Assembly (NCBI GenBank): GCA_947503005.1
Contig: CANNCA010000002.1
Location: 248,001 to 312,000, forward strand
Direction of reading: 5' to 3'
Length of the DNA: 64,000 bases
Source: an uncultured Flavobacteriaceae bacterium
Lineage (GTDB): Bacteria; Bacteroidota; Bacteroidia; Flavobacteriales; Flavobacteriaceae
A model generated the notes under the pieces. It ran no database searches, was not told the DNA's origin, and worked only from the letters and a program-made list of their open reading frames with translations. The translations under genes and the position numbers were made by a program. Shown here in pieces: positions 1-64,000 of this stretch (the stretch's first letter is position 1; each line of letters opens with the position of its first letter).

Positions 1-763
1 TGAAATGGTCGAGAAGGAAAGAGAGTTTAGTGTAATATTCGTCTCCTTGGTTTTTACACTCCTTGGTTTTGCAGGCCTGGTATATGCCTATTTAAAGAGT
101 ATTAAAAACCAACGTTTAATTGCCGAACAGAAACACATCATAGAAAATTCTTTAGTGGAGAAAGATTCCCTTTTGAAGGAGATACACCATAGAGTGAAGA
201 ACAATTTACAAATGGTCTCCAGTCTTTTGAGTCTACAAACCAAAAATACGAGAAGTAAAGCCGCCATAGAAGCCCTCGAAGAAGGCAAGAGTAGAGTTAA
301 GGCCATGGCGCTAATACATCAAAAATTGTATCAGCATGATGATCTTTCGGTCATTGAGATGCAGGGATACATTGAAAGTTTGATCAATAGTGTACAATCG
401 GTCTATAAAAAAGGAGGGCATAATATAAATATTACCATTGATGCAGAAGATGTAGAGTTGGATATCGATAGGGCCATTCCTTTTGGTCTCATTCTGAATG
501 AACTGGTTTCAAACTCTTTCAAATACGCCTTTCCTACAAGTGAGGACGATGGAAAAATTTACATTCACTTACGAAAAATAGCGGATCAAGATGGCTTTTT
601 TGAATATACCGATAATGGTATTGGTCTGCCCGAGGATACAGATGAGCGCACAAATTCCTCAATGGGAATCCGTTTAATGAACCGTTTGGTCAACCAGTTG
701 CAATCTAAACTAAATATTGATAAAACTTCTGAAGGCGTACGTTTTTGGTTCAACTTTAAATAG
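1..763 (+). CDS. Sensor histidine kinase, HisKA_2 type (C-terminal part)
   Basis: The reading frame is open to the left edge, so the methionine at 5 need not be the start and an N-terminal sensor or TPR part probably lies outside the window. Visible in order: one membrane helix (about residues 9-30), a short linker, the phosphoacceptor box EIHHRVKNNLQ near residue 60, and a HATPase with N-box LNELVSNSFKYAF and G-box DNGIGLP. This H-box is typical of HisKA_2 kinases, which act with stand-alone or LytTR response regulators. No regulator gene is visible in the window. The 238 bp downstream hold no convincing gene. Confidence 0.85.
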   Translation, partial: EMVEKEREFSVIFVSLVFTLLGFAGLVYAYLKSIKNQRLIAEQKHIIENSLVEKDSLLKEIHHRVKNNLQMVSSLLSLQTKNTRSKAAIEALEEGKSRVKAMALIHQKLYQHDDLSVIEMQGYIESLINSVQSVYKKGGHNINITIDAEDVELDIDRAIPFGLILNELVSNSFKYAFPTSEDDGKIYIHLRKIADQDGFFEYTDNGIGLPEDTDERTNSSMGIRLMNRLVNQLQSKLNIDKTSEGVRFWFNFK

Positions 764-983
764 TGCTAAACTTTTAGCTTGTGCGTTTGAGTACGCAGTG
801 CAAAAGTTTTGGAAAAAATCGTTTCAAATAGATTCCTGTCACTTCCGTTTTACCCATATAGGCTTCAAATTTGCTGCCCTGATTATCTCAATAATTTTTT
901 ATACAATGATTGTGACCGATTACTAATACTGTCGCACCGTGAATCTTACTCATATCGTATTCATTTGTAATCCAGAATATAAC

Positions 984-991
984 TAAATTTG
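984..991 (+). promoter_or_regulatory. Candidate -7 promoter element of menC
   Basis: TAAATTTG matches the Bacteroidota -7 consensus TAnnTTTG exactly. A TTTG at 964-967 could be the -33 element, but the 16-nt spacing is shorter than usual. The leader to the ATG at 1002 would be very short. Confidence 0.4.
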
Positions 992-1001
992 AAGGTATCT
1001 T

Positions 1002-2054
1002 ATGAAGGCCACTTACAAAAAATATATTCTGAATTTCAAGCGACCTAGTGGAACTTCCAGAGGCATGCTTACTCAAAAAGAAACGTGGTTTTTGATTTTA
1101 GAGGAGGAGGGAAAATTGGGAATCGGAGAATGTGGAATTTTAAGGGGTTTGAGCATTGATGATGTTCCCGAGTATGAGGAAACCTTAAAGTGGACCTGTT
1201 CCAATATTCATTTAGGAAAAAAAGTATTATGGGAAGCCTTACACAATTTTCCCAGTATTCAATTTGGTGTCGAGCAGGCTTTCTTGTCTTTAGCGTCTGA
1301 AAATCCTTTTGAACTTTTTCCATCCGATTTTACGAAAGCTGAGTGTCCCATTCCCATAAACGGATTAATTTGGATGGGCGATGAAGCCTTTATGAACGAG
1401 CAGGTCCAACAAAAGTTAAAAGAAGGTTTCCGTTGTATCAAAATGAAGATAGGAGCGATAGACTTTAAAAATGAAGTCGAAATTCTAAAGTCCATCCGAA
1501 ACAGATTTTCCAAAGAACAAATCGAACTCCGGGTAGATGCCAACGGTGCCTTTCCTATTGATGAGGCAATGGAAAAGTTACTGATTTTATCCCGTTTGGA
1601 TATTCATTCCATAGAACAACCCTTACAACAGGGAAATCCAATTGTGATGGCTAATTTGTGTAAGGATGCACCTTTGGATATAGCTCTGGATGAAGAGCTG
1701 ATTGGAATAGTTGATATCAAGGAAAAAGAAAAATTACTACAACGTATAAAACCCCAATACTTAATTTTAAAACCAAGTTTGGTAGGTGGGTATAAAGGAA
1801 GCGCGGAGTGGATACAATTAGCCAAAAAGTTAGATATCGGTTGGTGGGTGACAAGTGCTTTAGAAAGTAATATCGGGCTTAACGCAATAGCGCAATGGAC
1901 GTTTACTTTGAACAACCACTTGCCACAAGGTCTGGGCACAGGTGGTTTATTCACCAATAATTTCGAAAGCCCTTTGCGAGTTAGTAAAGGAGCGCTATAT
2001 TACGATCTGAACACATCGTGGAAACCCAATTTAATCAGAGCATTATGTACATAG
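1002..2054 (+). CDS. menC: o-Succinylbenzoate synthase (enolase superfamily)
   Basis: 350 aa. MenC dehydrates SHCHC to o-succinylbenzoate in menaquinone biosynthesis. Enolase-superfamily landmarks are in the right order: the KMKIG lysine motif (about 147-151), metal ligands RVDANGAF, IEQPL and LDEE, and a second catalytic lysine in LKPSLVGG. The superfamily also contains dipeptide epimerases and muconate cycloisomerases. The assignment to MenC rests on menE lying two genes downstream in an overlapping set. The last 10 nt overlap the next start, which suggests translational coupling. Confidence 0.85.
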   Translation: MKATYKKYILNFKRPSGTSRGMLTQKETWFLILEEEGKLGIGECGILRGLSIDDVPEYEETLKWTCSNIHLGKKVLWEALHNFPSIQFGVEQAFLSLASENPFELFPSDFTKAECPIPINGLIWMGDEAFMNEQVQQKLKEGFRCIKMKIGAIDFKNEVEILKSIRNRFSKEQIELRVDANGAFPIDEAMEKLLILSRLDIHSIEQPLQQGNPIVMANLCKDAPLDIALDEELIGIVDIKEKEKLLQRIKPQYLILKPSLVGGYKGSAEWIQLAKKLDIGWWVTSALESNIGLNAIAQWTFTLNNHLPQGLGTGGLFTNNFESPLRVSKGALYYDLNTSWKPNLIRALCT

Positions 2055-3028
2055 AACAGGCATATAAAAGTCAACATGAATTTTGGAGGTACCTTTTGGG
2101 TATCGGCGTTATTTTTTTTGGTTGGCAAATATTCGGGGCGGCACCTTTAATAGCTGCTTTGTTTACAAAATCAAACGCGATGAAAATTCTTGCGAGTGGT
2201 GATGTCGGGCTGATGTCAGAGGCGTTGGGCTCCAACCTATTTCTCTTTTTGATGCTATTGACTTTTGCTATCGGACTGGCTTGTCTCTTTATTTGGACCA
2301 AACTTGTGCACAAACAGCCTATTAAAGAACTCACGACCTCAAGAAAAAAAGTAGACTGGGGGCGTATTTTTTTCGCCTTTATACTTTGGTCCATTATTTC
2401 AATTGCCTTCGTATTCGTCGACATTCAATTATCCCCAAATGATTACGAGTTCAATTTCAATTTAAAACCCTTTCTGATTTTGGCGGTAGTTTCCATCGTT
2501 ATGATACCCATTCAGACCAGTATGGAAGAATACTATCTGCGTGGTTATATGATGCAGGGTATTGGTCTATTGGCAAAAAATAGATGGGTACCTTTATTTT
2601 TTACATCCATACTATTCGGTCTGATGCACATTCTTAATCCGGAAGTCGAAAAATTAGGGTATGGTATTATGGTCTTCTATATAGGTACTGGATTTTTCTT
2701 GGGCATACTGACTTTAATGGATGAAGGTTTAGAGTTGCCCTTGGGATTCCATGCAGCCAATAATCTGACCACGGCACTTTTGGTCACAGCCGATTGGACT
2801 GCTTTTCAAACCGATTCTCTCTATCGTGATATTTCAGAACCTGTTTTAGGATGGGATGTTTTTGTACCTGTATTAGTCATTTATCCTATTTTGCTCTTGA
2901 TTTTTTCCAAGAAATATGGGTGGACGAATTGGAAAGAACGCCTATTTGGTCCGATTATCGAAAAGGAAGAATTCCTTCCTCAAAAACCTATTGGCACCTC
3001 AAATGATGAAAGTTTACTTGAACTATAA
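2045..3028 (+). CDS. CPBP family intramembrane glutamic endopeptidase
   Basis: 327 aa with about eight hydrophobic helices. CPBP (Abi/Rce1-like) signatures are present: the EEYYLRG form of EExxxR, the FGLMH motif and a later HAANN motif. The frame is open upstream to an ATG at 2018, but the ATG at 2045 gives a normal N-terminus and a 10-nt overlap with menC, so it was preferred. The gene lies between menC and menE and overlaps both. The substrate cannot be read from sequence. A role tied to quinone synthesis is only suggested by position. Confidence 0.85.
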   Translation: MYIEQAYKSQHEFWRYLLGIGVIFFGWQIFGAAPLIAALFTKSNAMKILASGDVGLMSEALGSNLFLFLMLLTFAIGLACLFIWTKLVHKQPIKELTTSRKKVDWGRIFFAFILWSIISIAFVFVDIQLSPNDYEFNFNLKPFLILAVVSIVMIPIQTSMEEYYLRGYMMQGIGLLAKNRWVPLFFTSILFGLMHILNPEVEKLGYGIMVFYIGTGFFLGILTLMDEGLELPLGFHAANNLTTALLVTADWTAFQTDSLYRDISEPVLGWDVFVPVLVIYPILLLIFSKKYGWTNWKERLFGPIIEKEEFLPQKPIGTSNDESLLEL

Positions 3029-4154
3029 AGACATACACTCACAGTTCAAACTCAACGGGGTTTCTCATGATATTAAGGACCTGAAGGAAGTAGCCTATAG
3101 CTTGATTAAAGAAGGAGATGACTACGAAAAGGTAATCGGTGATTTTATATCTGATTGGTTGGACAATAAACCAAGCCTTGAGGTGCAAACCTCCGGTTCA
3201 ACAGGCAAACCAAAAACCATTTTACTTCAAAAACAGCATATGGTCAACTCGGCCATGGCCACCGGTGAGTTTTTTGATTTAGAGCCAGGAAGTACTGCCT
3301 TGTTATGTCTGCCTGCCAATTATATCGCTGGTAAGATGATGATCGTACGGGCGATGGTTTTAGGATTGGAATTAGATTATGTAGAACCTTCTTCGAGTCC
3401 TCTACAAAACAGTCAAAAGTACTACGATTTCTGTGCTATGGTGCCAATGCAGCTTCATAGCTCTCTCAATTCCATTGAAAAAATCAAAAAGTTGCTAGTT
3501 GGTGGATCTCCAGTTTCAATGCAGTTGAAAAATCGAGTGCAGTTAGAATCCACTGAGGTTTTCGAGACTTATGGAATGACCGAGACGATTACACACGTAG
3601 CGGTCAAAAAACTAAATTCGAATGCTGCCCGGTCGAGCTCGCATAAACAGCAGACAAACCAAGGCAATACCGTCTTAAAAACAGATAGATTGGAAGCACC
3701 AACTTATTTTATGGCGCTACCCAATGTAACTTTTTCGATAGATAAGAGAGAATGTTTGGTTATAGATGCACCAAAGGTTTCGAATGACCAGGTGGTTACA
3801 AATGACATTGTAAACCTCATTTCAGAAATCCAATTCGAATGGCTTGGGCGTTACGATAATGTTATTAATTCAGGAGGCATTAAATTGTTTCCAGAACAAA
3901 TTGAAGCCAAACTGTCACCTCATATAAACAATCGATTTTTCACTGCGGGTCTCCCTGATGAAAAATTAGGACAAAAATTGATTTTGGTGGTGGAAGGCGA
4001 ATCAAACTCCGAAGAACTCTTTCAAAGGCTAAAGCAGTTAAAAGGATTGGAACAGTTTGATTTTCTGAAGAATATCTACACAATCCCTGAGTTTATCGAA
4101 ACGGATTCAGGTAAAATTCAACGAAAAGAAAGTCTTCGTCTCATTAAAATATAG
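3006..4154 (+). CDS. menE: o-Succinylbenzoate--CoA ligase (AMP-binding)
   Basis: About 382 aa from the second of two adjacent ATGs (3003, 3006). The start overlaps the end of the CPBP gene by about 23 nt; an ATG at 2916 lies much further inside it and is less likely. The protein is an ANL-superfamily adenylating enzyme: P-loop TSGSTGKPKTI, core motif YGMTET, hinge region WLGRYDN, and a C-terminal catalytic lysine in DSGKIQRK. It activates o-succinylbenzoate for MenB. Between YGMTET and the hinge lies a polar Ser/Gln-rich stretch (about residues 205-235) that looks like an insertion. Confidence 0.87.
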   Translation: MKVYLNYKDIHSQFKLNGVSHDIKDLKEVAYSLIKEGDDYEKVIGDFISDWLDNKPSLEVQTSGSTGKPKTILLQKQHMVNSAMATGEFFDLEPGSTALLCLPANYIAGKMMIVRAMVLGLELDYVEPSSSPLQNSQKYYDFCAMVPMQLHSSLNSIEKIKKLLVGGSPVSMQLKNRVQLESTEVFETYGMTETITHVAVKKLNSNAARSSSHKQQTNQGNTVLKTDRLEAPTYFMALPNVTFSIDKRECLVIDAPKVSNDQVVTNDIVNLISEIQFEWLGRYDNVINSGGIKLFPEQIEAKLSPHINNRFFTAGLPDEKLGQKLILVVEGESNSEELFQRLKQLKGLEQFDFLKNIYTIPEFIETDSGKIQRKESLRLIKI

Positions 4155-4245
4155 TCTTCCCTCACTCAAAAGTAGCATTCCCTCAATTCAAGTTTTTTAC
4201 CGAATAGATTGCTCTTAAGTTTACATCGAATCAACAAGTATTTCG

Positions 4246-4713
4246 ATGAAAATATTAATCTTTTATCTTTTAACATTCGCCGTATTCCTTAGTGCCAAAG
4301 GGCAAGAACAAAAGGTGGAAATTGTTCTTGATTCTTTTTACCATACGGCACCTAAGACTAATGAAGCATTTATTTTGACCTGTAATGCTCCGGGTATAGT
4401 TGTTCAATATGTCTCTGCTGATTACTATCTCCCGTTCAAACTTTATGAATTTTCTTCAAAAAAGGAGAATTGGTTGGACATTCAATCCATCTACAACACA
4501 TTGACAACTAAAGTTCCCAGTATTTCAATTCTTCCAAATATTTATCCGAATAGGGCGCCAAGTATCAAAATTCGGGGCGAAGAGCACACTATAATAGTAG
4601 TAGATGGTATCAGATACGATGCTTCCATTTTAAATACACTTAACCCAGCGAATATTGAATCAATTAACGTTGCACCGAGTGCGGCGGCTACTCATTATTT
4701 ATTAAACAACTAA
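4246..4713 (+). CDS. Short exported protein with a TonB-plug-like end
   Basis: 155 aa with a signal peptide ending near AKGQ. The C-terminal half has the shape of the end of a TonB plug: SIKIRGEEHTIIVVDGIRYD, then LNPANIESINVAPSAAATHY. These match the usual receptor elements IRG..., VVDGV... and 'dIesieVlKd..a..yG'. No barrel and no carboxypeptidase regulatory domain are present. It ends 5 bp before the next gene and is probably co-transcribed. Function unknown. It could be a truncated relative of the plug proteins downstream. Confidence 0.7.
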   Translation: MKILIFYLLTFAVFLSAKGQEQKVEIVLDSFYHTAPKTNEAFILTCNAPGIVVQYVSADYYLPFKLYEFSSKKENWLDIQSIYNTLTTKVPSISILPNIYPNRAPSIKIRGEEHTIIVVDGIRYDASILNTLNPANIESINVAPSAAATHYLLNN

Positions 4714-4718
4714 AACCA

Positions 4719-6827
4719 ATGATTATGAAAAATGTTACTTTTTTATGGCTTGTAGTTTTGATGACTACGGCCTTGACCGCTCAAACAAGAAAAATCACAG
4801 GTACCGTTACTGATGAAGCTACATCGCCCTTGCCAGGTGTAAACGTGGTAGTTAAGGGCACGACCACCGGTACACAAACCGACTTCGATGGTAATTATGA
4901 ACTAATGGCCGTTATCGGTGATACGCTTGAATTCAAATATTTAGGGTATATTTCTAAGGAAATACATGTAGGGGCTTTTAATATTATAAATATTACAATG
5001 GAGGCTGACTACGCAGCATTGGAAGAAGTCGTCGTCGTTGGGTACGCAACAAAGACCGTAAAGTCGATGACCGCCGCTGTGTCTACTGTCGTTTCCGAAG
5101 CAAGGATAAGGAAGAACAAGAAGAATGCTTATCACCAAAGTTTAGCCGATCAACTTCAAGGAAAGGTTATCGGTGTAGCCAGCAATGCTTCCGAGGTGAA
5201 GGAAAGAGGCTTGAATAGCAATAAAACAAATGAAAAGGAACCACTTTATATTGTAGACGGAGTTCCAATTCAAAAGCAAAACAACAGGGTAATCGCGCAA
5301 TTGAATCCCGATGCGATTGATAAAATTAATACGTACAAAGGGTACAAGGCCAAGCAACTCTTTGGTAAAATAGCAAAAGATGGTTGTATCGTAATTACAA
5401 CCAAAAAAGGAAACTACCTTATTGAGAATGATGAAAACTATGCACAACTTTCTGAAAACCAATTTGAAAAGGTTGCATTGAACCCGCTCTCTACATTTTC
5501 TATTGATGTAGACAAGGCCGGTTACAGTAATGTAAGAAGATTCGTTAACAACGGACAAAAAGTTCCAGTGGATGCGGTGAAAATAGAGGAGATGGTCAAT
5601 TACTTTGCTTATGAATATGCCCAACCAACTGATGAACATCCTTTTTCAATTCATACCGAGGCCGCAAGTACTCCATGGAACCCAAATTCCAAGTTGGTGC
5701 GAATCGGTCTTCAAGGAAAGGAGTATGTCAATGAAGAACTTCCAGCGACTAACCTAACCTTTTTAATAGATGTTTCAGGTTCTATGAGCAGTATGAACAA
5801 ATTACCATTATTAAAATCCGCCTTCAAATTATTGGTCAATCAACTTCGAGAAAAAGACAATGTTGCTATTGTTGTTTATGCCGGAGCGGCGGGTGTTGTT
5901 TTGAACCCCACAAGTGGAAGTAACAAAGAAAAAATTTTGAAAGCCTTGAATAAGTTAGAAGCCGGTGGCTCTACAGCAGGCGGCGCAGGTATTGAGCTAG
6001 CTTACAAATTGGCCGAACAAAACTTTAAAAGAAAAGGAAACAATCGGGTGATACTGGCCACTGATGGAGATTTTAATGTAGGTGCTTCAAGTAATAAGGA
6101 GATGGAGAAGCTGATAGAAGAAAAAAGAAAATCAGGTGTATTTCTTTCAGTACTCGGTTTCGGAATGGGCAATTACAAGGATTCAAAACTCGAACTTCTT
6201 GCGGATAAAGGAAATGGAAATCACGCTTACATCGATACCATGCAAGAAGCACAAAAGGTTTTTGGTAAAGAGTTCGGAGGCACACTATATACAATTGCCA
6301 AGGATGTTAAAATTCAAGTGGAATTCAACCCTGCGATGGTACAGGCATACCGTCTTATTGGTTATGAAAATCGATTATTGGCCGACGAAGATTTTGTTGA
6401 TGATACAAAAGACGCCGGTGAACTAGGAAGTGGACATACGGTCACAGCACTCTATGAAGTAATTCCCACAGGAGTGCAGAGTGACTACCTAAAAGATGAT
6501 ATTGATTTGAAATATACTAGTCTGGAGAACAATAATAATTTTTCAAACGAATTGTTGACCGTCAAGTTCCGCTACAAAAAACCGGAGGGTTCACAAAGTA
6601 TTGAAATGGTGCATGTTCTGAACACCGAAGTTACCGAAATGTCTACGGACTTCAAATTTGCGGCATCCGTAGCACTATTCGGAATGCAATTAAAAAAATC
6701 TGCGTATCGAAGTAATACAAGTTTAGAGGATGTGCTGACCCTCGCTGAATCGGGAAGGGGAGATGATAAATCAGGTTATCGAGCTGAATTCATTCGTTTG
6801 GTAAATGCCACAGCAAGCAGTTTATGA
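4719..6827 (+). CDS. Exported VWA protein (YfbK type) with regulatory and plug domains
   Basis: 702 aa; an ATG at 4725 is an alternative start. Domains in order: signal peptide (to about 21), carboxypeptidase-like regulatory domain (about 24-95), a TonB-plug-like segment (about 138-232, containing PLYIVDGVPI and a final IVITTKKG), a YfbK-type N-terminal module (about 245-305), a VWA domain with complete MIDAS (DVSGS near 351, a Thr in the AGGST stretch, ATDGD), and a YfbK-type C-terminal domain. It has no barrel. VWA proteins usually bind partners through a metal ion. A periplasmic or outer-membrane adaptor role is inferred. Confidence 0.8.
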   Translation: MIMKNVTFLWLVVLMTTALTAQTRKITGTVTDEATSPLPGVNVVVKGTTTGTQTDFDGNYELMAVIGDTLEFKYLGYISKEIHVGAFNIINITMEADYAALEEVVVVGYATKTVKSMTAAVSTVVSEARIRKNKKNAYHQSLADQLQGKVIGVASNASEVKERGLNSNKTNEKEPLYIVDGVPIQKQNNRVIAQLNPDAIDKINTYKGYKAKQLFGKIAKDGCIVITTKKGNYLIENDENYAQLSENQFEKVALNPLSTFSIDVDKAGYSNVRRFVNNGQKVPVDAVKIEEMVNYFAYEYAQPTDEHPFSIHTEAASTPWNPNSKLVRIGLQGKEYVNEELPATNLTFLIDVSGSMSSMNKLPLLKSAFKLLVNQLREKDNVAIVVYAGAAGVVLNPTSGSNKEKILKALNKLEAGGSTAGGAGIELAYKLAEQNFKRKGNNRVILATDGDFNVGASSNKEMEKLIEEKRKSGVFLSVLGFGMGNYKDSKLELLADKGNGNHAYIDTMQEAQKVFGKEFGGTLYTIAKDVKIQVEFNPAMVQAYRLIGYENRLLADEDFVDDTKDAGELGSGHTVTALYEVIPTGVQSDYLKDDIDLKYTSLENNNNFSNELLTVKFRYKKPEGSQSIEMVHVLNTEVTEMSTDFKFAASVALFGMQLKKSAYRSNTSLEDVLTLAESGRGDDKSGYRAEFIRLVNATASSL

Positions 6828-6851
6828 AAAAACGCCTTCGGGCGTTTTTTT
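6826..6851. terminator. Bidirectional terminator
   Basis: Hairpin AACGCC-TTCG-GGCGTT flanked by A and T runs, between convergent genes. The stop codon of the minus-strand gene (from 6850) lies at its edge. Confidence 0.85.
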
Positions 6852-7596
6852 AATTAGCCTTTGTTTTTAAATAATTGGCCACCTCAGCGCCCAATCCAGC
6901 TTGATACAAATTGTCCGAAGGTGACTTTCCATAAATGGCCCTGTAGAATTTAGCGGAGGCAAAGAAAGTACCTTGAAGACTTGGATGTATTCCATCATCG
7001 TCATAAAGGTTGACAGATACCTCATTATTCGTATGAACAGCTAACCATTCTTCACCAATAGTAACTAAGGTACCCTTGGTTGCAGTTGCACCAGTTTCAT
7101 AGGTGTTCTTAATACCTGATAACATCTCCGGGAAATCTTTATACGGCCAGGTCATGTACAAAAAAACCTTCGTATCATGTTGGGCAACCATATCTGAAAT
7201 GGCAATCATTGCCGCTGTAGTCGACGGCAAAGTTTCGGCCGCGACCGAAGTGTTTTCCTGTAAAACTAAAACGTCCCAAGCGCGTTCTTTTATTTTTGCG
7301 ATCGTGGAGGGGTCTCCCAGATGATCTTGCAACGAGTATCCGCCGTGGGCAGCCTCTTCAAATAGAGGCTCGAATTCCAAATTATCATTGGCCCTGAATT
7401 TTGATAAATGAGTTGAAACTCCTTGATTATAATAGGTATGACTATTTCCTATAAAAAGTATAGCTTCCTTATCTGAAGAGACATCGGTTTCGTTTTCATT
7501 AAGTATTTTGTCATTATCCTTTTGAGCACTACATGAGGTCATTAGTGTAATGAATACTAACAAGACAATCCGATAAAAATAGTAAGCGCCTTTCAT
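6850..7596 (-). CDS. SGNH/GDSL-type hydrolase lipoprotein
   Basis: 248 aa from the start at 7596, which gives a clean lipoprotein signal with lipobox LMTSC. A methionine 11 codons upstream (7629) is in frame but would put charged residues before the hydrophobic stretch. SGNH landmarks: block I IGNSHTYYNQG with the nucleophile Ser, a mid-protein LQENTS stretch, and block V DGIHPS with the Asp and His. Such enzymes are esterases or carbohydrate deacetylases; the substrate is unknown. It runs opposite to the surrounding plug-protein genes. Confidence 0.78.
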   Translation of the reverse strand: MKGAYYFYRIVLLVFITLMTSCSAQKDNDKILNENETDVSSDKEAILFIGNSHTYYNQGVSTHLSKFRANDNLEFEPLFEEAAHGGYSLQDHLGDPSTIAKIKERAWDVLVLQENTSVAAETLPSTTAAMIAISDMVAQHDTKVFLYMTWPYKDFPEMLSGIKNTYETGATATKGTLVTIGEEWLAVHTNNEVSVNLYDDDGIHPSLQGTFFASAKFYRAIYGKSPSDNLYQAGLGAEVANYLKTKAN

Positions 7597-7650
7597 GTCA
7601 TTCAAAGATAAGATGTATTTTAGAAGCAAAGTTAAATCTATAACGCTACT

Positions 7651-9006
7651 ATGATGTCAACGAATAAAATACTGTTTGCTATTTGTTTTTTCAACCTCTT
7701 TTTTGTGTCCTCTCAACAAATACTACCTGAAGTAGAACGCGCAAGAGTTATCGATGAAATTCTGGCGGATAAATTTGACCATCTGCTACCTGATTTGATG
7801 GACCAAGCCGATATCGATATGTGGGTAGTTATTTCAAGGGAATACAATGAAGATCCAGTTCTGAGAACAATGCTTCCAGCCACTTGGTTGAATGCAAGAA
7901 GGAGAACGATTCTTTTGTTTTATCGGGATAAGGCCAAGAAAACCATTGAAAAATTAGCGGTTGCTAGATACAATGTGGGTGATAATATCGAATCTGCCTG
8001 GGATAAGGAAAAGGAACCTAATCAATGGAAACGCTTGGTACAACTTATCGAAGAACGTAATCCAAATAAAATAGGATTGAATTTTTCAAAAGACCACAAT
8101 ATTGCGGATGGACTCGACAAAACGGATTATGATGAATTCCTGCAAAACTTACCTAAAAAGCATCATAAGAAAGTGGTATCCGCAGAACAACTGGCCGTAC
8201 GGTGGATCGAGACCCGAACAGCACGAGAAATGGTCATTTACAATCAATTAGTTGACATTACCCACGATATTATTCAAGAAGCTTTTTCGGAAAAAGTAAT
8301 AACTCCCGGCATCACCACAACAACTGAAGTAGAGTGGTGGATGCGACAAAAAGTAACCGATTTAGGACTGGAGACTTGGTTTCATCCCACAGTTGACGTA
8401 CAACGTTCTAGTGAAGAATTGGTCGGCCATCTGTATTCTTTTTCTGGTAGACCTGATGATATGGTCATTCTCCCTGGAGATTTGTTGCACTGTGATTTCG
8501 GCATTAACTATTTAAGATTGAATACTGATTGTCAAGAATTGGCATATGTATTAAAACCTGAAGAAAAACAAGCACCAAAATTTTTGGTAGATGGGTTGAA
8601 AGACGGAAACAGGGTTCAAGACTTTCTAACATCCAATATGGTAAAGGGGAGAACGGGGAATGAAATTTTGGCAAAGTCATTACAGGAGGCCAAAGCTGCT
8701 GGTCTGAGACCTTCGATTTACACACATCCGTTAGGGCTTTACGGCCATTCTGCTGGAACAACTATTGGCATGTGGGATTCTCAAGGCGGCGTAATGAAAG
8801 ATGATGGAGAGAACTATCCGCTGAATCCGAATACGGTCTATGCCATTGAATTAAATACCACCGTTACCATTCCCGAATGGAAAAGGGATATTAGGATAAT
8901 GTTGGAAGAAGCCGGTTTTTACGGAGAAGAGGGCTTCAGATATGTCAATGGGCGTCAAACAGAATTGTTATTGATACCAAGGGTTCAATCACATCAAGGA
9001 AATTAA
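7651..9006 (+). CDS. M24 family metallopeptidase (Xaa-Pro aminopeptidase-like)
   Basis: 451 aa with a signal peptide (cleavage near VSSQQ), so secreted or periplasmic. An N-terminal creatinase-like domain is followed by the pita-bread fold. All five metal ligands can be placed: Asp in HCDFG (about 282), Asp in NTDCQ (about 293), His in THPLG (about 359), Glu in AIELN and Glu in MLEEAG. The family removes N-terminal residues before proline. It ends 10 bp before the first tandem plug protein and is probably co-transcribed with it. ATG 7654 is an equally possible start. Confidence 0.85.
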   Translation: MMSTNKILFAICFFNLFFVSSQQILPEVERARVIDEILADKFDHLLPDLMDQADIDMWVVISREYNEDPVLRTMLPATWLNARRRTILLFYRDKAKKTIEKLAVARYNVGDNIESAWDKEKEPNQWKRLVQLIEERNPNKIGLNFSKDHNIADGLDKTDYDEFLQNLPKKHHKKVVSAEQLAVRWIETRTAREMVIYNQLVDITHDIIQEAFSEKVITPGITTTTEVEWWMRQKVTDLGLETWFHPTVDVQRSSEELVGHLYSFSGRPDDMVILPGDLLHCDFGINYLRLNTDCQELAYVLKPEEKQAPKFLVDGLKDGNRVQDFLTSNMVKGRTGNEILAKSLQEAKAAGLRPSIYTHPLGLYGHSAGTTIGMWDSQGGVMKDDGENYPLNPNTVYAIELNTTVTIPEWKRDIRIMLEEAGFYGEEGFRYVNGRQTELLLIPRVQSHQGN

Positions 9007-9016
9007 AACCTGAACC

Positions 9017-11251
9017 ATGAAAACCAAAATCGCACTTATTGTTTTATTGCTTTTCACTTTTGTTGGAACAACTCAAGAAGTACATAACGATAAAACAACC
9101 ATCTGTTGGGATGTATCCGCCTCAATGGAGTCCCGCGATTTGGACAAAGAACTTTCTGTTTTGGACAAAATTTTTCAAAGAAACGGAGACCAAGAAGTGC
9201 AATTGCTATTATTCGGTATAGACCTCGACGAAAGGAATTATACGATAAAAGACGGTAACTGGGCACAGCTTAAAAAAGATCTGGAAAATGTCCAATATGA
9301 TGGTGGAACAATATATGCAGCACTTAAGGGAAAAATAAAAAATCAAAATGTATATGTCTTTACGGACGGACAAAAAACGTTGACCAAAGATATATTGTCT
9401 TTGGAAGGAAAAAGTTTTTTAATAAACAGCAGCCCAAATCGCGATGCAAAATTTTTAGAGCGCACAGCGCTATTGAACAAAAGTCGTTTAATGGATTTTG
9501 CAACGATGCTTCCTGAAAATGTCAAGAAACTACAGCAAAAGGCAACTGAAACAAAAAAAAGTCAAGAATCGAGAATTCAGGGAACGGTTTATATAGATAA
9601 CAAACCAGCACCAGACGTACGGGTTGCGATCAAGGGTATATCCGATAGTTTCTTGACAGGTGCTTCAGGTTATTTTTCGATTCCCGCACAAGTAGGTGAT
9701 ACGTTGGTTGTCACCAGTAGAAATAGCAAAACAATTAAAACCGTTCCTGTAGAAATTATGGGACGTACCGATGTTTTTATGACCTCAAACATCGTTGCGT
9801 TGGATGAGGTTATTGTTGTAGAAAAAGAGTTGAAAAAAGCGGAAATGACGCTAACGGGCTATGGACTTCAGCGACAAGAGGCAATTGGGTATACAGTTTC
9901 CGAGGTTGATGATAAAGATATTTCTGAGGTCACCACTAATGTTGGTGATGCCATAAACACAAAGGTGCCCGGACTCGAAATAACTGGAAAAATAGAGGTT
10001 GGGGGTAAACAAGCGGGTGGTCTTGGTGCTGCAAGAATCAGGGGGAACGGTAGCATAAATATGAATACGAACGCCTTGGTAGTTGTTAACGGGGTTCCCA
10101 TGCGAAGAAGTGAGACTTCAGGTGCCCGTGGTGCATATACTACTACAAATGCAAATATGGATTTTATCGACCCCGCTAATATTGCGAAAATCACAGTCTT
10201 AAAAGGATTGGCAGCAACGAATGCTTGGGGTAGCGAGGGCCGTGGGGGAGTTATCTTAATAACTACCAAAACAGCTGTATACGGCACTGGCGAAGACGAA
10301 AAACCAGTGGATCGGGCACTTCTTAAAAATAATGTTTATGATGAAACACAAGGTGAATTGGCGTCAGATACAAGTCCGATCACTGTTGCCTTGAATGGGA
10401 GTGAATCGGTTGATGATGCTTATAACACGTATATGGCTCTTAAGAACTTGAACCAAGGCCATATCGAATTCTATTTGGATGCATTCAACTACTTCAAGGA
10501 AAAAGACGCAAAAATAGCTGGTAGGATTGTTTCTAACCTCTTGGAATGGAAAAGCGGTGATGTTGAGGTTTTGAAGGTAGTATCGAAGGCATTGGCAACC
10601 ATAGGTGACCATGAAAATGCAATTCGAGTGAATGAAGAAATCATTAAAATGACTCCTTCTGATGTCAACGCCTATTTGAGCAGTGCCACGGCAAAAACTG
10701 AATTAGGAAAGTATCAAGAAGGTTTAAATGAGTTATTAGCTCTTGAAAAGGGTACAAAATATTTTTCCGTAAATGCATCTGGAATTTCAAAGACCTTGAA
10801 ACGCGAAATAAAAAACCTGATTGCAATGCACAAAAATAAGCTTGACTTGACCAATGTGCATCCCGAATATTTAAAAAATCTAAAGTATAAGGTGCGCCTC
10901 GTTTTTGAATGGAACATTCCAGCAGCCGAATTCGAATTGCAATTCGTAAATCCGCAGAAAAGATTCTTCAACTGGGAACACACCAATTCTGCCATTAGAT
11001 CACGTATGGAAAATGAACTAAAGAGTAACTATCGGGTCGAGGAATACGAGTTTTATGGCGATGTAGCAGGGAAGTGGGTTATTAATGCAAAATACTTAGG
11101 TGAAACTTTGGGGTCAGATGAAGTACCTTTAGTTTTAAAAACAACTATTTATGAGGATTTTGGATCGCCCACCCAAAAAAGGGAAGATATTCTGGTCCAT
11201 TTTTCTAAGCCGGGAGAGAAAAAGAATTTAAAGAATCTTTTGGTCAATTGA
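9017..11251 (+). CDS. Exported VWA / plug / TPR / DUF2135-like protein (array member 1)
   Basis: 744 aa and the largest member of the tandem family. Order: signal peptide; a compact VWA domain with MIDAS residues D32, S34, S36, T98 and D117; a carboxypeptidase-like regulatory domain (about 186-262); a SusC-like plug (about 305-418: VPGLEI, ARIRGNGSI, ALVVVNGVPM, IDPANIAKITVLKG, GGVILITTK); TPR-like helices (about 500-600); and a C-terminal domain (about 635-735) with EWNIPAAEFELQFVNP and GKWVINAKYLG that resembles DUF2135/YfaP. The barrel that follows a plug in real receptors is absent. Partner and ligand unknown. Confidence 0.8.
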   Translation: MKTKIALIVLLLFTFVGTTQEVHNDKTTICWDVSASMESRDLDKELSVLDKIFQRNGDQEVQLLLFGIDLDERNYTIKDGNWAQLKKDLENVQYDGGTIYAALKGKIKNQNVYVFTDGQKTLTKDILSLEGKSFLINSSPNRDAKFLERTALLNKSRLMDFATMLPENVKKLQQKATETKKSQESRIQGTVYIDNKPAPDVRVAIKGISDSFLTGASGYFSIPAQVGDTLVVTSRNSKTIKTVPVEIMGRTDVFMTSNIVALDEVIVVEKELKKAEMTLTGYGLQRQEAIGYTVSEVDDKDISEVTTNVGDAINTKVPGLEITGKIEVGGKQAGGLGAARIRGNGSINMNTNALVVVNGVPMRRSETSGARGAYTTTNANMDFIDPANIAKITVLKGLAATNAWGSEGRGGVILITTKTAVYGTGEDEKPVDRALLKNNVYDETQGELASDTSPITVALNGSESVDDAYNTYMALKNLNQGHIEFYLDAFNYFKEKDAKIAGRIVSNLLEWKSGDVEVLKVVSKALATIGDHENAIRVNEEIIKMTPSDVNAYLSSATAKTELGKYQEGLNELLALEKGTKYFSVNASGISKTLKREIKNLIAMHKNKLDLTNVHPEYLKNLKYKVRLVFEWNIPAAEFELQFVNPQKRFFNWEHTNSAIRSRMENELKSNYRVEEYEFYGDVAGKWVINAKYLGETLGSDEVPLVLKTTIYEDFGSPTQKREDILVHFSKPGEKKNLKNLLVN

Positions 11252-11375
11252 TGCTTATCGATTGAGTACCAAGTGGGTCAAGGCTTACAAAAATTAACAT
11301 TTAAATAGATGTAAAGTCCAGATGGTCAGGTAGTAATATCAATAAAATTTTGTAACTTGAGATAAAACTAAAGCT

Positions 11376-13238
11376 ATGAAAAAGTTATTGTTTCTTCTCG
11401 TTTTGATATCCAGTTTTGGCCTTGCCCAAGAAAAAACAATTTTCGGAACTGTTACAGATGGTTCAGCTCCTTTGAAAAACGTTGCTATTTCTATCAACGA
11501 TGCCTCAGAGGCAATATTTACCGATGATAATGGTAAATATAGAATTGACGCAAATGTAAACGATAAGATAAAATATTCGTATCAGGGTTTTAAGAATATT
11601 GTGATTAAAGTCGAAGATGTTACCCGTGTTTTGAACTTGAATATGGTACTTGATATTCAAGAGCTGGAAGAAGTTACGGTACTTGGCAGTAATCGAAAAT
11701 CACAAAAAGTCTTGGAATTGGAGTATCCATCTAATTTCAATATTATCAGAACAGCTTTTGGGTATATAAATGCGGAAACCGCTCCGGGAAATGTTCGGTT
11801 TTTAAATAGTGACGAAATCGATCCGGTCTACCTTTGTATTTTAGACTTGTTAAGAAACCGATTTAGCGGTATTCGAGTTCAAGGGGAGTGTAGCGGCGCT
11901 TTCGGACCCACAATAATAAACTCCGCTGAGAACGCAAGTAATCAAGAAGGACAAATTGAAAATGAAGTTAGTATTTTCGGTTCAGCATCCAATGCGGGTA
12001 CAGGGGTTCGTTCTAATCTAAATCAAGGAAAAGTATTTGTACGAGGTACTTCCTCACTGTCAAACCCAAGGTCCGCAATTTTTGATGTCGATGGACAAAT
12101 TCTAAACGATGCGCCGTTGTGGTTGGATATAAGGAATATCAAACGTTTGGCGATATTGAATAATTTTGCCGCTTCAACCTCATACGGTAGTGCAGGAGCC
12201 GGCGGGGTTATTGTTATAAACACGATATCAGGTAGTCCAAAATCGGATGAAATATATGATCGGGCAAGGTTGCGGAATAATTTTGTTTCTGATAACATCA
12301 TTTCACAAGAAGATTTAAAAAACAACGCACCAAGCTATATGGCAGATATTAAAGCAAGCCAATCTTTGGAGGAGGCGAAAAGGATATACGAAGGATATAC
12401 GAAATCATATGGTGGACACCCTTATTTTGTACTAGACATGCAGCGGTATTTTAAGGAACGTTGGGGTGCTTCCGATTTTTCCAACGAAATTTTCAAGAGT
12501 AAGTCTTTTTTATTTGAAAACAATCCGGTTTTGTTAAAGGCATTGGCGTACCAATCAGAGGCGTTAGGAGACTTTGAAGAGGCGAATGAAATGTACAAAG
12601 AGGTCTTGCGATTACGCCCTAATTACTTGCAATCTTATCTTGATATGGCCAATAGTTACAGGGATATTAGAAAGCCGCAACAAGCGGCATCTATCTATAC
12701 CCGTTACAATTATTTACTCGAAGAGGGAATTCTGAAAAATGATTCTATTGGTTTCGCTAATCTATTTGAGCGTGAGTACAACAACTTTTTGCTCTTGGAT
12801 AAAAATAGCATTGTCAAGAAAGGAACCGCAAGCGAGTTATTTGTGGCGGAGGAAGATTTTGAAGGCACACGATTGGTATTCGAATGGAACGATAGCGAGG
12901 CCGAGTTTGATTTGCAATTTGTAAATCCTGAAAACCAGTTCTTTATGTTGAAACACAGTCTAGCCGACAATGCAGATATGATTGCAAGGGAAAAAGAGTA
13001 TGGTTATAGTGCCGTAGAGTATTTAATAGATGGTTCGTTGCCAGGCACATGGAAGGTCAATATGAATTATTTAGGAAATAAGAGTCTGACACCCACTTAT
13101 TTAAAGGCAACCGTTTACTACAACTACGGAACCTATGCCCAACGTAAGGAGGTGAAAGTGTTCAAACTTAGCCTTAAGAATACACCCCATGAATTATTTG
13201 CCATTTCGGTCGGAGCGAAATTGGCTTTAAATAACTAG
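11376..13238 (+). CDS. Exported plug / TPR / DUF2135-like protein (array member 2)
   Basis: 620 aa. Signal peptide (cleavage near GLAQ), regulatory domain (about 20-95), plug-like region (about 140-290) with VFVRGTSSLSNP, AIFDVDGQI and GSAGAGGVIVINT, two or three TPR units (LLKALAYQSEALGDFEEA, then RPNYLQSYLDMANSYRD), and a DUF2135-like end (EWNDSEAEFDLQFVNP; GTWKVNMNYLGN). It lacks the VWA domain of member 1. The plug contains an Asn/Glu-rich insert (about 175-215) missing from the other members. A 124-bp gap separates it from member 1. Confidence 0.78.
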   Translation: MKKLLFLLVLISSFGLAQEKTIFGTVTDGSAPLKNVAISINDASEAIFTDDNGKYRIDANVNDKIKYSYQGFKNIVIKVEDVTRVLNLNMVLDIQELEEVTVLGSNRKSQKVLELEYPSNFNIIRTAFGYINAETAPGNVRFLNSDEIDPVYLCILDLLRNRFSGIRVQGECSGAFGPTIINSAENASNQEGQIENEVSIFGSASNAGTGVRSNLNQGKVFVRGTSSLSNPRSAIFDVDGQILNDAPLWLDIRNIKRLAILNNFAASTSYGSAGAGGVIVINTISGSPKSDEIYDRARLRNNFVSDNIISQEDLKNNAPSYMADIKASQSLEEAKRIYEGYTKSYGGHPYFVLDMQRYFKERWGASDFSNEIFKSKSFLFENNPVLLKALAYQSEALGDFEEANEMYKEVLRLRPNYLQSYLDMANSYRDIRKPQQAASIYTRYNYLLEEGILKNDSIGFANLFEREYNNFLLLDKNSIVKKGTASELFVAEEDFEGTRLVFEWNDSEAEFDLQFVNPENQFFMLKHSLADNADMIAREKEYGYSAVEYLIDGSLPGTWKVNMNYLGNKSLTPTYLKATVYYNYGTYAQRKEVKVFKLSLKNTPHELFAISVGAKLALNN

Positions 13239-13356
13239 AATCACTTGTTGCAGGGTTTTCCCCTTTATTCTTTAAAAGAGTTAGCAATTCTTCTAAACAA
13301 AACTTAAATCGGCAAGATTTTTGAGGGTATTTTCTTATATTTTAATATTCCAGACC

Positions 13357-15117
13357 ATGAAAAGACTTCTCTTTACGTTAGCGACCCTTATTTTTATTAC
13401 TTCCACCTACGCTCAAGAAAATCTCAAGACCATAAAAGGTAAGATAACCTATCTCGAAGGTCCAGTAGCTAATGCTGATATAAAGGTATCCGGTACAGAA
13501 ATGATTTTAAAATCGAATACGGATGGAAGTTATGAGGTACAAGCCTACCAGGGAGATATCATCACTTTTTCTTATCCGAGTTTACGAGATATGGAAATCG
13601 TGGTGGAAGATGTGACGCGTATTTTGAACATTACCATGTCACCAGAAATCAATGAGTTAGATGAAGTAGTAGTGCAAGCTAGTAAACGTCGAAGTCAAAA
13701 TGACTTGCGGGAGGATTATGCTATCAATAAAAATATCATTCGAACAGCTTTTGGGTATTTGGATGCAGAACGTTCTGCCGGAAAGATTAGGATATTGAAC
13801 GAGGATGAGATCAATGCCGTTTCGCTTTGCGTATTAGACATGATGAGAAGCAGATTTCCTGGAATCATTGTTTCTGGGGATTGTAATAAGGGAGGAGAAG
13901 TTTATTCTGCAAGGGGTCTTAGACCTGGACCAATGATTTGGGATGTTGATGGACAGATTATTGCCAATCAAGGACCTTTTACGCCCAGTGCCCCAATTTG
14001 GATTGATGTGAGGAATATCAAACGGGTAGCTGTAATGAATAGTTTGGCCAATACTGTTTCGTATGGTAACCTTGGTGCTCCTGGAGTAATAGTCATTAAT
14101 ACCATTGGTGGAATTGTAGGCTCCGAGTCCGGAAAATTCTTGGACCGCGCCCGTCTTCGGAACAACATCTTCAAAGATGACGCACTTTCCCAAAGCGATT
14201 TATCCAAAAACGAACCCACCTATTTATTGGATTATAAATCAAGTACATCCATCGATACGGCGAAATCGGTTTATGAAAACAATTTAAAGAAATATTTTAA
14301 CTCCCCACATTTCCTTATCGATTCATACGCTTACTTTTTGAACAAAGGCGAAGAAAAGTTTGCCACGGATATTTTAAGTAAGAACCTACCACTTGTTGAC
14401 AAAAATGCGGTATACTTAAAAGCTTTGGCCTATTATACAGAAGCCAATGGTGATTTGAATAAAGCAAAAGATTTATACGAACAGGTCTTTATTTTACGGC
14501 CTAACTACGTACAGTCCTATCGTGATTTAGCTGAAAGCTATCGTAGTGTCAAGAAATACAAAAAGGCAGCATCGATGTATGCTCGTTATAATTATTTGGT
14601 AGCGGAAAGTTTCCTTCCATCGGACAGCTTAGGGTTAGGGGCAATTATTGATCGGGACAGCGAAAACCTCATGGCTCTTGAGGGCGATAAAGTAATGGAG
14701 GGTGGAAAGGTACAAACTAGACTAGCAAAGTATACAGAATTTGACGGCACACGTATGCTTTTCGAATGGAACGATAGTGAGGCGGAATTCGAATTACAGT
14801 TCGTAAATCCTGAAAAACACTATCATACATGGAAACATACTTGGGTAGCCAATGAAAACCGCATAAGGGATGAAAAACTAAAAGGCTATTCTTCCGAAGA
14901 GTTCTTGATTGATGCATCTCTAGCAGGTAATTGGCAAGTGAATATCAACTACAAAGGCAATAAAAAGTTGGAACCGACCTACTTAAAAGTAACGACCTAC
15001 TTCAATTACGGCTTGAATTCGCAACGCAAGGAAGTAAATGTATACCGACTCTCTTTAAAAGATACGAACCATAAGTTGTTCGATCTTATGAACTCAGGTT
15101 CGGTCCGAAGTAATTAG
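13357..15117 (+). CDS. Exported plug / TPR / DUF2135-like protein (array member 3)
   Basis: 586 aa from the ATG at 13357, which begins a normal signal peptide (MKRLLF to TYAQ). The in-frame extension upstream begins only with TTG at 13321. Regulatory domain about 24-100, plug about 140-252 (IWDVDGQI, APGVIVINT), TPR helices about 345-425, DUF2135-like domain about 480-575. It is the close paralogue of member 4: regulatory, TPR and C-terminal parts are nearly the same, while the middle of the plug differs. Two cysteines inside the plug (CVLDMM, GDC) recur in members 2 and 4 and could form a disulfide. Confidence 0.78.
   Translation: MKRLLFTLATLIFITSTYAQENLKTIKGKITYLEGPVANADIKVSGTEMILKSNTDGSYEVQAYQGDIITFSYPSLRDMEIVVEDVTRILNITMSPEINELDEVVVQASKRRSQNDLREDYAINKNIIRTAFGYLDAERSAGKIRILNEDEINAVSLCVLDMMRSRFPGIIVSGDCNKGGEVYSARGLRPGPMIWDVDGQIIANQGPFTPSAPIWIDVRNIKRVAVMNSLANTVSYGNLGAPGVIVINTIGGIVGSESGKFLDRARLRNNIFKDDALSQSDLSKNEPTYLLDYKSSTSIDTAKSVYENNLKKYFNSPHFLIDSYAYFLNKGEEKFATDILSKNLPLVDKNAVYLKALAYYTEANGDLNKAKDLYEQVFILRPNYVQSYRDLAESYRSVKKYKKAASMYARYNYLVAESFLPSDSLGLGAIIDRDSENLMALEGDKVMEGGKVQTRLAKYTEFDGTRMLFEWNDSEAEFELQFVNPEKHYHTWKHTWVANENRIRDEKLKGYSSEEFLIDASLAGNWQVNINYKGNKKLEPTYLKVTTYFNYGLNSQRKEVNVYRLSLKDTNHKLFDLMNSGSVRSN
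14932..15002 (+). repeat. 71-bp identical repeat, copy A (array member 3)
   Basis: Identical to 16792-16862 in array member 4, at an offset of exactly 1860 bp. It encodes the core of the DUF2135-like domain. Flanking coding sequence is also highly similar, with scattered silent changes. Confidence 0.9.
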
Positions 15118-15234
15118 AAGAATCGAATGGTATGCTTGCTAATACCACGAAGTTTTAAAGTAAGTTAAGAAGCCTTACGTGAAAAGAAAGTTTACGTAAC
15201 CTCGTTTTTGAAGTTTAATGCTAAATACCAACCC

Positions 15235-16977
15235 ATGAAAAGATTTTTTTCACTTCTCGTCGCCCTTATCTGCTTTACAGCCACCTACGCCCAAGAAAAC
15301 CTAAAAACCATAAAAGGTAAAATCTCTTACCTCGGAGGACCTGTGGTTAACGCGGATATTAAAGTGTCTAGCTCTGAAGAGATTTATAAGTCTACCATTG
15401 ATGGTTCATATGAAGTAAATGCTACCCAAGGTGATATTATTACATTTTCCTATCCCAGCCTTCGTGACATGGAAATTGTTGTTGAAGATGTAACCCGTAT
15501 TTTGAATATTACAATGTCTCCCGAGTTTACCGAGTTAGACGAAGTTGTAGTTCAAGCTAGTAAACGCCGCACACAAAAAGATTTAAAAGCTGAATATCCA
15601 ATAGATAAAAATATTGTTAATACCCTATGGGGATATATTGATGTTGAGAGAGCGCCTGGTCAAGTTTGGCTTATGAGTGAAGAAGATATTAGCCCAGTTA
15701 GAATATGTATTCTTGATTTACTACAAGGTAGGTTCCCCGGCGTACAAGTAAGTGGTGATTGTTTCAATGGGGGAGCGGTGACTTCAAGAAGATATAGTTC
15801 TATAACACAAGGTCGATCATTTGTGTTTGAAGTAGACGGACAACTTTTTAAAGATGCACCAATATGGGTTCCTGTGACCGCAATGAAGCGAATTGCTATT
15901 TTTCCTGGTTTGGCGATGGCATCTAGGTATGGGACACTAGGTGCCGGCGGTGTAATTATTATAAATACTGTGAATGGAAACCCCCAAATTAACAAGTTCG
16001 TTGACAGAGCTCGTCTTAGAAGTAATATTTACGAAGACGATGCACTTGCTACTTCTCAAGTTGAGAAAAACATGCCAGAATATCTTGTCGATTATAAATA
16101 TAGTTCGTCTTCTGAAATTGCGATTGCTGTCTTCGACCACCATTATGGGAAGTATCATAACTCACCCTACTTCTTCATTGATTCTTACGGCTATTTCATG
16201 AGTACGGGTAAGGAGAAATTTGCACAAGATATTTTAATTAAAAACCTACCACTTGTTGATAAAAATGCGGTATACTTAAAAGCGTTGGCCTATTATGCAG
16301 AAGCCAATGGAGATTTGAATAGGGCTAAAGATTTATACGAACAAGTATTTATTTTACGCCCCAATTATGCGCAGTCATACCGTGATCTGGCAGAAAGCTA
16401 TCGCAATGCCAAGAACTATAAAAAAGCGGCATCAATGTATGCCCGCTATAATTATTTGGTGGAGGAAGATTTCCTTCAGTCCGACAGCTTGGGTTTGGGC
16501 TCGATTATGGACCGGGATTCAGAAAATCTCATGGCTCTTGAAGGGGACAAGCTGATGGAAAGCGGAAAACCACAAACTAGGCTTGCCAAATACACTGAAT
16601 TCGATGGCACACGTATGCTTTTCGAATGGAACGATAGTGAGGCAGAATTCGAATTGCAGTTCGTAAATCCCGAGAAACATTACCATACTTGGAAACATAC
16701 TTGGGTTTCAAACGAAGACCGTATACGGGACGAAAAACTTAAAGGCTATTCTTCCGAAGAATTTTTGATTGATGGGTCTCTAGTAGGTAAATGGCAAGTG
16801 AATATCAACTACAAAGGCAATAAAAAGTTGGAACCGACCTACTTAAAAGTAACGACCTACTTTAATTACGGTTTGAATTCACAACGTAAGGAAGTAAACG
16901 TATATCGCTTGTCGTTGAAAAATATCAATCACAAGTTATTTGATGTGGTAAATTCAGGAAGAATTTCAACCAACTAA
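15235..16977 (+). CDS. Exported plug / TPR / DUF2135-like protein (array member 4)
   Basis: 580 aa from the ATG at 15235 (MKRFFS, signal peptide to TYAQ). A TTG at 15208 would add nine residues and is unlikely. It has the same architecture as member 3, with the plug-like part about 140-250 (FVFEVDGQLF, GAGGVIIINT). Its stop lies 12 bp before member 5, which indicates one transcript. The 3' end is nearly identical in DNA sequence to member 3, including 71 identical bases, which points to recent duplication or gene conversion. Confidence 0.78.
   Translation: MKRFFSLLVALICFTATYAQENLKTIKGKISYLGGPVVNADIKVSSSEEIYKSTIDGSYEVNATQGDIITFSYPSLRDMEIVVEDVTRILNITMSPEFTELDEVVVQASKRRTQKDLKAEYPIDKNIVNTLWGYIDVERAPGQVWLMSEEDISPVRICILDLLQGRFPGVQVSGDCFNGGAVTSRRYSSITQGRSFVFEVDGQLFKDAPIWVPVTAMKRIAIFPGLAMASRYGTLGAGGVIIINTVNGNPQINKFVDRARLRSNIYEDDALATSQVEKNMPEYLVDYKYSSSSEIAIAVFDHHYGKYHNSPYFFIDSYGYFMSTGKEKFAQDILIKNLPLVDKNAVYLKALAYYAEANGDLNRAKDLYEQVFILRPNYAQSYRDLAESYRNAKNYKKAASMYARYNYLVEEDFLQSDSLGLGSIMDRDSENLMALEGDKLMESGKPQTRLAKYTEFDGTRMLFEWNDSEAEFELQFVNPEKHYHTWKHTWVSNEDRIRDEKLKGYSSEEFLIDGSLVGKWQVNINYKGNKKLEPTYLKVTTYFNYGLNSQRKEVNVYRLSLKNINHKLFDVVNSGRISTN
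16792..16862 (+). repeat. 71-bp identical repeat, copy B (array member 4)
   Basis: Second copy of 14932-15002. See the entry for copy A. Confidence 0.9.
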
Positions 16978-16989
16978 GCATACCAAAAC

Positions 16990-18771
16990 ATGAAAAGATA
17001 TTTACAAACTACTGTACTTATTTTTATGTCCCAAATAATCTTTAGCCAAAACGATGAGGTAACGGTTACCGGAGAGGTAACGGATGGATTGCAACCCCTA
17101 TCCGATGTAAACATTACAATTCAAGGAAGCACAAAAGGTACAAAGACGAATACTCAAGGCAAGTATGTTTTAAATGCCATAGAAGGTGATGTTATTTTGT
17201 TCAGCCATATTGGACATGAATCCGTTGAAATTATCATTGAGGACACGGATCGAACGCTGAATTTAGTGATGAATCCTGACATAGAGGTATTGGACAATGT
17301 GACGGTAACTCAAAAGAAGAAAACCCGAAAAACCCAAGAGAAATTATTTCTGGAGTATAATACCAATCCCAATTTGATAAAAACGCAGTTTGGTATTTTA
17401 GATAAGGAAATCTCGGGGACTTCGATGTATATTTTAGATGAAGAGCAGATTAATCCTGTAGCTACAAACATTCTTGCCGTACTTAATGGTAAGTTTCCCG
17501 GAGTCAAGATGAGTCCAAAAGGGGACCCTACAAGAACCACGAGTCCACTGGACCCAGGCGCGGTGATCTACATACGAGGAGGTGGTTCAATAAGTAATCC
17601 CACTCCGGCTATCTACGAGGTTGATGGTTTTGTTTATGTAGACCCGCCACTTTTTTTAGATGCCCAGAACATTAAGCGTATTGCACTTTTACCATCCTTT
17701 GCATCTGCAGCGAGATATGGTAACATTGGGGTAGGCGGTGTTTTTATAATCAATACAAAATCGGGTAATTTTTCTCCAAAAGATGGAGATTCTGGTTTAG
17801 TTGATAAAGATTTACTTCGAAATAACAATGTTCAAAATGTTGTCCTAGATTACAAAGACCTAAACAAAGATGGCCCAACGTATCTGACTGAACTAAGAAA
17901 GAGTAAAGACTTTGATGAGGCAAAAGGAATTTATCAGAAGTTTTTGACTAGTTATAGTAGTTCAATGCACTTTGTATTGGATGCCTATCAATATTTCTAT
18001 GATAATTTGGAAAAACCCAAATTTGCCGACAACATTATTGTAAAACACCGAAGTCTTTTTGAAAACAACGCTATGGCTTTAAAGGCCCTTGCATACATAT
18101 ACCAAGTACAAGGACGTTTATTAAAGGCTCATGAAGCTTTTAAAGAAATTTTTGTCTCTCGACCCAACTACGCTCAGTCTTACTTTGACTTGGCGAATAG
18201 TTATCGAGAAATTGAGCAGTACGAAAAAGCTGCAGGTATTTATGCGCGATATAGCTATTTATTGGAAGAAGGCTTTGTTCAACCTGAGCCAAATTTCGAT
18301 GTATTATTGACTCGAGAATATAAAAACCTATTGGTTCAAAAGGGTGACAAGCTTCTCAGTAGAAAAGCCCAAAAAAAGGTATCCGAGTATACAGAGGTGG
18401 TTAATACTCGTTTAGTATTTGAATGGAATGATAGCGAGGCTGAATTTGAGCTTCAATTCGTAAATCCCAAGGGAAAATATTTTAAAACAGAACACTCATT
18501 ATTTGCGAGTCCGGAGCGTATACGAAGTCAGAAAATAGCGGGCTATGCTATGGAAGAACATTTGATTGATGAATCAATGCCAGGTAAATGGCAAGTGAAT
18601 ATAAGATATTTAGGAAATAAAAGTTTGACCCCAACATATCTAAAGGCAACTGTTTATCATGATTATGGTAGCCCCTCGCAACTAAAAGAAATTAAGTTTT
18701 TTAAATTGACCCTTAAAAATATAAATCAAAAATTATTTGAATTGTATAACACGTCTAAAGTTTCTAACTGA
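16990..18771 (+). CDS. Exported plug / TPR / DUF2135-like protein (array member 5)
   Basis: 593 aa. Signal peptide to about residue 19; regulatory domain about 23-100 with the usual TNTQGKYVL core; plug about 135-260 (VIYIRGGGSISNPTPAIYEV, then GVGGVFIINTKSG); TPR about 350-425; DUF2135-like end (EWNDSEAEFELQFVNP, GKWQVNIRYLGNKS). Its plug is closer to standard SusC plugs than those of members 3 and 4. The stop overlaps the next start by one base (TGATG), so the two genes are translationally coupled. Confidence 0.78.
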   Translation: MKRYLQTTVLIFMSQIIFSQNDEVTVTGEVTDGLQPLSDVNITIQGSTKGTKTNTQGKYVLNAIEGDVILFSHIGHESVEIIIEDTDRTLNLVMNPDIEVLDNVTVTQKKKTRKTQEKLFLEYNTNPNLIKTQFGILDKEISGTSMYILDEEQINPVATNILAVLNGKFPGVKMSPKGDPTRTTSPLDPGAVIYIRGGGSISNPTPAIYEVDGFVYVDPPLFLDAQNIKRIALLPSFASAARYGNIGVGGVFIINTKSGNFSPKDGDSGLVDKDLLRNNNVQNVVLDYKDLNKDGPTYLTELRKSKDFDEAKGIYQKFLTSYSSSMHFVLDAYQYFYDNLEKPKFADNIIVKHRSLFENNAMALKALAYIYQVQGRLLKAHEAFKEIFVSRPNYAQSYFDLANSYREIEQYEKAAGIYARYSYLLEEGFVQPEPNFDVLLTREYKNLLVQKGDKLLSRKAQKKVSEYTEVVNTRLVFEWNDSEAEFELQFVNPKGKYFKTEHSLFASPERIRSQKIAGYAMEEHLIDESMPGKWQVNIRYLGNKSLTPTYLKATVYHDYGSPSQLKEIKFFKLTLKNINQKLFELYNTSKVSN

Positions 18772-19904
18772 TGAAATGTACAAGAATTTCATTTTTATTT
18801 TTCCTTATTTTTTGCACGCTAGGTTTTTCCCAACAAGACTACAAAGGCCAACTTCTAGATTCAGAAACCGGTGAACCATTACCTTACGTGAATATTGGGG
18901 TTTTTGGTAAAGGTATAGGTACGGTATCCGATGAAGAGGGACTTTTTCACCTCCCTATCGATAAATCGAGACTTTCACCTTCTGATATCGTTCAATTTTC
19001 TGCAATGGGATATACAACCCTAAAAAAACCAGTTTCGAGTTTAGAATTCGTTTACAACGAATACCCCAAAATTGTAATGCAACCCGAGAGTGTTGTACTT
19101 AATGAAGTTATTGTTACCAATAAGGGTGCCTTTGAAATTAGTGATGTTGTGGGCTATCAAAATTATGGAGAAAAAACCTTCGGTTATTGGAAGGATAATA
19201 TATCCTTAGGTGGTGAACTGGCAACAAAAATTCAGGTTAAGAAAGGTGTTCGGAAATTAAATACCCTATTTTTTGAAGTATTCGCTAACCCATCGGATAG
19301 TATACTCGTAAGAGTGAATATCTATGAAACGGGCAAATCGAGGACTACCGTAGGCAAGAATTTGAACAGTTCAAACAAAAATATACTGTATACCATTCAG
19401 CCCAATACAAAATTAGCTGTGGTGGATTTAACGCCACATTCCATATATGTGACCGATGATTTTTTTGTTAGCCTAGAATTGTTGAAAGTATATGGCGATA
19501 AACCTATCGGGTTGGTACTTGCTGCCTCTGCCGAGAAGGGTACCTACTCCCTGCGCAAATTTGCAAGTATGGACAAATGGGAGCGATTGACTCAGTCTGC
19601 TATGGCATATCATTTAAATACCACCTACTATTCAGATAGTAAACGGGCCGAGAGCAAAGTAGCCAAAGCACAAAAATCAAAACAGAACATTTCGGGTTTT
19701 ATCTTCTCATCACGAAGGCCACTACGAAATGTAAAGGTTACTAATCTAACTACTAACCAAGAAACTTTTTCCAATGAAAAAGGCAGGTATCAAATTCTAG
19801 GGGAGAAGGATGATATAATTACATTTGAAGGTGATGGCTATAAAAAGATGACCGTAATACTCTTGGATAAAACGAATATCAATATGAATTTGCATCGGGA
19901 GTAG
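18771..19904 (+). CDS. Exported protein with two carboxypeptidase-like regulatory domains
   Basis: 377 aa, coupled to array member 5 through TGATG. Signal peptide (to about GFSQQ), a regulatory domain at about 22-105 (GQLLDSETGEPLPYVNIGV, TVSDEEGLFHLP), a central beta-rich region of unknown type, and a second shorter regulatory-like repeat at about 307-377 (ISGFIFSSRRPLRNVKV, NEKGRYQIL). No plug, TPR or DUF2135-like part. It closes the cluster, and its end lies 8 bp from the convergent carboxylase gene without a visible terminator. Function unknown. Confidence 0.75.
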   Translation: MKCTRISFLFFLIFCTLGFSQQDYKGQLLDSETGEPLPYVNIGVFGKGIGTVSDEEGLFHLPIDKSRLSPSDIVQFSAMGYTTLKKPVSSLEFVYNEYPKIVMQPESVVLNEVIVTNKGAFEISDVVGYQNYGEKTFGYWKDNISLGGELATKIQVKKGVRKLNTLFFEVFANPSDSILVRVNIYETGKSRTTVGKNLNSSNKNILYTIQPNTKLAVVDLTPHSIYVTDDFFVSLELLKVYGDKPIGLVLAASAEKGTYSLRKFASMDKWERLTQSAMAYHLNTTYYSDSKRAESKVAKAQKSKQNISGFIFSSRRPLRNVKVTNLTTNQETFSNEKGRYQILGEKDDIITFEGDGYKKMTVILLDKTNINMNLHRE

Positions 19905-19911
19905 CCGCTTG

Positions 19912-21540
19912 TCAAACCTGTAAAACTCCCATATTAAAGTCTTTTTCGATAGGTGCATGATTTGCCGCCTCTATGCCCATCGAAATCCATTTTCTTGTGT
20001 CAATTGGTTCTATAATGGCATCTGTCCACAAACGTGCTGCAGCATAATACGGTGATACTTGATTGTCGTATCGATTTTTGATTTTATCGAAGAGCTCTTT
20101 TTCGGCTGCTTCGGTAATCACTTCGCCTTTCTTTTTTAAAGAAGCTTTCTCAATTTGTAATAAGACTTTGGCAGCTGAATTTCCACTCATGACGGCTAAA
20201 TTCGCGCTTGGCCAAGCCACTATTAATCTAGGGTCGTAGGCTTTACCACACATAGCATAATTACCTGCACCATAACTGTTTCCAATAACTATGGTAAATT
20301 TTGGGACTACGGAATTACTGACCGCATTTACCATTTTAGCACCGTCTTTGATGATGCCCCCATGTTCGCTTTTACTGCCCACCATGAATCCTGTAACATC
20401 TTGCAAAAAAACCAAGGGAATTTTCTTTTGATTACAGTTGGCGATAAAACGGGTTGCCTTATCGGCGGAATCCGAATAAATCACTCCTCCGAACTGCATT
20501 TCACCTTTGGCAGTTTTGACCACTTTACGTTGATTGGCGACTATACCTACGGCCCATCCATCTATTCGAGCATAACCTGTTAGAATAGTTTGTCCGTACT
20601 CTTTTTTATACTCTTCAAAAATAGAATCGTCGACCAGCCGAGCAATGATGTCGCGCATGTCATATTGATCTGTACGTTGATGCGGAAGTATGCCATAAAG
20701 CTCCTCCGAATTGAATTTTGGTTTGATTGCCTTGGTTCGGTTATAACCCGCGGTATCAAAATCCCCAATTTTATCAATGATGTTTTTAATGGTATCTAAG
20801 GCATCTTTATCATCTTTAGCCTTATAATCGGTTACACCACTAATTTCGCAATGAGTGGTTGCCCCACCTAAGGTTTCATTGTCGATACTTTCACCGATTG
20901 CTGCTTTTACTAGATAACTACCCGCTAAGAAAATACTGCCGGTTTTGTCAACAATTAGGGCCTCATCACTCATAATTGGTAAATAGGCTCCACCTGCGAC
21001 ACAACTTCCCATCACAGCTGAAATTTGAGTGATACCCATACTACTCATGATAGCATTGTTTCTGAAAATCCTTCCGAAATGTTCTTTATCTGGGAAAATC
21101 TCATCCTGCATCGGCAGATATACGCCTGCACTATCGACTAGATAGATGATTGGTAATTTGTTTTCTATGGAAATTTCTTGGGCACGTAGATTCTTCTTTG
21201 CGGTAATAGGAAACCACGCTCCTGCCTTTACCGTTGCATCATTCGCAACAACAATACATTGTTTGCCTTTGATATGACCGATTTTAACCACGACTCCGCC
21301 TGACGGACAACCGCCATGTTCCTCATACATGTCATCACCTACTAAGGCACCGATTTCAATACTGTTTTCGTCGGAATCCAACAAGTAGGCGATACGCTCT
21401 CTCGCGGTCAATTTACCTTGTTTATGTTGTTTGTCAATTCGAGCTTGACCACCACCCAGTTTGACTTTGCCAAGCCTTTTTTTGAGCTCTGAAACAAGCA
21501 TTTTATTGTGGTCTTCGTTTTTGTTGAATTTAATATCCAT
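19912..21540 (-). CDS. Acyl-CoA carboxylase, carboxyltransferase beta subunit
   Basis: 542 aa, the usual length of the propionyl-/methylcrotonyl-CoA carboxylase beta subunit. It transfers carboxyl from carboxybiotin to an acyl-CoA. Visible: N-terminal KLTARERI, the glycine-rich VMGSCVAGGAYLPIMSDEA (oxyanion site), and the second crotonase-like half with VTGFMVGSKSEHGGIIKDGAKM and GNSYGAGNYAMCGKAYDPR. The stretch LPMQDEIFPDKEHFGRIF is closest to methylcrotonyl-CoA carboxylase in my reading, so leucine degradation is likely. No biotin-carboxylase alpha subunit is adjacent. Confidence 0.88.
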   Translation of the reverse strand: MDIKFNKNEDHNKMLVSELKKRLGKVKLGGGQARIDKQHKQGKLTARERIAYLLDSDENSIEIGALVGDDMYEEHGGCPSGGVVVKIGHIKGKQCIVVANDATVKAGAWFPITAKKNLRAQEISIENKLPIIYLVDSAGVYLPMQDEIFPDKEHFGRIFRNNAIMSSMGITQISAVMGSCVAGGAYLPIMSDEALIVDKTGSIFLAGSYLVKAAIGESIDNETLGGATTHCEISGVTDYKAKDDKDALDTIKNIIDKIGDFDTAGYNRTKAIKPKFNSEELYGILPHQRTDQYDMRDIIARLVDDSIFEEYKKEYGQTILTGYARIDGWAVGIVANQRKVVKTAKGEMQFGGVIYSDSADKATRFIANCNQKKIPLVFLQDVTGFMVGSKSEHGGIIKDGAKMVNAVSNSVVPKFTIVIGNSYGAGNYAMCGKAYDPRLIVAWPSANLAVMSGNSAAKVLLQIEKASLKKKGEVITEAAEKELFDKIKNRYDNQVSPYYAAARLWTDAIIEPIDTRKWISMGIEAANHAPIEKDFNMGVLQV

Positions 21541-21583
21541 TCAGCTAGTTTTCTTGGGAATAAAGATAAGAAGAGAATTTGAT

Positions 21584-21591
21584 TACATTTG
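21584..21591 (+). promoter_or_regulatory. Candidate -7 element for the Gfo/Idh/MocA gene
   Basis: TACATTTG, an exact TAnnTTTG match ending 21 bp before the chosen start at 21613. No well-spaced -33 TTTG was found. Confidence 0.4.
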
Positions 21592-21612
21592 GATAAACGG
21601 AATAGTATTGAG

Positions 21613-22593
21613 ATGAAAAATGAAATCAGATGGGGTGTTGTCGGTCCCGGACATATTGCACATAGTTTCGCTAAAGATTTGGATTTAGTAGTTGGTGGAA
21701 GACTCACCGCCGTGGCTTCTAGAAGCCTCGATAGGGCAAAAGAATTTGCGAATGAGTATGGAGCCGATCATGTTTACGGTTCTTATCAAGAATTATTTAA
21801 AGCTGATACGGTAGACGTACTTTATATTGCCACACCACATACTTCGCATTGTAAATTAACCTTAGAAGCCTTAAAACATAAAAAGGCCGTGTTATGTGAA
21901 AAACCGATGGGAATTCGTAAAGATGAAGTAGAACGGATGATTGCTGCTGCCAAAGACAATAATGTTTTTTTGATGGAAGCTTTATGGAGCAGGTTCAATC
22001 CTTCCATCAGAAAAGTAAAACAACTTATTGAAGAAGGCATTATCGGAAAATTAGAATATCTCTACGCCGATTTCGGTTTCTACGCTTTGGATAGAGATGA
22101 AAAAGGTAGATTGTTGAATCCTGAATTGGCAGGAGGTTCAATATTGGATATCGGAATCTATCCTATTTTCTTGTCATATTTGCTTTTTGGAATGCCTAAA
22201 ACGATTAAAGCAAGCTCTAGGTTTTACAGAACGGGTGTTGAAATTCAGACCTCGATGCTATTTGAATATGAACAGGCTCAAGCCCTGTTATATAGCGGAT
22301 TAACATCCAATAGTGAAATGAAAGCCGAAATTTCAGGGCAGAAAGGCAGCTTGTTTTTGCATCCAAGATGGCATGAAACACAAGGCTATTCATTAGAAAA
22401 GGATAAAGAACTAAACCACTTCGAATTACCGACAATAGGCAAGGGGTATAGTCATGAAATCGAAGAAGTACATCAATGTCTCCGGGCTGGTAAAAAGCAA
22501 AGTAATCTCTGGAGTCTTCAAAATAGCCTTGATTTGGTTTCTATTCTTGACGCTGTGAGGAAAGAAACAGGAATTACCTTTCCTTTCGAATAA
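21613..22593 (+). CDS. Gfo/Idh/MocA family oxidoreductase
   Basis: 326 aa. N-terminal Rossmann fold with WGVVGPGHIAHSFAKDL (NAD(P) binding), then the family motif CEKPMG with its conserved Lys, and a C-terminal alpha/beta domain with GGSILDIGIYPI. This domain order fits trans-1,2-dihydrobenzene-1,2-diol dehydrogenase-like and sugar dehydrogenases. The substrate cannot be told. Start 21613 was preferred over the TTG at 21589 because the candidate promoter overlaps the longer version. Confidence 0.85.
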   Translation: MKNEIRWGVVGPGHIAHSFAKDLDLVVGGRLTAVASRSLDRAKEFANEYGADHVYGSYQELFKADTVDVLYIATPHTSHCKLTLEALKHKKAVLCEKPMGIRKDEVERMIAAAKDNNVFLMEALWSRFNPSIRKVKQLIEEGIIGKLEYLYADFGFYALDRDEKGRLLNPELAGGSILDIGIYPIFLSYLLFGMPKTIKASSRFYRTGVEIQTSMLFEYEQAQALLYSGLTSNSEMKAEISGQKGSLFLHPRWHETQGYSLEKDKELNHFELPTIGKGYSHEIEEVHQCLRAGKKQSNLWSLQNSLDLVSILDAVRKETGITFPFE

Positions 22594-22667
22594 TAAAGTC
22601 ATTTTCAAGAGGGATAATTCCTTGATTTTTTACGATATTTGAGGCTACCACCAAACGAAACACAACT

Positions 22668-22850
22668 ATGGGAATGAACAAAAATACTGTCCTGGCTTGG
22701 GCCACTTTTATCATGATTTTAGTAGGTTTAGGCTTAATTGCCTTAGGAGCGTTTAGATATGATGATGTTGCAGGTTGGGGCTTCGCTTCGGTCGGTATTG
22801 GTTTTTTCGCCATAGCATGGGTATTTAATGCTTTAAAAGGAAGGGTTTAA
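22668..22850 (+). CDS. Small two-helix membrane protein (CAL67264-like)
   Basis: 60 aa, two predicted transmembrane helices (about 8-28 and 35-53) joined by FRYDDVAGWG, with a short basic tail. It resembles the short membrane protein that flavobacterial annotations place next to ettA under the name CAL67264 family; this is from memory. The start may be the third-codon ATG (22674). Function unknown. Confidence 0.65.
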   Translation: MGMNKNTVLAWATFIMILVGLGLIALGAFRYDDVAGWGFASVGIGFFAIAWVFNALKGRV

Positions 22851-22896
22851 TACTACTCAAGTTCAAACACAATTTCAATTACAAAATCAAATTTAA

Positions 22897-24588
22897 ATGT
22901 CTGACGATAAGAAAGTCATTTTCTCCATGTCGGGGGTGACCAAAACATTCAAGACGGCTAATACGCCGGTTCTTAAAAATATATATCTCAGTTTTTTTTA
23001 CGGAGCTAAAATAGGTATTCTCGGACTCAATGGTTCTGGTAAATCAACCTTACTTAAGATAATCGCAGGAGTGGATAAAAACTATCAAGGTGACGTTGTT
23101 TTTTCTCCTGGGTATAATGTAGGATATCTGGAGCAAGAGCCTCAATTGGATGAGGAAAAAACTGTTCTCGAAGTTGTTAAGGAAGGGGTGGCCGAAACGG
23201 TCGCCATCTTGGATGAATACAATAAGATAAACGACATGTTCGGTCTTCCTGAAGTATATGAAGATGCCGATAAAATGCAAAAGCTGATGGACAAGCAGGC
23301 TGATTTGCAAGATAAAATCGATGCTTCAAATGCGTGGGAATTGGATACAAAGTTAGAAATCGCCATGGATGCTTTACGTACACCGGAACCCGATAAAAAA
23401 ATAAGTGTGCTATCTGGGGGAGAAAGAAGACGTGTAGCCCTATGCAGACTACTACTACAGGAGCCTGAAATATTACTTTTGGATGAGCCTACCAACCACT
23501 TGGATGCCGAATCCGTACATTGGTTGGAACACCATTTGGCACAATATAAGGGAACGGTTATCGCTGTAACGCATGACAGATATTTTTTGGATAACGTGGC
23601 TGGTTGGATTTTGGAACTGGATAGAGGAGAAGGCATTCCATGGAAAGGAAACTACTCCAGTTGGTTGGATCAGAAGTCCAAACGTCTGGCACAAGAAAGT
23701 AAGACAGCCTCCAAACGTCAAAAGACTTTGGAACGCGAGTTGGAATGGGTGCGTCAAGGGGCAAAGGGAAGACAAACAAAGCAGAAAGCACGTTTGAAGA
23801 ACTACGACAAGCTTATGAGCCAAGATCAAAAACAGCTTGACGAGAAATTGGAAATTTACATACCTAACGGACCTCGTTTGGGGACCAATGTTATTGAGGC
23901 CAAAGGAGTCAGTAAAGCTTATGGGGACAAATTATTATATGAAGATTTGAACTTTACCCTGCCCCAAGCTGGAATCGTAGGGGTCATTGGACCGAATGGT
24001 GCAGGTAAAACAACCATTTTTAGAATGATAATGGGGGAGGAAACGCCAGATAAAGGGGAATTCAAGGTTGGTGATACTGTGAAGATTGCCTATGTAGATC
24101 AGAGTCATGCGAATATTGACCCCGAGAAAACGATTTGGCAGAATTTTTCTGATGAACAAGAATTGATGATGATGGGTGGTCGTCAGGTAAATTCTCGCGC
24201 CTATTTAAGTAGATTTAATTTCTCTGGAAGTGAACAGAACAAAAAAGTGAATATGCTTTCCGGTGGTGAAAGAAACCGTCTGCATTTGGCCATGACCTTA
24301 AAAGAGGAAGGTAACGTCTTACTTTTAGACGAGCCTACTAATGACTTAGATGTCAATACTTTACGAGCCTTAGAAGAAGGTTTGGAAAATTTCGCTGGTT
24401 GTGCTGTGGTTATTTCTCACGACAGATGGTTCTTGGATCGTATTTGCACCCACATCCTGTCTTTCGAAGGTGATTCTCAAGTATATTTCTTTGAAGGTTC
24501 TTTCTCTGATTATGAAGAAAATAAAAAGAAACGATTGGGCGGTGATTTGATTCCTAAGCGTATCAAATACAAGAAATTAATACGTTAA
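22897..24588 (+). CDS. ettA: Energy-dependent translational throttle protein (ABC-F)
   Basis: 563 aa, close to the E. coli EttA length. Two ABC-F ATPase cassettes: Walker A GLNGSGKST and GPNGAGKTT, signatures LSGGERRRVALCRLLL and LSGGERNRLHLAM, and Walker B LLLDEPTNHLD and LLLDEPTNDLD. An arm insertion lies in the first cassette and a basic linker (about 240-310) between them. No membrane segments. EttA binds the ribosomal E site and gates the first peptide bond according to ATP/ADP ratio. Confidence 0.93.
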   Translation: MSDDKKVIFSMSGVTKTFKTANTPVLKNIYLSFFYGAKIGILGLNGSGKSTLLKIIAGVDKNYQGDVVFSPGYNVGYLEQEPQLDEEKTVLEVVKEGVAETVAILDEYNKINDMFGLPEVYEDADKMQKLMDKQADLQDKIDASNAWELDTKLEIAMDALRTPEPDKKISVLSGGERRRVALCRLLLQEPEILLLDEPTNHLDAESVHWLEHHLAQYKGTVIAVTHDRYFLDNVAGWILELDRGEGIPWKGNYSSWLDQKSKRLAQESKTASKRQKTLERELEWVRQGAKGRQTKQKARLKNYDKLMSQDQKQLDEKLEIYIPNGPRLGTNVIEAKGVSKAYGDKLLYEDLNFTLPQAGIVGVIGPNGAGKTTIFRMIMGEETPDKGEFKVGDTVKIAYVDQSHANIDPEKTIWQNFSDEQELMMMGGRQVNSRAYLSRFNFSGSEQNKKVNMLSGGERNRLHLAMTLKEEGNVLLLDEPTNDLDVNTLRALEEGLENFAGCAVVISHDRWFLDRICTHILSFEGDSQVYFFEGSFSDYEENKKKRLGGDLIPKRIKYKKLIR

Positions 24589-24591
24589 ATT

Positions 24592-24625
24592 AAAAACTCC
24601 CGAAACATATCGGGAGTTTTTTTTA
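24592..24625. terminator. Terminator between ettA and the M16 genes
   Basis: Stem ACTCCCGA / TCGGGAGT with a short AT loop, A run before and T8 after; likely serves both convergent genes. Confidence 0.85.
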
Positions 24626-24637
24626 AGCACTTTTCCA

Positions 24638-26023
24638 CTATTGTTTTAGAGGTTGTTTCACAGGCTTTGGTATCTGATTTTCTATTTTCTCACGATCACC
24701 AACGACTATCAAAGTCATGTTTTCAGGTTTGATATATTTCTTTGTCATTTCTTGAACCTTTTCAGGAGTCACCGCATGCATATTTGCTACTTTATTGGTC
24801 AAAAAAGACTCATCCAGATCATGGGTGTCCAAAAATATCATCTGGCCTATAATGCCATTAGGCGTAGAATTTTGAAGTACATAGATTCCTGATTCGTAAT
24901 TAATGATACCATCCATTTCTTCTTGTGAAGGTGGTTCATTTTGAAGTTTTTCGATTTCCTTTTGTATTTCGGTTAAAGAAGCACCCGTATGTTCTGTAGT
25001 GACATCGGCCGATTCATACCATACCCCACTTTTATATTTAGTATCTAAACTACTAAAAGGAGAATAGGTATAGCCTTTGTCTTCTCTTATATTACTCGTA
25101 ATTCTTGACGCAAACGAGCCACCTAATATTGAATTGGTAACATCTAAAGCGATGTAATCTTCATGGGACGGTCCAATGACTGGTAATCCATAATAAATTG
25201 TAGACTGGGGTGCTCCGGGCCGATCTATAATTTTAACCTCATTGGAAACTACTGGTTTTGCAACATTAAATTTGGATGGAGTTCCCTCTCGCCAATCAGA
25301 AAAAGCCTTTTTAACGGTCTCTTTTACGGCCTCACCATCAAAGTTTCCGGCCACATATACAGTTGTTCGTACGGCTCCAAAGTGTCCATCATAGAATTGT
25401 TTTATGTCTTCTACCGTATATGAATCAATCATTTCATCGGAAGGATAGACTCTCCCATAAGGATGGTCAGGATACAACTGTGCATAAAAATCACGATTTG
25501 CTTGTGATCTTGGTCTAGATAACTGTACTGATAAATCACGTTTCATATCCGCTTTTAAACGATCTAATTCTTCAACCGGAAATTTCGGATTTTTAAGTAC
25601 ATCGGCCATAAGCATAATCGCCTCAGGTGCGAACTCATACAATACAGAACTACTTATAGATGAAGTATGAAGGCCAACACCGATGTTTAAATTACCTCCC
25701 ATGCCGGCCATTTCATCGGCAATTTGTTTTGAGGTTTTGGTAGTACTGCCTTCTTCGAGTAAATCTGCTAGTAAGTCACTTAACCAGACTTGATTCTCCG
25801 CTTCATCTATATTTCCTGTTTTAACGCTAAAGCGAATAGTAGCTTTAGGTATCGATCCATATGGTACCATTACTAGCGTCAGACCATTGTCAAGTTTCAC
25901 AACTTCTTTTTTAGGGAGTGTGAAGTTCTTTGGTTCACCACCCTTTGGCGGTAGCTCTTTTTCCTGTGCAATCAATGAAAATGAAAAGAAAAAGACTAAT
26001 ATGTATGTGATTATATTTTTCAT
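24638..26023 (-). CDS. M16 family protein, non-catalytic partner
   Basis: 461 aa with a signal peptide (cleavage near LIAQ). It has the M16 fold (KLDNGLTLVMVPYGSIPKAT at the N-terminus), but where the zinc motif HxxEH should be it reads LLADLLEEGS, so both histidines are missing. Bacterial M16B enzymes often work as a catalytic plus a non-catalytic chain. Its start overlaps the stop of the upstream M16 gene by one base (TAATG), consistent with a stoichiometric heterodimer in the periplasm. Confidence 0.87.
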   Translation of the reverse strand: MKNIITYILVFFFSFSLIAQEKELPPKGGEPKNFTLPKKEVVKLDNGLTLVMVPYGSIPKATIRFSVKTGNIDEAENQVWLSDLLADLLEEGSTTKTSKQIADEMAGMGGNLNIGVGLHTSSISSSVLYEFAPEAIMLMADVLKNPKFPVEELDRLKADMKRDLSVQLSRPRSQANRDFYAQLYPDHPYGRVYPSDEMIDSYTVEDIKQFYDGHFGAVRTTVYVAGNFDGEAVKETVKKAFSDWREGTPSKFNVAKPVVSNEVKIIDRPGAPQSTIYYGLPVIGPSHEDYIALDVTNSILGGSFASRITSNIREDKGYTYSPFSSLDTKYKSGVWYESADVTTEHTGASLTEIQKEIEKLQNEPPSQEEMDGIINYESGIYVLQNSTPNGIIGQMIFLDTHDLDESFLTNKVANMHAVTPEKVQEMTKKYIKPENMTLIVVGDREKIENQIPKPVKQPLKQ

Positions 26024-27417
26024 TAGGATTGTGTTTTTTCGTTATCGGCTAAAAGAGGGTTTACTGTGAGGATAGTACGTTTGGTACTGATTAAATACTC
26101 ATCTATGGTTTTTTTGACGATTTCAGGAGTTATCTTTTTGAACTCATCCTCCAAGGTATTTATTCGTTCGGGATTGTCATCAAAAAGCGCAAAGCTGCAT
26201 AACAAATCGGCCCTTCCCAAACCGAAAGTGCGGCCTATGTCATCATATAATTGTGAGCGAAGTTTTACAATTGCTTGGTCAACGCTTTCTTGTGTAATGT
26301 TCGCTTTTAAATTGGTCATGACTTCGTCTACAGCAGTTAAAACCTCTTCTCGCGACGTTTCAGTATCGTATGTCAAGTCATACATCCAAATCATGGGGCC
26401 TTTATAGTTGTACATATTTCCCAAATAGTTAATTCCACCACTGACATCGGATGTGTATCCTTTTTCTTTTTCCAGTTTTTGTGCCAGTAGACTGTTATCG
26501 CCTTGAACCAAAATCTGATCTAATAGTCCCATCGCATAATATTCAGGGGAATTTCGCTCAGGCATATGATATGCTAGGGCAATTGCAGGCTTATTTGCTA
26601 AAGAGTCATTCTTGACGAACTCTTTTTGCTCTACTTGTTTTGGTTCAGAAATATCGGGTTGCTCTGGAATCTCCGCGGCAGGAATATTGGAAAAGTACTT
26701 ATCAATCCAAGTTTTGGCCTCTTCAATTTCAAAATCACCTACTACGGATATCGCAGCGTTATTGGGAGAATAGTACGTTTTGAAGAAACTTTCTACGTCC
26801 TCGAGTTTTGCGGCATCTAAATCGGCTAAATCCCCATAGAAGTTATGGGCGTTGTACCAGTTTGTATTTGCATATTGAGGCATGTCTAACCATGGAAATC
26901 CACCGTAGGGCTGGTTGAGTACGTTTACCTTGACCTCGTTTTTAACAACACCTTGCTGATTGGTCAGGTTATCTTGAGTAATGTCCAACCCCCGCATTCT
27001 ATCAGCTTCCGCCCAAAGCATGGTTTCCAGTTTATGGGAGGGTATGATTTCAAAGTAATTGGTAAAATCAAATCGGGTAGAACCATTGAGTACACCACCG
27101 TTTTGTTGAACGAGCTTGATAAACTCCATTTTACCCAAATTTTGTGATCCTTGAAACATCATGTGCTCAAATAGATGGGCAAAACCAGTACGGTCTCTAG
27201 GTTCGATTCGGAAGCCGATATTGTAATATACCGCGACAATAGCAGTAGGAGAGGTCCTGTCTTGCGATAGTATTACTTTTAGACCATTATCTAATTTGTA
27301 ATACTCCACAGGGACTTTGAACTGAGCGGTTTCTTCCTTTTTTTCTTCTTCTCCTGCGCAACTAGCGATCAGGATTGCGAAAAGGGAAAGGACAAACCAT
27401 TTTGATTTGATTTTCAT
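26023..27417 (-). CDS. M16 family zinc metallopeptidase, catalytic partner (lipoprotein)
   Basis: 464 aa from the start at 27417, which gives a lipoprotein signal with LIASC; the in-frame extension to 27456 is less likely. The inverted zinc motif HLFEHMMFQG is intact, and the distal glutamate lies in KNEVKVNVLNQPYGG about 75 residues later. M16B peptidases degrade peptides inside a closed chamber. Cotranslated with the next gene, which lacks the zinc motif. Confidence 0.9.
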   Translation of the reverse strand: MKIKSKWFVLSLFAILIASCAGEEEKKEETAQFKVPVEYYKLDNGLKVILSQDRTSPTAIVAVYYNIGFRIEPRDRTGFAHLFEHMMFQGSQNLGKMEFIKLVQQNGGVLNGSTRFDFTNYFEIIPSHKLETMLWAEADRMRGLDITQDNLTNQQGVVKNEVKVNVLNQPYGGFPWLDMPQYANTNWYNAHNFYGDLADLDAAKLEDVESFFKTYYSPNNAAISVVGDFEIEEAKTWIDKYFSNIPAAEIPEQPDISEPKQVEQKEFVKNDSLANKPAIALAYHMPERNSPEYYAMGLLDQILVQGDNSLLAQKLEKEKGYTSDVSGGINYLGNMYNYKGPMIWMYDLTYDTETSREEVLTAVDEVMTNLKANITQESVDQAIVKLRSQLYDDIGRTFGLGRADLLCSFALFDDNPERINTLEDEFKKITPEIVKKTIDEYLISTKRTILTVNPLLADNEKTQS

Positions 27418-27498
27418 ACAGTTGTTTTTTAGATTGATAATTAATTGAAGTCTCACTATACTTAGGACTCATTTGTATTCAGAATGTTACGTTTTCGG

Positions 27499-28284
27499 TT
27501 AATAATCTTCTTTGGGGTACCAATCAAGTTGCACCACCTCAATAGAGGAATCCCCAGTATTAACCAGTGTTTTGAATTCGGTCACGTCACTTACATCGGG
27601 TCGCCCTCGGTAATGATACGGATATACTTTTTTGGGTTTGAATTCCAATACGGCGTCCGCGGCACTTTCAGGGGTCATGGTATAGGGCAGGTTCATACAT
27701 ATAAATGCCTTATCAATATTTTCCAAAGCCCTCATTTCTGGAATATCCTCTGTATCGCCCGAAAAATACAGACGTTGATCACCCATATTAAGCACATATC
27801 CATTTCCTCGTCCTTTTTCATGAAATTTTAAAGCTTCTTCTCTTAAATTATACATGGGTATGGCTTCAACGGTTACCCCGTAGCGTTCTTTACTATCGCC
27901 ATTATTAAGTACATCCAATTGGGGCGTAAAGCTTTCGGGCATTTTGTCGGCAACAGCCTGTGGAACAATGATTTTTGCTTTTTCAGTATTCAAAACCTCC
28001 AAGGTTTCAACACTTAAATGGTCACCATGAATGTCGGTAATAAGAATAAGGTCTGGTTGTTTTTGTCCTTCAAAGGCTTCCAGGCCACCTACTGGGTCTA
28101 TATAGATGGTAATGTCATCCCACTCTAACACCGTTGTTGCATGTTCGATAGGAATTATTTTGATAGTAGTGTTTTCAAATAGTTCTGTCTTATTCGACAC
28201 TGTATCGGTGGGTGTGGTTTTTTTCGAATTCTCTTTGCATCCAAAGAAAAGGACACTGAGTAATAATACTAACGTTGTTTTCAT
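27499..28284 (-). CDS. MBL-fold metallohydrolase lipoprotein (UlaG-like)
   Basis: 261 aa, lipobox LFFGC. Beta-lactamase-fold elements: IEHATTVLEW, ILITDIHGDHLS (metal motif with Asp in the first His position), the SGDTEDIPEMRAL aspartate and the PYHYRGRPDV histidine. The family includes UlaG-like lactonases and phosphodiesterase-type enzymes. Substrate unknown, membrane-anchored outside the cytoplasm. It lies 28 bp after the GNAT gene on the same strand and may share its transcript. Confidence 0.8.
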   Translation of the reverse strand: MKTTLVLLLSVLFFGCKENSKKTTPTDTVSNKTELFENTTIKIIPIEHATTVLEWDDITIYIDPVGGLEAFEGQKQPDLILITDIHGDHLSVETLEVLNTEKAKIIVPQAVADKMPESFTPQLDVLNNGDSKERYGVTVEAIPMYNLREEALKFHEKGRGNGYVLNMGDQRLYFSGDTEDIPEMRALENIDKAFICMNLPYTMTPESAADAVLEFKPKKVYPYHYRGRPDVSDVTEFKTLVNTGDSSIEVVQLDWYPKEDY

Positions 28285-28312
28285 ACCTTACTTTATATTT
28301 AATAGATTCAAA

Positions 28313-28783
28313 TCACTTCGTATCCAAACTCAACTCCATCTTAATATCACTTCTTGCATAAGGCAGGTCTTTTTCGAGTTCAACTTCCCTAAAACCGTAC
28401 TTTCTATAAACGTGCAAAGCAGTATCAAGTTTAGTACTCGAATATAGTGTAATTGCTTTCCAATTTTGTTGTCTTGCAAAATCAATAGCAAAGGAAAGGA
28501 GTTTTTGCCCTATTTTAAAGCCTTGATATTTAGGTGCTACTGCCATTTTTCCTAATTCAAAAATATCGGGACCAAAAGGAATTAATGAAAAACAGCCCAC
28601 AATTTTAGTATCAGCAGCGGCCATAAAAATATATCCGCCAGCGTCTATTATTGATTCTTGACAGTTTTCAAGTAGTTCCTTATCCTTTTCCTCCACATAA
28701 AAGTACTGTTCCAGCCAATTCAAATTAAGATTTTTGAAAGCATTTGCATGTTCTGGTTTAAAAGGAATAATCTTAATCTGCAT
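28313..28783 (-). CDS. GNAT family N-acetyltransferase
   Basis: 156 aa from the start at 28783 (MQIKIIPF), a standard GNAT beginning; an in-frame ATG at 28840 would add an unusual 19-residue leader. Acetyl-CoA binding motif A reads ELGKMAVAPKYQGFKIGQKLL, and motif B appears as LYSSTKLDTALHVYRKYGF. Small-molecule or N-terminal acetylation is possible; the substrate is unknown. Confidence 0.82.
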   Translation of the reverse strand: MQIKIIPFKPEHANAFKNLNLNWLEQYFYVEEKDKELLENCQESIIDAGGYIFMAAADTKIVGCFSLIPFGPDIFELGKMAVAPKYQGFKIGQKLLSFAIDFARQQNWKAITLYSSTKLDTALHVYRKYGFREVELEKDLPYARSDIKMELSLDTK

Positions 28784-28951
28784 TTTATTACTTTTGCATT
28801 TCATCGATAAAGTTAGTCCATACAACGGTTTTGATAACATCTGAGTTTAAATTTTTTTTCTCAAAAAATCCAAGACCAAAACTGAACCGTATATAGACTG
28901 ATACAAACAAAAACCCATAATAATCTAAATAGATTAATTAATTATTACATT

Positions 28952-29839
28952 ATGACTGAAACAAAGAGTAACAACGGATTGAAGGTATTGGCAGGCCTGC
29001 TTGGAGTAGTGCTTCTAGGTGTCATTATCTACACAGTAAGCCTTTATCAAGACAAGAAGAAGAATGAGGTTGCGCTTACGGAAGAGAAAAACTTGGTAGT
29101 TGAAGACCTGAACAGCTTAAAGTCTGAGTATGACAAAGCGATTTTGGAAAGCAACGCTACCAACGAAGAATTGGTAAGTGCTAGGGACAACATCGCAAAG
29201 TATATTGATTCTGTAAAATCTATGAAGGCCGATATTTCGTCTCTTTCAAGATATAGAAGACAAGTTCGTGTTTTAACAGCGGAAAGAGAGCAATTGTTAA
29301 AACAAGTGGATTCCTTGAAGACATCGAACACTTTGATCGCTATGCAGCGTGATAGTACTTATACTGAATTGGAAAAGCAAACGGTTTTTAATGATTCTTT
29401 GGTTGTACAGAATACGCAATTAGCTGATGTTGTCGAAAAAGGTTCTGCTTTGAACTTATCTAAATTCAATGTTGATGCCGTGAAAGAACGTAACAGCGGA
29501 AAATTGGTTTCTACTTCCAGAGCGAAGTCAACGGACAAATTTAAAATTTGCTTTACTGTTGCTAATAATGTAATTGCTGAAGCGGGTGACAGGGAATTCT
29601 TTTTAGAAATTCTTGACCCTCAAGGTAATGTTTTAGGCGAAAGCTACAGCAAAACTAATGACAGCGGTGCATCGGTTACCTACAGCAAAGGAACAAACTT
29701 CTACTATGAGAACAAATCATTGGATGTTTGTGACTATATCAGCAAACCAGCAGGTGACTTCCAAAAAGGAAATTACATGGTGAATGTTTATGATGACAGA
29801 CTTAAATTATTGGGAACTTCTAAGTTCGCATTGAAATAA
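28952..29839 (+). CDS. Membrane-anchored coiled-coil protein of unknown function
   Basis: 295 aa. One N-terminal transmembrane helix (about 10-28), then a long coiled coil (about 35-160) rich in Glu, Lys, Leu and Ser, then a beta-rich C-terminal domain (about 190-295: FKICFTVANNVIAEAGDREF, LEILDPQGNVLGE, GNYMVNVYDDRLKLLG). I recognise no characterised family. The topology suggests a periplasmic coiled coil ending in an Ig-like domain. Monocistronic, with a strong terminator after it. Confidence 0.75.
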   Translation: MTETKSNNGLKVLAGLLGVVLLGVIIYTVSLYQDKKKNEVALTEEKNLVVEDLNSLKSEYDKAILESNATNEELVSARDNIAKYIDSVKSMKADISSLSRYRRQVRVLTAEREQLLKQVDSLKTSNTLIAMQRDSTYTELEKQTVFNDSLVVQNTQLADVVEKGSALNLSKFNVDAVKERNSGKLVSTSRAKSTDKFKICFTVANNVIAEAGDREFFLEILDPQGNVLGESYSKTNDSGASVTYSKGTNFYYENKSLDVCDYISKPAGDFQKGNYMVNVYDDRLKLLGTSKFALK

Positions 29840-29858
29840 AAAGCACTATCCATTAATA

Positions 29859-29893
29859 AAAAGGGGTCAATCTTTCACGATTGACCCTTTTTT
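29859..29893. terminator. Bidirectional terminator
   Basis: 9-bp stem GGGTCAATC / GATTGACCC (29864-29872 and 29879-29887) with T run; lies between convergent genes. Confidence 0.9.
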
Positions 29894-29916
29894 ATTTAGT
29901 ATATTCTTAGCTTTCG

Positions 29917-31314
29917 TTATTTAAGACTTCCTACCATATCTTCAGGTTTTACCCAAGCATCATAGTCCTCAGCAGCGACATAACCAAGATTAATAGCCTC
30001 CTCTTTTAGCGTAGTGCCGTTTTTATGAGCAGTATTTGCTATTTCTGCGGCTTTGTAATAACCGATTTTTGTATTTAACGCGGTGACCAACATTAAAGAA
30101 TTGTTTAACAGTTCTTTAATCACTTCGTAATTTGGCTCAATACCCGCGGCACAATTCTCATCGAAACTTACGCAGGCATTGCCAAGAAGTTCCGCTGATT
30201 GAAGAATGTTAGCTGCCATCATAGGTTTGAATACGTTCAACTCATAATGGCCCTGTGTACCACCAACGGTCACTGCAACATCATTACCCATCACTTGCGC
30301 ACAGACCATGGTCAACGCTTCACATTGAGTAGGGTTGACTTTACCGGGCATTATGGAACTTCCCGGCTCGTTTGCGGGAATAATAATCTCTCCAATTCCT
30401 GAACGAGGTCCTGATGCCATCATTCGAATATCGTTTGCAATCTTGTTCAAAGAAACTGCCAGTTGCTTTAGAGCTCCATGACTTTCTACAATAGCATCAT
30501 GTGCTGCAAGGGCTTCAAATTTGTTCGCTGCAGTTTTAAAAGGGAGTCCTGTAAACTCTGCGATGTATTTCGCCACCAGCACATCATAACCCTTTGGTGT
30601 ATTCAATCCGGTACCCACAGCAGTGCCACCAAGTGCTAACTCACTTAAGTGATCCAAAGTGTTTTTTAAGGCTTTAATTCCATGGTCTAATTGTGATACG
30701 TATCCAGAAAATTCCTGTCCCAAGGTAAGGGGAGTGGCATCCATCAAATGGGTGCGCCCAATTTTGACTACATCTTTGAACGCTTCGGATTTCCTTGCCA
30801 ATGTATTTCGCAATTGAGTCACACCTGGAATGGTGGTTTGTACGATTTTTTTATAGGCCGCGATATGCATTCCTGTTGGGAAGGTGTCGTTCGAGGATTG
30901 TGATTTATTTACATCGTCATTGGGTTGTATGGTTTTTTCACCTTCCCCGATTTTCTTTCCCGCTATTTCGTGGGCACGATTTGCGATTACTTCATTTACG
31001 TTCATGTTACTCTGTGTGCCAGAACCCGTTTGCCATATGACCAACGGAAACTGGTCATCATGTTTTCTTTCTAGAATTTCGTCGCAAACAGCAGCAATCA
31101 AATCCCTTTTGTCTTCAGTTAGAACACCAAGTTCGCAATTTGCATAAGCGGCTGCTTTTTTTAAATAGGCGAAACCATACACTACATCTAACGGCATGGA
31201 TGCTGCAGGCCCTATTTTGAAATTATTTCTTGAACGTTCTGTCTGGGCGCCCCAATATTTATCAGCCGGTACTTCGACCTTGCCCATTGTATCTTTTTCG
31301 ATTCTGAAATTCAT
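29917..31314 (-). CDS. fumC: Fumarate hydratase class II
   Basis: 465 aa, full length. It interconverts fumarate and L-malate in the TCA cycle as a homotetramer without iron-sulfur cluster. The fumarase/aspartase signature [16 protein letters not shown] is intact with its active-site Ser; also [18 protein letters not shown], the TAVGTGLN region and [10 protein letters not shown]. Single gene, with a candidate promoter just upstream. Confidence 0.95.
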
Positions 31315-31335
31315 GATATGAGATTTTTAGTGTTA

Positions 31336-31343
31336 CAAAGTTA
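31336..31343 (-). promoter_or_regulatory. Candidate -7 element of fumC
   Basis: TAACTTTG on the minus strand, an exact TAnnTTTG match 22 bp before the fumC start. No clear -33 element. Confidence 0.4.
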
Positions 31344-31404
31344 GCGGTTTGTGATAGTAATCAGGAATGCTGGGAAAAGAAAAGCGTACTTTTTTCAATT
31401 TTGA

Positions 31405-31437
31405 TTTGCAGTATTTATGGTTTTCAAAGTATCTTTG
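31405..31437 (+). promoter_or_regulatory. Bacteroidota-type promoter of the small membrane gene
   Basis: TTTG at 31405-31408 and TATCTTTG at 31430-31437 with a 21-nt spacer, the best -33/-7 match seen in the window. The expected transcript start is about 15 nt before the ATG at 31458. Confidence 0.6.
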
Positions 31438-31457
31438 TACTACATAAAAAAAGTTCC

Positions 31458-31631
31458 ATGTTCGAATTCGACCAATATTTAGGATTTTTAGCATTTTTGA
31501 CCATTCTGACCATAGGGTTTTGGTTAATGATTTTCTTATTGACCTTCGTTGTACCATATTGGTTGTTCGGGAATATTAAAGAGTTATTAAAAGAAAAGCG
31601 CGATAAAAAAAAGGCCGCGCGTGAAGCATAA
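31458..31631 (+). CDS. Small membrane protein with a basic tail
   Basis: 57 aa from ATG 31458 (MFEFDQYLGF), placed directly behind a good promoter; an in-frame extension to 31401 would start upstream of that promoter. One hydrophobic stretch (about 8-36), then a Lys/Arg-rich end (KEKRDKKKAAREA) that should lie in the cytoplasm. No recognised family. Confidence 0.6.
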   Translation: MFEFDQYLGFLAFLTILTIGFWLMIFLLTFVVPYWLFGNIKELLKEKRDKKKAAREA

Positions 31632-31664
31632 AAAAAAAGGAAGCCAATTGGCTTCCTTTTTTTT
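31631..31664. terminator. Bidirectional terminator
   Basis: Perfect palindrome GGAAGCC-AATT-GGCTTCC flanked by A8 and T8, between convergent genes. Confidence 0.9.
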
Positions 31665-31685
31665 ACTTGTAAACGTGTATTCATC

Positions 31686-34139
31686 TTAACCTTGCTCCTC
31701 GAATTCTCCATCGTCACCATCTCCTCGACGCTCTCCATTACGCTTTTTCTTTTGATTGAAGCGATACGTGAAGGATAAGTTTATACTACGGACACGTCTC
31801 TGAAATTCACTGTCATTTTCAAAGAAAGGAGTGAAAGTCTCACTAATACGTTTCCGACTATTGAAAACATCACTAATATTTAATGCTAATGAAGCTTTTT
31901 CCTCAAATAAATCTTTGCTGAAAGCTAGGCTGACCGACGCAATGCCTTTACTTCTTGATTGTGCTGTTTCTCTAGGTCCACGATAGAAAAAACGAGTTTG
32001 CCAATCAATATTTTTGAACAACGTTATTTTGTTATTTAATCGTACAAACCAGCTTAAGTTTTCGGCATCAAAATTCTGTCCATTGAAATCACCCCGAGTA
32101 ATCAGGTTAAACATATTGAAGTTACCATTGAGATTCCATTTTTTTGTAGGCCTATAGTTCGTTGTGAATTCAAAGCCATAGCGATCGTTCTTTGCCAAGT
32201 TTACAGGTGTTCTTCTTAGTATACTCACAAGTTGGCCATCAAAGAAAGTATCCTCTCCAGTATCCTCTGTTATAAAGGTGATTACGTCGGTTGCCCGTTG
32301 GAAGTAAATGGATGCGTTCAATGTGACTTTTTCAAATCGGTTGAGATATCCAAAATCGACTTGGTTGCTATACGAAGGAGTTAAGCGAGGATTCCCCTGA
32401 AATAGATTTGTTGGACTTGATCTAGAGGGAAAGGGATTCAGGAAAAAAGAACGGGGTCTTCGCAGTCTTCTATTATATCCCAAGGACAAGCTTTGCTTTT
32501 CAGTCAATTCGTAATTCAGGTTCAAGGTCGGAAAAAGGCCATCAAAATTGTTTCTTGCAAAATCATTGCTTTCGACCTGATCAATAATGAGTCTAGTAGA
32601 TTCATAACGTAATCCGGCGAGGTACGAAAACTTTTCTACTTTGCTTCCAAATTGTGTATAGACAGCATTAATGGTCTCTTTAAAATCAAGAACATTACTA
32701 GGGTTAGTAATGCCCAGCTCATCGATGGTGGGTTGAATGAAGGCCACATCATAGTCCGTTTCCAGACGATTGAAATCACCTCGGTACCCAAATTCGAACT
32801 GGTGATTTTCACCGATAGGTAGCACATAATCAGTTTGCATAAAAACCCGTCTTTGGTCTTCGGCAGTGCGCACGGTTTCACTATCAAAACCATTTTGTTG
32901 TATCAACGATGCTTCTACCTCCTCACTTGTTTCATATTGAAAGGCATAGCTGAGCTTATGCCCCGAGTCATTGAATTTTTTATCGTAGTTGAATGAATAC
33001 TGAAAAGTATCATCTTCCTCAGTTTCGTCGTCAAATCTAAAACCACTAGTGAGATTTAGGTTGATGTCTTGTTGGGAAAAATTGTTTATGGTCTCATTAC
33101 TGTTATCTGAACTTCTAATAAAAATACTTTGTGTAATCGACGATGTTTCATTTACATACCATTCAACACCAACATTTGCATTTATGCCTTTTCTTAATCG
33201 TTCACTTTCCTCGTCTTCAATAATGCTATTGGTGAAGTTTCCATCTTGGTCGAAGAAAACAGTACTGTCAAAAGAGTTTCCTGGTGACTTGCGATAATTA
33301 TATCCAGTATTGGTAAAAATGTTGACATCGCCTGTTCGATAGTTTAAATTTCCATTCAGACCAAAACGGGTAGGGTCACCTATGTTAGCGGTTAAGGCTC
33401 CGTTCATACCTTGAAGCTTACTTCTTCTCAAAATAATATTGATAATTCCACCGGATCCTTCAGCATCATAGCGCGCTGAAGGTGAAGTTATGACCTCTAC
33501 TTTTTCAATAGACTCAGCGGGAAGTTGCTGAAGTGCTTCCGTTGAATTTAGCCCAGTAATCGCTGAGGGCTTCCCATCAATCAAGATACGAACATCATCG
33601 TTTCCCCTCAGTTGAACATTACCCTCAACGTCTACGGAAACGGAAGGCACGTTATCGAGAACATCACTGACCGTTCCGCCACTAACGGTTAAGTCTTTTC
33701 CAACATTGTATATTTTTTTGTCCAGACGGATTTCAACAGTAGTTTTTTCAGCAATAACTTCTACACCTTCTAGTTGTTCTACATCGGGCGAAAGTTTAAT
33801 GACGCCTAAATCAGTAGATGTGCGAAATGTTTGTTCTTCTAATTGATACGTGGTGTATGAAAGGAACTCTACCCTAACATTGTATCTGCCAGGCATCGTT
33901 TCTACCTCAAATTTTCCTGATGCATCGGTAATTCCACCACTTAGTCTTTCTGGGTTTCGAATGCTTTGAAGAACCAATGTAGCATACTCAAGGGGTTGGT
34001 TGGTTTCTTGGTCTAAAACCGTACCTGTCAATTTAATGGGATTGGGTGGCTGTCCTCCTTGTCGTTGACCACTTGGTCTTTGTGCTGTTATTAAAGTAAA
34101 TGAAAATAAAAAAAGTGTAACGGAGAACAGTTTGGTCAT
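31686..34139 (-). CDS. TonB-dependent receptor-like outer membrane protein
   Basis: 817 aa from ATG at 34139 (MTKLFSV, signal peptide to about ITAQ); the frame extends upstream only through the Lys-rich end of the neighbour. Regulatory domain about 37-120, TonB plug about 150-245 (LDNVPSVSVD, VQLRGNDDVRILIDGKPS, IEKVEVITSPSARYDAEGSG), then a long beta-barrel with alternating strands and a final aromatic SFTYRF-type strand. Family usually named outer membrane beta-barrel protein. Starts one base after the stop of the Gly-rich gene. C-terminus acidic (GDGDDGEFEEQG). Ligand unknown. Confidence 0.88.
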   Translation of the reverse strand: MTKLFSVTLFLFSFTLITAQRPSGQRQGGQPPNPIKLTGTVLDQETNQPLEYATLVLQSIRNPERLSGGITDASGKFEVETMPGRYNVRVEFLSYTTYQLEEQTFRTSTDLGVIKLSPDVEQLEGVEVIAEKTTVEIRLDKKIYNVGKDLTVSGGTVSDVLDNVPSVSVDVEGNVQLRGNDDVRILIDGKPSAITGLNSTEALQQLPAESIEKVEVITSPSARYDAEGSGGIINIILRRSKLQGMNGALTANIGDPTRFGLNGNLNYRTGDVNIFTNTGYNYRKSPGNSFDSTVFFDQDGNFTNSIIEDEESERLRKGINANVGVEWYVNETSSITQSIFIRSSDNSNETINNFSQQDINLNLTSGFRFDDETEEDDTFQYSFNYDKKFNDSGHKLSYAFQYETSEEVEASLIQQNGFDSETVRTAEDQRRVFMQTDYVLPIGENHQFEFGYRGDFNRLETDYDVAFIQPTIDELGITNPSNVLDFKETINAVYTQFGSKVEKFSYLAGLRYESTRLIIDQVESNDFARNNFDGLFPTLNLNYELTEKQSLSLGYNRRLRRPRSFFLNPFPSRSSPTNLFQGNPRLTPSYSNQVDFGYLNRFEKVTLNASIYFQRATDVITFITEDTGEDTFFDGQLVSILRRTPVNLAKNDRYGFEFTTNYRPTKKWNLNGNFNMFNLITRGDFNGQNFDAENLSWFVRLNNKITLFKNIDWQTRFFYRGPRETAQSRSKGIASVSLAFSKDLFEEKASLALNISDVFNSRKRISETFTPFFENDSEFQRRVRSINLSFTYRFNQKKKRNGERRGDGDDGEFEEQG

Positions 34140-34140
34140 A

Positions 34141-34677
34141 TTAGTCTTTTGATTTCTTCTTTTTCTTCTTTTTCTTTTTCTCAGCCTTTTTTTGCTCTTT
34201 TTGCATTTTGGCAACACCCTCTTTCTGCATTTTAACAAAAGCTTCGTATTTTTCTAGAGGAAGACCCGCTTTGAGATCTTCATCTTGTCTTACGGTAATT
34301 TTTTCGTATGCCTCCCGCATTTTGTCCGCAGGAAGTTTTAGAATTTGTAATTCTATTCGTTCTTGAACATACTTCTTTAAAGTTGTACTTAAAACGGCAG
34401 TTTCAAATTCGTCTAAGCCTAAGGTCTCCGCTATTGCTGGCATTTCACCATCAACTATTTCATCAGCTGTTTTGGGTTTCGGTGCTTCTGCTGGAGTTTC
34501 CGCTTGCGGAATTGCACTGCCATAACCTCTTCCAAGGCCACGTCCACGACCTCCGCCGTAACCACCATAGCCCCCATATCCATATCCACCACCTCCGTAG
34601 CCATATTGGGCTTGCATTTCAACTCCTGCGAGCAGAACAATAAATAAAGCGATTAAAAATTTGCCGTTGGTTTTCAT
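34141..34677 (-). CDS. Exported Gly/Tyr-rich protein with a poly-lysine tail
   Basis: 178 aa. Signal peptide (cleavage near MQAQ), then a Gly/Tyr repeat segment (about 25-52), a Pro/Ala linker, an alpha-helical core (about 75-155, with ETLGLDEFETAVLSTTLKKY and KAGLPLEKYEAFVKMQKEG) and an almost pure lysine end. The helical core is reminiscent of Spy/CpxP-like periplasmic proteins, but I cannot confirm that. It is the first gene of a pair with the receptor downstream (one-base gap), so a joint function at the outer membrane is inferred. Confidence 0.75.
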   Translation of the reverse strand: MKTNGKFLIALFIVLLAGVEMQAQYGYGGGGYGYGGYGGYGGGRGRGLGRGYGSAIPQAETPAEAPKPKTADEIVDGEMPAIAETLGLDEFETAVLSTTLKKYVQERIELQILKLPADKMREAYEKITVRQDEDLKAGLPLEKYEAFVKMQKEGVAKMQKEQKKAEKKKKKKKKKSKD

Positions 34678-34701
34678 GAGCTAACGATTTTACTATGATT
34701 T

Positions 34702-34740
34702 CAAAATTAGATGAAGGTTTAACCCGTAGTGGTTAAATCT
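34702..34740 (-). promoter_or_regulatory. Promoter with an overlapping inverted repeat
   Basis: TAATTTTG (-7 type) at 34702-34709 on the minus strand, 25 bp before the Gly-rich gene. A 10-bp inverted repeat with one mismatch (34715-34724 and 34731-34740, core TTTAACC/GGTTAAA) covers the spacer and expected -33 region, so it may be an operator. Confidence 0.4.
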
Positions 34741-34806
34741 TTGTTAAAAAGATAAAGCAACAAATGTACCAATCTTTTAGTACTACCTGGTATTGAACTG
34801 GCACTG

Positions 34807-35148
34807 CTATAGAATAGTCCTAATTCTTTCTGGGGGCCTTCCTATAATTGCTTTGTTACCGTTTATAACTATCGGTCGTTCTATTAATTTGGGATGTAAT
34901 ATCATGGCATTCAAAATATCCTCTTCCGATAATATCTTACCCCGGTAGTTTTCCTTCCAAATAGCTTCGTTCTTACGTACAAGATTTTCTGCTGTGATTC
35001 CCAAACATGTTAAGATGTTACGTAATTCTTCCTTAGATGGAATGTCTTCCAAGTATTTTACTACTTCAAATTCTTTTCCAGAATTTTCAAGTATTTCAAG
35101 CCCTTCGCGTGATTTTCTGCATCTCGGGTTGTGGTATATTTTGGTCAT
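34807..35148 (-). CDS. ArsC-family (arsenate reductase-like) thioredoxin-fold protein
   Basis: 113 aa. Glutaredoxin-type ArsC family: N-terminal catalytic Cys10 in YHNPRCRKSREG, central IPSKEELRNIL, and C-terminal RPIVINGNKAIIGRPPERI with the arginine that binds the oxyanion in true ArsC. Family members also include Spx and YffB. No arsenic-resistance genes are nearby, so an arsenate role is not assured. Confidence 0.85.
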   Translation of the reverse strand: MTKIYHNPRCRKSREGLEILENSGKEFEVVKYLEDIPSKEELRNILTCLGITAENLVRKNEAIWKENYRGKILSEEDILNAMILHPKLIERPIVINGNKAIIGRPPERIRTIL

Positions 35149-35208
35149 GGTGATAAAAGTATAGAGTTAAAGGTTCATATTCAAAGGTCAAAAATCTTAG
35201 GATGCCGA

Positions 35209-36316
35209 TTAGGGAGCTTCTTCCTCTTTCTGACCCATAGCCATTAGATAGGCCTTCAAGAATCGATTGATATCTCCATCCATGACAGCATCAACGTTTC
35301 CTGTTTCTTCCCCCGTGCGAACGTCCTTCACCAACTTATACGGATGCATCACATAATTCCGTATTTGCGATCCCCATTCAATTTTCATTTTTGAGGATTC
35401 TATCTCCTGACGGGCCTCCATCTTTTTTCGAAGTTCGATTTCGTACAGTTGTGATTTCAACATTTTTAGAGCGGTAGCTCTATTATCATGTTGGGATCGC
35501 GAATCGGAGCATGAAATTTGAATTCCCGTAGGCTTATGCACTAATTGCACTTTGGTCTCAACTTTGTTCACATTTTGGCCACCAGCCCCACTTGAACGTG
35601 CTGTGGTGATTTCAATGTCAGCAGGATTCACTTCGATTTCTATAGAATCGTCCACTAAAGGATACACATAAACGGATGCAAAAGAAGTGTGCCGCTTTGC
35701 GTTACTGTCAAAAGGAGAGATACGCACCAACCGATGTACCCCGTTCTCACCTTTAAGCCACCCGAAGGCAAAATCACCATCGATTTCCAAAGTAACGGTT
35801 TTAATCCCCGCGACATCACCTTCTTGATAGTTGAGTTCTTTTACCTTGAATTTGTTTTTTTCGGCCCACATCATATACATGCGCATGAGCATGGAAGCCC
35901 AATCACAACTTTCTGTGCCACCAGCCCCTGCAGTAATCTGAAGAACCGCAGTAAGTTCATCGCCCTCTTCAGAAAGCATGTTCTTAAACTCCAAGTTTTC
36001 GATGGCCTCTAAAGTCTTTTCAAAATGTTTTTCTACTTCTTCTTCAGATACATCACCTTCTTGCAAGAATTCTAAAAGTACTTCAAGATCTCCGACAAGC
36101 GTTTTTGCCGAATTGTAATCATCAACCCATTGTTTTTTGGATTGAATGAACCGCATGTGCTTTTGCGCTTCTTGGGCATTGTCCCAAAAATCTGGTGCTA
36201 GGGTTTTCTCCTGTTCATTTTCAATCTCAATAAGCTTGGCATCAATGTCAAAGATACCTCCTTAACGCACCAAGGCGATCTAAAAGACCTTTGTAATGGT
36301 CTGTGGTAATTGTCAT
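35209..36316 (-). CDS. prfB: Peptide chain release factor 2 (programmed +1 frameshift)
   Basis: The zero frame starts at ATG 36316 and reaches an in-frame TGA at 36250-36248 after 22 codons. The context AGGAGG-TAT-CTT-TGA-C is the classical RF2 autoregulatory site. After a +1 slip at CTT the frame runs from 36249 to 35209, giving about 368 aa, the normal RF2 length. GGQ motif [13 protein letters not shown] and the RF2 specificity tripeptide SPF are present. RF2 reads UGA and UAA; low RF2 favours frameshifting and restores its own level. A gene caller starting at 36156 would lose 53 residues. Confidence 0.95.
36247..36262 (-). promoter_or_regulatory. prfB frameshift site
   Basis: Minus strand: internal Shine-Dalgarno AGGAGG (36262-36257), TAT, slippery CTT (36253-36251), TGA (36250-36248) and C (36247). 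Spacing equals that of the E. coli prfB site. It is one of very few strong Shine-Dalgarno sequences in this window. Confidence 0.95.
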
Positions 36317-36413
36317 GTAATTGAATTTTCAGCAAAAATACTGCTTAACTCTTGTTGAACAATCTATTTTATCTAAATTTAGTGCTGGCTAGTTCTCATA
36401 AACATACACTACA

Positions 36414-38816
36414 ATGAATCGTATCAAACTTCTCTTAATTTTATCTTTTTTTCCACTGTCCTTTTTAGCGGCCCAATTTGCTGAAAAAAGTAAGGATTTT
36501 CAAAAGTTCAATGGATACTTCAATTTTCAATATGATGAAAAGACCGATAAAATTTATTTAGAGGTCGAGGAATTGGAAAAGGAATTTCTTTATGTGTCTT
36601 CGTTGAGTAGTGGTATCGGAAGTAATGACATCGGTTTGGATAGAGGGCAACTTGGAGGAAGACAAGTTGTCTTCTTCAAAAAAGCCGGAAACAAACTTCT
36701 TTTGGTTCAACCTAATTTAAAATTTAGGGCTTTAACCGATAACGAATTGGAGCGCAAATCAGTGGAACAAGCTTTCGCCAAATCGATTCTTGGCGGTTTT
36801 ACTATTGAGGAAGAAAAAAATGGGAAGTTCATCATTGATATTACGGAGTTTTTAATGCAAGACACCCATGGGGTTATTGGTCGTTTAAAACGAAATAAAC
36901 AGGGAACCTACAAATTGGACAAGACCAAAAGTGCGATTGCATTGGAGCGCACTAAGGCTTTTCCGAAAAATATTGAATTTGATGTCACCCTTACTTTTGG
37001 GGGTAATCCAGAGGGGGCAAACATTCGTTCCGTTTCGCCAAATCCGCGCTTGCTCACCGTTGCTCAACACCATTCTTTTATAGAGTTACCAGATGACGGT
37101 TACAGGCCTAGAGTGTTCGACCCGAGATCGGGTGCTTCTCCTTTTATGTATTATGATTATTCTACTCCTGTGGAATCCCCTATTTTGAAAAGGTTCATCA
37201 GAAGACACCGATTGGAAAAAAAGGATCCGACGGCCGATGTAAGCGAAGCTGTTGAACCCATAATTTATTATTTGGATAATGGAACTCCAGAGCCTGTACG
37301 TTCTGCTTTGTTAGAGGGTGGTCGATGGTGGAATCAAGCTTTTGAAGCGATAGGTTATAAGGATGCATTTCAAGTTAAAATTTTACCTGATGAGGCAGAT
37401 CCATTGGACGTTCGGTATAATGTTATACAATGGGTGCATCGATCGACACGCGGTTGGAGCTACGGTGCTAGTGTTACAGATCCAAGAACTGGAGAGATTA
37501 TGAAAGGCCATGTTAGTTTGGGCAGTTTACGTATTCGTCAAGACTTTTTAATCGCGCAGGCCTTAATGAACAAGCCATATGCCGAACGGGACGATAACCA
37601 TCAGCCAATGTTAGATATGGCCATAGCCAGAATTCGCCAACTTTCGGCACATGAGATAGGCCATACGCTTGGTTTTGCTCATAATTATGCAGCGAGTACC
37701 AATGACAAAGCTTCCGTGATGGATTATCCTCATCCGCAATTTAGTATTAAAGACGGGGAAATTGACTTTTCAAATGCATACGATGACAAAATAGGGCCTT
37801 GGGATAAGGTGACCGTAGCCTATTCTTATGAGACCTTTCCTAGTGGCGTCAATGAAAAGGCAGCTTTGAACAAAATTTTAGAAAAGTCTGCGGCCAAAGG
37901 ACTGCGTTTTATCACGGATCAAGACGCACGCCCTCAAGGAGGCGCTCATGTACTGGCGCATTTATGGGATAATGGAAAAAATGTGAGTCAAGAATTGAAC
38001 GAGATGTTAAAAATTCGGGAATTGGCCATTGCTAACTTTTCAATCGATAACATTCCGACAAACCAACCCAATTCTGTTTTGGAGGATATTTTTGCTCCCC
38101 TGTACTTTTTTCATCGCTATCAAACAGAAGCGGTCGCCAAAGTCATCGGAGGCTTGGAATACAACTATGCCGTAAAAGGAGATGGGCAAGCAACCGTAAA
38201 AATAGCTGAAAAGGCGACTCAAGAGGAGGGGTTAAAATCAATTTTACAAACACTTGATGCTGCGGTCATTGCCATACCCAAAGACAAATTATCGCTATTT
38301 CCACCTCGCGCTTTTGGATATGGAAGAACTAGGGAGTCTATAAAGGGAAAAACAGGAGTTTCATTTGATGCCCTGTCCGCACCCGAAACTTCAGCCGATA
38401 TGACGTTGGGGCTATTGTTGCATCCGGAGAGAGCTTCAAGATTAATCCAACAAAAGGCTTTGGAACCCAATAATCTTGGCTTATCCGAAGTTTTAGATGA
38501 ACTGGTAGAACAAACGATTAAAAAAAGTCACAAAGATAGTTACCAGGCTGAGGTACAGACCAATATCAATTTTAGAGTATTGTTCCATCTCATGAATATA
38601 GCTGCGCATGACAAAGTTCATCCACAGGTAAATGCAATTGCCTATCAAAACTTGAAAAACCTAAAATCTTCACTGCTTTCAAGTGGAAAAAGTTCAACTG
38701 CGGCTGAAATGGTTAGAAGAATAAATCGATTTATGGAGGAACCTGAAGAATTTAAAGTACTTCCAGTAGCCAAAATCCCAGATGGTTCACCTATTGGTAT
38801 GGATTGCTTCCATTAA
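36414..38816 (+). CDS. Zinc-dependent metalloprotease (metzincin, DUF5117/DUF4953 type)
   Basis: 800 aa with signal peptide (cleavage near FLAAQ). The extended zinc motif HEIGHTLGFAH starts near residue 413 and is followed by a Met-turn SVMDYPHP, which makes it a metzincin. The N-terminal 250 residues match the layout of the large Bacteroidota metalloproteases (DUF5118, DUF5117, DUF4953). Probably periplasmic or surface-located. Monocistronic or with the next gene 17 bp away. Substrate unknown. Confidence 0.87.
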   Translation: MNRIKLLLILSFFPLSFLAAQFAEKSKDFQKFNGYFNFQYDEKTDKIYLEVEELEKEFLYVSSLSSGIGSNDIGLDRGQLGGRQVVFFKKAGNKLLLVQPNLKFRALTDNELERKSVEQAFAKSILGGFTIEEEKNGKFIIDITEFLMQDTHGVIGRLKRNKQGTYKLDKTKSAIALERTKAFPKNIEFDVTLTFGGNPEGANIRSVSPNPRLLTVAQHHSFIELPDDGYRPRVFDPRSGASPFMYYDYSTPVESPILKRFIRRHRLEKKDPTADVSEAVEPIIYYLDNGTPEPVRSALLEGGRWWNQAFEAIGYKDAFQVKILPDEADPLDVRYNVIQWVHRSTRGWSYGASVTDPRTGEIMKGHVSLGSLRIRQDFLIAQALMNKPYAERDDNHQPMLDMAIARIRQLSAHEIGHTLGFAHNYAASTNDKASVMDYPHPQFSIKDGEIDFSNAYDDKIGPWDKVTVAYSYETFPSGVNEKAALNKILEKSAAKGLRFITDQDARPQGGAHVLAHLWDNGKNVSQELNEMLKIRELAIANFSIDNIPTNQPNSVLEDIFAPLYFFHRYQTEAVAKVIGGLEYNYAVKGDGQATVKIAEKATQEEGLKSILQTLDAAVIAIPKDKLSLFPPRAFGYGRTRESIKGKTGVSFDALSAPETSADMTLGLLLHPERASRLIQQKALEPNNLGLSEVLDELVEQTIKKSHKDSYQAEVQTNINFRVLFHLMNIAAHDKVHPQVNAIAYQNLKNLKSSLLSSGKSSTAAEMVRRINRFMEEPEEFKVLPVAKIPDGSPIGMDCFH

Positions 38817-38833
38817 AACTTTGACACTTAATT

Positions 38834-39865
38834 TTGATTCCTTTGGAAATTAATTTAATTAGCGATACGGTTACCAAGCCATCAAAAGGCATGCTTGACG
38901 CTATGTTTTCTGCAGAAGTTGGTGACGATGTGTTCAAGGCCGACCCTTCAGTAAATGCCCTCGAAGTAAAAACGGCAAAATTGTTCGGAAAAGAAGCAGC
39001 TTTGTATTTCCCTTCCGGGACTATGACAAATCAAACCGCTATTAAATTACACACCGACCCAGGAGATCAACTCATCTGTGATAAATATGCTCATGTCTAC
39101 AATTATGAGGGGGGCGGTGTTAGCTTTAACAGTGGTGTATCTTGTAAGTTGGTGGATGGGCATCGGGGTATGATGACAGCGGCACAAGTAGAGGCAGCGA
39201 TTAATCCGCCTGACTTTTATCATAGTCCTCTGACTTCTTTAGTTTGCATCGAAAATACCACCAATAAGGGTGGGGGAGCCTGTTGGGATTTTGAGGAATT
39301 AAAGGCTATAAAAGCGATTTGTACAAAACATGGATTGGCTTACCATTTAGATGGGGCAAGACTTTGGAATGCCCTTGTGGTAAAGCAAGAAACACCAATA
39401 CAGTACGGCGAACTTTTTGATACCATAAGTGTGTGTTTTAGCAAAGGTTTAGGGTGCCCGGTCGGATCAGTCTTAGTTGGTTCTAAAAAAGCTATTGACA
39501 AGGCTTTACGTATTCGCAAGGTTTTTGGTGGTGGCATGCGACAAGCAGGGTATCTAGCTGCGGCCGCTATTTTTGCACTTGAACATAATTTGCAACGATT
39601 GGTCAAAGATCACAAAAAGGCCCAAGAAATAGGCGTGGGGCTACAAAGTCTGGGTTATATTAAAAAAGTGGAGCCGATAGAGACAAACATCATTATTTTT
39701 GAAATCGATGAGTCAAAATTGAGTGCGGATGAATTCGTCAGAAAGCTAGAAGACAAAAATGTACATATTATAGGTATGGGCCAAGGCAAACTAAGAATTG
39801 TAACTCATATGGATTATACGGACGACATGCACAACGACTTTTTAGGTATACTCCAAAGGCTATAA
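38834..39865 (+). CDS. ltaE: Threonine aldolase / beta-eliminating lyase family enzyme
   Basis: 343 aa, PLP fold type I. It cleaves L-threonine or L-allo-threonine to glycine and acetaldehyde. Landmarks: ISDTVTKPSKGM at the N-terminus, YFPSGTMTNQ, HLDGARLWNA and the PLP-lysine region CFSKGLGCPVGSVLVG. No ATG lies between the in-frame stop at 38822-38824 and the conserved start; TTG at 38834 is the best start, so initiation is non-AUG. Confidence 0.87.
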   Translation: MIPLEINLISDTVTKPSKGMLDAMFSAEVGDDVFKADPSVNALEVKTAKLFGKEAALYFPSGTMTNQTAIKLHTDPGDQLICDKYAHVYNYEGGGVSFNSGVSCKLVDGHRGMMTAAQVEAAINPPDFYHSPLTSLVCIENTTNKGGGACWDFEELKAIKAICTKHGLAYHLDGARLWNALVVKQETPIQYGELFDTISVCFSKGLGCPVGSVLVGSKKAIDKALRIRKVFGGGMRQAGYLAAAAIFALEHNLQRLVKDHKKAQEIGVGLQSLGYIKKVEPIETNIIIFEIDESKLSADEFVRKLEDKNVHIIGMGQGKLRIVTHMDYTDDMHNDFLGILQRL

Positions 39866-40195
39866 CTGTCTCTGTTTCGACAAAACTACAATTCTCTTTT
39901 TAAGATTCTTTATTCCATTTTCCATTCCCGCTTCGGAACCGTATGATTCACTAGTTCCTATTAGTTTACCTTGTAAATCTTTCATTTGGAATAGAAATTC
40001 TCCATTATGGTTGGTCTTGCGCTCAAAAACACTTCTTTTTTGTTGGATTGTGCCAAGCTTTTGAATCAACTCCTTGACCTCATTTTCATTTCTAAAGCCT
40101 ATACTTTTTAAAAGCACATTGCCACCTTCAGCTTTTAGAGTAAACTTATAATTGTCTTTCTCGTCGCCAATTATATCGATCATAACATCTCTCAT
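39860..40195 (-). CDS. DUF1508 / YegP-like protein
   Basis: 111 aa with two copies of a roughly 45-residue unit: FTLKAEGGNVLLKSIGF... and FLFQMKDLQGKLIGTSESY... ending in MENGIKNLKKRI. This matches the duplicated DUF1508 fold of YegP, here more divergent than usual. The 3' end overlaps convergent ltaE by 6 bp. Start could also be Met5. Cytoplasmic; function unknown. Confidence 0.65.
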   Translation of the reverse strand: MRDVMIDIIGDEKDNYKFTLKAEGGNVLLKSIGFRNENEVKELIQKLGTIQQKRSVFERKTNHNGEFLFQMKDLQGKLIGTSESYGSEAGMENGIKNLKKRIVVLSKQRQL

Positions 40196-40384
40196 TTATA
40201 GCTACACAAAATACAACAACTATTTTGTAAGTCGAAATACGTAGTTCCTAAAAGCTTGTTTTCAAGATAAATACTAAAGTTAAATTCGATGAATGGCAAA
40301 ATATTATCTTAAATATATCTTAATTTTTCCATAAAAAAATAATACATTGCGCTACCATTAATTATTAATTAAACACTAACTACA

Positions 40385-41485
40385 ATGAAAAGAGTACTTT
40401 TTCTGTGTGCGGTATTTACCGCATCTTTCGCAATGGCACAAGACTTGCCAACCAATCCCGAGCCTGGTAAATGTTATGTACGCTGTACTACCCCTGATGT
40501 TTACGTAAATGAGACCGTGACTTTAACCATCAAGCCTGCTTATAAGGTTTTAAAGACCGTACCTGCAACGTTTAAAACCGTTACAGAACGTGTTGAGGTA
40601 AAGGCAGCGGGTAAAAAGTTAACCGTTGTTCCTGAAAAATGGGGAACCGAGACAGTTACTTATGTTTCAAAAGAAGGCGGAAATACATTGAGAATCACTC
40701 CAGCATCCTTTGGTACAGGTTCTGAAACTATTGAAATTAAACCAGCGTACGCTCAGTGGGAACTTGGTGCCGCTGCACCTGATTGTGCTTCAGGCAATCC
40801 GGATGACTGCAGGTACTGGTGTTATAAAGGATATCCTGCTGAGTTTACAACTATTGAGACTACTACCTTGGCTAGTGATGCTTCCGTAAGTAAAACTCCT
40901 ATTGGTTCAAATAATGCTACATACACGAAGAGGGTTCTATTGGAACCGGCTAAAGTGGTTGAAGAAATCATTCCTGCGGAATTTAAAGAGATTACAAAGA
41001 CAGTATTGGATAAGGATGCTTATACGACTGAAGAAACAGTACCTGCTGTCACCAAAACGGTAACTAAAGAAGTTTTGAAGGAGAAAGGTGGATTGACCAC
41101 ATGGAAAGAAGTAGAATGTTCGCTTGTAGAATACCAAGCGTTACCTATTAGCTGGAATCTTGGAAGTGCTACTTTGACCGCTACAGCTAAAAATATCATT
41201 GACACGAGACTGATGCCGGTGTTGAACCAGAACCCTGGTGTTAAAGTCGAGTTGGCTTCACATACCGATGTTAGAGGTTCGGCCTCGAATAACAAGGATC
41301 TTTCTGAAAGAAGAGCAAAGGCCGTAGCTGATTATTTGATTACAAAAGGGGTGAACCCAAGCCTTCTTGTTGCTAACGGATATGGTGAGACCAAAACTAA
41401 GAACAGATGTAAAGAAGGAGTTTCCTGTACAGAACGTGAGCATGCTGTTAACAGAAGAACAGAATTCAGACTAATCAATGACTAA
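40385..41485 (+). CDS. OmpA family outer membrane protein
   Basis: 366 aa with a signal peptide (cleavage near AMAQ). The C-terminal OmpA domain (about 255-366) binds peptidoglycan: LASHTDVRGSASNNKDLSERR and YGETKTKNRC...NRRTEFRL. The N-terminal region is not a typical 8-strand barrel. It has repeats of a Thr/Val/Lys-rich phrase (VPATFKTVTERV; IPAEFKEITKTVL; VPAVTKTVTKEVL) and Cys-rich pieces (CYVRC; CASGNPDDCRYWC). Probably a periplasmic or outer-membrane anchor to the cell wall. Single gene with its own terminator. Confidence 0.87.
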   Translation: MKRVLFLCAVFTASFAMAQDLPTNPEPGKCYVRCTTPDVYVNETVTLTIKPAYKVLKTVPATFKTVTERVEVKAAGKKLTVVPEKWGTETVTYVSKEGGNTLRITPASFGTGSETIEIKPAYAQWELGAAAPDCASGNPDDCRYWCYKGYPAEFTTIETTTLASDASVSKTPIGSNNATYTKRVLLEPAKVVEEIIPAEFKEITKTVLDKDAYTTEETVPAVTKTVTKEVLKEKGGLTTWKEVECSLVEYQALPISWNLGSATLTATAKNIIDTRLMPVLNQNPGVKVELASHTDVRGSASNNKDLSERRAKAVADYLITKGVNPSLLVANGYGETKTKNRCKEGVSCTEREHAVNRRTEFRLIND

Positions 41486-41510
41486 TTGAGAATTTTAAAA
41501 CTAACCAACC

Positions 41511-41547
41511 AAAAAAGGGCCTTCCGTAATGGAAAGCCCTTTTTTAA
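41511..41547. terminator. Bidirectional terminator after ompA-like gene
   Basis: Stem AAAAAGGGC.TTCC / GGAA.GCCCTTTTT with one mismatch and loop GTAAT; convergent gene on the other side. Confidence 0.85.
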
Positions 41548-41565
41548 TTCTGATAATTCTTGATT

Positions 41566-42018
41566 TTATTGATACTTTTTTAGTAACTCTAAATGGTAAC
41601 GTATTTCTCCGTTCATACTATAGCCGGAATAGGCTTCCAATTCCTTTCCCTTCGCATTCAATATGGTCAACAATGGCACCGCACTTTTTCTATTGTGTTT
41701 CGCCGAAACTTCCTTGTTATGGGCTAATTGTTCGGCAGAAATCAAGTCCCTGTTCATTGGTATATCGATATATAACAGCACATAACTGTTGGAAATATCA
41801 TGAAATTCGGCAGTATCAAATAAATCCTTCTTCAACATCTTACATGGAGCGCACCAGTCACTTCCTGTAAAGTAAAGCAGTATATTCTTGTCTTCCTTCT
41901 CCGCCTGTGATAATGCCGTATCATAGTTGGTCAACCACGAATTTTCGACTCCCACGGATTTTTCCGCTTGGGCAATCATAAAAAGGGGTAAAATAAACAA
42001 TAGAATCAGTTTTTTCAT
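41566..42018 (-). CDS. Exported thioredoxin-fold protein
   Basis: 150 aa. Signal peptide (cleavage near MIAQA) and a thioredoxin fold with active site DWCAPCKMLKK, cis-proline region SAVPLLTIL. It fits the Thioredoxin_7/DUF255-like group of periplasmic thiol proteins. Likely role: reduction or isomerisation of disulfides in the periplasm. Single gene. Confidence 0.85.
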   Translation of the reverse strand: MKKLILLFILPLFMIAQAEKSVGVENSWLTNYDTALSQAEKEDKNILLYFTGSDWCAPCKMLKKDLFDTAEFHDISNSYVLLYIDIPMNRDLISAEQLAHNKEVSAKHNRKSAVPLLTILNAKGKELEAYSGYSMNGEIRYHLELLKKYQ

Positions 42019-42131
42019 TTTTGCTTTTTTTATGAAGTAACAACAAACTTGCCAGTATGAACAAAGTGCTGAACATTACGTATACTATAACGCTTAAACC
42101 TTTGGATTATTACCAATCGGCTGACAGTAAA

Positions 42132-42458
42132 TCACTTAAAAAGACCATCCATACCAGGAATATTCGGCATTCCTTCCTTGGCTACAGCGGCTAATTCGCT
42201 CTCGTTGATTTGTGTAGCCTTTTCTATGGCTTTGTTCATTGCAAGCGTAAGATAATCCTCTAGCTCTTCTTTGTTATTCAATAGACTTTCATCAATTACG
42301 ATATCCTTTACGACCCTATTTGCAGTTATAGTAACCTTTATCAGCCCGTTCGCAACGGTTTCTTCAAGTGTTACGGTGTCCAAGCGTTTTTTGGTAGCCT
42401 CCACTTTTTGTTGGGTTTCTTTGAGTTTACCCATCATACCCATCATATCTCCGAACAT
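42132..42458 (-). CDS. YbaB/EbfC family nucleoid-associated protein
   Basis: 108 aa. N-terminal [27 protein letters not shown] helix and the [19 protein letters not shown] strand typical of YbaB, a small dimeric DNA-binding protein. The usual dnaX/recR neighbours are absent; instead it is divergent from oligopeptidase B. Confidence 0.88.
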
Positions 42459-42485
42459 AAATTGATTTTAAAAGTTTTTACCTTT

Positions 42486-42515
42486 CAAAATTACTAAATT
42501 GTGATGTTATAACAA
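42486..42515 (-). promoter_or_regulatory. Candidate promoter of the YbaB gene
   Basis: Minus strand TTG at 42515-42513, 19-nt spacer, TAATTTTG at 42493-42486; fits the Bacteroidota -33/-7 pattern. Leader about 25 nt. Confidence 0.45.
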
Positions 42516-42519
42516 TTAT

Positions 42520-44655
42520 ATGATACAGATGGAAAAATTTAAAGTTGTTCTTTTAGGATGTGTTATTTTTGCGGCTTCTTGCCAAACCAAGGAATCGGAT
42601 ATGAATAAAGTCAAAGCCCCCGTTGCCAAAAAAGTTCCGAAAGAACTTGTAAAACATGATGACGTTCGTGTTGATAATTACTATTGGATGAACAAGCGGG
42701 AAGATTCAACGGTGATTTCCCATTTGGAAGCTGAAAATGCTTATTACGCTGAGATGACTTCCCATACGGCGGATTTTCAGACAAATCTTTTCGAGGAAAT
42801 GAAGGGGAGAATAAAAGAGGATGATTCGTCGGTTCCTTATAAACAAAATGGATATTGGTATATTACCAAATATGAGACCGGAAAGGAATATCCCATCTAT
42901 TCCAGAAAAAAGGAATCTTTAGATGCCGAAGAAGAAATTCTTTTTGATTGTAACGAACTTGCAAAAGGGCATGAGTTTTTCAATATGTCCAGTTTTTCGA
43001 TCAGTCCAGATAATAAATTAGCTGCATTTTCCGTAGATACGGTCTCAAGGCGAAAGTATACATTGCAAATTAAGAATCTTTCAACAGGAGAAATTTTAAA
43101 GGATAAAGTTGACAATACCGCAGGAAACGCGGTTTGGGCTGACGATAATAAAACCCTCTTTTATAGCAAACAAGACGATGTTACACTGCGCTCCGATAAA
43201 ATTTTTAAGCACATTTTGGGCGATACGGGTGAGGATTCACTGATTTTCAACGAAACAGATGAGACTTTCGGTACCGCTGTTTACAAGTCGAAGTCAAAAA
43301 AATATATCATCATCGTATCCTATAGTACGCTTACCATGGAATTTCAAACCTTGCGAGCAGATGACCCCGATGGTAAATTCAAAGTGTTTCATCCTAGAAC
43401 CCGTGGACTTGAGTATTCAATTTCTCACTATGGCGACGATTTTTATGTTTTGACCAACAAAGACGGGGCAACGAATTTTAAATTGATGAAAGTTGCAGAG
43501 GGCGATACCTCGGCGGAAAACTGGAAAGAGTTCATTCCCCATCGAGAGGATGTGCTACTAGAAGGTATCGATATCTTCAAAGAGTATTATGTACTAACGG
43601 AGCGTAAAAATGGCCTCAATGAACTCAAAATTGTTCGATGGGACGGTTCTGATAGTTATTATTTGCCGTTTGACAGCGAGACCTATACAACCTATGTGAG
43701 TACTAATCCGGATTTTGACACTGAAATTCTCCGATATTCTTATAATTCGATGACTACACCTAGTTCTATCATCGATTTTAATATGAGAACCAAGGAAAAG
43801 GACATAAAGAAAGAGCAGGAAGTGCTTGGCGGTACTTTTGACAAGTCCAATTACATTGAAAAGCGGATCTGGGCTACTGCACGAGACGGTGTGAAGGTTC
43901 CTATTTCTTTGGTTTATCATAAAGACACAGAAATTGGGGCAAACACACCTATTTTACAGTATGCATACGGATCTTACGGTTCAACAATCGACCCCTATTT
44001 CTCAACGGTTCGCTTGAGTTTATTGGACAGGGGCTTTGTATATGCGCTTTCACACATAAGAGGTGGCCAATATTTGGGGCGCCCGTGGTATGAGGATGGT
44101 AAGCTGTTGAAAAAGAAAAATACATTTAACGATTTCATAGATTGTTCAAAGCATCTAATTGAAAATAATTATACGAGTTCAGATCATTTATATGCCATGG
44201 GCGGTTCGGCCGGTGGTTTATTGATGGGTGCAATTACCAATATGGCTCCGGAGTTATTCAACGGAATAGTGGCAGCGGTACCCTTTGTAGACGTAGTTAC
44301 TACGATGCTTGATGATTCTATTCCGTTGACAACTGGGGAGTTTGATGAATGGGGCAATCCTAATGAAAAGGAGTATTATGACTATATGAAATCGTATTCG
44401 CCATATGACAACGTTGTGCCTAAAGATTATCCAAATATATTGGTAACCACGGGTCTCCATGATTCTCAGGTACAATATTTTGAGCCAGCGAAATGGGTGG
44501 CCAAACTGAGGGAAGTTAAAACCGATGATAACCTGTTACTTTTTGATATCAACATGGATGCCGGTCATGGTGGAGCCTCAGGCCGTTTTGAATCGCTGAA
44601 AGAGGTCGCCAAACAGTATGCTTTTTTACTGGATTTGGAGGGTAAAACAGAGTAG
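42520..44655 (+). CDS. Oligopeptidase B-like S9 peptidase (lipoprotein)
   Basis: 711 aa. Lipobox AASCQ suggests a lipid anchor, unusual for the classic cytoplasmic OpdB. N-terminal seven-bladed propeller (about 50-440), then an alpha/beta-hydrolase domain with the triad Ser about 563 (MGGSAGGLL), Asp about 648 (LHDSQVQYF) and His about 683 (DAGHGGASG). Full family length. It cleaves short peptides after basic residues. ATG 42529 is an alternative start. Confidence 0.9.
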   Translation: MIQMEKFKVVLLGCVIFAASCQTKESDMNKVKAPVAKKVPKELVKHDDVRVDNYYWMNKREDSTVISHLEAENAYYAEMTSHTADFQTNLFEEMKGRIKEDDSSVPYKQNGYWYITKYETGKEYPIYSRKKESLDAEEEILFDCNELAKGHEFFNMSSFSISPDNKLAAFSVDTVSRRKYTLQIKNLSTGEILKDKVDNTAGNAVWADDNKTLFYSKQDDVTLRSDKIFKHILGDTGEDSLIFNETDETFGTAVYKSKSKKYIIIVSYSTLTMEFQTLRADDPDGKFKVFHPRTRGLEYSISHYGDDFYVLTNKDGATNFKLMKVAEGDTSAENWKEFIPHREDVLLEGIDIFKEYYVLTERKNGLNELKIVRWDGSDSYYLPFDSETYTTYVSTNPDFDTEILRYSYNSMTTPSSIIDFNMRTKEKDIKKEQEVLGGTFDKSNYIEKRIWATARDGVKVPISLVYHKDTEIGANTPILQYAYGSYGSTIDPYFSTVRLSLLDRGFVYALSHIRGGQYLGRPWYEDGKLLKKKNTFNDFIDCSKHLIENNYTSSDHLYAMGGSAGGLLMGAITNMAPELFNGIVAAVPFVDVVTTMLDDSIPLTTGEFDEWGNPNEKEYYDYMKSYSPYDNVVPKDYPNILVTTGLHDSQVQYFEPAKWVAKLREVKTDDNLLLFDINMDAGHGGASGRFESLKEVAKQYAFLLDLEGKTE

Positions 44656-44669
44656 TTAAAAAAAAATAG

Positions 44670-44677
44670 TAATTTTG
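44670..44677 (+). promoter_or_regulatory. Candidate -7 element of the cysteine synthase-like gene
   Basis: TAATTTTG, an exact TAnnTTTG match, 56 bp before the ATG at 44734. No convincing -33 element. Confidence 0.4.
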
Positions 44678-44733
44678 CCCTTGAATTTTATGTTTCCAGA
44701 AATACATAACTTTCAAAAACCTAGATAATCTCT

Positions 44734-45774
44734 ATGGAAAACCAAATTAGCGCCTATAACAACGTTACTGAGTTAATAGGTAATACTCCCCTGATTAAAC
44801 TGAATAGCATAGCTGACGGTTTAACTGGTAATTTTTACGCCAAAGTTGAAGCCTTCAATCCCGGACATTCTTCCAAAGACCGAATCGCGGTACATATCAT
44901 TAATGAAGCTGAGCGTAAGGGAATTTTAAAACCCGGAGGCACCATTATAGAAACTACCTCGGGCAATACGGGGTTTAGTATTGCTATGGTCAGTATTATC
45001 AAGGGTTACGAGTGCATATTAGCAGTAAGCTCAAAATCATCGCCCGATAAAATCGATATGCTCCGCTCAATGGGTGCCAAGGTTTACGTTTGTCCTGCAC
45101 ATGTTAGTGCAGATGATCCTAGATCTTACTATGAAGTTGCGAAACGCTTGCACCGCGAAACTAAAGATTCAGTATATATCAATCAATATTTCAATGAATT
45201 GAATATTGAGGCACACTACAAATCTACAGGACCAGAAATCTGGCAACAGACCAATGGAACTATTACTCATTTAATCGCTTGTAGCGGTACCGGAGGAACT
45301 ATTTCCGGTACGGCAAAGTATTTGAAGGAGCAAATCCCAGAAGTACGGGTTATCGGTGTTGATGCATTTGGTTCGGTACTTAAGAAGTATCATGAAACCG
45401 GTGAGTTGGATACGAATGAAATCTATCCCTATCGCATTGAAGGTTTGGGTAAAAACTTGATACCCGGAGCTACCGATTTTTCATGTATAGACGAATTTAT
45501 TAAAGTTACCGATGAGGAGAGCGCACACACTGCACGGGAAATATCTAAAACTGAAGGTATCTTCGCAGGCTATACCTGTGGGGCGGTTATGCAAGCGACA
45601 AAGCAACTGAGCGACATGGGTGAGTTCGATAAGAACAGTATTGTAGTCCTAATATTTCCGGATCATGGATCACGTTATATGAGTAAAATATATAGTGATC
45701 AATGGATGGAAGATCAAGGCTTCTTGAACGCTAATTCGGTAGAAGAAACCGAACAAATTCAAATCATAAGATAA
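44734..45774 (+). CDS. PLP-dependent cysteine synthase-family enzyme (possible cysteate synthase)
   Basis: 346 aa, fold type II. PLP lysine K48 in [11 protein letters not shown]; the substrate loop reads ETTSGNTG, where cysteine synthases usually have EPTSGNTG; PLP phosphate loop [16 protein letters not shown]. The C-terminal half ([28 protein letters not shown]) recalls cystathionine beta-synthase-like members. With an alpha-oxoamine synthase next, it may make cysteate for sulfonolipids (the CapA role of the capnine pathway). Plain cysteine or cystathionine synthesis cannot be excluded. Confidence 0.8.
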
Positions 45775-45800
45775 ATCTATAAAAGCACTGTTAGGAAATG

Positions 45801-45833
45801 GGCGATAACTTCTTGAAGTTATTGCCTTTTTTT
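45801..45833 (+). terminator. Terminator after the cysteine synthase-like gene
   Basis: 12-bp stem with one G-T pair (45801-45812 / 45815-45826) followed by T7. It separates this gene from the alpha-oxoamine synthase gene. Confidence 0.8.
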
Positions 45834-45848
45834 CTAGCCGAAAATCTA

Positions 45849-45856
45849 TATTTTTG
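45849..45856 (+). promoter_or_regulatory. Candidate -7 element of the alpha-oxoamine synthase gene
   Basis: TATTTTTG, matches TAnnTTTG; lies between the terminator and the gene start, 50 bp upstream of it. TTG at 45822 is too far for a standard -33. Confidence 0.4.
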
Positions 45857-45906
45857 CAGACTAAGTAGATGTTTGCATTTATTTAACAAAAAAGCATACA
45901 GGTCAA

Positions 45907-47166
45907 ATGAGAGATATTTTTGATAGAATTACTGAGAACAAGGGACCGTTGGGGAAATGGGCTTCGCAAGCAGAGGGCTATTTTGTTTTTCCAAAACTAG
46001 AAGGGCCAATATCCAACAGAATGAAGTTCCAAGGTAAGGAGGTAATTACTTGGAGTATCAATGACTATTTAGGTTTGGCAAATTTACCGGAAATAAAGAA
46101 AATCGATGGCGACACTGCCGCGGAATATGGTGCAGCCTATCCGATGGGAGCACGAATGATGAGCGGACATACAGATTTTCACGAACAATTAGAGCAGGAA
46201 TGTGCGGCATTTGTCCAAAAAGAGGCTGCCTATTTGTTGAATTTCGGTTATCAAGGAATCATGTCATGTATTGACGCATTGGTTGCCAAGGATGATATCA
46301 TTGTTTATGATGTTGATTGTCATGCCTGTATTATTGATGGTGTACGGTTGCATATGGGCAAACGGTTTACATTCAAACATAATGACGTCGAGAGTTTAGA
46401 GGTGAACCTAGAACGTGCAACTAAGATGGCCGAGCAGACCGGCGGTGGTATTTTGGTGATATCCGAAGGTGTTTTCGGTATGCGCGGACAACAAGGAAAA
46501 CTAAAGGAAATAGTAGCACTGAAGAAAAAATACCAGTTTCGTTTGCTAGTCGATGATGCACATGGATTCGGAACCTTGGGCAAAACTGGAGCAGGCGCGG
46601 GTGAAGAGCAAGGTGTTCAAGATGATATTGATGTGTATTTTGCCACATTCGCAAAGTCTATGGCAAGCATCGGGGCTTTTTTGGCTGCTGATAAAGAGAT
46701 TATCGATTATTTAAAATACAACCTACGTTCACAAATGTTCGCGAAGTCACTTCCAATGGTCTATGTAAAAGGAGCCTTGAAACGTTTGGACATGCTTCGT
46801 ACGATGCCTGAGCTTAAGGAAAAGCTTTGGGAAAATGTAGATGCCCTACAAAACGGACTTAAAGAAAGGGGCTTTGATATTGGCACTACTACAAGTTGTG
46901 TAACACCAGTATATTTGAATGGAAGTATTCCAGAAGCGATGGCATTAGTGAAAGACCTTCGCGAAAATCATGGAATATTCTGTTCTATAGTGGTTTACCC
47001 TGTAATACCTAAAGGATTAATTTTATTACGTATGATTCCCACGGCGACTCATACTTTAGAGGATATAGCGATCACCTTAGATGCTTTTTCCGCAATTCGA
47101 GAACGGCTTCAAAACGGTACCTATAAAAGACTTTCGGCAGCGGTTGCGGCAGCTATGGGAGAGTAG
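45907..47166 (+). CDS. Alpha-oxoamine synthase (serine palmitoyl- or cysteate acyltransferase-like)
   Basis: 419 aa, PLP fold type I, AOS family (KBL, BioF, SPT). Visible: NDYLGLANLPEI, YGAAYPMGARMMSGHTDFHE, the DDAHGFGTLGKTGAGAGEE aspartate/histidine pair and PLP lysine in TFAKSMASIGAF. AOS enzymes condense an amino acid with an acyl-CoA or acyl-ACP. No biotin genes or threonine dehydrogenase are near, so BioF and KBL are less likely. Its neighbours point to sphingolipid or capnine-type sulfonolipid synthesis. Confidence 0.82.
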   Translation: MRDIFDRITENKGPLGKWASQAEGYFVFPKLEGPISNRMKFQGKEVITWSINDYLGLANLPEIKKIDGDTAAEYGAAYPMGARMMSGHTDFHEQLEQECAAFVQKEAAYLLNFGYQGIMSCIDALVAKDDIIVYDVDCHACIIDGVRLHMGKRFTFKHNDVESLEVNLERATKMAEQTGGGILVISEGVFGMRGQQGKLKEIVALKKKYQFRLLVDDAHGFGTLGKTGAGAGEEQGVQDDIDVYFATFAKSMASIGAFLAADKEIIDYLKYNLRSQMFAKSLPMVYVKGALKRLDMLRTMPELKEKLWENVDALQNGLKERGFDIGTTTSCVTPVYLNGSIPEAMALVKDLRENHGIFCSIVVYPVIPKGLILLRMIPTATHTLEDIAITLDAFSAIRERLQNGTYKRLSAAVAAAMGE

Positions 47167-47257
47167 GCAAGATGTATTCGTTTTACAGTCTAAAGCCCTA
47201 AAGTTCCAAATTCCAACAGAAATGTAAAAACCATTTTTGGAATTTTCTTTAGATTTA

Positions 47258-48376
47258 CTAGAAGTTTTTGCGGTAGGTTCGTCGACGTTTGTATACCACA
47301 GGATCAAAGTGCTTCCACATCTGTTTTATAGCAATGTTTTCCTCTAGCTCAGGTGTACGATAGCACATATCGATGCCTTTTGCAGTAAACGTTTTATAAT
47401 ATTCATTGAAGACAATTGCCGTGACACCCTTGTTCTGATATTCTGGGTGAATGCCGATGAGGTAGAAATACACATCTTTACTTTGCTTTTTAGCCTTCAA
47501 AAGATGATAAATCCCGAAGGGGAATAGTTTTCCGTTTGCTTTTTGCAGTGCTTTTGAAAAAGAGGGCATCACAATGGAAAATGCAATCAGTTTATCCTCT
47601 TTGTCAACGATAAACTTAATATATTCTGGGTTTATAAAACTGATGTACTTCTTTTTGAAATATGCTTTTTGTACCTCGGTTATGGGAACAAAAGAGGATA
47701 GTTTTGAATAGGTTTCATTGAACAGGTCAAACATCTGATCTGCCATGGGCATGACATCTTTTGTCTTGGTAAAGTTAATCTCTCGAAGCCCATAACGCCG
47801 CTTTATCAGGTCGTTCAGTTTGGTGAATAACTTCGGGTCTGCATTCCGTGCAAGGAATTTATTCTCCATATATTCCTTTTCCTTTACAAAACCCAAACGC
47901 TCGTAATGGTCTTTGTAATAGGAGTGGTTGTACCAAGTGATCATACTTCCAATATGGTCGAAACCTTCCGTTAGAACTCCTACCTTGTCCAGATTTGAAA
48001 AACCAACAGGACCTTCCATATACTGCAAACCCTGCTCTTTGCCAATTTCGGCAACCTTATTTAACAAAGCCTCGGATACGGAGGTATCATCCACAAAATC
48101 GAACCAACCAAAACGGATTTTCTTAATTCCTTGATCATTGGTTTCAAGCCTATTGATGATTACAACGATTCTCCCTACTAAAGCATTATTTTTATAGGCA
48201 AGAAAAAACCAAGCGTCCGCGTTTTTGAAAGCGGGGTTTTTCGACTTGTCAAAGGACTCCAGCTCATCATTGATTATAGGCGGAACCCAATACGGATTGT
48301 TCTTGTAAAGTGAAAAAGGAAACTTTACAAACTGTTTTAACTCTGATTTTGTAACCGCTTCTTTAAGGGTAACCAT
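47258..48376 (-). CDS. GNAT-fold protein, possible lipid N-acyltransferase
   Basis: 372 aa, no signal peptide. Two GNAT-like halves: AWFFLAYKNNALVGRIVVI early and FYLIGIHPEYQNKGVTAIVFNEYY late, the latter with a Q/R-x-x-G-x type acyl-CoA loop. Bacteroidota relatives are often mislabelled 'GTP cyclohydrolase'; nothing here supports that. It converges on the alpha-oxoamine synthase gene. Bacterial ceramide synthases are GNAT-superfamily proteins, so N-acylation of the AOS product is an attractive but untested role. Confidence 0.65.
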   Translation of the reverse strand: MVTLKEAVTKSELKQFVKFPFSLYKNNPYWVPPIINDELESFDKSKNPAFKNADAWFFLAYKNNALVGRIVVIINRLETNDQGIKKIRFGWFDFVDDTSVSEALLNKVAEIGKEQGLQYMEGPVGFSNLDKVGVLTEGFDHIGSMITWYNHSYYKDHYERLGFVKEKEYMENKFLARNADPKLFTKLNDLIKRRYGLREINFTKTKDVMPMADQMFDLFNETYSKLSSFVPITEVQKAYFKKKYISFINPEYIKFIVDKEDKLIAFSIVMPSFSKALQKANGKLFPFGIYHLLKAKKQSKDVYFYLIGIHPEYQNKGVTAIVFNEYYKTFTAKGIDMCYRTPELEENIAIKQMWKHFDPVVYKRRRTYRKNF

Positions 48377-48463
48377 ACATAGGTTTTTGTACAGTCAATA
48401 TTAGGCATATTAATTTATTACGGAAAGCAAGATGTTATAATTATATAAGGTCGAATTTAGAAT

Positions 48464-49576
48464 CTAAAATTCAATAACACCTTCATCTTTTTTCTTTTTA
48501 CCCTTTTTCTTCTTTTTTTCTTCTTTTTTGAGTTTTCGAAGCTGTTTCTTGGAGGGGCCTAAATCGATATCCTCAGCACCAGACCCAACATTTTTCTTAT
48601 CTTTTTTATCACCTTTCTTTTTCTTTTTCATGGCGTTCTTTTTAATTGGACCACCATTTTCTCCGGCCTCTTGGTCTTCTATAGCTGGTGGAGGGTCTTG
48701 ATGGAAGTCAAATCGGTATGAAAATCCCCCAGAAATAAAGATACGGGAAGGTGTGTTCTTAAAACTGGCCCCCATGTTGACATCTACCTGCAATCCTTCA
48801 CCAAGTAAATGGGCCACCCCTCCACGTAGCAAAACGTCAGCATATCGGTCACTTTGTATACCTTGATGCTCTACAAAAGTGCTCCATTTTGGGTTTCTAA
48901 AGGCATATGACAATGAAACGAGATAACTCATTTCAGGAAATTCCGAAGTAATTCTATCATAAGCGATATTAGATATTAAAACAAAGCGCGGCGTCAATCG
49001 ACTTTGCGTCGCCACCATAAATCGATACATAACGGTCGGGTCTCCCATATAATTAGGATTATCCAAAAGGTTAAAAGTCGCACCGCCATAAACTGAGACA
49101 GATGGAATTAAATTACGCAGCTGAAAAAGATTGTTTTTTCGCCAACTGTACAAGTTAGGTTTGTTTCGCTCCGGCGATTTATATCTGTCGTAAACTAGGT
49201 ACTTCAACCCTAATCTATTTCTAGAGAATTTCGCGAAAGAAGTTTCAGCTCCGGTATTGGCAAATGTTTTGGATTCGTTTTGAAACGTCCCCTCCCAATT
49301 GACCTCTAATTGTTCAAAAAGCAGTCCGTAACGCAATGAAACATCACTTCCCAAAATATTTGATTGGGTATTCAACAGCGTGTGGTCGCTTTGTTCATAT
49401 CCAATGCCCATTTCCAATTGAAGCACGTTTTTACCTACTGCATAAGCACTTACAGAGAGGCCCGGTCGATTTGAATTGATAACATCGGTATATTGAGAAA
49501 TGCCCCAAAAAGGTAATATAAGGAGTATAAGAATCGAAAGGATTTCCAATTTTTTCGTTTCAAGGGATTTGCCCAT
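48464..49576 (-). CDS. Outer membrane beta-barrel protein with a lysine-rich C-terminus
   Basis: 370 aa. Signal peptide (cleavage near WGISQ) and then amphipathic strands as in the MetA-pathway/'transporter' outer-membrane family (NRPGLSVSAYAVGKNVLQLE, GGVAHLLGEGLQVDVN, ending FSYRFDF near residue 288). After the last strand comes a roughly 80-residue tail very rich in Lys with some Asp/Glu. A barrel normally ends with the last strand, so the tail is an addition of unknown use. Confidence 0.75.
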   Translation of the reverse strand: MGKSLETKKLEILSILILLILPFWGISQYTDVINSNRPGLSVSAYAVGKNVLQLEMGIGYEQSDHTLLNTQSNILGSDVSLRYGLLFEQLEVNWEGTFQNESKTFANTGAETSFAKFSRNRLGLKYLVYDRYKSPERNKPNLYSWRKNNLFQLRNLIPSVSVYGGATFNLLDNPNYMGDPTVMYRFMVATQSRLTPRFVLISNIAYDRITSEFPEMSYLVSLSYAFRNPKWSTFVEHQGIQSDRYADVLLRGGVAHLLGEGLQVDVNMGASFKNTPSRIFISGGFSYRFDFHQDPPPAIEDQEAGENGGPIKKNAMKKKKKGDKKDKKNVGSGAEDIDLGPSKKQLRKLKKEEKKKKKGKKKKDEGVIEF

Positions 49577-49663
49577 AGATGCGATTTTATTATTATTTTA
49601 AGACCGTGCGTTACCTAATACAACGCAGGAATTGTATTTTTGATATATTCTACAATAAATTAT

Positions 49664-49930
49664 ATGGCTTTTTTAAAGACAGTTTTAATCATCATTATGG
49701 TCTATTATCTCTTAAAGATATTGGCCAGACTGTTCGCTCCTAAAATCATCAATTACGCTGCAAAGAAAACCGAAGCTCATTTCAAGGAGCAATTTGGGCA
49801 GTTCACTCAACAATCTCAATCTCAGGGTGAAGAGCGTGTAGGCGATGTGATTATCGAAAAGAAACCACCCAAGAAAAGTACCGGTTCGGAAAAAGTTGGT
49901 GATTATATTGACTTTGAGGAAATTGATTGA
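49664..49930 (+). CDS. DUF4834 family small membrane protein
   Basis: 88 aa from ATG 49664 (MAFLKTVL); an in-frame extension to 49640 is less likely. One N-terminal transmembrane helix (about 5-25), an amphipathic segment, a Gln-rich linker, and the DUF4834 end with ERVGDVIIEKKP and EKVGDYIDFEEID. Function unknown. It precedes the YfhO gene by 33 bp, probably in one operon. Confidence 0.8.
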   Translation: MAFLKTVLIIIMVYYLLKILARLFAPKIINYAAKKTEAHFKEQFGQFTQQSQSQGEERVGDVIIEKKPPKKSTGSEKVGDYIDFEEID

Positions 49931-49963
49931 GTATTTTAGCGGAAACAACCACTAAACGAATCC

Positions 49964-52405
49964 ATGCAGACTGGTCTTAAGGCTTTTTTCATACACTTTT
50001 TTGTTGCTGTCTTCTTTGTTGTCGCTTCCGTAGCTTACTTCAGTCCTGTACTTCAAGGGAAAATTTTATATCAAAATGATATTGCCCAGTACACGGGTAT
50101 GGCGAAAGAGCAAAACGACTTTCGTAAAAAAACAGGGGAAGAACCCTATTGGACAAATAGCGCCTTTGGCGGAATGCCCACTTATCAATTAGGAGCTTAT
50201 TATCCTCATAATTACATCAAAAAGTTGGATAGTCTCATCCGGTTTTTACCTCGACCAGCGGATTATCTTTTTTTATATTTCATCGGCTTCTATATTTTAC
50301 TATGCTGTATGAAAGTCGACTATCGCCTTGCGATTGTCGGCGCCTTGGCCTTCGGATTTTCAACATACCTCATAATTATTTTTGGTGCCGGCCATAATGC
50401 AAAAGCACATGCAATGGGCTATTTGCCGATGCTTCTGGGCGGAATAATACTGGTTTTTCGAAAGAAGTATTTATGGGGATTTCTACTTACAGCAATCGCT
50501 ATGGCCTTAGAAATACAGGCAAACCACTATCAAATGACCTATTATTTCATGCTAATGGTATTGATTTTGGGAGCGGTCTATTTGTATGATGCCATTCGAA
50601 AGAAATACTTGAAACATTTTTTCATCTCCGTTGGTCTTCTATTGGTTGCTGTTACTTTGGGAATTGCAACGAATGCAACAGGACTGATGGCAACTAAAGA
50701 ATATGCCGATTGGAGCACCCGTGGAAAATCGGAACTTACCATTGACCCCGATGGGGGAACCAAGGAAAATACTGGTGGACTAAGCAAAGAATATATTACT
50801 CGTTGGAGTTATGGAATAGCTGAATCCTTGAACCTTTTTGTTCCACATCTTTTTGGTGGTGGTTCCGCTGAGAAGTTGGGAAAAGATTCCAAAACATATG
50901 ATTATTTGGTCGAAAAGGGCATACCAAGGTCCAAAGCCTTGGAATTTGCAGAGGGTGTGCCATGGTATTGGGGCGAACAACCGGGAACAGCAGGTCCGGC
51001 ATATATTGGGGCGATAGTATTCTTTTTATTTTTCTTAGGGTTGATTTTGGTTCGAAAAAAAGCAAAGTGGTGGCTTTTGGGTGGTACCGTTTTATCGCTA
51101 CTGATGTCATGGGGTAAGAACTTCAGTCTCTTTACAGACTTTATGATTGACTATTTTCCGCTCTACGACAAATTCAGAGCAGTATCTTCAGCGCAAGTAG
51201 TTCTTGAACTTTGTGCTCCAGTATTGGCTATTTTGGCCTTAGTAGCCATTTTTGATTCAAAATTAGAAAATGCCAAAAAGCTGAATGCTTTAAAATATAC
51301 TTTTTTTGGTGTTTTTGCATTAGGAATACTTCTTTTTGTTTTTAAAGGAATGTTTGATTTTACCAATCCGTATGACGAACAGTTTCGGATGAAAGGAATG
51401 GAAGATTTACCGGAGCTGATCAAGGCAGATCGTATGTCGTTCTATACTTCTGATTTGTTCCGTTCATTGCTTTTCGTATTTCTGGCAGCTGTGGCTCTGT
51501 GGTTTTATCTTAAGGGAAAGGTCAAACAAAATATCGTCATTATTGTTTTAGGCGTCCTAATCGTAATTGATCTGGTAGGGGTAGACTTGCGTTATGTGAA
51601 TAAAAGTAATTTCGTGTCAAAACGTCAAATGACACAGCCGTTTCAAGAAACCGCTGTTGATAAGCAAATAAAGGAAGATACAGGTAAGTTCAGAGTTTTT
51701 GATCCCTCAGAAGGGTTTGATAGTGCGAGAACAGCTTATTTTCATCAATCTATTGTTGGTTATCATGCGGCGAAACCCGCTGGCATACAAGACCTATTCG
51801 ACTTTTACCTCTACCGTGGTAAGTTCAATATCTTGAATATGCTCAATGTAAAGTACGTTATTCAACAAGATGAGGAGGGTAGAAGGTATGCAGGATTAAA
51901 TACCGAAGCAAATGGAAATGCTTGGTTTGTATCCAAACTTAAGGAGGTAAAAACTGCAGACGATGAAATACTGGCTCTTGAAGGTTTGGATACTGCCAAT
52001 GAAGCGGTAATAAATACGGATGAATTCAAGAATATCAATCGGTTTAATTTTCGAACTGATTCTACCGCCACTATAACTTTAGTCGACTATGAACCCAATC
52101 ATTTGATCTATACTTCCAGAAATGACAACGCGGGTATAGCTGTGTTCTCTGAAATGTACTATGGACATGGTTGGAATGCCTATGTGGACGGAAAAATCCA
52201 GGACCATTTTAGGGTGAATTATGTGCTTCGGGCCATGAAATTGCCCGCCGGAGAGCATAAAATCGAATTTAAGTTCGAGCCTGAAGTGGTCAAAAAAGGA
52301 AGTAAGATTACCTTGGCAAGCTCAATCTTATTGGGCCTTATCCTAATCGGAGGAATCGTATTCTCTTTTTGGCGCTCCAGAAAGGAAGAAAAAGAGGTAG
52401 CCTGA
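49964..52405 (+). CDS. YfhO family multi-spanning membrane protein
   Basis: 813 aa with about 12-14 transmembrane helices and a C-terminal soluble domain (about 560-775) ending in a final helix. YfhO proteins are GT-C-like membrane proteins linked to glycosylation of wall polymers or glycoproteins. Typical features: SAFGGMPTYQLGAYYP in the first outside loop and EMYYGHGWNAYVDGK near the C-terminus. Its stop overlaps the start of a glycosyltransferase gene (TGATG), consistent with joint use in glycan assembly. Confidence 0.87.
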   Translation: MQTGLKAFFIHFFVAVFFVVASVAYFSPVLQGKILYQNDIAQYTGMAKEQNDFRKKTGEEPYWTNSAFGGMPTYQLGAYYPHNYIKKLDSLIRFLPRPADYLFLYFIGFYILLCCMKVDYRLAIVGALAFGFSTYLIIIFGAGHNAKAHAMGYLPMLLGGIILVFRKKYLWGFLLTAIAMALEIQANHYQMTYYFMLMVLILGAVYLYDAIRKKYLKHFFISVGLLLVAVTLGIATNATGLMATKEYADWSTRGKSELTIDPDGGTKENTGGLSKEYITRWSYGIAESLNLFVPHLFGGGSAEKLGKDSKTYDYLVEKGIPRSKALEFAEGVPWYWGEQPGTAGPAYIGAIVFFLFFLGLILVRKKAKWWLLGGTVLSLLMSWGKNFSLFTDFMIDYFPLYDKFRAVSSAQVVLELCAPVLAILALVAIFDSKLENAKKLNALKYTFFGVFALGILLFVFKGMFDFTNPYDEQFRMKGMEDLPELIKADRMSFYTSDLFRSLLFVFLAAVALWFYLKGKVKQNIVIIVLGVLIVIDLVGVDLRYVNKSNFVSKRQMTQPFQETAVDKQIKEDTGKFRVFDPSEGFDSARTAYFHQSIVGYHAAKPAGIQDLFDFYLYRGKFNILNMLNVKYVIQQDEEGRRYAGLNTEANGNAWFVSKLKEVKTADDEILALEGLDTANEAVINTDEFKNINRFNFRTDSTATITLVDYEPNHLIYTSRNDNAGIAVFSEMYYGHGWNAYVDGKIQDHFRVNYVLRAMKLPAGEHKIEFKFEPEVVKKGSKITLASSILLGLILIGGIVFSFWRSRKEEKEVA

Positions 52406-53685
52406 TGCGCAAAGTGCTGGTCATCACGTATTATTGGCCGCCAGCTGGCGGTCCCGGAGTACAGCGCTGGCTAAAGTTCGTGAAATACCTTCGGAATTTT
52501 GGAATAGAACCGGTCGTTTATATCCCCGAGAATCCTAATTATCCTATTATTGACACTTCCTTGATTGATGAGATTCCAGAAGGAATTAAAATTTATCAGT
52601 CTCCGATTAAAGAACCCTATCGTTGGGCAGCATTATTATCCCCTAAAAAAACCAAACGAATCAGTTCGGGAATCATCAGTACGAAGAATCAGTCGTTTTT
52701 GGAAAAGGCTCTTCTATGGGTGCGGGGAAACTTTTTCATTCCTGACGCGAGAAAAAACTGGGTCAAACCGTCCATAGAATATCTTACTGAAATTATTTCC
52801 TCCGAAGCCATTGATACCATAATCACTACCGGCCCGCCTCATAGTGTACATCTCATTGGTCATGGTCTGAAAGCAAAACATCATCTTAAATGGATGGCTG
52901 ACTTTCGGGACCCTTGGACATCTATTGGGTATCACAAGAAATTAAAGCTGACAAAATCTTCAGAAAAAAAGCATAAGAGTTTAGAAAGATTAGTACTGAA
53001 TGGAGCAGATAAAATTATAGTGACAAGCGCTGCTACTAAAAAAGAATTTGAGGAATTAACCAATACTCCCATAGAAGTAATTACAAACGGCTATGACCTA
53101 GATGCGCATGCAAATGAATCCCTCGAGCTTGATATGAAGTTCACGATTTCGCATATAGGTTCTTTACTCACAGGACGAAATCCCAGTAACTTATGGTCTG
53201 TTTTGGGTGAAATAGTTCAAGAAAATAAAGATTTCAGAGCGGTCTTTGAGTTACAGCTTATCGGTGTGGTCAGCAGCGATGTACTTGAAAATATGTATGG
53301 TCATGGGTTGCAGCCTTATCTTCGCCTTCACGATTATGTATCGCATGAAGAAGCCATAAAACTGCAGCAAAAAAGCCAAGTTCTATTGTTGGTCGAAATC
53401 AATTCGCCTGAAACTGCCGGTATCATACCTGGAAAAGTCTTTGAATATCTTGCCGCCCAACGTCCCATTTTGGCTATTGGTCCTAAAGGTTGGGATGCAG
53501 GAACTATTATCGATGAATGCGAAGCAGGTGAGGTATTTGATTATACAGACAGAACTGGACTAAAAACGATGATTCTAGATTGGTTTATGACCTATCAAAG
53601 CGGTGAACTTAAATTAGCTTCAAAAAATATTGAAAACTATAGCCGAAAGACTTTGACATCTAGGCTAGCAAAAATTTTGAGATAA
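52405..53685 (+). CDS. Glycosyltransferase (GT4-like)
   Basis: 426 aa from ATG 52405, coupled to yfhO by TGATG. GT-B fold: N-terminal LVITYYWPPAGGPGVQRWLK with the glycine loop, middle TGPPHSVHLIGHGLK and ADFRDPW, C-terminal nucleotide-sugar domain with VITNGYDL, ISHIGSLLTGRNP and PGKVFEYLAAQRPIL. The donor and acceptor sugars are not readable. Cytoplasmic or membrane-associated partner of YfhO. Confidence 0.85.
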   Translation: MRKVLVITYYWPPAGGPGVQRWLKFVKYLRNFGIEPVVYIPENPNYPIIDTSLIDEIPEGIKIYQSPIKEPYRWAALLSPKKTKRISSGIISTKNQSFLEKALLWVRGNFFIPDARKNWVKPSIEYLTEIISSEAIDTIITTGPPHSVHLIGHGLKAKHHLKWMADFRDPWTSIGYHKKLKLTKSSEKKHKSLERLVLNGADKIIVTSAATKKEFEELTNTPIEVITNGYDLDAHANESLELDMKFTISHIGSLLTGRNPSNLWSVLGEIVQENKDFRAVFELQLIGVVSSDVLENMYGHGLQPYLRLHDYVSHEEAIKLQQKSQVLLLVEINSPETAGIIPGKVFEYLAAQRPILAIGPKGWDAGTIIDECEAGEVFDYTDRTGLKTMILDWFMTYQSGELKLASKNIENYSRKTLTSRLAKILR

Positions 53686-53777
53686 AGAGTGTTTTTAAAC
53701 ACATCTAAAGTAATCTACCAGCTTTAAAAATAAAGCACACCTCCCAATATTCAGATAATATTATTTGTTGTAAATAT

Positions 53778-53804
53778 TTTATAAAATGTTAAACATTTTA
53801 TAAA
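53778..53804. promoter_or_regulatory. 27-bp perfect inverted repeat upstream of the FAS1 gene
   Basis: Two 13-bp arms (53778-53790 and 53792-53804, core AAATGTT/AACATTT) around one central A, 95 bp before the ATG. No T run follows, so an operator is more likely than a terminator. Confidence 0.5.
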
Positions 53805-53898
53805 TACCATATAATCAGAGTAGGGTAAACGCTATTTTCGTTGTTCAATGTTTAATAAAATAAGTTAAACAATAATTAATCCTTAAAACAATTAAGCT

Positions 53899-55422
53899 AT
53901 GAACAAATTATTTAGAACAATGTATTTGATGGCAGGTTTGGTTTTATCCGTTGCCTTTTTATCCTGTAGTGATGATGACCCGGTAGTTATTCCTCCGATG
54001 ATTGAAGAAGAAATGACCCCAACTTCCAATATTGTTGAACTGGCAGTTGCAAGTGAATCCTTGGCCCAATTAGAAGCTGCTGTAATTAAGGCAGATTTAG
54101 TTGGAACTCTAAGTGGAACTGGTCCTTTTACGGTTTTTGCCCCAACAGATGATGCTTTTGTAGCTTTATTAGGTGCCCTGGGAGATGATTACAACAGTTT
54201 AGATGATTTTGATACAGAGGGTGAGATTGCTCTTTTGAAAGATATATTGTTATATCACGTTGTTGCTGCTGAAGTAAAAGCCGCTGATCTATCTGCCGGC
54301 GATGTCGCAACCGCCCTAGCTGATAATTCGGTTTCGGTCATAGCAAACGGTGGATCTTTTGTGATTGGAGACGCGTCAGCTGTAGATGCCAATATTACCA
54401 CTACTGATATAGGTGCTACCAACGGAGTGGTCCATTTAATAGATAAGGTCCTTCTACCCCAAGCTGCAGTAGATTTTGTTGCATCGTTACAAGATTTAGT
54501 GGATGTTGCAAGTTCGAATCCTGATTTCAGCGTCTTAGTAGAAGCTGTTGTAAAGACTGACTTGGCTGCTACGTTACAAAGTGAAGGTCCATTTACGGTT
54601 TTCGCACCCACCAACGAAGCTTTTGTTGCTTTATTAGGTTCTTTGGGATCCAATTACAATAGTTTGGAAGATTTTGATACGGAAGGAGAGATAGAACTTC
54701 TAAAAAATATTTTATTATATCATGTCGTTCCTGGTCAAGTAGGTTCTGCTGATTTGGCTGCAGGTGATGTTGCTACAGCTTTTCCTGAGAATTCTATTAC
54801 AGTGATTGCCGATGGAGATACTTTCACTCTAGGAGATGCTTCTGAAGTAAATGCAGGTATTACAGCTACCGACGTGGCTGCAAATAACGGGGTCATTCAT
54901 GTTATTGATAAAGTATTGCTGCCCCAAGCGGCCGCAGATTTTGCAGGAAGTTTGGTAGATATTGTAGGTATCGCTTCCGGCGATGATAACTTTAGTGTTC
55001 TTGTGGATGCTGTTGTTAAAACAGATTTAGTGGAAACCTTAACGAGTGAAGGACCTTTTACCGTTTTCGCGCCTACCAATGAAGCATTTACGGCTCTCTT
55101 GAACGCATTGGGAAATGATTACAACAGCCTAGATGATTTTGATACGGAAGGAGAAATTGAACTTCTAAAGAATATTTTATTGTATCATGTTGTACCGTCT
55201 CAAGTGAAATCTTTAGATTTAGCTGCTGGTGATGTAGGTACAGCTTTTACTGATAATTCAATATCTGTTATCATGAGCGGCGATACTTTTGTTATCGGTG
55301 ATGCCTCGGAAGTAGATGCCAATTTATCTACTATAGATTTAGAAGCCACTAACGGAGTTGTCCATGTGATAGACAAGGTAATGTTGCCACAAGCTGCAAT
55401 TGATTTTGTAAACTCTTTATAA
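53899..55422 (+). CDS. Lipoprotein with three fasciclin (FAS1) domains
   Basis: 507 aa. Lipobox LSCS followed by DDD; an acidic stretch right after Cys/Ser resembles the lipoprotein export signal that sends Bacteroidota lipoproteins to the cell surface. Three FAS1 domains (about 47-190, 195-345, 350-507), each with GPFTVFAPT and a VxHVIDKVxLPQA end; the GPF codons at 54121, 54586 and 55051 are exactly 465 bp apart. FAS1 domains mediate adhesion. Single gene. Confidence 0.9.
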   Translation: MNKLFRTMYLMAGLVLSVAFLSCSDDDPVVIPPMIEEEMTPTSNIVELAVASESLAQLEAAVIKADLVGTLSGTGPFTVFAPTDDAFVALLGALGDDYNSLDDFDTEGEIALLKDILLYHVVAAEVKAADLSAGDVATALADNSVSVIANGGSFVIGDASAVDANITTTDIGATNGVVHLIDKVLLPQAAVDFVASLQDLVDVASSNPDFSVLVEAVVKTDLAATLQSEGPFTVFAPTNEAFVALLGSLGSNYNSLEDFDTEGEIELLKNILLYHVVPGQVGSADLAAGDVATAFPENSITVIADGDTFTLGDASEVNAGITATDVAANNGVIHVIDKVLLPQAAADFAGSLVDIVGIASGDDNFSVLVDAVVKTDLVETLTSEGPFTVFAPTNEAFTALLNALGNDYNSLDDFDTEGEIELLKNILLYHVVPSQVKSLDLAAGDVGTAFTDNSISVIMSGDTFVIGDASEVDANLSTIDLEATNGVVHVIDKVMLPQAAIDFVNSL

Positions 55423-55465
55423 GAAGCGGGTTATAGTGGCAGTTGCCCCTGACACTGTAACTTTA

Positions 55466-55500
55466 AAAAGGCCTTAGGTAAATCCTAAGGCCTTTTGTTT
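55466..55500 (+). terminator. Terminator after the FAS1 gene
   Basis: 13-bp stem AAAAGGCCTTAGG / CCTAAGGCCTTTT, loop of 5 nt, T-rich tail. Confidence 0.9.
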
Positions 55501-55506
55501 ATAGAA

Positions 55507-55538
55507 AACCCCGCAACGGACGAATCCGCTACGGGGCT
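55507..55538 (-). terminator. Terminator of the basic exported-protein gene
   Basis: Minus strand: CCCCG...CGGGG outer stem with inner CGGA/TCCG, followed by TTTTCT; lies 29 bp after the stop at 55567. Confidence 0.75.
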
Positions 55539-55566
55539 AAACAACTAACCAACCTAAAAACTATCT

Positions 55567-56781
55567 TTATTGCCTTCCTCTTCTTGAGTTTGTAGCACTT
55601 CTATTACTTCTTGAACGACTTGATGATGTACTTCTAGTCGCTGTACTCCTAGTTCTTGAAGGAGCCTTTGCAACCGATCTCGAAGATGTACTTCTAGATT
55701 TGATATTGCTACTTCTAGAGGGCGTTCTTTGTGCTGACCTTTGCGTACTTCTGGCCTGTGGCTTTCTGTACTGTGTCGTACTCCTTGTTACCGTTCTGCT
55801 CCGTGGTGTTTGTGTAACTGTTCTTTTAGCTACAGTTTTACGCTGCGGAGTTCGAGCAGTGGACGTGGTTCTTTTAACAGTCTTACTATTCGATGAACGC
55901 GTATCGCCTTTTCTGTACGTACTTCTGCTTATACCTTTTGAACGATTGGCAGAGGCATTTCTCGTACTTCTAGCGGTACTATTGTTCGAACGTTTTTGAG
56001 TCGCACGATTGATATTCCTATTTGATACCGTACTTCGCTTAACGCTTCTGGCACCGTTTGAACGCGCAACAGATCTATTGGTTTTAGCACGGTTTTCACG
56101 TAGAGCAACTCTTTTGTCATTGCGATATACACTTGAACGTTCTCTACGTACTTGATTATATCTATGTGTCCTCCCAATTTTCGCGTACGCATGTCTTCTA
56201 TTATATCTATATGGATTATAGAACGTATACCTAAATGGGTTATAGTATCTTCTGTAAGGAGTAGTCCTTACAAAACAGAATCCGATAGCCGGTCTTGCAA
56301 AGAAGCTATGAAAAGGTCTATAGATATAACGTCTGTTGTATACATTGATAAACCCTGTATGGTAATCATAGAAACCTCTTCGGTTATAGTATACGTACAT
56401 GTTGCCCAACCGATTTACACGTCCGTTACGATAGTTGATATCGACACTACCCACTTGTGAAACACGACCGTAGTAGTCATAATAGATAGGAATGTTCTCA
56501 ACTTGAATTACTGCACCATAATCATCGTATTGGGCATATGGACTGTAATCAAAACCTGAATTAAAGGTCACATTTCTACGATGTCTACCAATTCTATTGT
56601 CAATGTAAAAGTCAAACTCTCCATCGGGATAGACCGCGAAAGTGATACCTTCCTCTACAAAAATAAAGGAGTTATTGTATCTATAAGCATTGCGTTCTGC
56701 AACCTTATCATCAGCTGTGTTAGCGAAGGAAGCTGAGGTTCCTAAAATAATCGCCATAAAAAGTAAAACTAAATTTCTCAT
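55567..56781 (-). CDS. Exported protein with a long Arg/Ser/Thr low-complexity tail
   Basis: 404 aa. Signal peptide (cleavage near SFANT), an N-terminal beta-rich part (about 35-145) with repeats of the type VQVGSVDINYRNGRVNRLGN, then an Arg/Tyr-rich segment, and from about residue 215 to the end an extremely basic Arg/Ser/Thr tail with almost no hydrophobic residue. I know no family for the tail; the N-terminal half is seen in flavobacterial hypothetical proteins. A charge-based interaction with acidic surface glycans or DNA is only a guess. Confidence 0.7.
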   Translation of the reverse strand: MRNLVLLFMAIILGTSASFANTADDKVAERNAYRYNNSFIFVEEGITFAVYPDGEFDFYIDNRIGRHRRNVTFNSGFDYSPYAQYDDYGAVIQVENIPIYYDYYGRVSQVGSVDINYRNGRVNRLGNMYVYYNRRGFYDYHTGFINVYNRRYIYRPFHSFFARPAIGFCFVRTTPYRRYYNPFRYTFYNPYRYNRRHAYAKIGRTHRYNQVRRERSSVYRNDKRVALRENRAKTNRSVARSNGARSVKRSTVSNRNINRATQKRSNNSTARSTRNASANRSKGISRSTYRKGDTRSSNSKTVKRTTSTARTPQRKTVAKRTVTQTPRSRTVTRSTTQYRKPQARSTQRSAQRTPSRSSNIKSRSTSSRSVAKAPSRTRSTATRSTSSSRSRSNRSATNSRRGRQ

Positions 56782-56979
56782 GATATAAGGTTTAAGTTCC
56801 CGAATGCAACTATTTACATTCGATAACTATATACCAAACAACGTGCCAGAAAATAAAAAAATCAATTAAGTATTTGAAAATGAGATGGTTGAAATTATTC
56901 TGTATCGAGCAAAAGAGAACTTCTGTTTTACTACTTGAAACAAAGTAGCTTGGATTTAGATTGATTAAGTGTCCCTTAA

Positions 56980-59757
56980 CTATAGCTTTTCCTTAAGATA
57001 TTTTGCGGTATGTGAAGTCTTGCTCTGAATGAGTTCTTCAGGAGTTCCGAACGCGAGCAGTTGACCACCGTTTTCACCACCTTCAGGACCTAGGTCGATG
57101 ATATGGTCGGCACATTTGATCAATTCGATATTATGCTCAATTACAATAATTGAATGGCCGCGCTCAATTAGCGCCGTGAAGGACTTTAAAAGTTTCTTGA
57201 TATCATGAAAATGAAGGCCTGTGGTCGGCTCATCAAAAATGAACAATGCCTTGTCTTTTGAATTTCCCTTGACCAAAAACGATGCGAGCTTGATGCGTTG
57301 TGCCTCGCCACCAGATAGGGTAGAGGAGGACTGCCCCAAAGTCACATAGCCTAGACCTACATCTTGCAAGGGTTTTAACTTGGTAACTAATTTCTTCTGC
57401 TCTCCCTTATCGAAGAAGTCAATGGCATCATCAATGGTCATATTCAAAATATCATCGATAGTTGCATCGTTAAACTTGACTTCCAGAACTTCTTTTTTAA
57501 ATCGTTTTCCGCCACAAGTATCGCACTCGAGGTGCACATCGGCCATAAACTGCATTTCCACTGTGATTTCACCTTCACCCTTGCATTTTTCACAGCGTCC
57601 GCCATCCACATTAAAGGAAAAATGCTTCGCCTGGTAGTTCCTGATTTTGCTCAGTTTTTGAGATGCAAATAGGCTTCGAATATCGTCATATGCCTTGATA
57701 TAGGTCACGGGATTAGAACGTGATGATCGTCCAATTGGATTTTGATCTACAAATTCAACATGTTTGATATGCTGGTATTTTCCGTTTGATGCGGTAAACT
57801 GGCCCGCTTTTTCACCGTAACCACCAACCTCTTTTAAGATTATAGGATACAGTAACTTTTTTACCAAAGTACTTTTACCACTTCCGGAAACACCTGTGAC
57901 CACGGTCAGCATGTTCAAGGGAAAGGTTACATCAAAGTTTTTAAGATTATTTTCTCGTGCACCTTTAATTTCAATATAATTCTTGGATGTTCTTCGTTTG
58001 CTAGGGACATCAATTTTTTCTGAACCATTTAAATAGCTTGCGGTCAACGACTGTGATTTTAGCACCTCGGTTAAAGGTCCAAATGCGACTACTTCACCGC
58101 CATGGGTTCCTGCCTCAGGACCAATATCGATAACTTCGTCCGCAGCTTTCATGATATCCTCATCATGCTCGACTACAATCACTGTATTACCTAAATCTCG
58201 GAGCGATAACAAAACGTCAACAAGGTTTTCAGTATCCTTTGGATGCAGTCCTATACTCGGTTCATCTAAAATATACATTGAACCTACAAGACTACTACCT
58301 AGAGAGGTTGCTAGATTAATTCGCTGACTTTCTCCCCCGGAAAGGGAATTTGACTTTCTGTTCAGGGTAAGGTAACTCAATCCTACTTTGTATAAAAAAC
58401 CTAGTCGGGTATTGATTTCTTTAAGAAGGCGGTTGGCGATTTGAGCATCATGAGTGCTAAGTGTGAGATTTTCGAAAAATGTCATCAGACGCTCAATAGG
58501 TAATTCTACCAGATCTGAAATTGACTTTCCGTCAACTTTTACATAGTGCGTTTCGGGTCTTAAACGCTTTCCTTTACAAACGTTGCAGCGAGTTTTTCCA
58601 CGATAACGTGAGAGCATCACACGATTTTGAATTTTATAACTCTTTTCTTCCAGCTGTGTAAAGAACTTGTGAAGTCCAATGAAATGGTCGTTGCCTTCCC
58701 AGACCAATTGCTTTTGTTCTTCTGAGAGTTCAAACCACGGTTTATGAATCGGAAAATCGAATTTATAAGCCGAGTTGACCAACTGGTCACGATACCACCC
58801 CATACTTTCCCCCCGCCAGGGAAAAACTGCATTTTCAAATACTGACAAAGCTGTATTGGGAACTACTAAATCTTCATCAATTCCGATTACATCACCATAG
58901 CCTTCACACTTGGGGCAGGCTCCGTACGGATTATTAAAACTGAACAAGTGAACGTTAGGTTCTAAAAAAGACATGCCATCTAGTTCAAACTTATTGCTGA
59001 AAGTTGTTTTGGCGCCATTTTCAAGTTCTTCGATAAAACATGCTCCTTGACCTTCAAAAAAAGCGGTATCCACGGCATTTGCCAAGCGATTGAAAAAGTC
59101 CTCATCCGCTTTCGTAATAATTCTGTCAACGACTAAATCAAATTGCCTTCCAATATCCTTCGGCGCTTTATCAATCCGGATAACCTCTCCCTTGTATTTT
59201 ATTCTGGCATACCCCTGTTTTGAGAGAAGTGCTAAAGATTTTAGGGTTTCCCTTTCTGGTTTGATGGAAATAGGGGCCAATAAAAGCAGCTTTTTTCCTT
59301 CCGCATAATTTTTTACATGATTGACAACATCCGTAACCGTATCCTTCTTGACTTCTTTCCCCGATATTGGTGAAATCGTTTTCCCGATTCGGGCAAAAAG
59401 TAATTTCAAATAGTCATAGATTTCCGTAGTCGTACCAACTGTAGAGCGTGGATTCGTGGAGTTGACTTTCTGTTCGATTGCTATTGCAGGGGCGATTCCT
59501 TTAATATAATCTACTTTTGGTTTGTCGAGTTTCCCTAAAAATTGTCTTGCATAGGAGGAAAGGCTTTCTACATACCTTCTTTGCCCTTCAGCATATAAGG
59601 TGTCAAATGCTAAGCTTGACTTTCCTGAACCTGACAAACCGGTGATTACCACCAATTTATTTCTTGGTATGACAACATCTATGTTCTTCAAATTATGCAG
59701 CTTTGCACCTTTGATAATGATGTTTTCTTTCGGATTTACGTCAAGCAGGTTCGTCAT
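56980..59757 (-). CDS. uvrA: Excinuclease ABC subunit A
   Basis: 925 aa, full length. DNA damage recognition in nucleotide excision repair, with UvrB and UvrC. Two ABC ATPase modules: Walker A GLSGSGKSSLAFDT and GVSGSGKSTLVKKLL; signatures LSGGESQRINLA and LSGGEAQRIKLA; two zinc modules (CNVCKGKRLRPE; CEKCKGEGEITVEM...CDTCGGKRF). Single gene. uvrB and uvrC are not in the window. Confidence 0.96.
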   Translation of the reverse strand: MTNLLDVNPKENIIIKGAKLHNLKNIDVVIPRNKLVVITGLSGSGKSSLAFDTLYAEGQRRYVESLSSYARQFLGKLDKPKVDYIKGIAPAIAIEQKVNSTNPRSTVGTTTEIYDYLKLLFARIGKTISPISGKEVKKDTVTDVVNHVKNYAEGKKLLLLAPISIKPERETLKSLALLSKQGYARIKYKGEVIRIDKAPKDIGRQFDLVVDRIITKADEDFFNRLANAVDTAFFEGQGACFIEELENGAKTTFSNKFELDGMSFLEPNVHLFSFNNPYGACPKCEGYGDVIGIDEDLVVPNTALSVFENAVFPWRGESMGWYRDQLVNSAYKFDFPIHKPWFELSEEQKQLVWEGNDHFIGLHKFFTQLEEKSYKIQNRVMLSRYRGKTRCNVCKGKRLRPETHYVKVDGKSISDLVELPIERLMTFFENLTLSTHDAQIANRLLKEINTRLGFLYKVGLSYLTLNRKSNSLSGGESQRINLATSLGSSLVGSMYILDEPSIGLHPKDTENLVDVLLSLRDLGNTVIVVEHDEDIMKAADEVIDIGPEAGTHGGEVVAFGPLTEVLKSQSLTASYLNGSEKIDVPSKRRTSKNYIEIKGARENNLKNFDVTFPLNMLTVVTGVSGSGKSTLVKKLLYPIILKEVGGYGEKAGQFTASNGKYQHIKHVEFVDQNPIGRSSRSNPVTYIKAYDDIRSLFASQKLSKIRNYQAKHFSFNVDGGRCEKCKGEGEITVEMQFMADVHLECDTCGGKRFKKEVLEVKFNDATIDDILNMTIDDAIDFFDKGEQKKLVTKLKPLQDVGLGYVTLGQSSSTLSGGEAQRIKLASFLVKGNSKDKALFIFDEPTTGLHFHDIKKLLKSFTALIERGHSIIVIEHNIELIKCADHIIDLGPEGGENGGQLLAFGTPEELIQSKTSHTAKYLKEKL

Positions 59758-59876
59758 GATATTTTATCGGATTGCGAAGATACAATATGCTTATTTCAAT
59801 CCCCAATTTTGATGAACCCCTAGATGTAAAATGTAGTTTCCTTTTTATATTTTTTAACTAAGTATTAATTTTTTTC

Positions 59877-59884
59877 TATATTTG
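59877..59884 (+). promoter_or_regulatory. Candidate -7 element of sigma factor gene 1
   Basis: TATATTTG, exact TAnnTTTG match. The transcript would begin near 59890, leaving a leader of about 115 nt that contains the inverted repeat described at 59918-60003. Confidence 0.5.
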
Positions 59885-59917
59885 AACTCACTTAAAAGCG
59901 AAAGTGCCTATAGCAAT

Positions 59918-60003
59918 ACAATTACTTTTTTGAAATAGTTAGAATAACCCACAAACCTTTTCACTTGAAAAGGCTACTAATTTTAACCCCAAAAAGTAAT
60001 TGT
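59918..60003 (+). promoter_or_regulatory. Structured leader of sigma factor gene 1
   Basis: 13-bp perfect inverted repeat (59918-59930 with 59991-60003), loop of 60 nt with an internal 7-bp hairpin CCTTTTC-ACTT-GAAAAGG (59956-59973). The right arm ends one base before the ATG at 60005, so the folded leader would hide the initiation region. Confidence 0.45.
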
Positions 60004-60004
60004 T

Positions 60005-60586
60005 ATGGAAGTACAAATTGAAGACTCAGTACTTATAAAAAGATATGTTAGCGGAGACGAGAGAGCTCTGGAAGCATTGATCAATAGGCACAATCAACGT
60101 ATCAGCAGTTTCATTTATTCAAAGGTCAACGACAGAGGTATCACTGAAGATATTTTTCAAGACACTTTTATTAAGGTTATTCGAACCCTTAAGCGGGGCA
60201 CCTATAGTGAAGAAGGTAAATTTCTGCCCTGGGTCATGCGAATCGCACATAACCTTATTATAGATCACTTTAGAAAGAGTAGCAGAATGCCTATGTACGA
60301 TGGCTCAGATAGTTTCAATGTGTTTTCTGTAATGGGTGATGACAAACTGAATGCCGAGAATCAGATTATCAAAAACCAGATTGATTCTGATTTGACCATC
60401 TTAATTGAAGAATTGCCCGAAGATCAAAAAGAGGTTCTTATGATGCGTATTTATAAGGATATGAGTTTTAAGGAAATCTCAGAGAATACTGGTGTAAGTA
60501 TTAATACAGCCTTAGGAAGAATGCGATACGCTCTTATCAACCTAAGGAAGATAATTAACGAGAACAATATAGTTTTAACGAACTAA
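60005..60586 (+). CDS. Sigma-70 family (ECF-like) RNA polymerase sigma factor, copy 1
   Basis: 193 aa. Region 2 with DIFQDTFIKVIRTLKRG and the WVMRIAHNLIIDHFRKS core-binding/-10 segment; region 4 with QKEVLMMRIYKDMSFKEISENTGVSINTALGRMRYAL helix-turn-helix. No regions 1 or 3, as in ECF factors. No anti-sigma gene adjoins it; instead a 47-aa ORF follows 105 bp downstream. The paralogue 670 bp downstream has the same arrangement. Confidence 0.92.
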   Translation: MEVQIEDSVLIKRYVSGDERALEALINRHNQRISSFIYSKVNDRGITEDIFQDTFIKVIRTLKRGTYSEEGKFLPWVMRIAHNLIIDHFRKSSRMPMYDGSDSFNVFSVMGDDKLNAENQIIKNQIDSDLTILIEELPEDQKEVLMMRIYKDMSFKEISENTGVSINTALGRMRYALINLRKIINENNIVLTN

Positions 60587-60619
60587 TTGGACCTTAGGTC
60601 TAATAAACGAATTAATTAA

Positions 60620-60633
60620 CGTTCGGTCGAACG
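60620..60633. repeat. Short palindrome between sigma factor 1 and the small ORF
   Basis: CGTTCG-GT-CGAACG, perfect 6-bp arms, 33 bp after the sigma-factor stop. Possible operator or RNA hairpin; no T run. Confidence 0.35.
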
Positions 60634-60691
60634 GATTGATTATATTTATTTAATATGGCGTTTTACTAGTGAAACAAAACTTTAAATAGAT

Positions 60692-60835
60692 ATGGAAAAA
60701 ATTTACTCTAAACAAAATAAGGATTGTAAACTAGTTAAAGCACAACCCCAAACGGTAGCCTTCTTGTTGAACTATTCTAAGTCACTCAAGATTACGGAAG
60801 CCAAGGGCATAAAATTTGAAAGTAATTTGAATTAA
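60692..60835 (+). CDS. 47-aa small protein, copy 1
   Basis: ORF of 48 codons including TAA: starts MEKIYSKQNKDCKLVKAQ, middle TVAFLLNYSKSLKI, ends KFESNLN. Hydrophilic, no signal or membrane segment, one Cys. 28 of 47 residues are identical to the ORF at 61913-62056, which has exactly the same length and stands behind the second sigma factor. Conservation of frame, length and place shows that it is translated. Function unknown; a role in sigma-factor control is inference. Confidence 0.75.
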   Translation: MEKIYSKQNKDCKLVKAQPQTVAFLLNYSKSLKITEAKGIKFESNLN

Positions 60836-60852
60836 GTCTTACATAGCTTTAG

Positions 60853-60887
60853 AAAAACCCCGACAATTATAATTGTCGGGGTTTTTT
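60853..60887. terminator. Terminator after small ORF copy 1
   Basis: Perfect palindrome with arm AAACCCCGACAATT, A run before and T6 after. Closes the first sigma/small-ORF unit. Confidence 0.9.
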
Positions 60888-61120
60888 GTTATACCAGCTT
60901 TTGTAAAAGGTGATTTGTTTAGTATTGGCAACTGTGATTATTAATTGCGGCTGAAGCTTCAAAAACCATATTGTACTCAAAACATCGACGAACTACATTC
61001 TTACCTGTTTCACGAAGCAACGCCTCTGAGTGCAATTTATTTTGTTCAAGATTGAAAAAGTAGCGTTTCACATCAAAAACTGCCTATTTGACAACATTGT
61101 TTTTTCGGCTCGCCCCGTAA

Positions 61121-61196
61121 TATCTAGTTTTAGGTCATAATTGAAAATCACGGTTCAAACCAAGATTTAAAATTAAACTCAAAAAATAACTAGATA
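61121..61196 (+). promoter_or_regulatory. Inverted repeat in the leader of sigma factor gene 2
   Basis: TATCTAGTT (61121-61129) and AACTAGATA (61188-61196), loop of 58 nt. The right arm ends exactly at the ATG at 61197. Same geometry as in copy 1 but different sequence; 9 bp in AT-rich DNA could be chance. Confidence 0.3.
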
Positions 61197-61838
61197 ATGA
61201 CCCAAAAAAAACTTTCTAACAGGAAGTCCCGAACCTTAACAGAAAAACCTACAAGCATGGAATTACAGATTGAAGATTCAGTACTCGTCAGAGATTACAT
61301 CAGTGGAGATGAAAAATCTTTGGAAATCCTCATCAACAGGCACAACCAGCGCATCACAAGCTTTATTTACTCAAAAGTATTGGACAGGGATGTTACGGAA
61401 GATATCTTTCAAGACACCTTTATTAAGGTAATTAAAACTTTGAAAAAGGGCAGTTACAGTGAGGAAGGTAAATTTTTACCATGGGTAATGCGAATTGCAC
61501 ATAACCTGATCATCGATCATTTTAGAAAGAACAAAAGAATGCCGAAGTTCGAAGGTAATGATGACTTCAATATTTTTTCCGTTATCGGAGATGATAAATT
61601 GAATGCCGAAAAGCAAATTATCAAAAATCAAATCGATTCTGATTTAAGGGATTTGATCGAAGAATTACCGGATGATCAAAGAGAGGTGCTTTTAATGCGT
61701 ATCTATAAAGATATGAGCTTTAAGGAAATCTCTGAAAACACCGGTGTTAGTATTAATACGGCATTAGGAAGAATGAGATATGCACTTATCAACCTTAGAA
61801 AGATCATAGACAAGCATAATATCGTATTAACTAATTAA
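61197..61838 (+). CDS. Sigma-70 family (ECF-like) RNA polymerase sigma factor, copy 2
   Basis: 213 aa from ATG 61197, or 193 aa from ATG 61257, which aligns exactly with the start of copy 1. The extra 20 residues are basic and polar. Regions 2 and 4 are nearly identical to copy 1 (EDIFQDTFIKVIKTLKKG; KDMSFKEISENTGVSINTAL), so both probably read similar promoters. Differences cluster in the linker (RMPKFEGNDDFNIFSV) and N-terminus. Followed by the second 47-aa ORF. Confidence 0.9.
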   Translation: MTQKKLSNRKSRTLTEKPTSMELQIEDSVLVRDYISGDEKSLEILINRHNQRITSFIYSKVLDRDVTEDIFQDTFIKVIKTLKKGSYSEEGKFLPWVMRIAHNLIIDHFRKNKRMPKFEGNDDFNIFSVIGDDKLNAEKQIIKNQIDSDLRDLIEELPDDQREVLLMRIYKDMSFKEISENTGVSINTALGRMRYALINLRKIIDKHNIVLTN

Positions 61839-61912
61839 TAGGGTTCTCCTAGGTAGTAACAATAATTCCATTTTAGTTGCGTTATCTTATCATAACATGA
61901 TGATAACTCGAT

Positions 61913-62056
61913 ATGGAAAAAATTTACACTAGAGACCAACAAGATTGTAAGCTCACCAAAACTTCTCCGGAAACGGTTCGGTTTTTGCTGAACTTTTCGA
62001 AGTCACTTCGAGTGATGGAGTATCAAAGCTTCAAGTTTGAGAGTATTTTAAACTAA
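61913..62056 (+). CDS. 47-aa small protein, copy 2
   Basis: Starts MEKIYTRDQQDCKLTKTS, middle TVRFLLNFSKSLRV, ends KFESILN. Same length as copy 1 and 60 percent identical to it; substitutions are mostly conservative (Lys/Arg, Tyr/Phe, Ile/Val). Lies 74 bp after sigma factor 2 and directly before a terminator, so the pair is probably one transcript. Confidence 0.75.
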   Translation: MEKIYTRDQQDCKLTKTSPETVRFLLNFSKSLRVMEYQSFKFESILN

Positions 62057-62088
62057 AAAAGACCCGCAGTTAGCGGGTCTTTTTTAGT
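62055..62088. terminator. Bidirectional terminator shared with nth
   Basis: Stem AAAAAGACCCGC / GCGGGTCTTTTT, loop AGTTA. The nth stop codon (62072-62070) lies in the loop, and its last codons form one arm. Confidence 0.9.
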
Positions 62089-62732
62089 TTATGATAGTCA
62101 TCCAAGACTTTTTTTCTTCCAATGGTCTTGGTAATAATGTCTTTTTCCAACTCCCAGCCTCGAGCAGGTGAATATTCTCGTCCGTACCAAATAATCTGTA
62201 AATGCAAATCATTCCATAATTCCTTGGGGAATAACCGCTTTGCATCTTTTTCAGTTTGAACTACATTTTTTCCATTTGAGAAACCCCACCTGTATAGTAG
62301 CCTGTGAATATGTGTGTCTACCGGGAAAGCAGGAATACCAAAAGCTTGGGAGACTACAACACTAGCTGTTTTGTGACCTACGGACGGAAATTCTTCCAAA
62401 AGTGCTATGTCCTTTGGAACAACACCATCGTATTCTTCGACCAATATTTTAGAAAGTCCATAAATTCCTTTTGCTTTCGTGGGCGAAAGACCTACGGGTT
62501 TGATGATTTCCCTAATTTCATCCACAGAAAGTTTTACCATGTCATACGGATTGTCGGCCTTGGCAAAAAGTAAGGGTGTAATTTGGTTTACACGTACATC
62601 AGTACTTTGGGCCGACATTAAAACGGCTATCAGCAGGGTATACGGGTCCTTATGTTCAAGCGGGACGGGAATCGTCGGATAAAGTTCTTGAAGTTTCCGG
62701 ATTACAAAATCAACCTTTTCAGATTTGTTCAT
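62070..62732 (-). CDS. nth: Endonuclease III, cysteine-free
   Basis: 220 aa. Base-excision-repair glycosylase/AP lyase for oxidised pyrimidines. Helix-hairpin-helix LEEFPSVGHKTASVVV with catalytic Lys121 and Asp139 in FPVDTHIHR; MSAQSTD near the N-terminus. The C-terminal Cys4 iron-sulfur loop of E. coli Nth is replaced by YGREYSPARGWELEKDIITK, and the whole protein contains no cysteine, so it cannot bind the cluster. Confidence 0.92.
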   Translation of the reverse strand: MNKSEKVDFVIRKLQELYPTIPVPLEHKDPYTLLIAVLMSAQSTDVRVNQITPLLFAKADNPYDMVKLSVDEIREIIKPVGLSPTKAKGIYGLSKILVEEYDGVVPKDIALLEEFPSVGHKTASVVVSQAFGIPAFPVDTHIHRLLYRWGFSNGKNVVQTEKDAKRLFPKELWNDLHLQIIWYGREYSPARGWELEKDIITKTIGRKKVLDDYHKLKKTR

Positions 62733-62739
62733 ATTTGTT

Positions 62740-62747
62740 TAACTTTG
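62740..62747 (+). promoter_or_regulatory. Candidate -7 element of bcp
   Basis: TAACTTTG, exact TAnnTTTG match, 39 bp before the bcp ATG in the nth-bcp divergent gap. Confidence 0.4.
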
Positions 62748-62786
62748 GATAAAATTATTTAAACATAAAACTAATAAAATAACGAC

Positions 62787-63239
62787 ATGAAAACTTTAAA
62801 AGCGGGAGATAAGGTGCCCGAATTTTCAGCAAGAGATCAAGATGGCAATACTATCAAATTATCTGATTATAAGGGAAGAAAATTAATCGTTTTTTTCTAT
62901 CCCAAAGCAAATACACCTGGTTGTACCGCAGAAGCTTGTAATTTGCGGGACAACTATAAGGAGTTGAAAGCTCAAGGTTATGAGCTATTGGGGGTTAGTG
63001 CCGATTCAGAAAAGAAACAAACTAATTTCAGGAATAAATTCAAATTTCCCTTTCCGCTATTGGCAGATGAAGACCATACCGTCATCAATACTTTTGGTGT
63101 TTGGGGTCCAAAGAAATTCATGGGTCGGGAATACGACGGTATTCATAGAATGACCTTTATAATAGACGAAACCGGAACTATTTCAAAGGTTATCGAAAAA
63201 GTGAAAACAAAAGATCATGCTGCTCAAATTTTAGATTAA
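62787..63239 (+). CDS. bcp: Thioredoxin-dependent peroxiredoxin (Bcp/PrxQ)
   Basis: 150 aa. Reduces peroxides. Peroxidatic Cys46 in PKANTPGCTAEACNLRD and resolving Cys51 five residues on, the atypical 2-Cys PrxQ arrangement. Cytoplasmic, no signal peptide. Divergent from nth. Confidence 0.93.
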   Translation: MKTLKAGDKVPEFSARDQDGNTIKLSDYKGRKLIVFFYPKANTPGCTAEACNLRDNYKELKAQGYELLGVSADSEKKQTNFRNKFKFPFPLLADEDHTVINTFGVWGPKKFMGREYDGIHRMTFIIDETGTISKVIEKVKTKDHAAQILD

Positions 63240-63259
63240 ATTTAGCAGGTATGGGAAAC

Positions 63260-63293
63260 AAAAAAAGCCCTTGATTTCATCAAGGGCTTTTCT
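63260..63293. terminator. Bidirectional terminator
   Basis: Stem AAAAGCCCTTGA / TCAAGGGCTTTT, 5-nt loop, between bcp and the convergent right-edge gene. Confidence 0.9.
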
Positions 63294-63307
63294 GATTTTG
63301 ACGTTTT

Positions 63308-64000
63308 TTATGATTTTTCTGATGTTAATAACTTTCTGGTAAACAGACTTTCAGTCTTTATCATTTCAGCAATACCTTCAGGCAATTGTTCTTCCCAACC
63401 ATCCTCGTTATTAGTGATTTTTTTGAGTACATCCCTAGAGAAAATATGCATGATCTCCGGATCATAATCGATGATATCCATCACCTTGCCATTGTATTTA
63501 AAGAATTTATAAAGCTCTTTCATTCTTGGATGAACCTTCACATTGTTACTGGTCATTATTTGACCGGTTTCGGTATCCTTCATCGGATACAAATACACCT
63601 GAAGATCTTTGAAGAAAAGTTTGCCGAATGCTTCCAATATTCCACCGCTTAGGTGTCTATAATATTTTTCATCAAAAATATCTACCAGATTGTTCACGCC
63701 CATAGTAAGACCAATACGTTGTTTGGTATAATTATTAAAATATTCAACAAGCTTATAATATTCTTGAAACTTTGAAATCATTACGAAATGACCTAAGGAG
63801 CAAAGAAGTTTGGCGCGATCCATGAAATCTTGCTCATCAATTTCACCTGATGCCCTTAAATTTGATAGTGTTATTTCAAAAATGACTATAGTTTTGTCCA
63901 CGTCGACCATCTGGTCGCGAACGAATATATCATATGACTTCTGGAACATATCCATATTTACCTTGGTAACCGGCCTAAAACTACCTCGTAGTGCCAAGAT
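63308..64000 (-). CDS. Conserved protein of unknown function (C-terminal part, cut by the window)
   Basis: 229 visible residues; the frame continues past the right edge and the ATG at 63997 is probably internal (RGSFRPVTKVN looks like mid-protein sequence). No signal or membrane segment in the visible part. Recurrent features: KFQEYYKLVEYFNNYTKQ, GVNNLVDIFDEKYYRHLSGGILEAFGKLFF and VHPRMKELYKFF. It looks like a well-folded cytoplasmic alpha/beta protein conserved in Bacteroidota, where database names for it are inconsistent. I cannot assign a function. Confidence 0.6.
   Translation of the reverse strand: MLALRGSFRPVTKVNMDMFQKSYDIFVRDQMVDVDKTIVIFEITLSNLRASGEIDEQDFMDRAKLLCSLGHFVMISKFQEYYKLVEYFNNYTKQRIGLTMGVNNLVDIFDEKYYRHLSGGILEAFGKLFFKDLQVYLYPMKDTETGQIMTSNNVKVHPRMKELYKFFKYNGKVMDIIDYDPEIMHIFSRDVLKKITNNEDGWEEQLPEGIAEMIKTESLFTRKLLTSEKS

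Follow-up and report, generated by a model that had tools for sequence, protein, structure and literature searches.

The plug domain and the TonB box are known chiefly as components of outer-membrane barrels. In the SusC/RagA transporters (TIGR04056; BT1763), an N-terminal Ig-like domain (NTE), a TonB box and a plug follow each other in the same order, and with nearly the same spacing, as in the proteins studied here, which have TPR helices and a beta-sandwich instead of the barrel. The C-terminal half has other relatives. Escherichia coli gave a match in our DUF2135 survey (15 places; one in a 99-aa frame of G452 left out); this protein is presumably YfaP, which shares the DUF2135-type end domain and is not known to carry a plug, NTE or box. 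The VIT-VWA-TPR-DUF2135 proteins have TPR and C-terminal domains homologous to those of the array; in contrast, all five array proteins are without VIT and four of the five without VWA.

The box of BT1763 is DEVVVTG, and growth defects of box mutants resemble loss of SusD, according to the part of PMC7782687 consulted. A role as force transducers has been proposed for vWA proteins that are tethered to the inner membrane and have a YfbK-like fold (PMC12204202, excerpt). As in our locus, where the neighbour P0007 combines NTE, box and plug with a YfbK-type protein, the excerpt ties VWA to Ton-type parts. However, the proteins it describes contain a membrane helix and what is predicted to be a motor box, whereas the box of the array proteins is of the receptor side, and beyond their signal peptide no membrane helix was seen by eye.

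Domain plan of the five-gene array

The window is the whole 64,000-nucleotide stretch of DNA that was analysed, and its host is a marine bacterium. The original prediction of five adjacent genes for exported proteins of 580–744 aa was borne out by the reading frames, all on the + strand, while export was judged from sequence (Table 1). The common plan is signal peptide, NTE, TonB-box-like peptide, plug, TPR helices and DUF2135-related beta-sandwich, with no barrel. The VWA domain of P0001, the barrel-less plug neighbours at 4246 and 4719, the VIT-VWA relatives and the mosaic nature of the arrays were absent from that prediction. The domain order of P0006 equals the N-terminal half of longer REG-REG-PLUG-TPR-CTD proteins at other loci. 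A promoter and terminator scan gave counts close to shuffled expectation.

Table 1. Coordinates of the array genes, their domains and neighbouring genes in the window.
Feature	Position	Strand	Description or evidence
P0001, 744 aa	9017..11251	+	Signal peptide, VWA aa 28-118 (DVSAS), NTE 187-267, box ALDEVIVV, plug 289-412, helices, DUF2135-like end (assigned through alignment to the other array proteins)
VWA domain of P0001	9098..9370	+	VWA_2 E 7.4e-4, below cut-off; DxSxS in 19/19 related VWA forms
P0002, 620 aa	11376..13238	+	NTE-box-plug-TPR-C-domain; profile searches and alignment
P0003, 586 aa	13357..15117	+	NTE-box-plug-TPR-C-domain; member chosen for structure model
NTE (SusC N-terminal Ig-like domain) of P0003	13420..13659	+	Model 3-82 vs 9hfj: Z 13.7, rmsd 1.9, 79 aligned
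TonB-box-like peptide LDEVVV of P0003	13657..13674	+	Conservation; alignment to VDEVVVT of SusC BT1763
Plug of P0003	13696..14109	+	Model 118-232 vs 6z9a_B: Z 11.1, rmsd 2.4, 106 aligned
TPR helices of P0003	14188..14697	+	Pfam profiles and structure model
C-terminal beta-sandwich (DUF2135-like) of P0003	14743..15093	+	Pfam E 5.7e-4, 20.4 of 22 bits; separate model pLDDT 89.7
P0004, 580 aa	15235..16977	+	Near paralogue of P0003 (72%); plug divergent
P0005, 593 aa	16990..18771	+	NTE-box-plug-TPR-C-domain; profile searches and alignment
P0006, 377 aa	18771..19904	+	Middle part between two CarbopepD_reg domains
P0007, 702 aa, neighbour	4719..6827	+	NTE-box-plug joined to YfbK-type VWA protein; Plug E 1.5e-7, YfbK_C E 6e-71
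P0009, 155 aa, neighbour	4246..4713	+	Plug-like sequence only; Plug E 1.3e-7

The carboxypeptidase-like regulatory domain claimed for each protein was found in all five (CarbopepD_reg_2, PF13715, the NTE fold; in gene order E 1.3e-5, 3.2e-9, 5.7e-7, 1.3e-3 and 2.5e-11; two above the curated cut-off). BamP, tried as a lead through a weak match of the NTE domain, was dropped; the consulted portion of PMC12611786 has no bearing on the array proteins. The SusC-type plug was confirmed as well. Pfam Plug (E ≤ 1) matched four of the five, two above cut-off (4.3e-13, 0.016, 7.1e-4, none in P0004, and 3.1e-5), and the NCBIfam SusC model matched all five (E 7e-11 to 3e-29). These SusC scores are far below the whole-protein cut-off because the match is limited to the N-terminal part, the best stretch lying within the first 207 of 981 model positions.

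The proposed TPR and DUF2135-like end was found in part, each profile matching four proteins and neither matching P0001. DUF2135 was always below its 22-bit cut-off, with three proteins at 20.2–20.4 bits (E 6e-4) and P0005 weakest (14.3 bits, E 0.046); judged by eye, four of the five have DSEAE where that family has its DTDID-type stretch. The relationship is firmer because the C-termini of the homologues L151 and L152, which are homologous to the array C-domains, score above cut-off. VWA was matched by Pfam only in P0001, and VIT neither in the five proteins (Pfam) nor in the whole genome at E ≤ 0.001.

The AlphaFold model of P0003 (pLDDT 90.8; 462 of 567 residues at ≥90) agrees with this anatomy. 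Its NTE and plug match SusC structures, and the plug is followed by helices and the beta-sandwich, not by a 22-strand barrel, as had been predicted; for the other four proteins, absence of the barrel was judged by alignment. The reuse of the plug as a barrel-less module is supported. For the C-domain, comparison with PDB folds gave no clear match: Foldseek reached E 0.033 at best, and the top Z of 6.5 (100 residues, rmsd 4.1) does not rise above background. A PDB sequence search gave a single match (E 0.38). The FepA plug in isolation behaves as an unfolded protein (PMC11658791), which counts against the mechanism proposed below. A neisserial plug, however, is reportedly stable on its own.

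We consider the array proteins likelier to be periplasmic than surface-exposed, because the leaders were signal-peptidase-I-like in 110 of 137 core proteins (simple patterns) and the four lipobox-like matches among the 137 all fell within the hydrophobic run. Of the predicted "periplasmic or surface adaptors", the surface option was therefore unsupported. Nothing pointed to the suggested competition for SusD-like partners. An unlikely role for such proteins would be to act in trans, docking into or competing for the barrels of TonB-dependent transporters and so gating or inhibiting them. The plug fold is retained, and a plug arginine (R167 of the model) is kept at 90% or more, which would suit this role. 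However, all 22 PF00593 barrel matches in the genome have a plug match in the same reading frame (paired by hand), and no empty barrel was found with this model, which detects only part of all barrels.

The TonB-box-like peptide

The box lies in a region of P0003 predicted to be disordered (block mean pLDDT 46), and computation supports its conservation. Alignment A2 combines the 115 core proteins (of 128) that remained at an 82% redundancy cut with four window proteins, P0001 being left out. Across its 119 homologues the box residues were L in 119, V in 117 and V in 112, and the box (model 81-87) averaged 3.03 bits versus 1.30 for other low-confidence blocks. Where the NTE ends, 160 of 179 family proteins carried the strict motif L-x-[EN]-[VI]-x-[VLIM], compared with a mean of 4.6 and a maximum of 11 in shuffled segments and 0/179 in TPR stretches of the same length. 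Eleven of the 19 misses read LxGVxV. Alignment with BT1763 gave a single collinear profile stretch over NTE, box and plug (profile 4-244 vs residues 27-240 of 1041).

Because the TonB box is retained, interaction with TonB is our leading idea; the genome has five TonB_C matches. The box may have been kept for some other reason, since it directly adjoins the NTE. We regard it as doubtful, though worth weighing, that TonB is uninvolved and the periplasmic scaffold has only recycled the plug as a fold for protein–protein interaction, with the box left over or serving as a linker between NTE and plug. Several barrel-less plug contexts here would fit such recycling (P0009 with plug only, P0007 with YfbK/VWA, and a 231-aa NTE-plug frame at G000:C6), as would the 19 strict-motif misses. 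In addition, nine of 13 VIT-type relatives in the class sample have no box motif ahead of their TPR region; hence the chassis can occur on its own, with the box missing. However, an idle linker would not explain near-invariance in a disordered region and the large excess over shuffled segments, and is disfavoured for this reason.

Family spread, origin and mosaic evolution

We surveyed 73 loci (L038-L110) from the best 80 of 164 relatives; L001-L037 and L111-L139 are left out of the domain counts. In these loci 131 of 160 plug+C-domain proteins share the array architecture, which is therefore not chance. The tandem arrangement recurs as well: the family is found again at a syntenic position in Flavobacteriaceae, and 54 of the 73 loci (best 80 of 164 relatives) hold 2–6 copies. 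In the same sample no linked partner gene was found beyond the syntenic neighbours. Nine non-array clusters present in at least 40 of the 73 loci (M24-type peptidase, acyl-CoA carboxylase, ABC-F and AMP-ligase among them) were not taken as partners because they look syntenic and mostly housekeeping-like; their names were mostly read from sequence, with M24 and AMP-binding from profile matches.

A SusC N-terminal quarter without barrel might recall degraded TonB-dependent transporters being lost. This is hardly credible, and we rejected it on the conserved architecture. The TPR/C-domain chassis is shared with VIT proteins, and between P0003 and P0004 the overall dN is low (0.19) at near-saturated dS (not computable in three of seven segments).

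In Bacteroidia the relatives with VIT, VWA, TPR and DUF2135 are L151, L152 and L172-L184. Among those fetched, L151, L152 and L172 carry the whole SusC cassette, and L174, L176 and L182 have the box with only the N-terminal part of the plug (by eye). This suggests that a VIT-VWA-TPR-DUF2135 protein acquired the SusC N-terminal quarter and that VIT and VWA were lost later. The tree was a quick one of every fourth core protein, with SH-aLRT only, a weak root split (26) and three long-branched rows. L149 and L150, which repeat L050 and L044, were left out; L175 and L185 come from a single genome, and the rule-based labels are loose in a few cases. The C-domain alignment held 111 of 163 proteins plus five from the window.

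We then compared segments within and between loci; identity, codon, nearest-neighbour and dN/dS results rest on alignment A2. Family-wide, mean identity was 0.30 in the N-terminal half of the plug, 0.46 in its C-terminal half, 0.40 in NTE and 0.39 in TPR; thus only the N-terminal half is most variable, and the C-terminal half is conserved like NTE and TPR. All 17 same-locus pairs whose C-domain identity exceeded 0.75 had lower identity in the plug than in TPR. The difference in codon identity at conserved residues (C-domain minus plug) was +0.25 for same-locus pairs (positive in 17/17) and +0.04 for different-locus pairs (positive in 128/188; p 3e-10, with non-independent pairs, six of the 17 from one locus). 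TPR minus plug was positive in only 14/17 same-locus pairs. The nearest neighbour lay within the own locus for 5/85 plugs and 20/85 C-domains (discordance 16 vs 1). Because silent-site identity climbs from plug to C-terminus inside loci and hardly across loci, computation supports gene conversion that keeps the chassis alike within arrays while plugs remain distinct.

Arrays that are mosaic, with a plug that varies and a chassis that does not, could also be expected of soluble TonB-box decoys that blunt TonB-directed bacteriocins or phages, conflict diversifying the plugs. We think this very improbable. None of the five proteins scanned matched the PADLOC library, so a defence system was rejected; the locus is fixed and syntenic, not mobile; and the nearest plug relative lies in another locus for 80/85, so that plug types seem to persist across species.

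Proposed mechanism and meaning

We give about even odds to the explanation that the Ton motor has the array proteins as soluble clients in the periplasm, each of them joining a variable plug to an unvarying TPR/C-domain chassis. In this scheme the N-terminal quarter of a SusC gene (NTE, TonB box, plug) would have entered a VIT-VWA-TPR-DUF2135 protein. In Flavobacteriaceae, VIT would have been lost first and VWA next, leaving NTE-box-plug on a chassis of TPR and beta-sandwich, and these genes would have multiplied in tandem. TonB would bind the exposed box. Each plug, unlike its neighbours' plugs and with its nearest relatives in other species, may recognise a specific partner, while the chassis, homogenised per array, would contact a shared one. 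A pull by TonB could then rearrange or release the bound partner without a barrel.

A barrel-free soluble branch of Ton systems, in which adaptors with their own plug types and a gene-converted common chassis let one locus supply a series of Ton-driven handles, suited to different partners, is a tentative possibility. We found no paper on barrel-less plug proteins or DUF2135 in the literature searched, in line with the original remark that no described system of this architecture was known.

If the explanation is true, Ton-type energy or recognition would serve something besides import in this family (160 members in 73 loci, best 80 of 164 relatives). The array proteins offer a barrel-free means to study contacts of plug, box and TonB in solution. 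The mosaic arrays hint that the plug may set identity and that the TPR/C-domain is the common part. Because the plug is variable and the remainder is copied between neighbours in related arrays, the sequences suggest that the array may be a group of adaptors, so far undescribed, that can stand in for one another and are powered by the Ton motor.

Domain content and predicted structure of the array proteins

The stretch lies on contig C2 of a 4.58 Mb genome, and a profile search of genome contigs gave Maribacter and other Flavobacteriaceae as the nearest named records at the array locus. The predicted array of five adjacent exported plug proteins was confirmed as five genes on the same strand, each beginning, by eye, with a signal-peptide-like leader. 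Our Pfam and NCBIfam searches found the SusC N-terminal domain (NTE; CarbopepD_reg_2) in all five proteins, as had been claimed, but Plug, TPR and DUF2135 in four of the five each rather than throughout, many of the matches being below curated cut-offs. The SusC model was matched by all five through its first part only. P0001 has an extra N-terminal VWA domain (E = 7e-4, below cut-off) with an intact DxSxS motif, which is also found in 19/19 VWA-bearing relatives.

Genes and frames of the array, its surroundings and unusual related loci
Feature	Position	Strand	Length	Content
P0001	start 9017	+	744 aa	array protein
P0002	start 11376	+	620 aa	array protein
P0003	start 13357	+	586 aa	array protein
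P0004	start 15235	+	580 aa	array protein
P0005	start 16990	+	593 aa	array protein
P0006	18771-19904			ends after second regulatory domain
Upstream gene	4719-6827			barrel-less; NTE-box-plug fused to YfbK-type VWA protein
Upstream gene	4246-4713		155 aa	barrel-less; plug only
Own genome (L196)	C6:36500-39500		231 aa	NTE-like and plug sequence, nothing more
L050	9848-12355			two NTE-plug units ahead of one TPR/C-domain
L052	5372-7924			two NTE-plug units ahead of one TPR/C-domain
L140	3751-6954			three NTE-plug units ahead of one TPR/C-domain
L144	3836-7750		1305 aa	single chain, two full NTE-plug-TPR-C-domain units, VWA-like stretch in between

An AlphaFold model of mature P0003 was built on 119 sequences (mean pLDDT 90.8, pTM 0.75). 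It comprises strands of a beta domain (residues 4-63), a low-confidence block (84-90), an alpha/beta domain of plug size (95-230), a helical part (260-427) and, last, a beta-sandwich (445-560). No barrel is present in the model, and the claim of a missing barrel is upheld for P0003 by the helices and sandwich beyond the plug. In a second look at Foldseek candidates from the PDB, whose remaining rows were mostly TPR proteins, the first domain aligned with the NTE of SusC 9hfj (Z 13.7, rmsd 1.9, 79 aligned). For residues 118-232 the match was the plug of SusC 6z9a_B (Z 11.1, rmsd 2.4, 106 aligned). One profile stretch (4-244) collinearly covers the NTE, box and plug of the SusC transporter BT1763 (residues 27-240 of 1041), and its end presumably lies near the barrel start. 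The C-terminal beta-sandwich (C-domain) modelled alone had a pLDDT of 89.7, and the PDB returned no clear relative for it (best Z 6.5). The array proteins differ from TonB-dependent transporters in lacking the barrel and from VIT proteins in lacking VIT.

The component domains are already known; their combination, the reduction series and the mosaic arrays were not found described in the literature searched (without bioRxiv preprints and most subscription papers), nor were barrel-less plug proteins, in agreement with the claim of an undescribed architecture.

P0006, whose start overlaps the P0005 stop by one base, shares its domain order with the N-terminal half of 868-893 aa REG-REG-PLUG-TPR-CTD proteins (REG, CarbopepD_reg-type regulatory domain; CTD, C-domain), and is a split-off or truncated form. 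Two protein clusters (699 aa and 206 aa) that resemble, by eye, the products at 4719 and 4246 occur at 10 and 6 of 73 loci, respectively. The 231-aa frame elsewhere in the genome, whose content was read by eye (plug E 1.7e-8), lies close to another CarbopepD_reg-like frame.

The TonB box and the putative role of the proteins

The peptide LDEVVV is positioned between the NTE and the plug. PMC7782687 places the BT1763 box, DEVVVTG, at residues 82-88, downstream of the NTE (the NTE deletion being residues 3-76), and describes box mutants as resembling a SusD deletion. In our alignment, L was conserved in 119/119 sequences, the valines in 117/119 and 112/119, and E in 106/119. Despite this conservation, the P0003 model has its lowest confidence at the box, whose mean information was 3.03 bits, versus 1.30 in the other low-confidence blocks. 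The strict motif occurred in 160 of 179 proteins, all forms counted, as against a mean of 4.6 (maximum 11) in shuffles and 0/179 in TPR stretches, and 11 of the 19 failing proteins read LxGVxV.

The array proteins, presumably soluble and with a TonB box and a plug but no barrel, are most simply interpreted as putative periplasmic TonB clients. However, isolated plugs are not always folded (PMC11658791), and the box motif is missing in nine of 13 VIT-type relatives; a TonB-free interaction module is our second choice. The plugs might instead act in trans for transporter barrels, but all 22 barrels detected in the genome already have their own plug. A role as decoys is likewise disfavoured, as the PADLOC library gave no supporting match for the five proteins scanned.

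Distribution and relation to VIT-type proteins

The profile search of genome contigs gave 164 relatives, and 73 loci were kept from the best 80 of them. These loci hold 160 proteins with plug and C-domain. The order NTE-plug-TPR-C-domain is seen in 131 of the 160; 19 have an N-terminal extension (VWA), six an extra REG half and two a second NTE-plug unit, and in two the NTE was undetected. More than one member, with a maximum of six, is present at 54/73 loci, and the site is syntenic, with an M24-type peptidase beside it at 54 loci and a carboxylase at 57. By hand count, the five-protein profile has matches below E 1e-40 in about 127 of 397 sampled genomes of the family. At E<=1e-15 the number is 383 of 397, the weaker matches probably being SusC plugs. 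In a class-wide sample the core profile matched 11/295 genomes (E<=1e-35). Two of these, including the present genome, belong to the family; the other nine come from outside it, their matching frames are 1003-1234 aa long, and VIT was demonstrated in four of the nine.

Two relatives, L151 and L152, combine VIT, VWA, NTE, TonB box, plug, TPR and DUF2135 (VWA was called by Pfam for L151 only, below cut-off, and otherwise by motif). The SusC model matched their inserted part at E 1e-83 (profile 2-225 of 981) and 1e-77 (3-238 of 981), respectively. DUF2135 was found in 14/247 genomes of the class sample, from which 13 long DUF2135 proteins were fetched; VIT was present in 5/5 tested. L172 has the full cassette. 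L174, L176 and L182 keep the TonB box before the TPR and, by eye, only the first part of the plug, which suggests cassette decay or partial capture. No box motif occurs in the remaining nine, although two of them, L173 and L184, show, by eye, plug-like remnants. In a quick tree of TPR and C-domain (102 rows; root split weak, 26), all 86 rows without VIT fall into a single group (SH-aLRT 100), L151 and L152 adjoin it, and most VWA-bearing forms fall outside the core forms. Thus, VIT was probably lost first and VWA later. The cassette may have had a single gain followed by decay in some lines, or multiple gains.

Mosaic arrays and probable gene conversion

P0003 and P0004 share 92% identity in the C-domain and 37-49% in the two plug halves. 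For same-locus pairs with C-domain identity >0.75, plug identity was below TPR identity in 17/17, versus 125/180 for different-locus pairs. Codon identity at same-residue sites was 0.42 (plug), 0.60 (TPR) and 0.67 (C-domain) within loci, and 0.40, 0.44 and 0.44 between loci. The C-domain exceeded the plug in 17/17 pairs within loci and 128/188 between (p 3e-10, indicative only, since pairs overlap and one locus supplies 6 of the 17), and the TPR exceeded it in 14/17 and 127/188; the codon count has 188 different-locus pairs and the protein count 180 because gap treatment differs. In Croceitalea dokdonensis, nucleotide identity between genes 2 and 4 rises from about 0.5 to 0.97-1.0 near the plug/TPR border. 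The nearest neighbour lay within the own locus for 20/85 C-domains, 18/85 NTEs, 18/85 TPRs and 5/85 plugs, with a discordance of 16 to 1.

Protein-level selection alone should not raise the silent identity of one part; gene conversion of the TPR and C-domain chassis, with the plug spared, would account for this pattern. The plug would determine the identity of each member, on a chassis common to them all.
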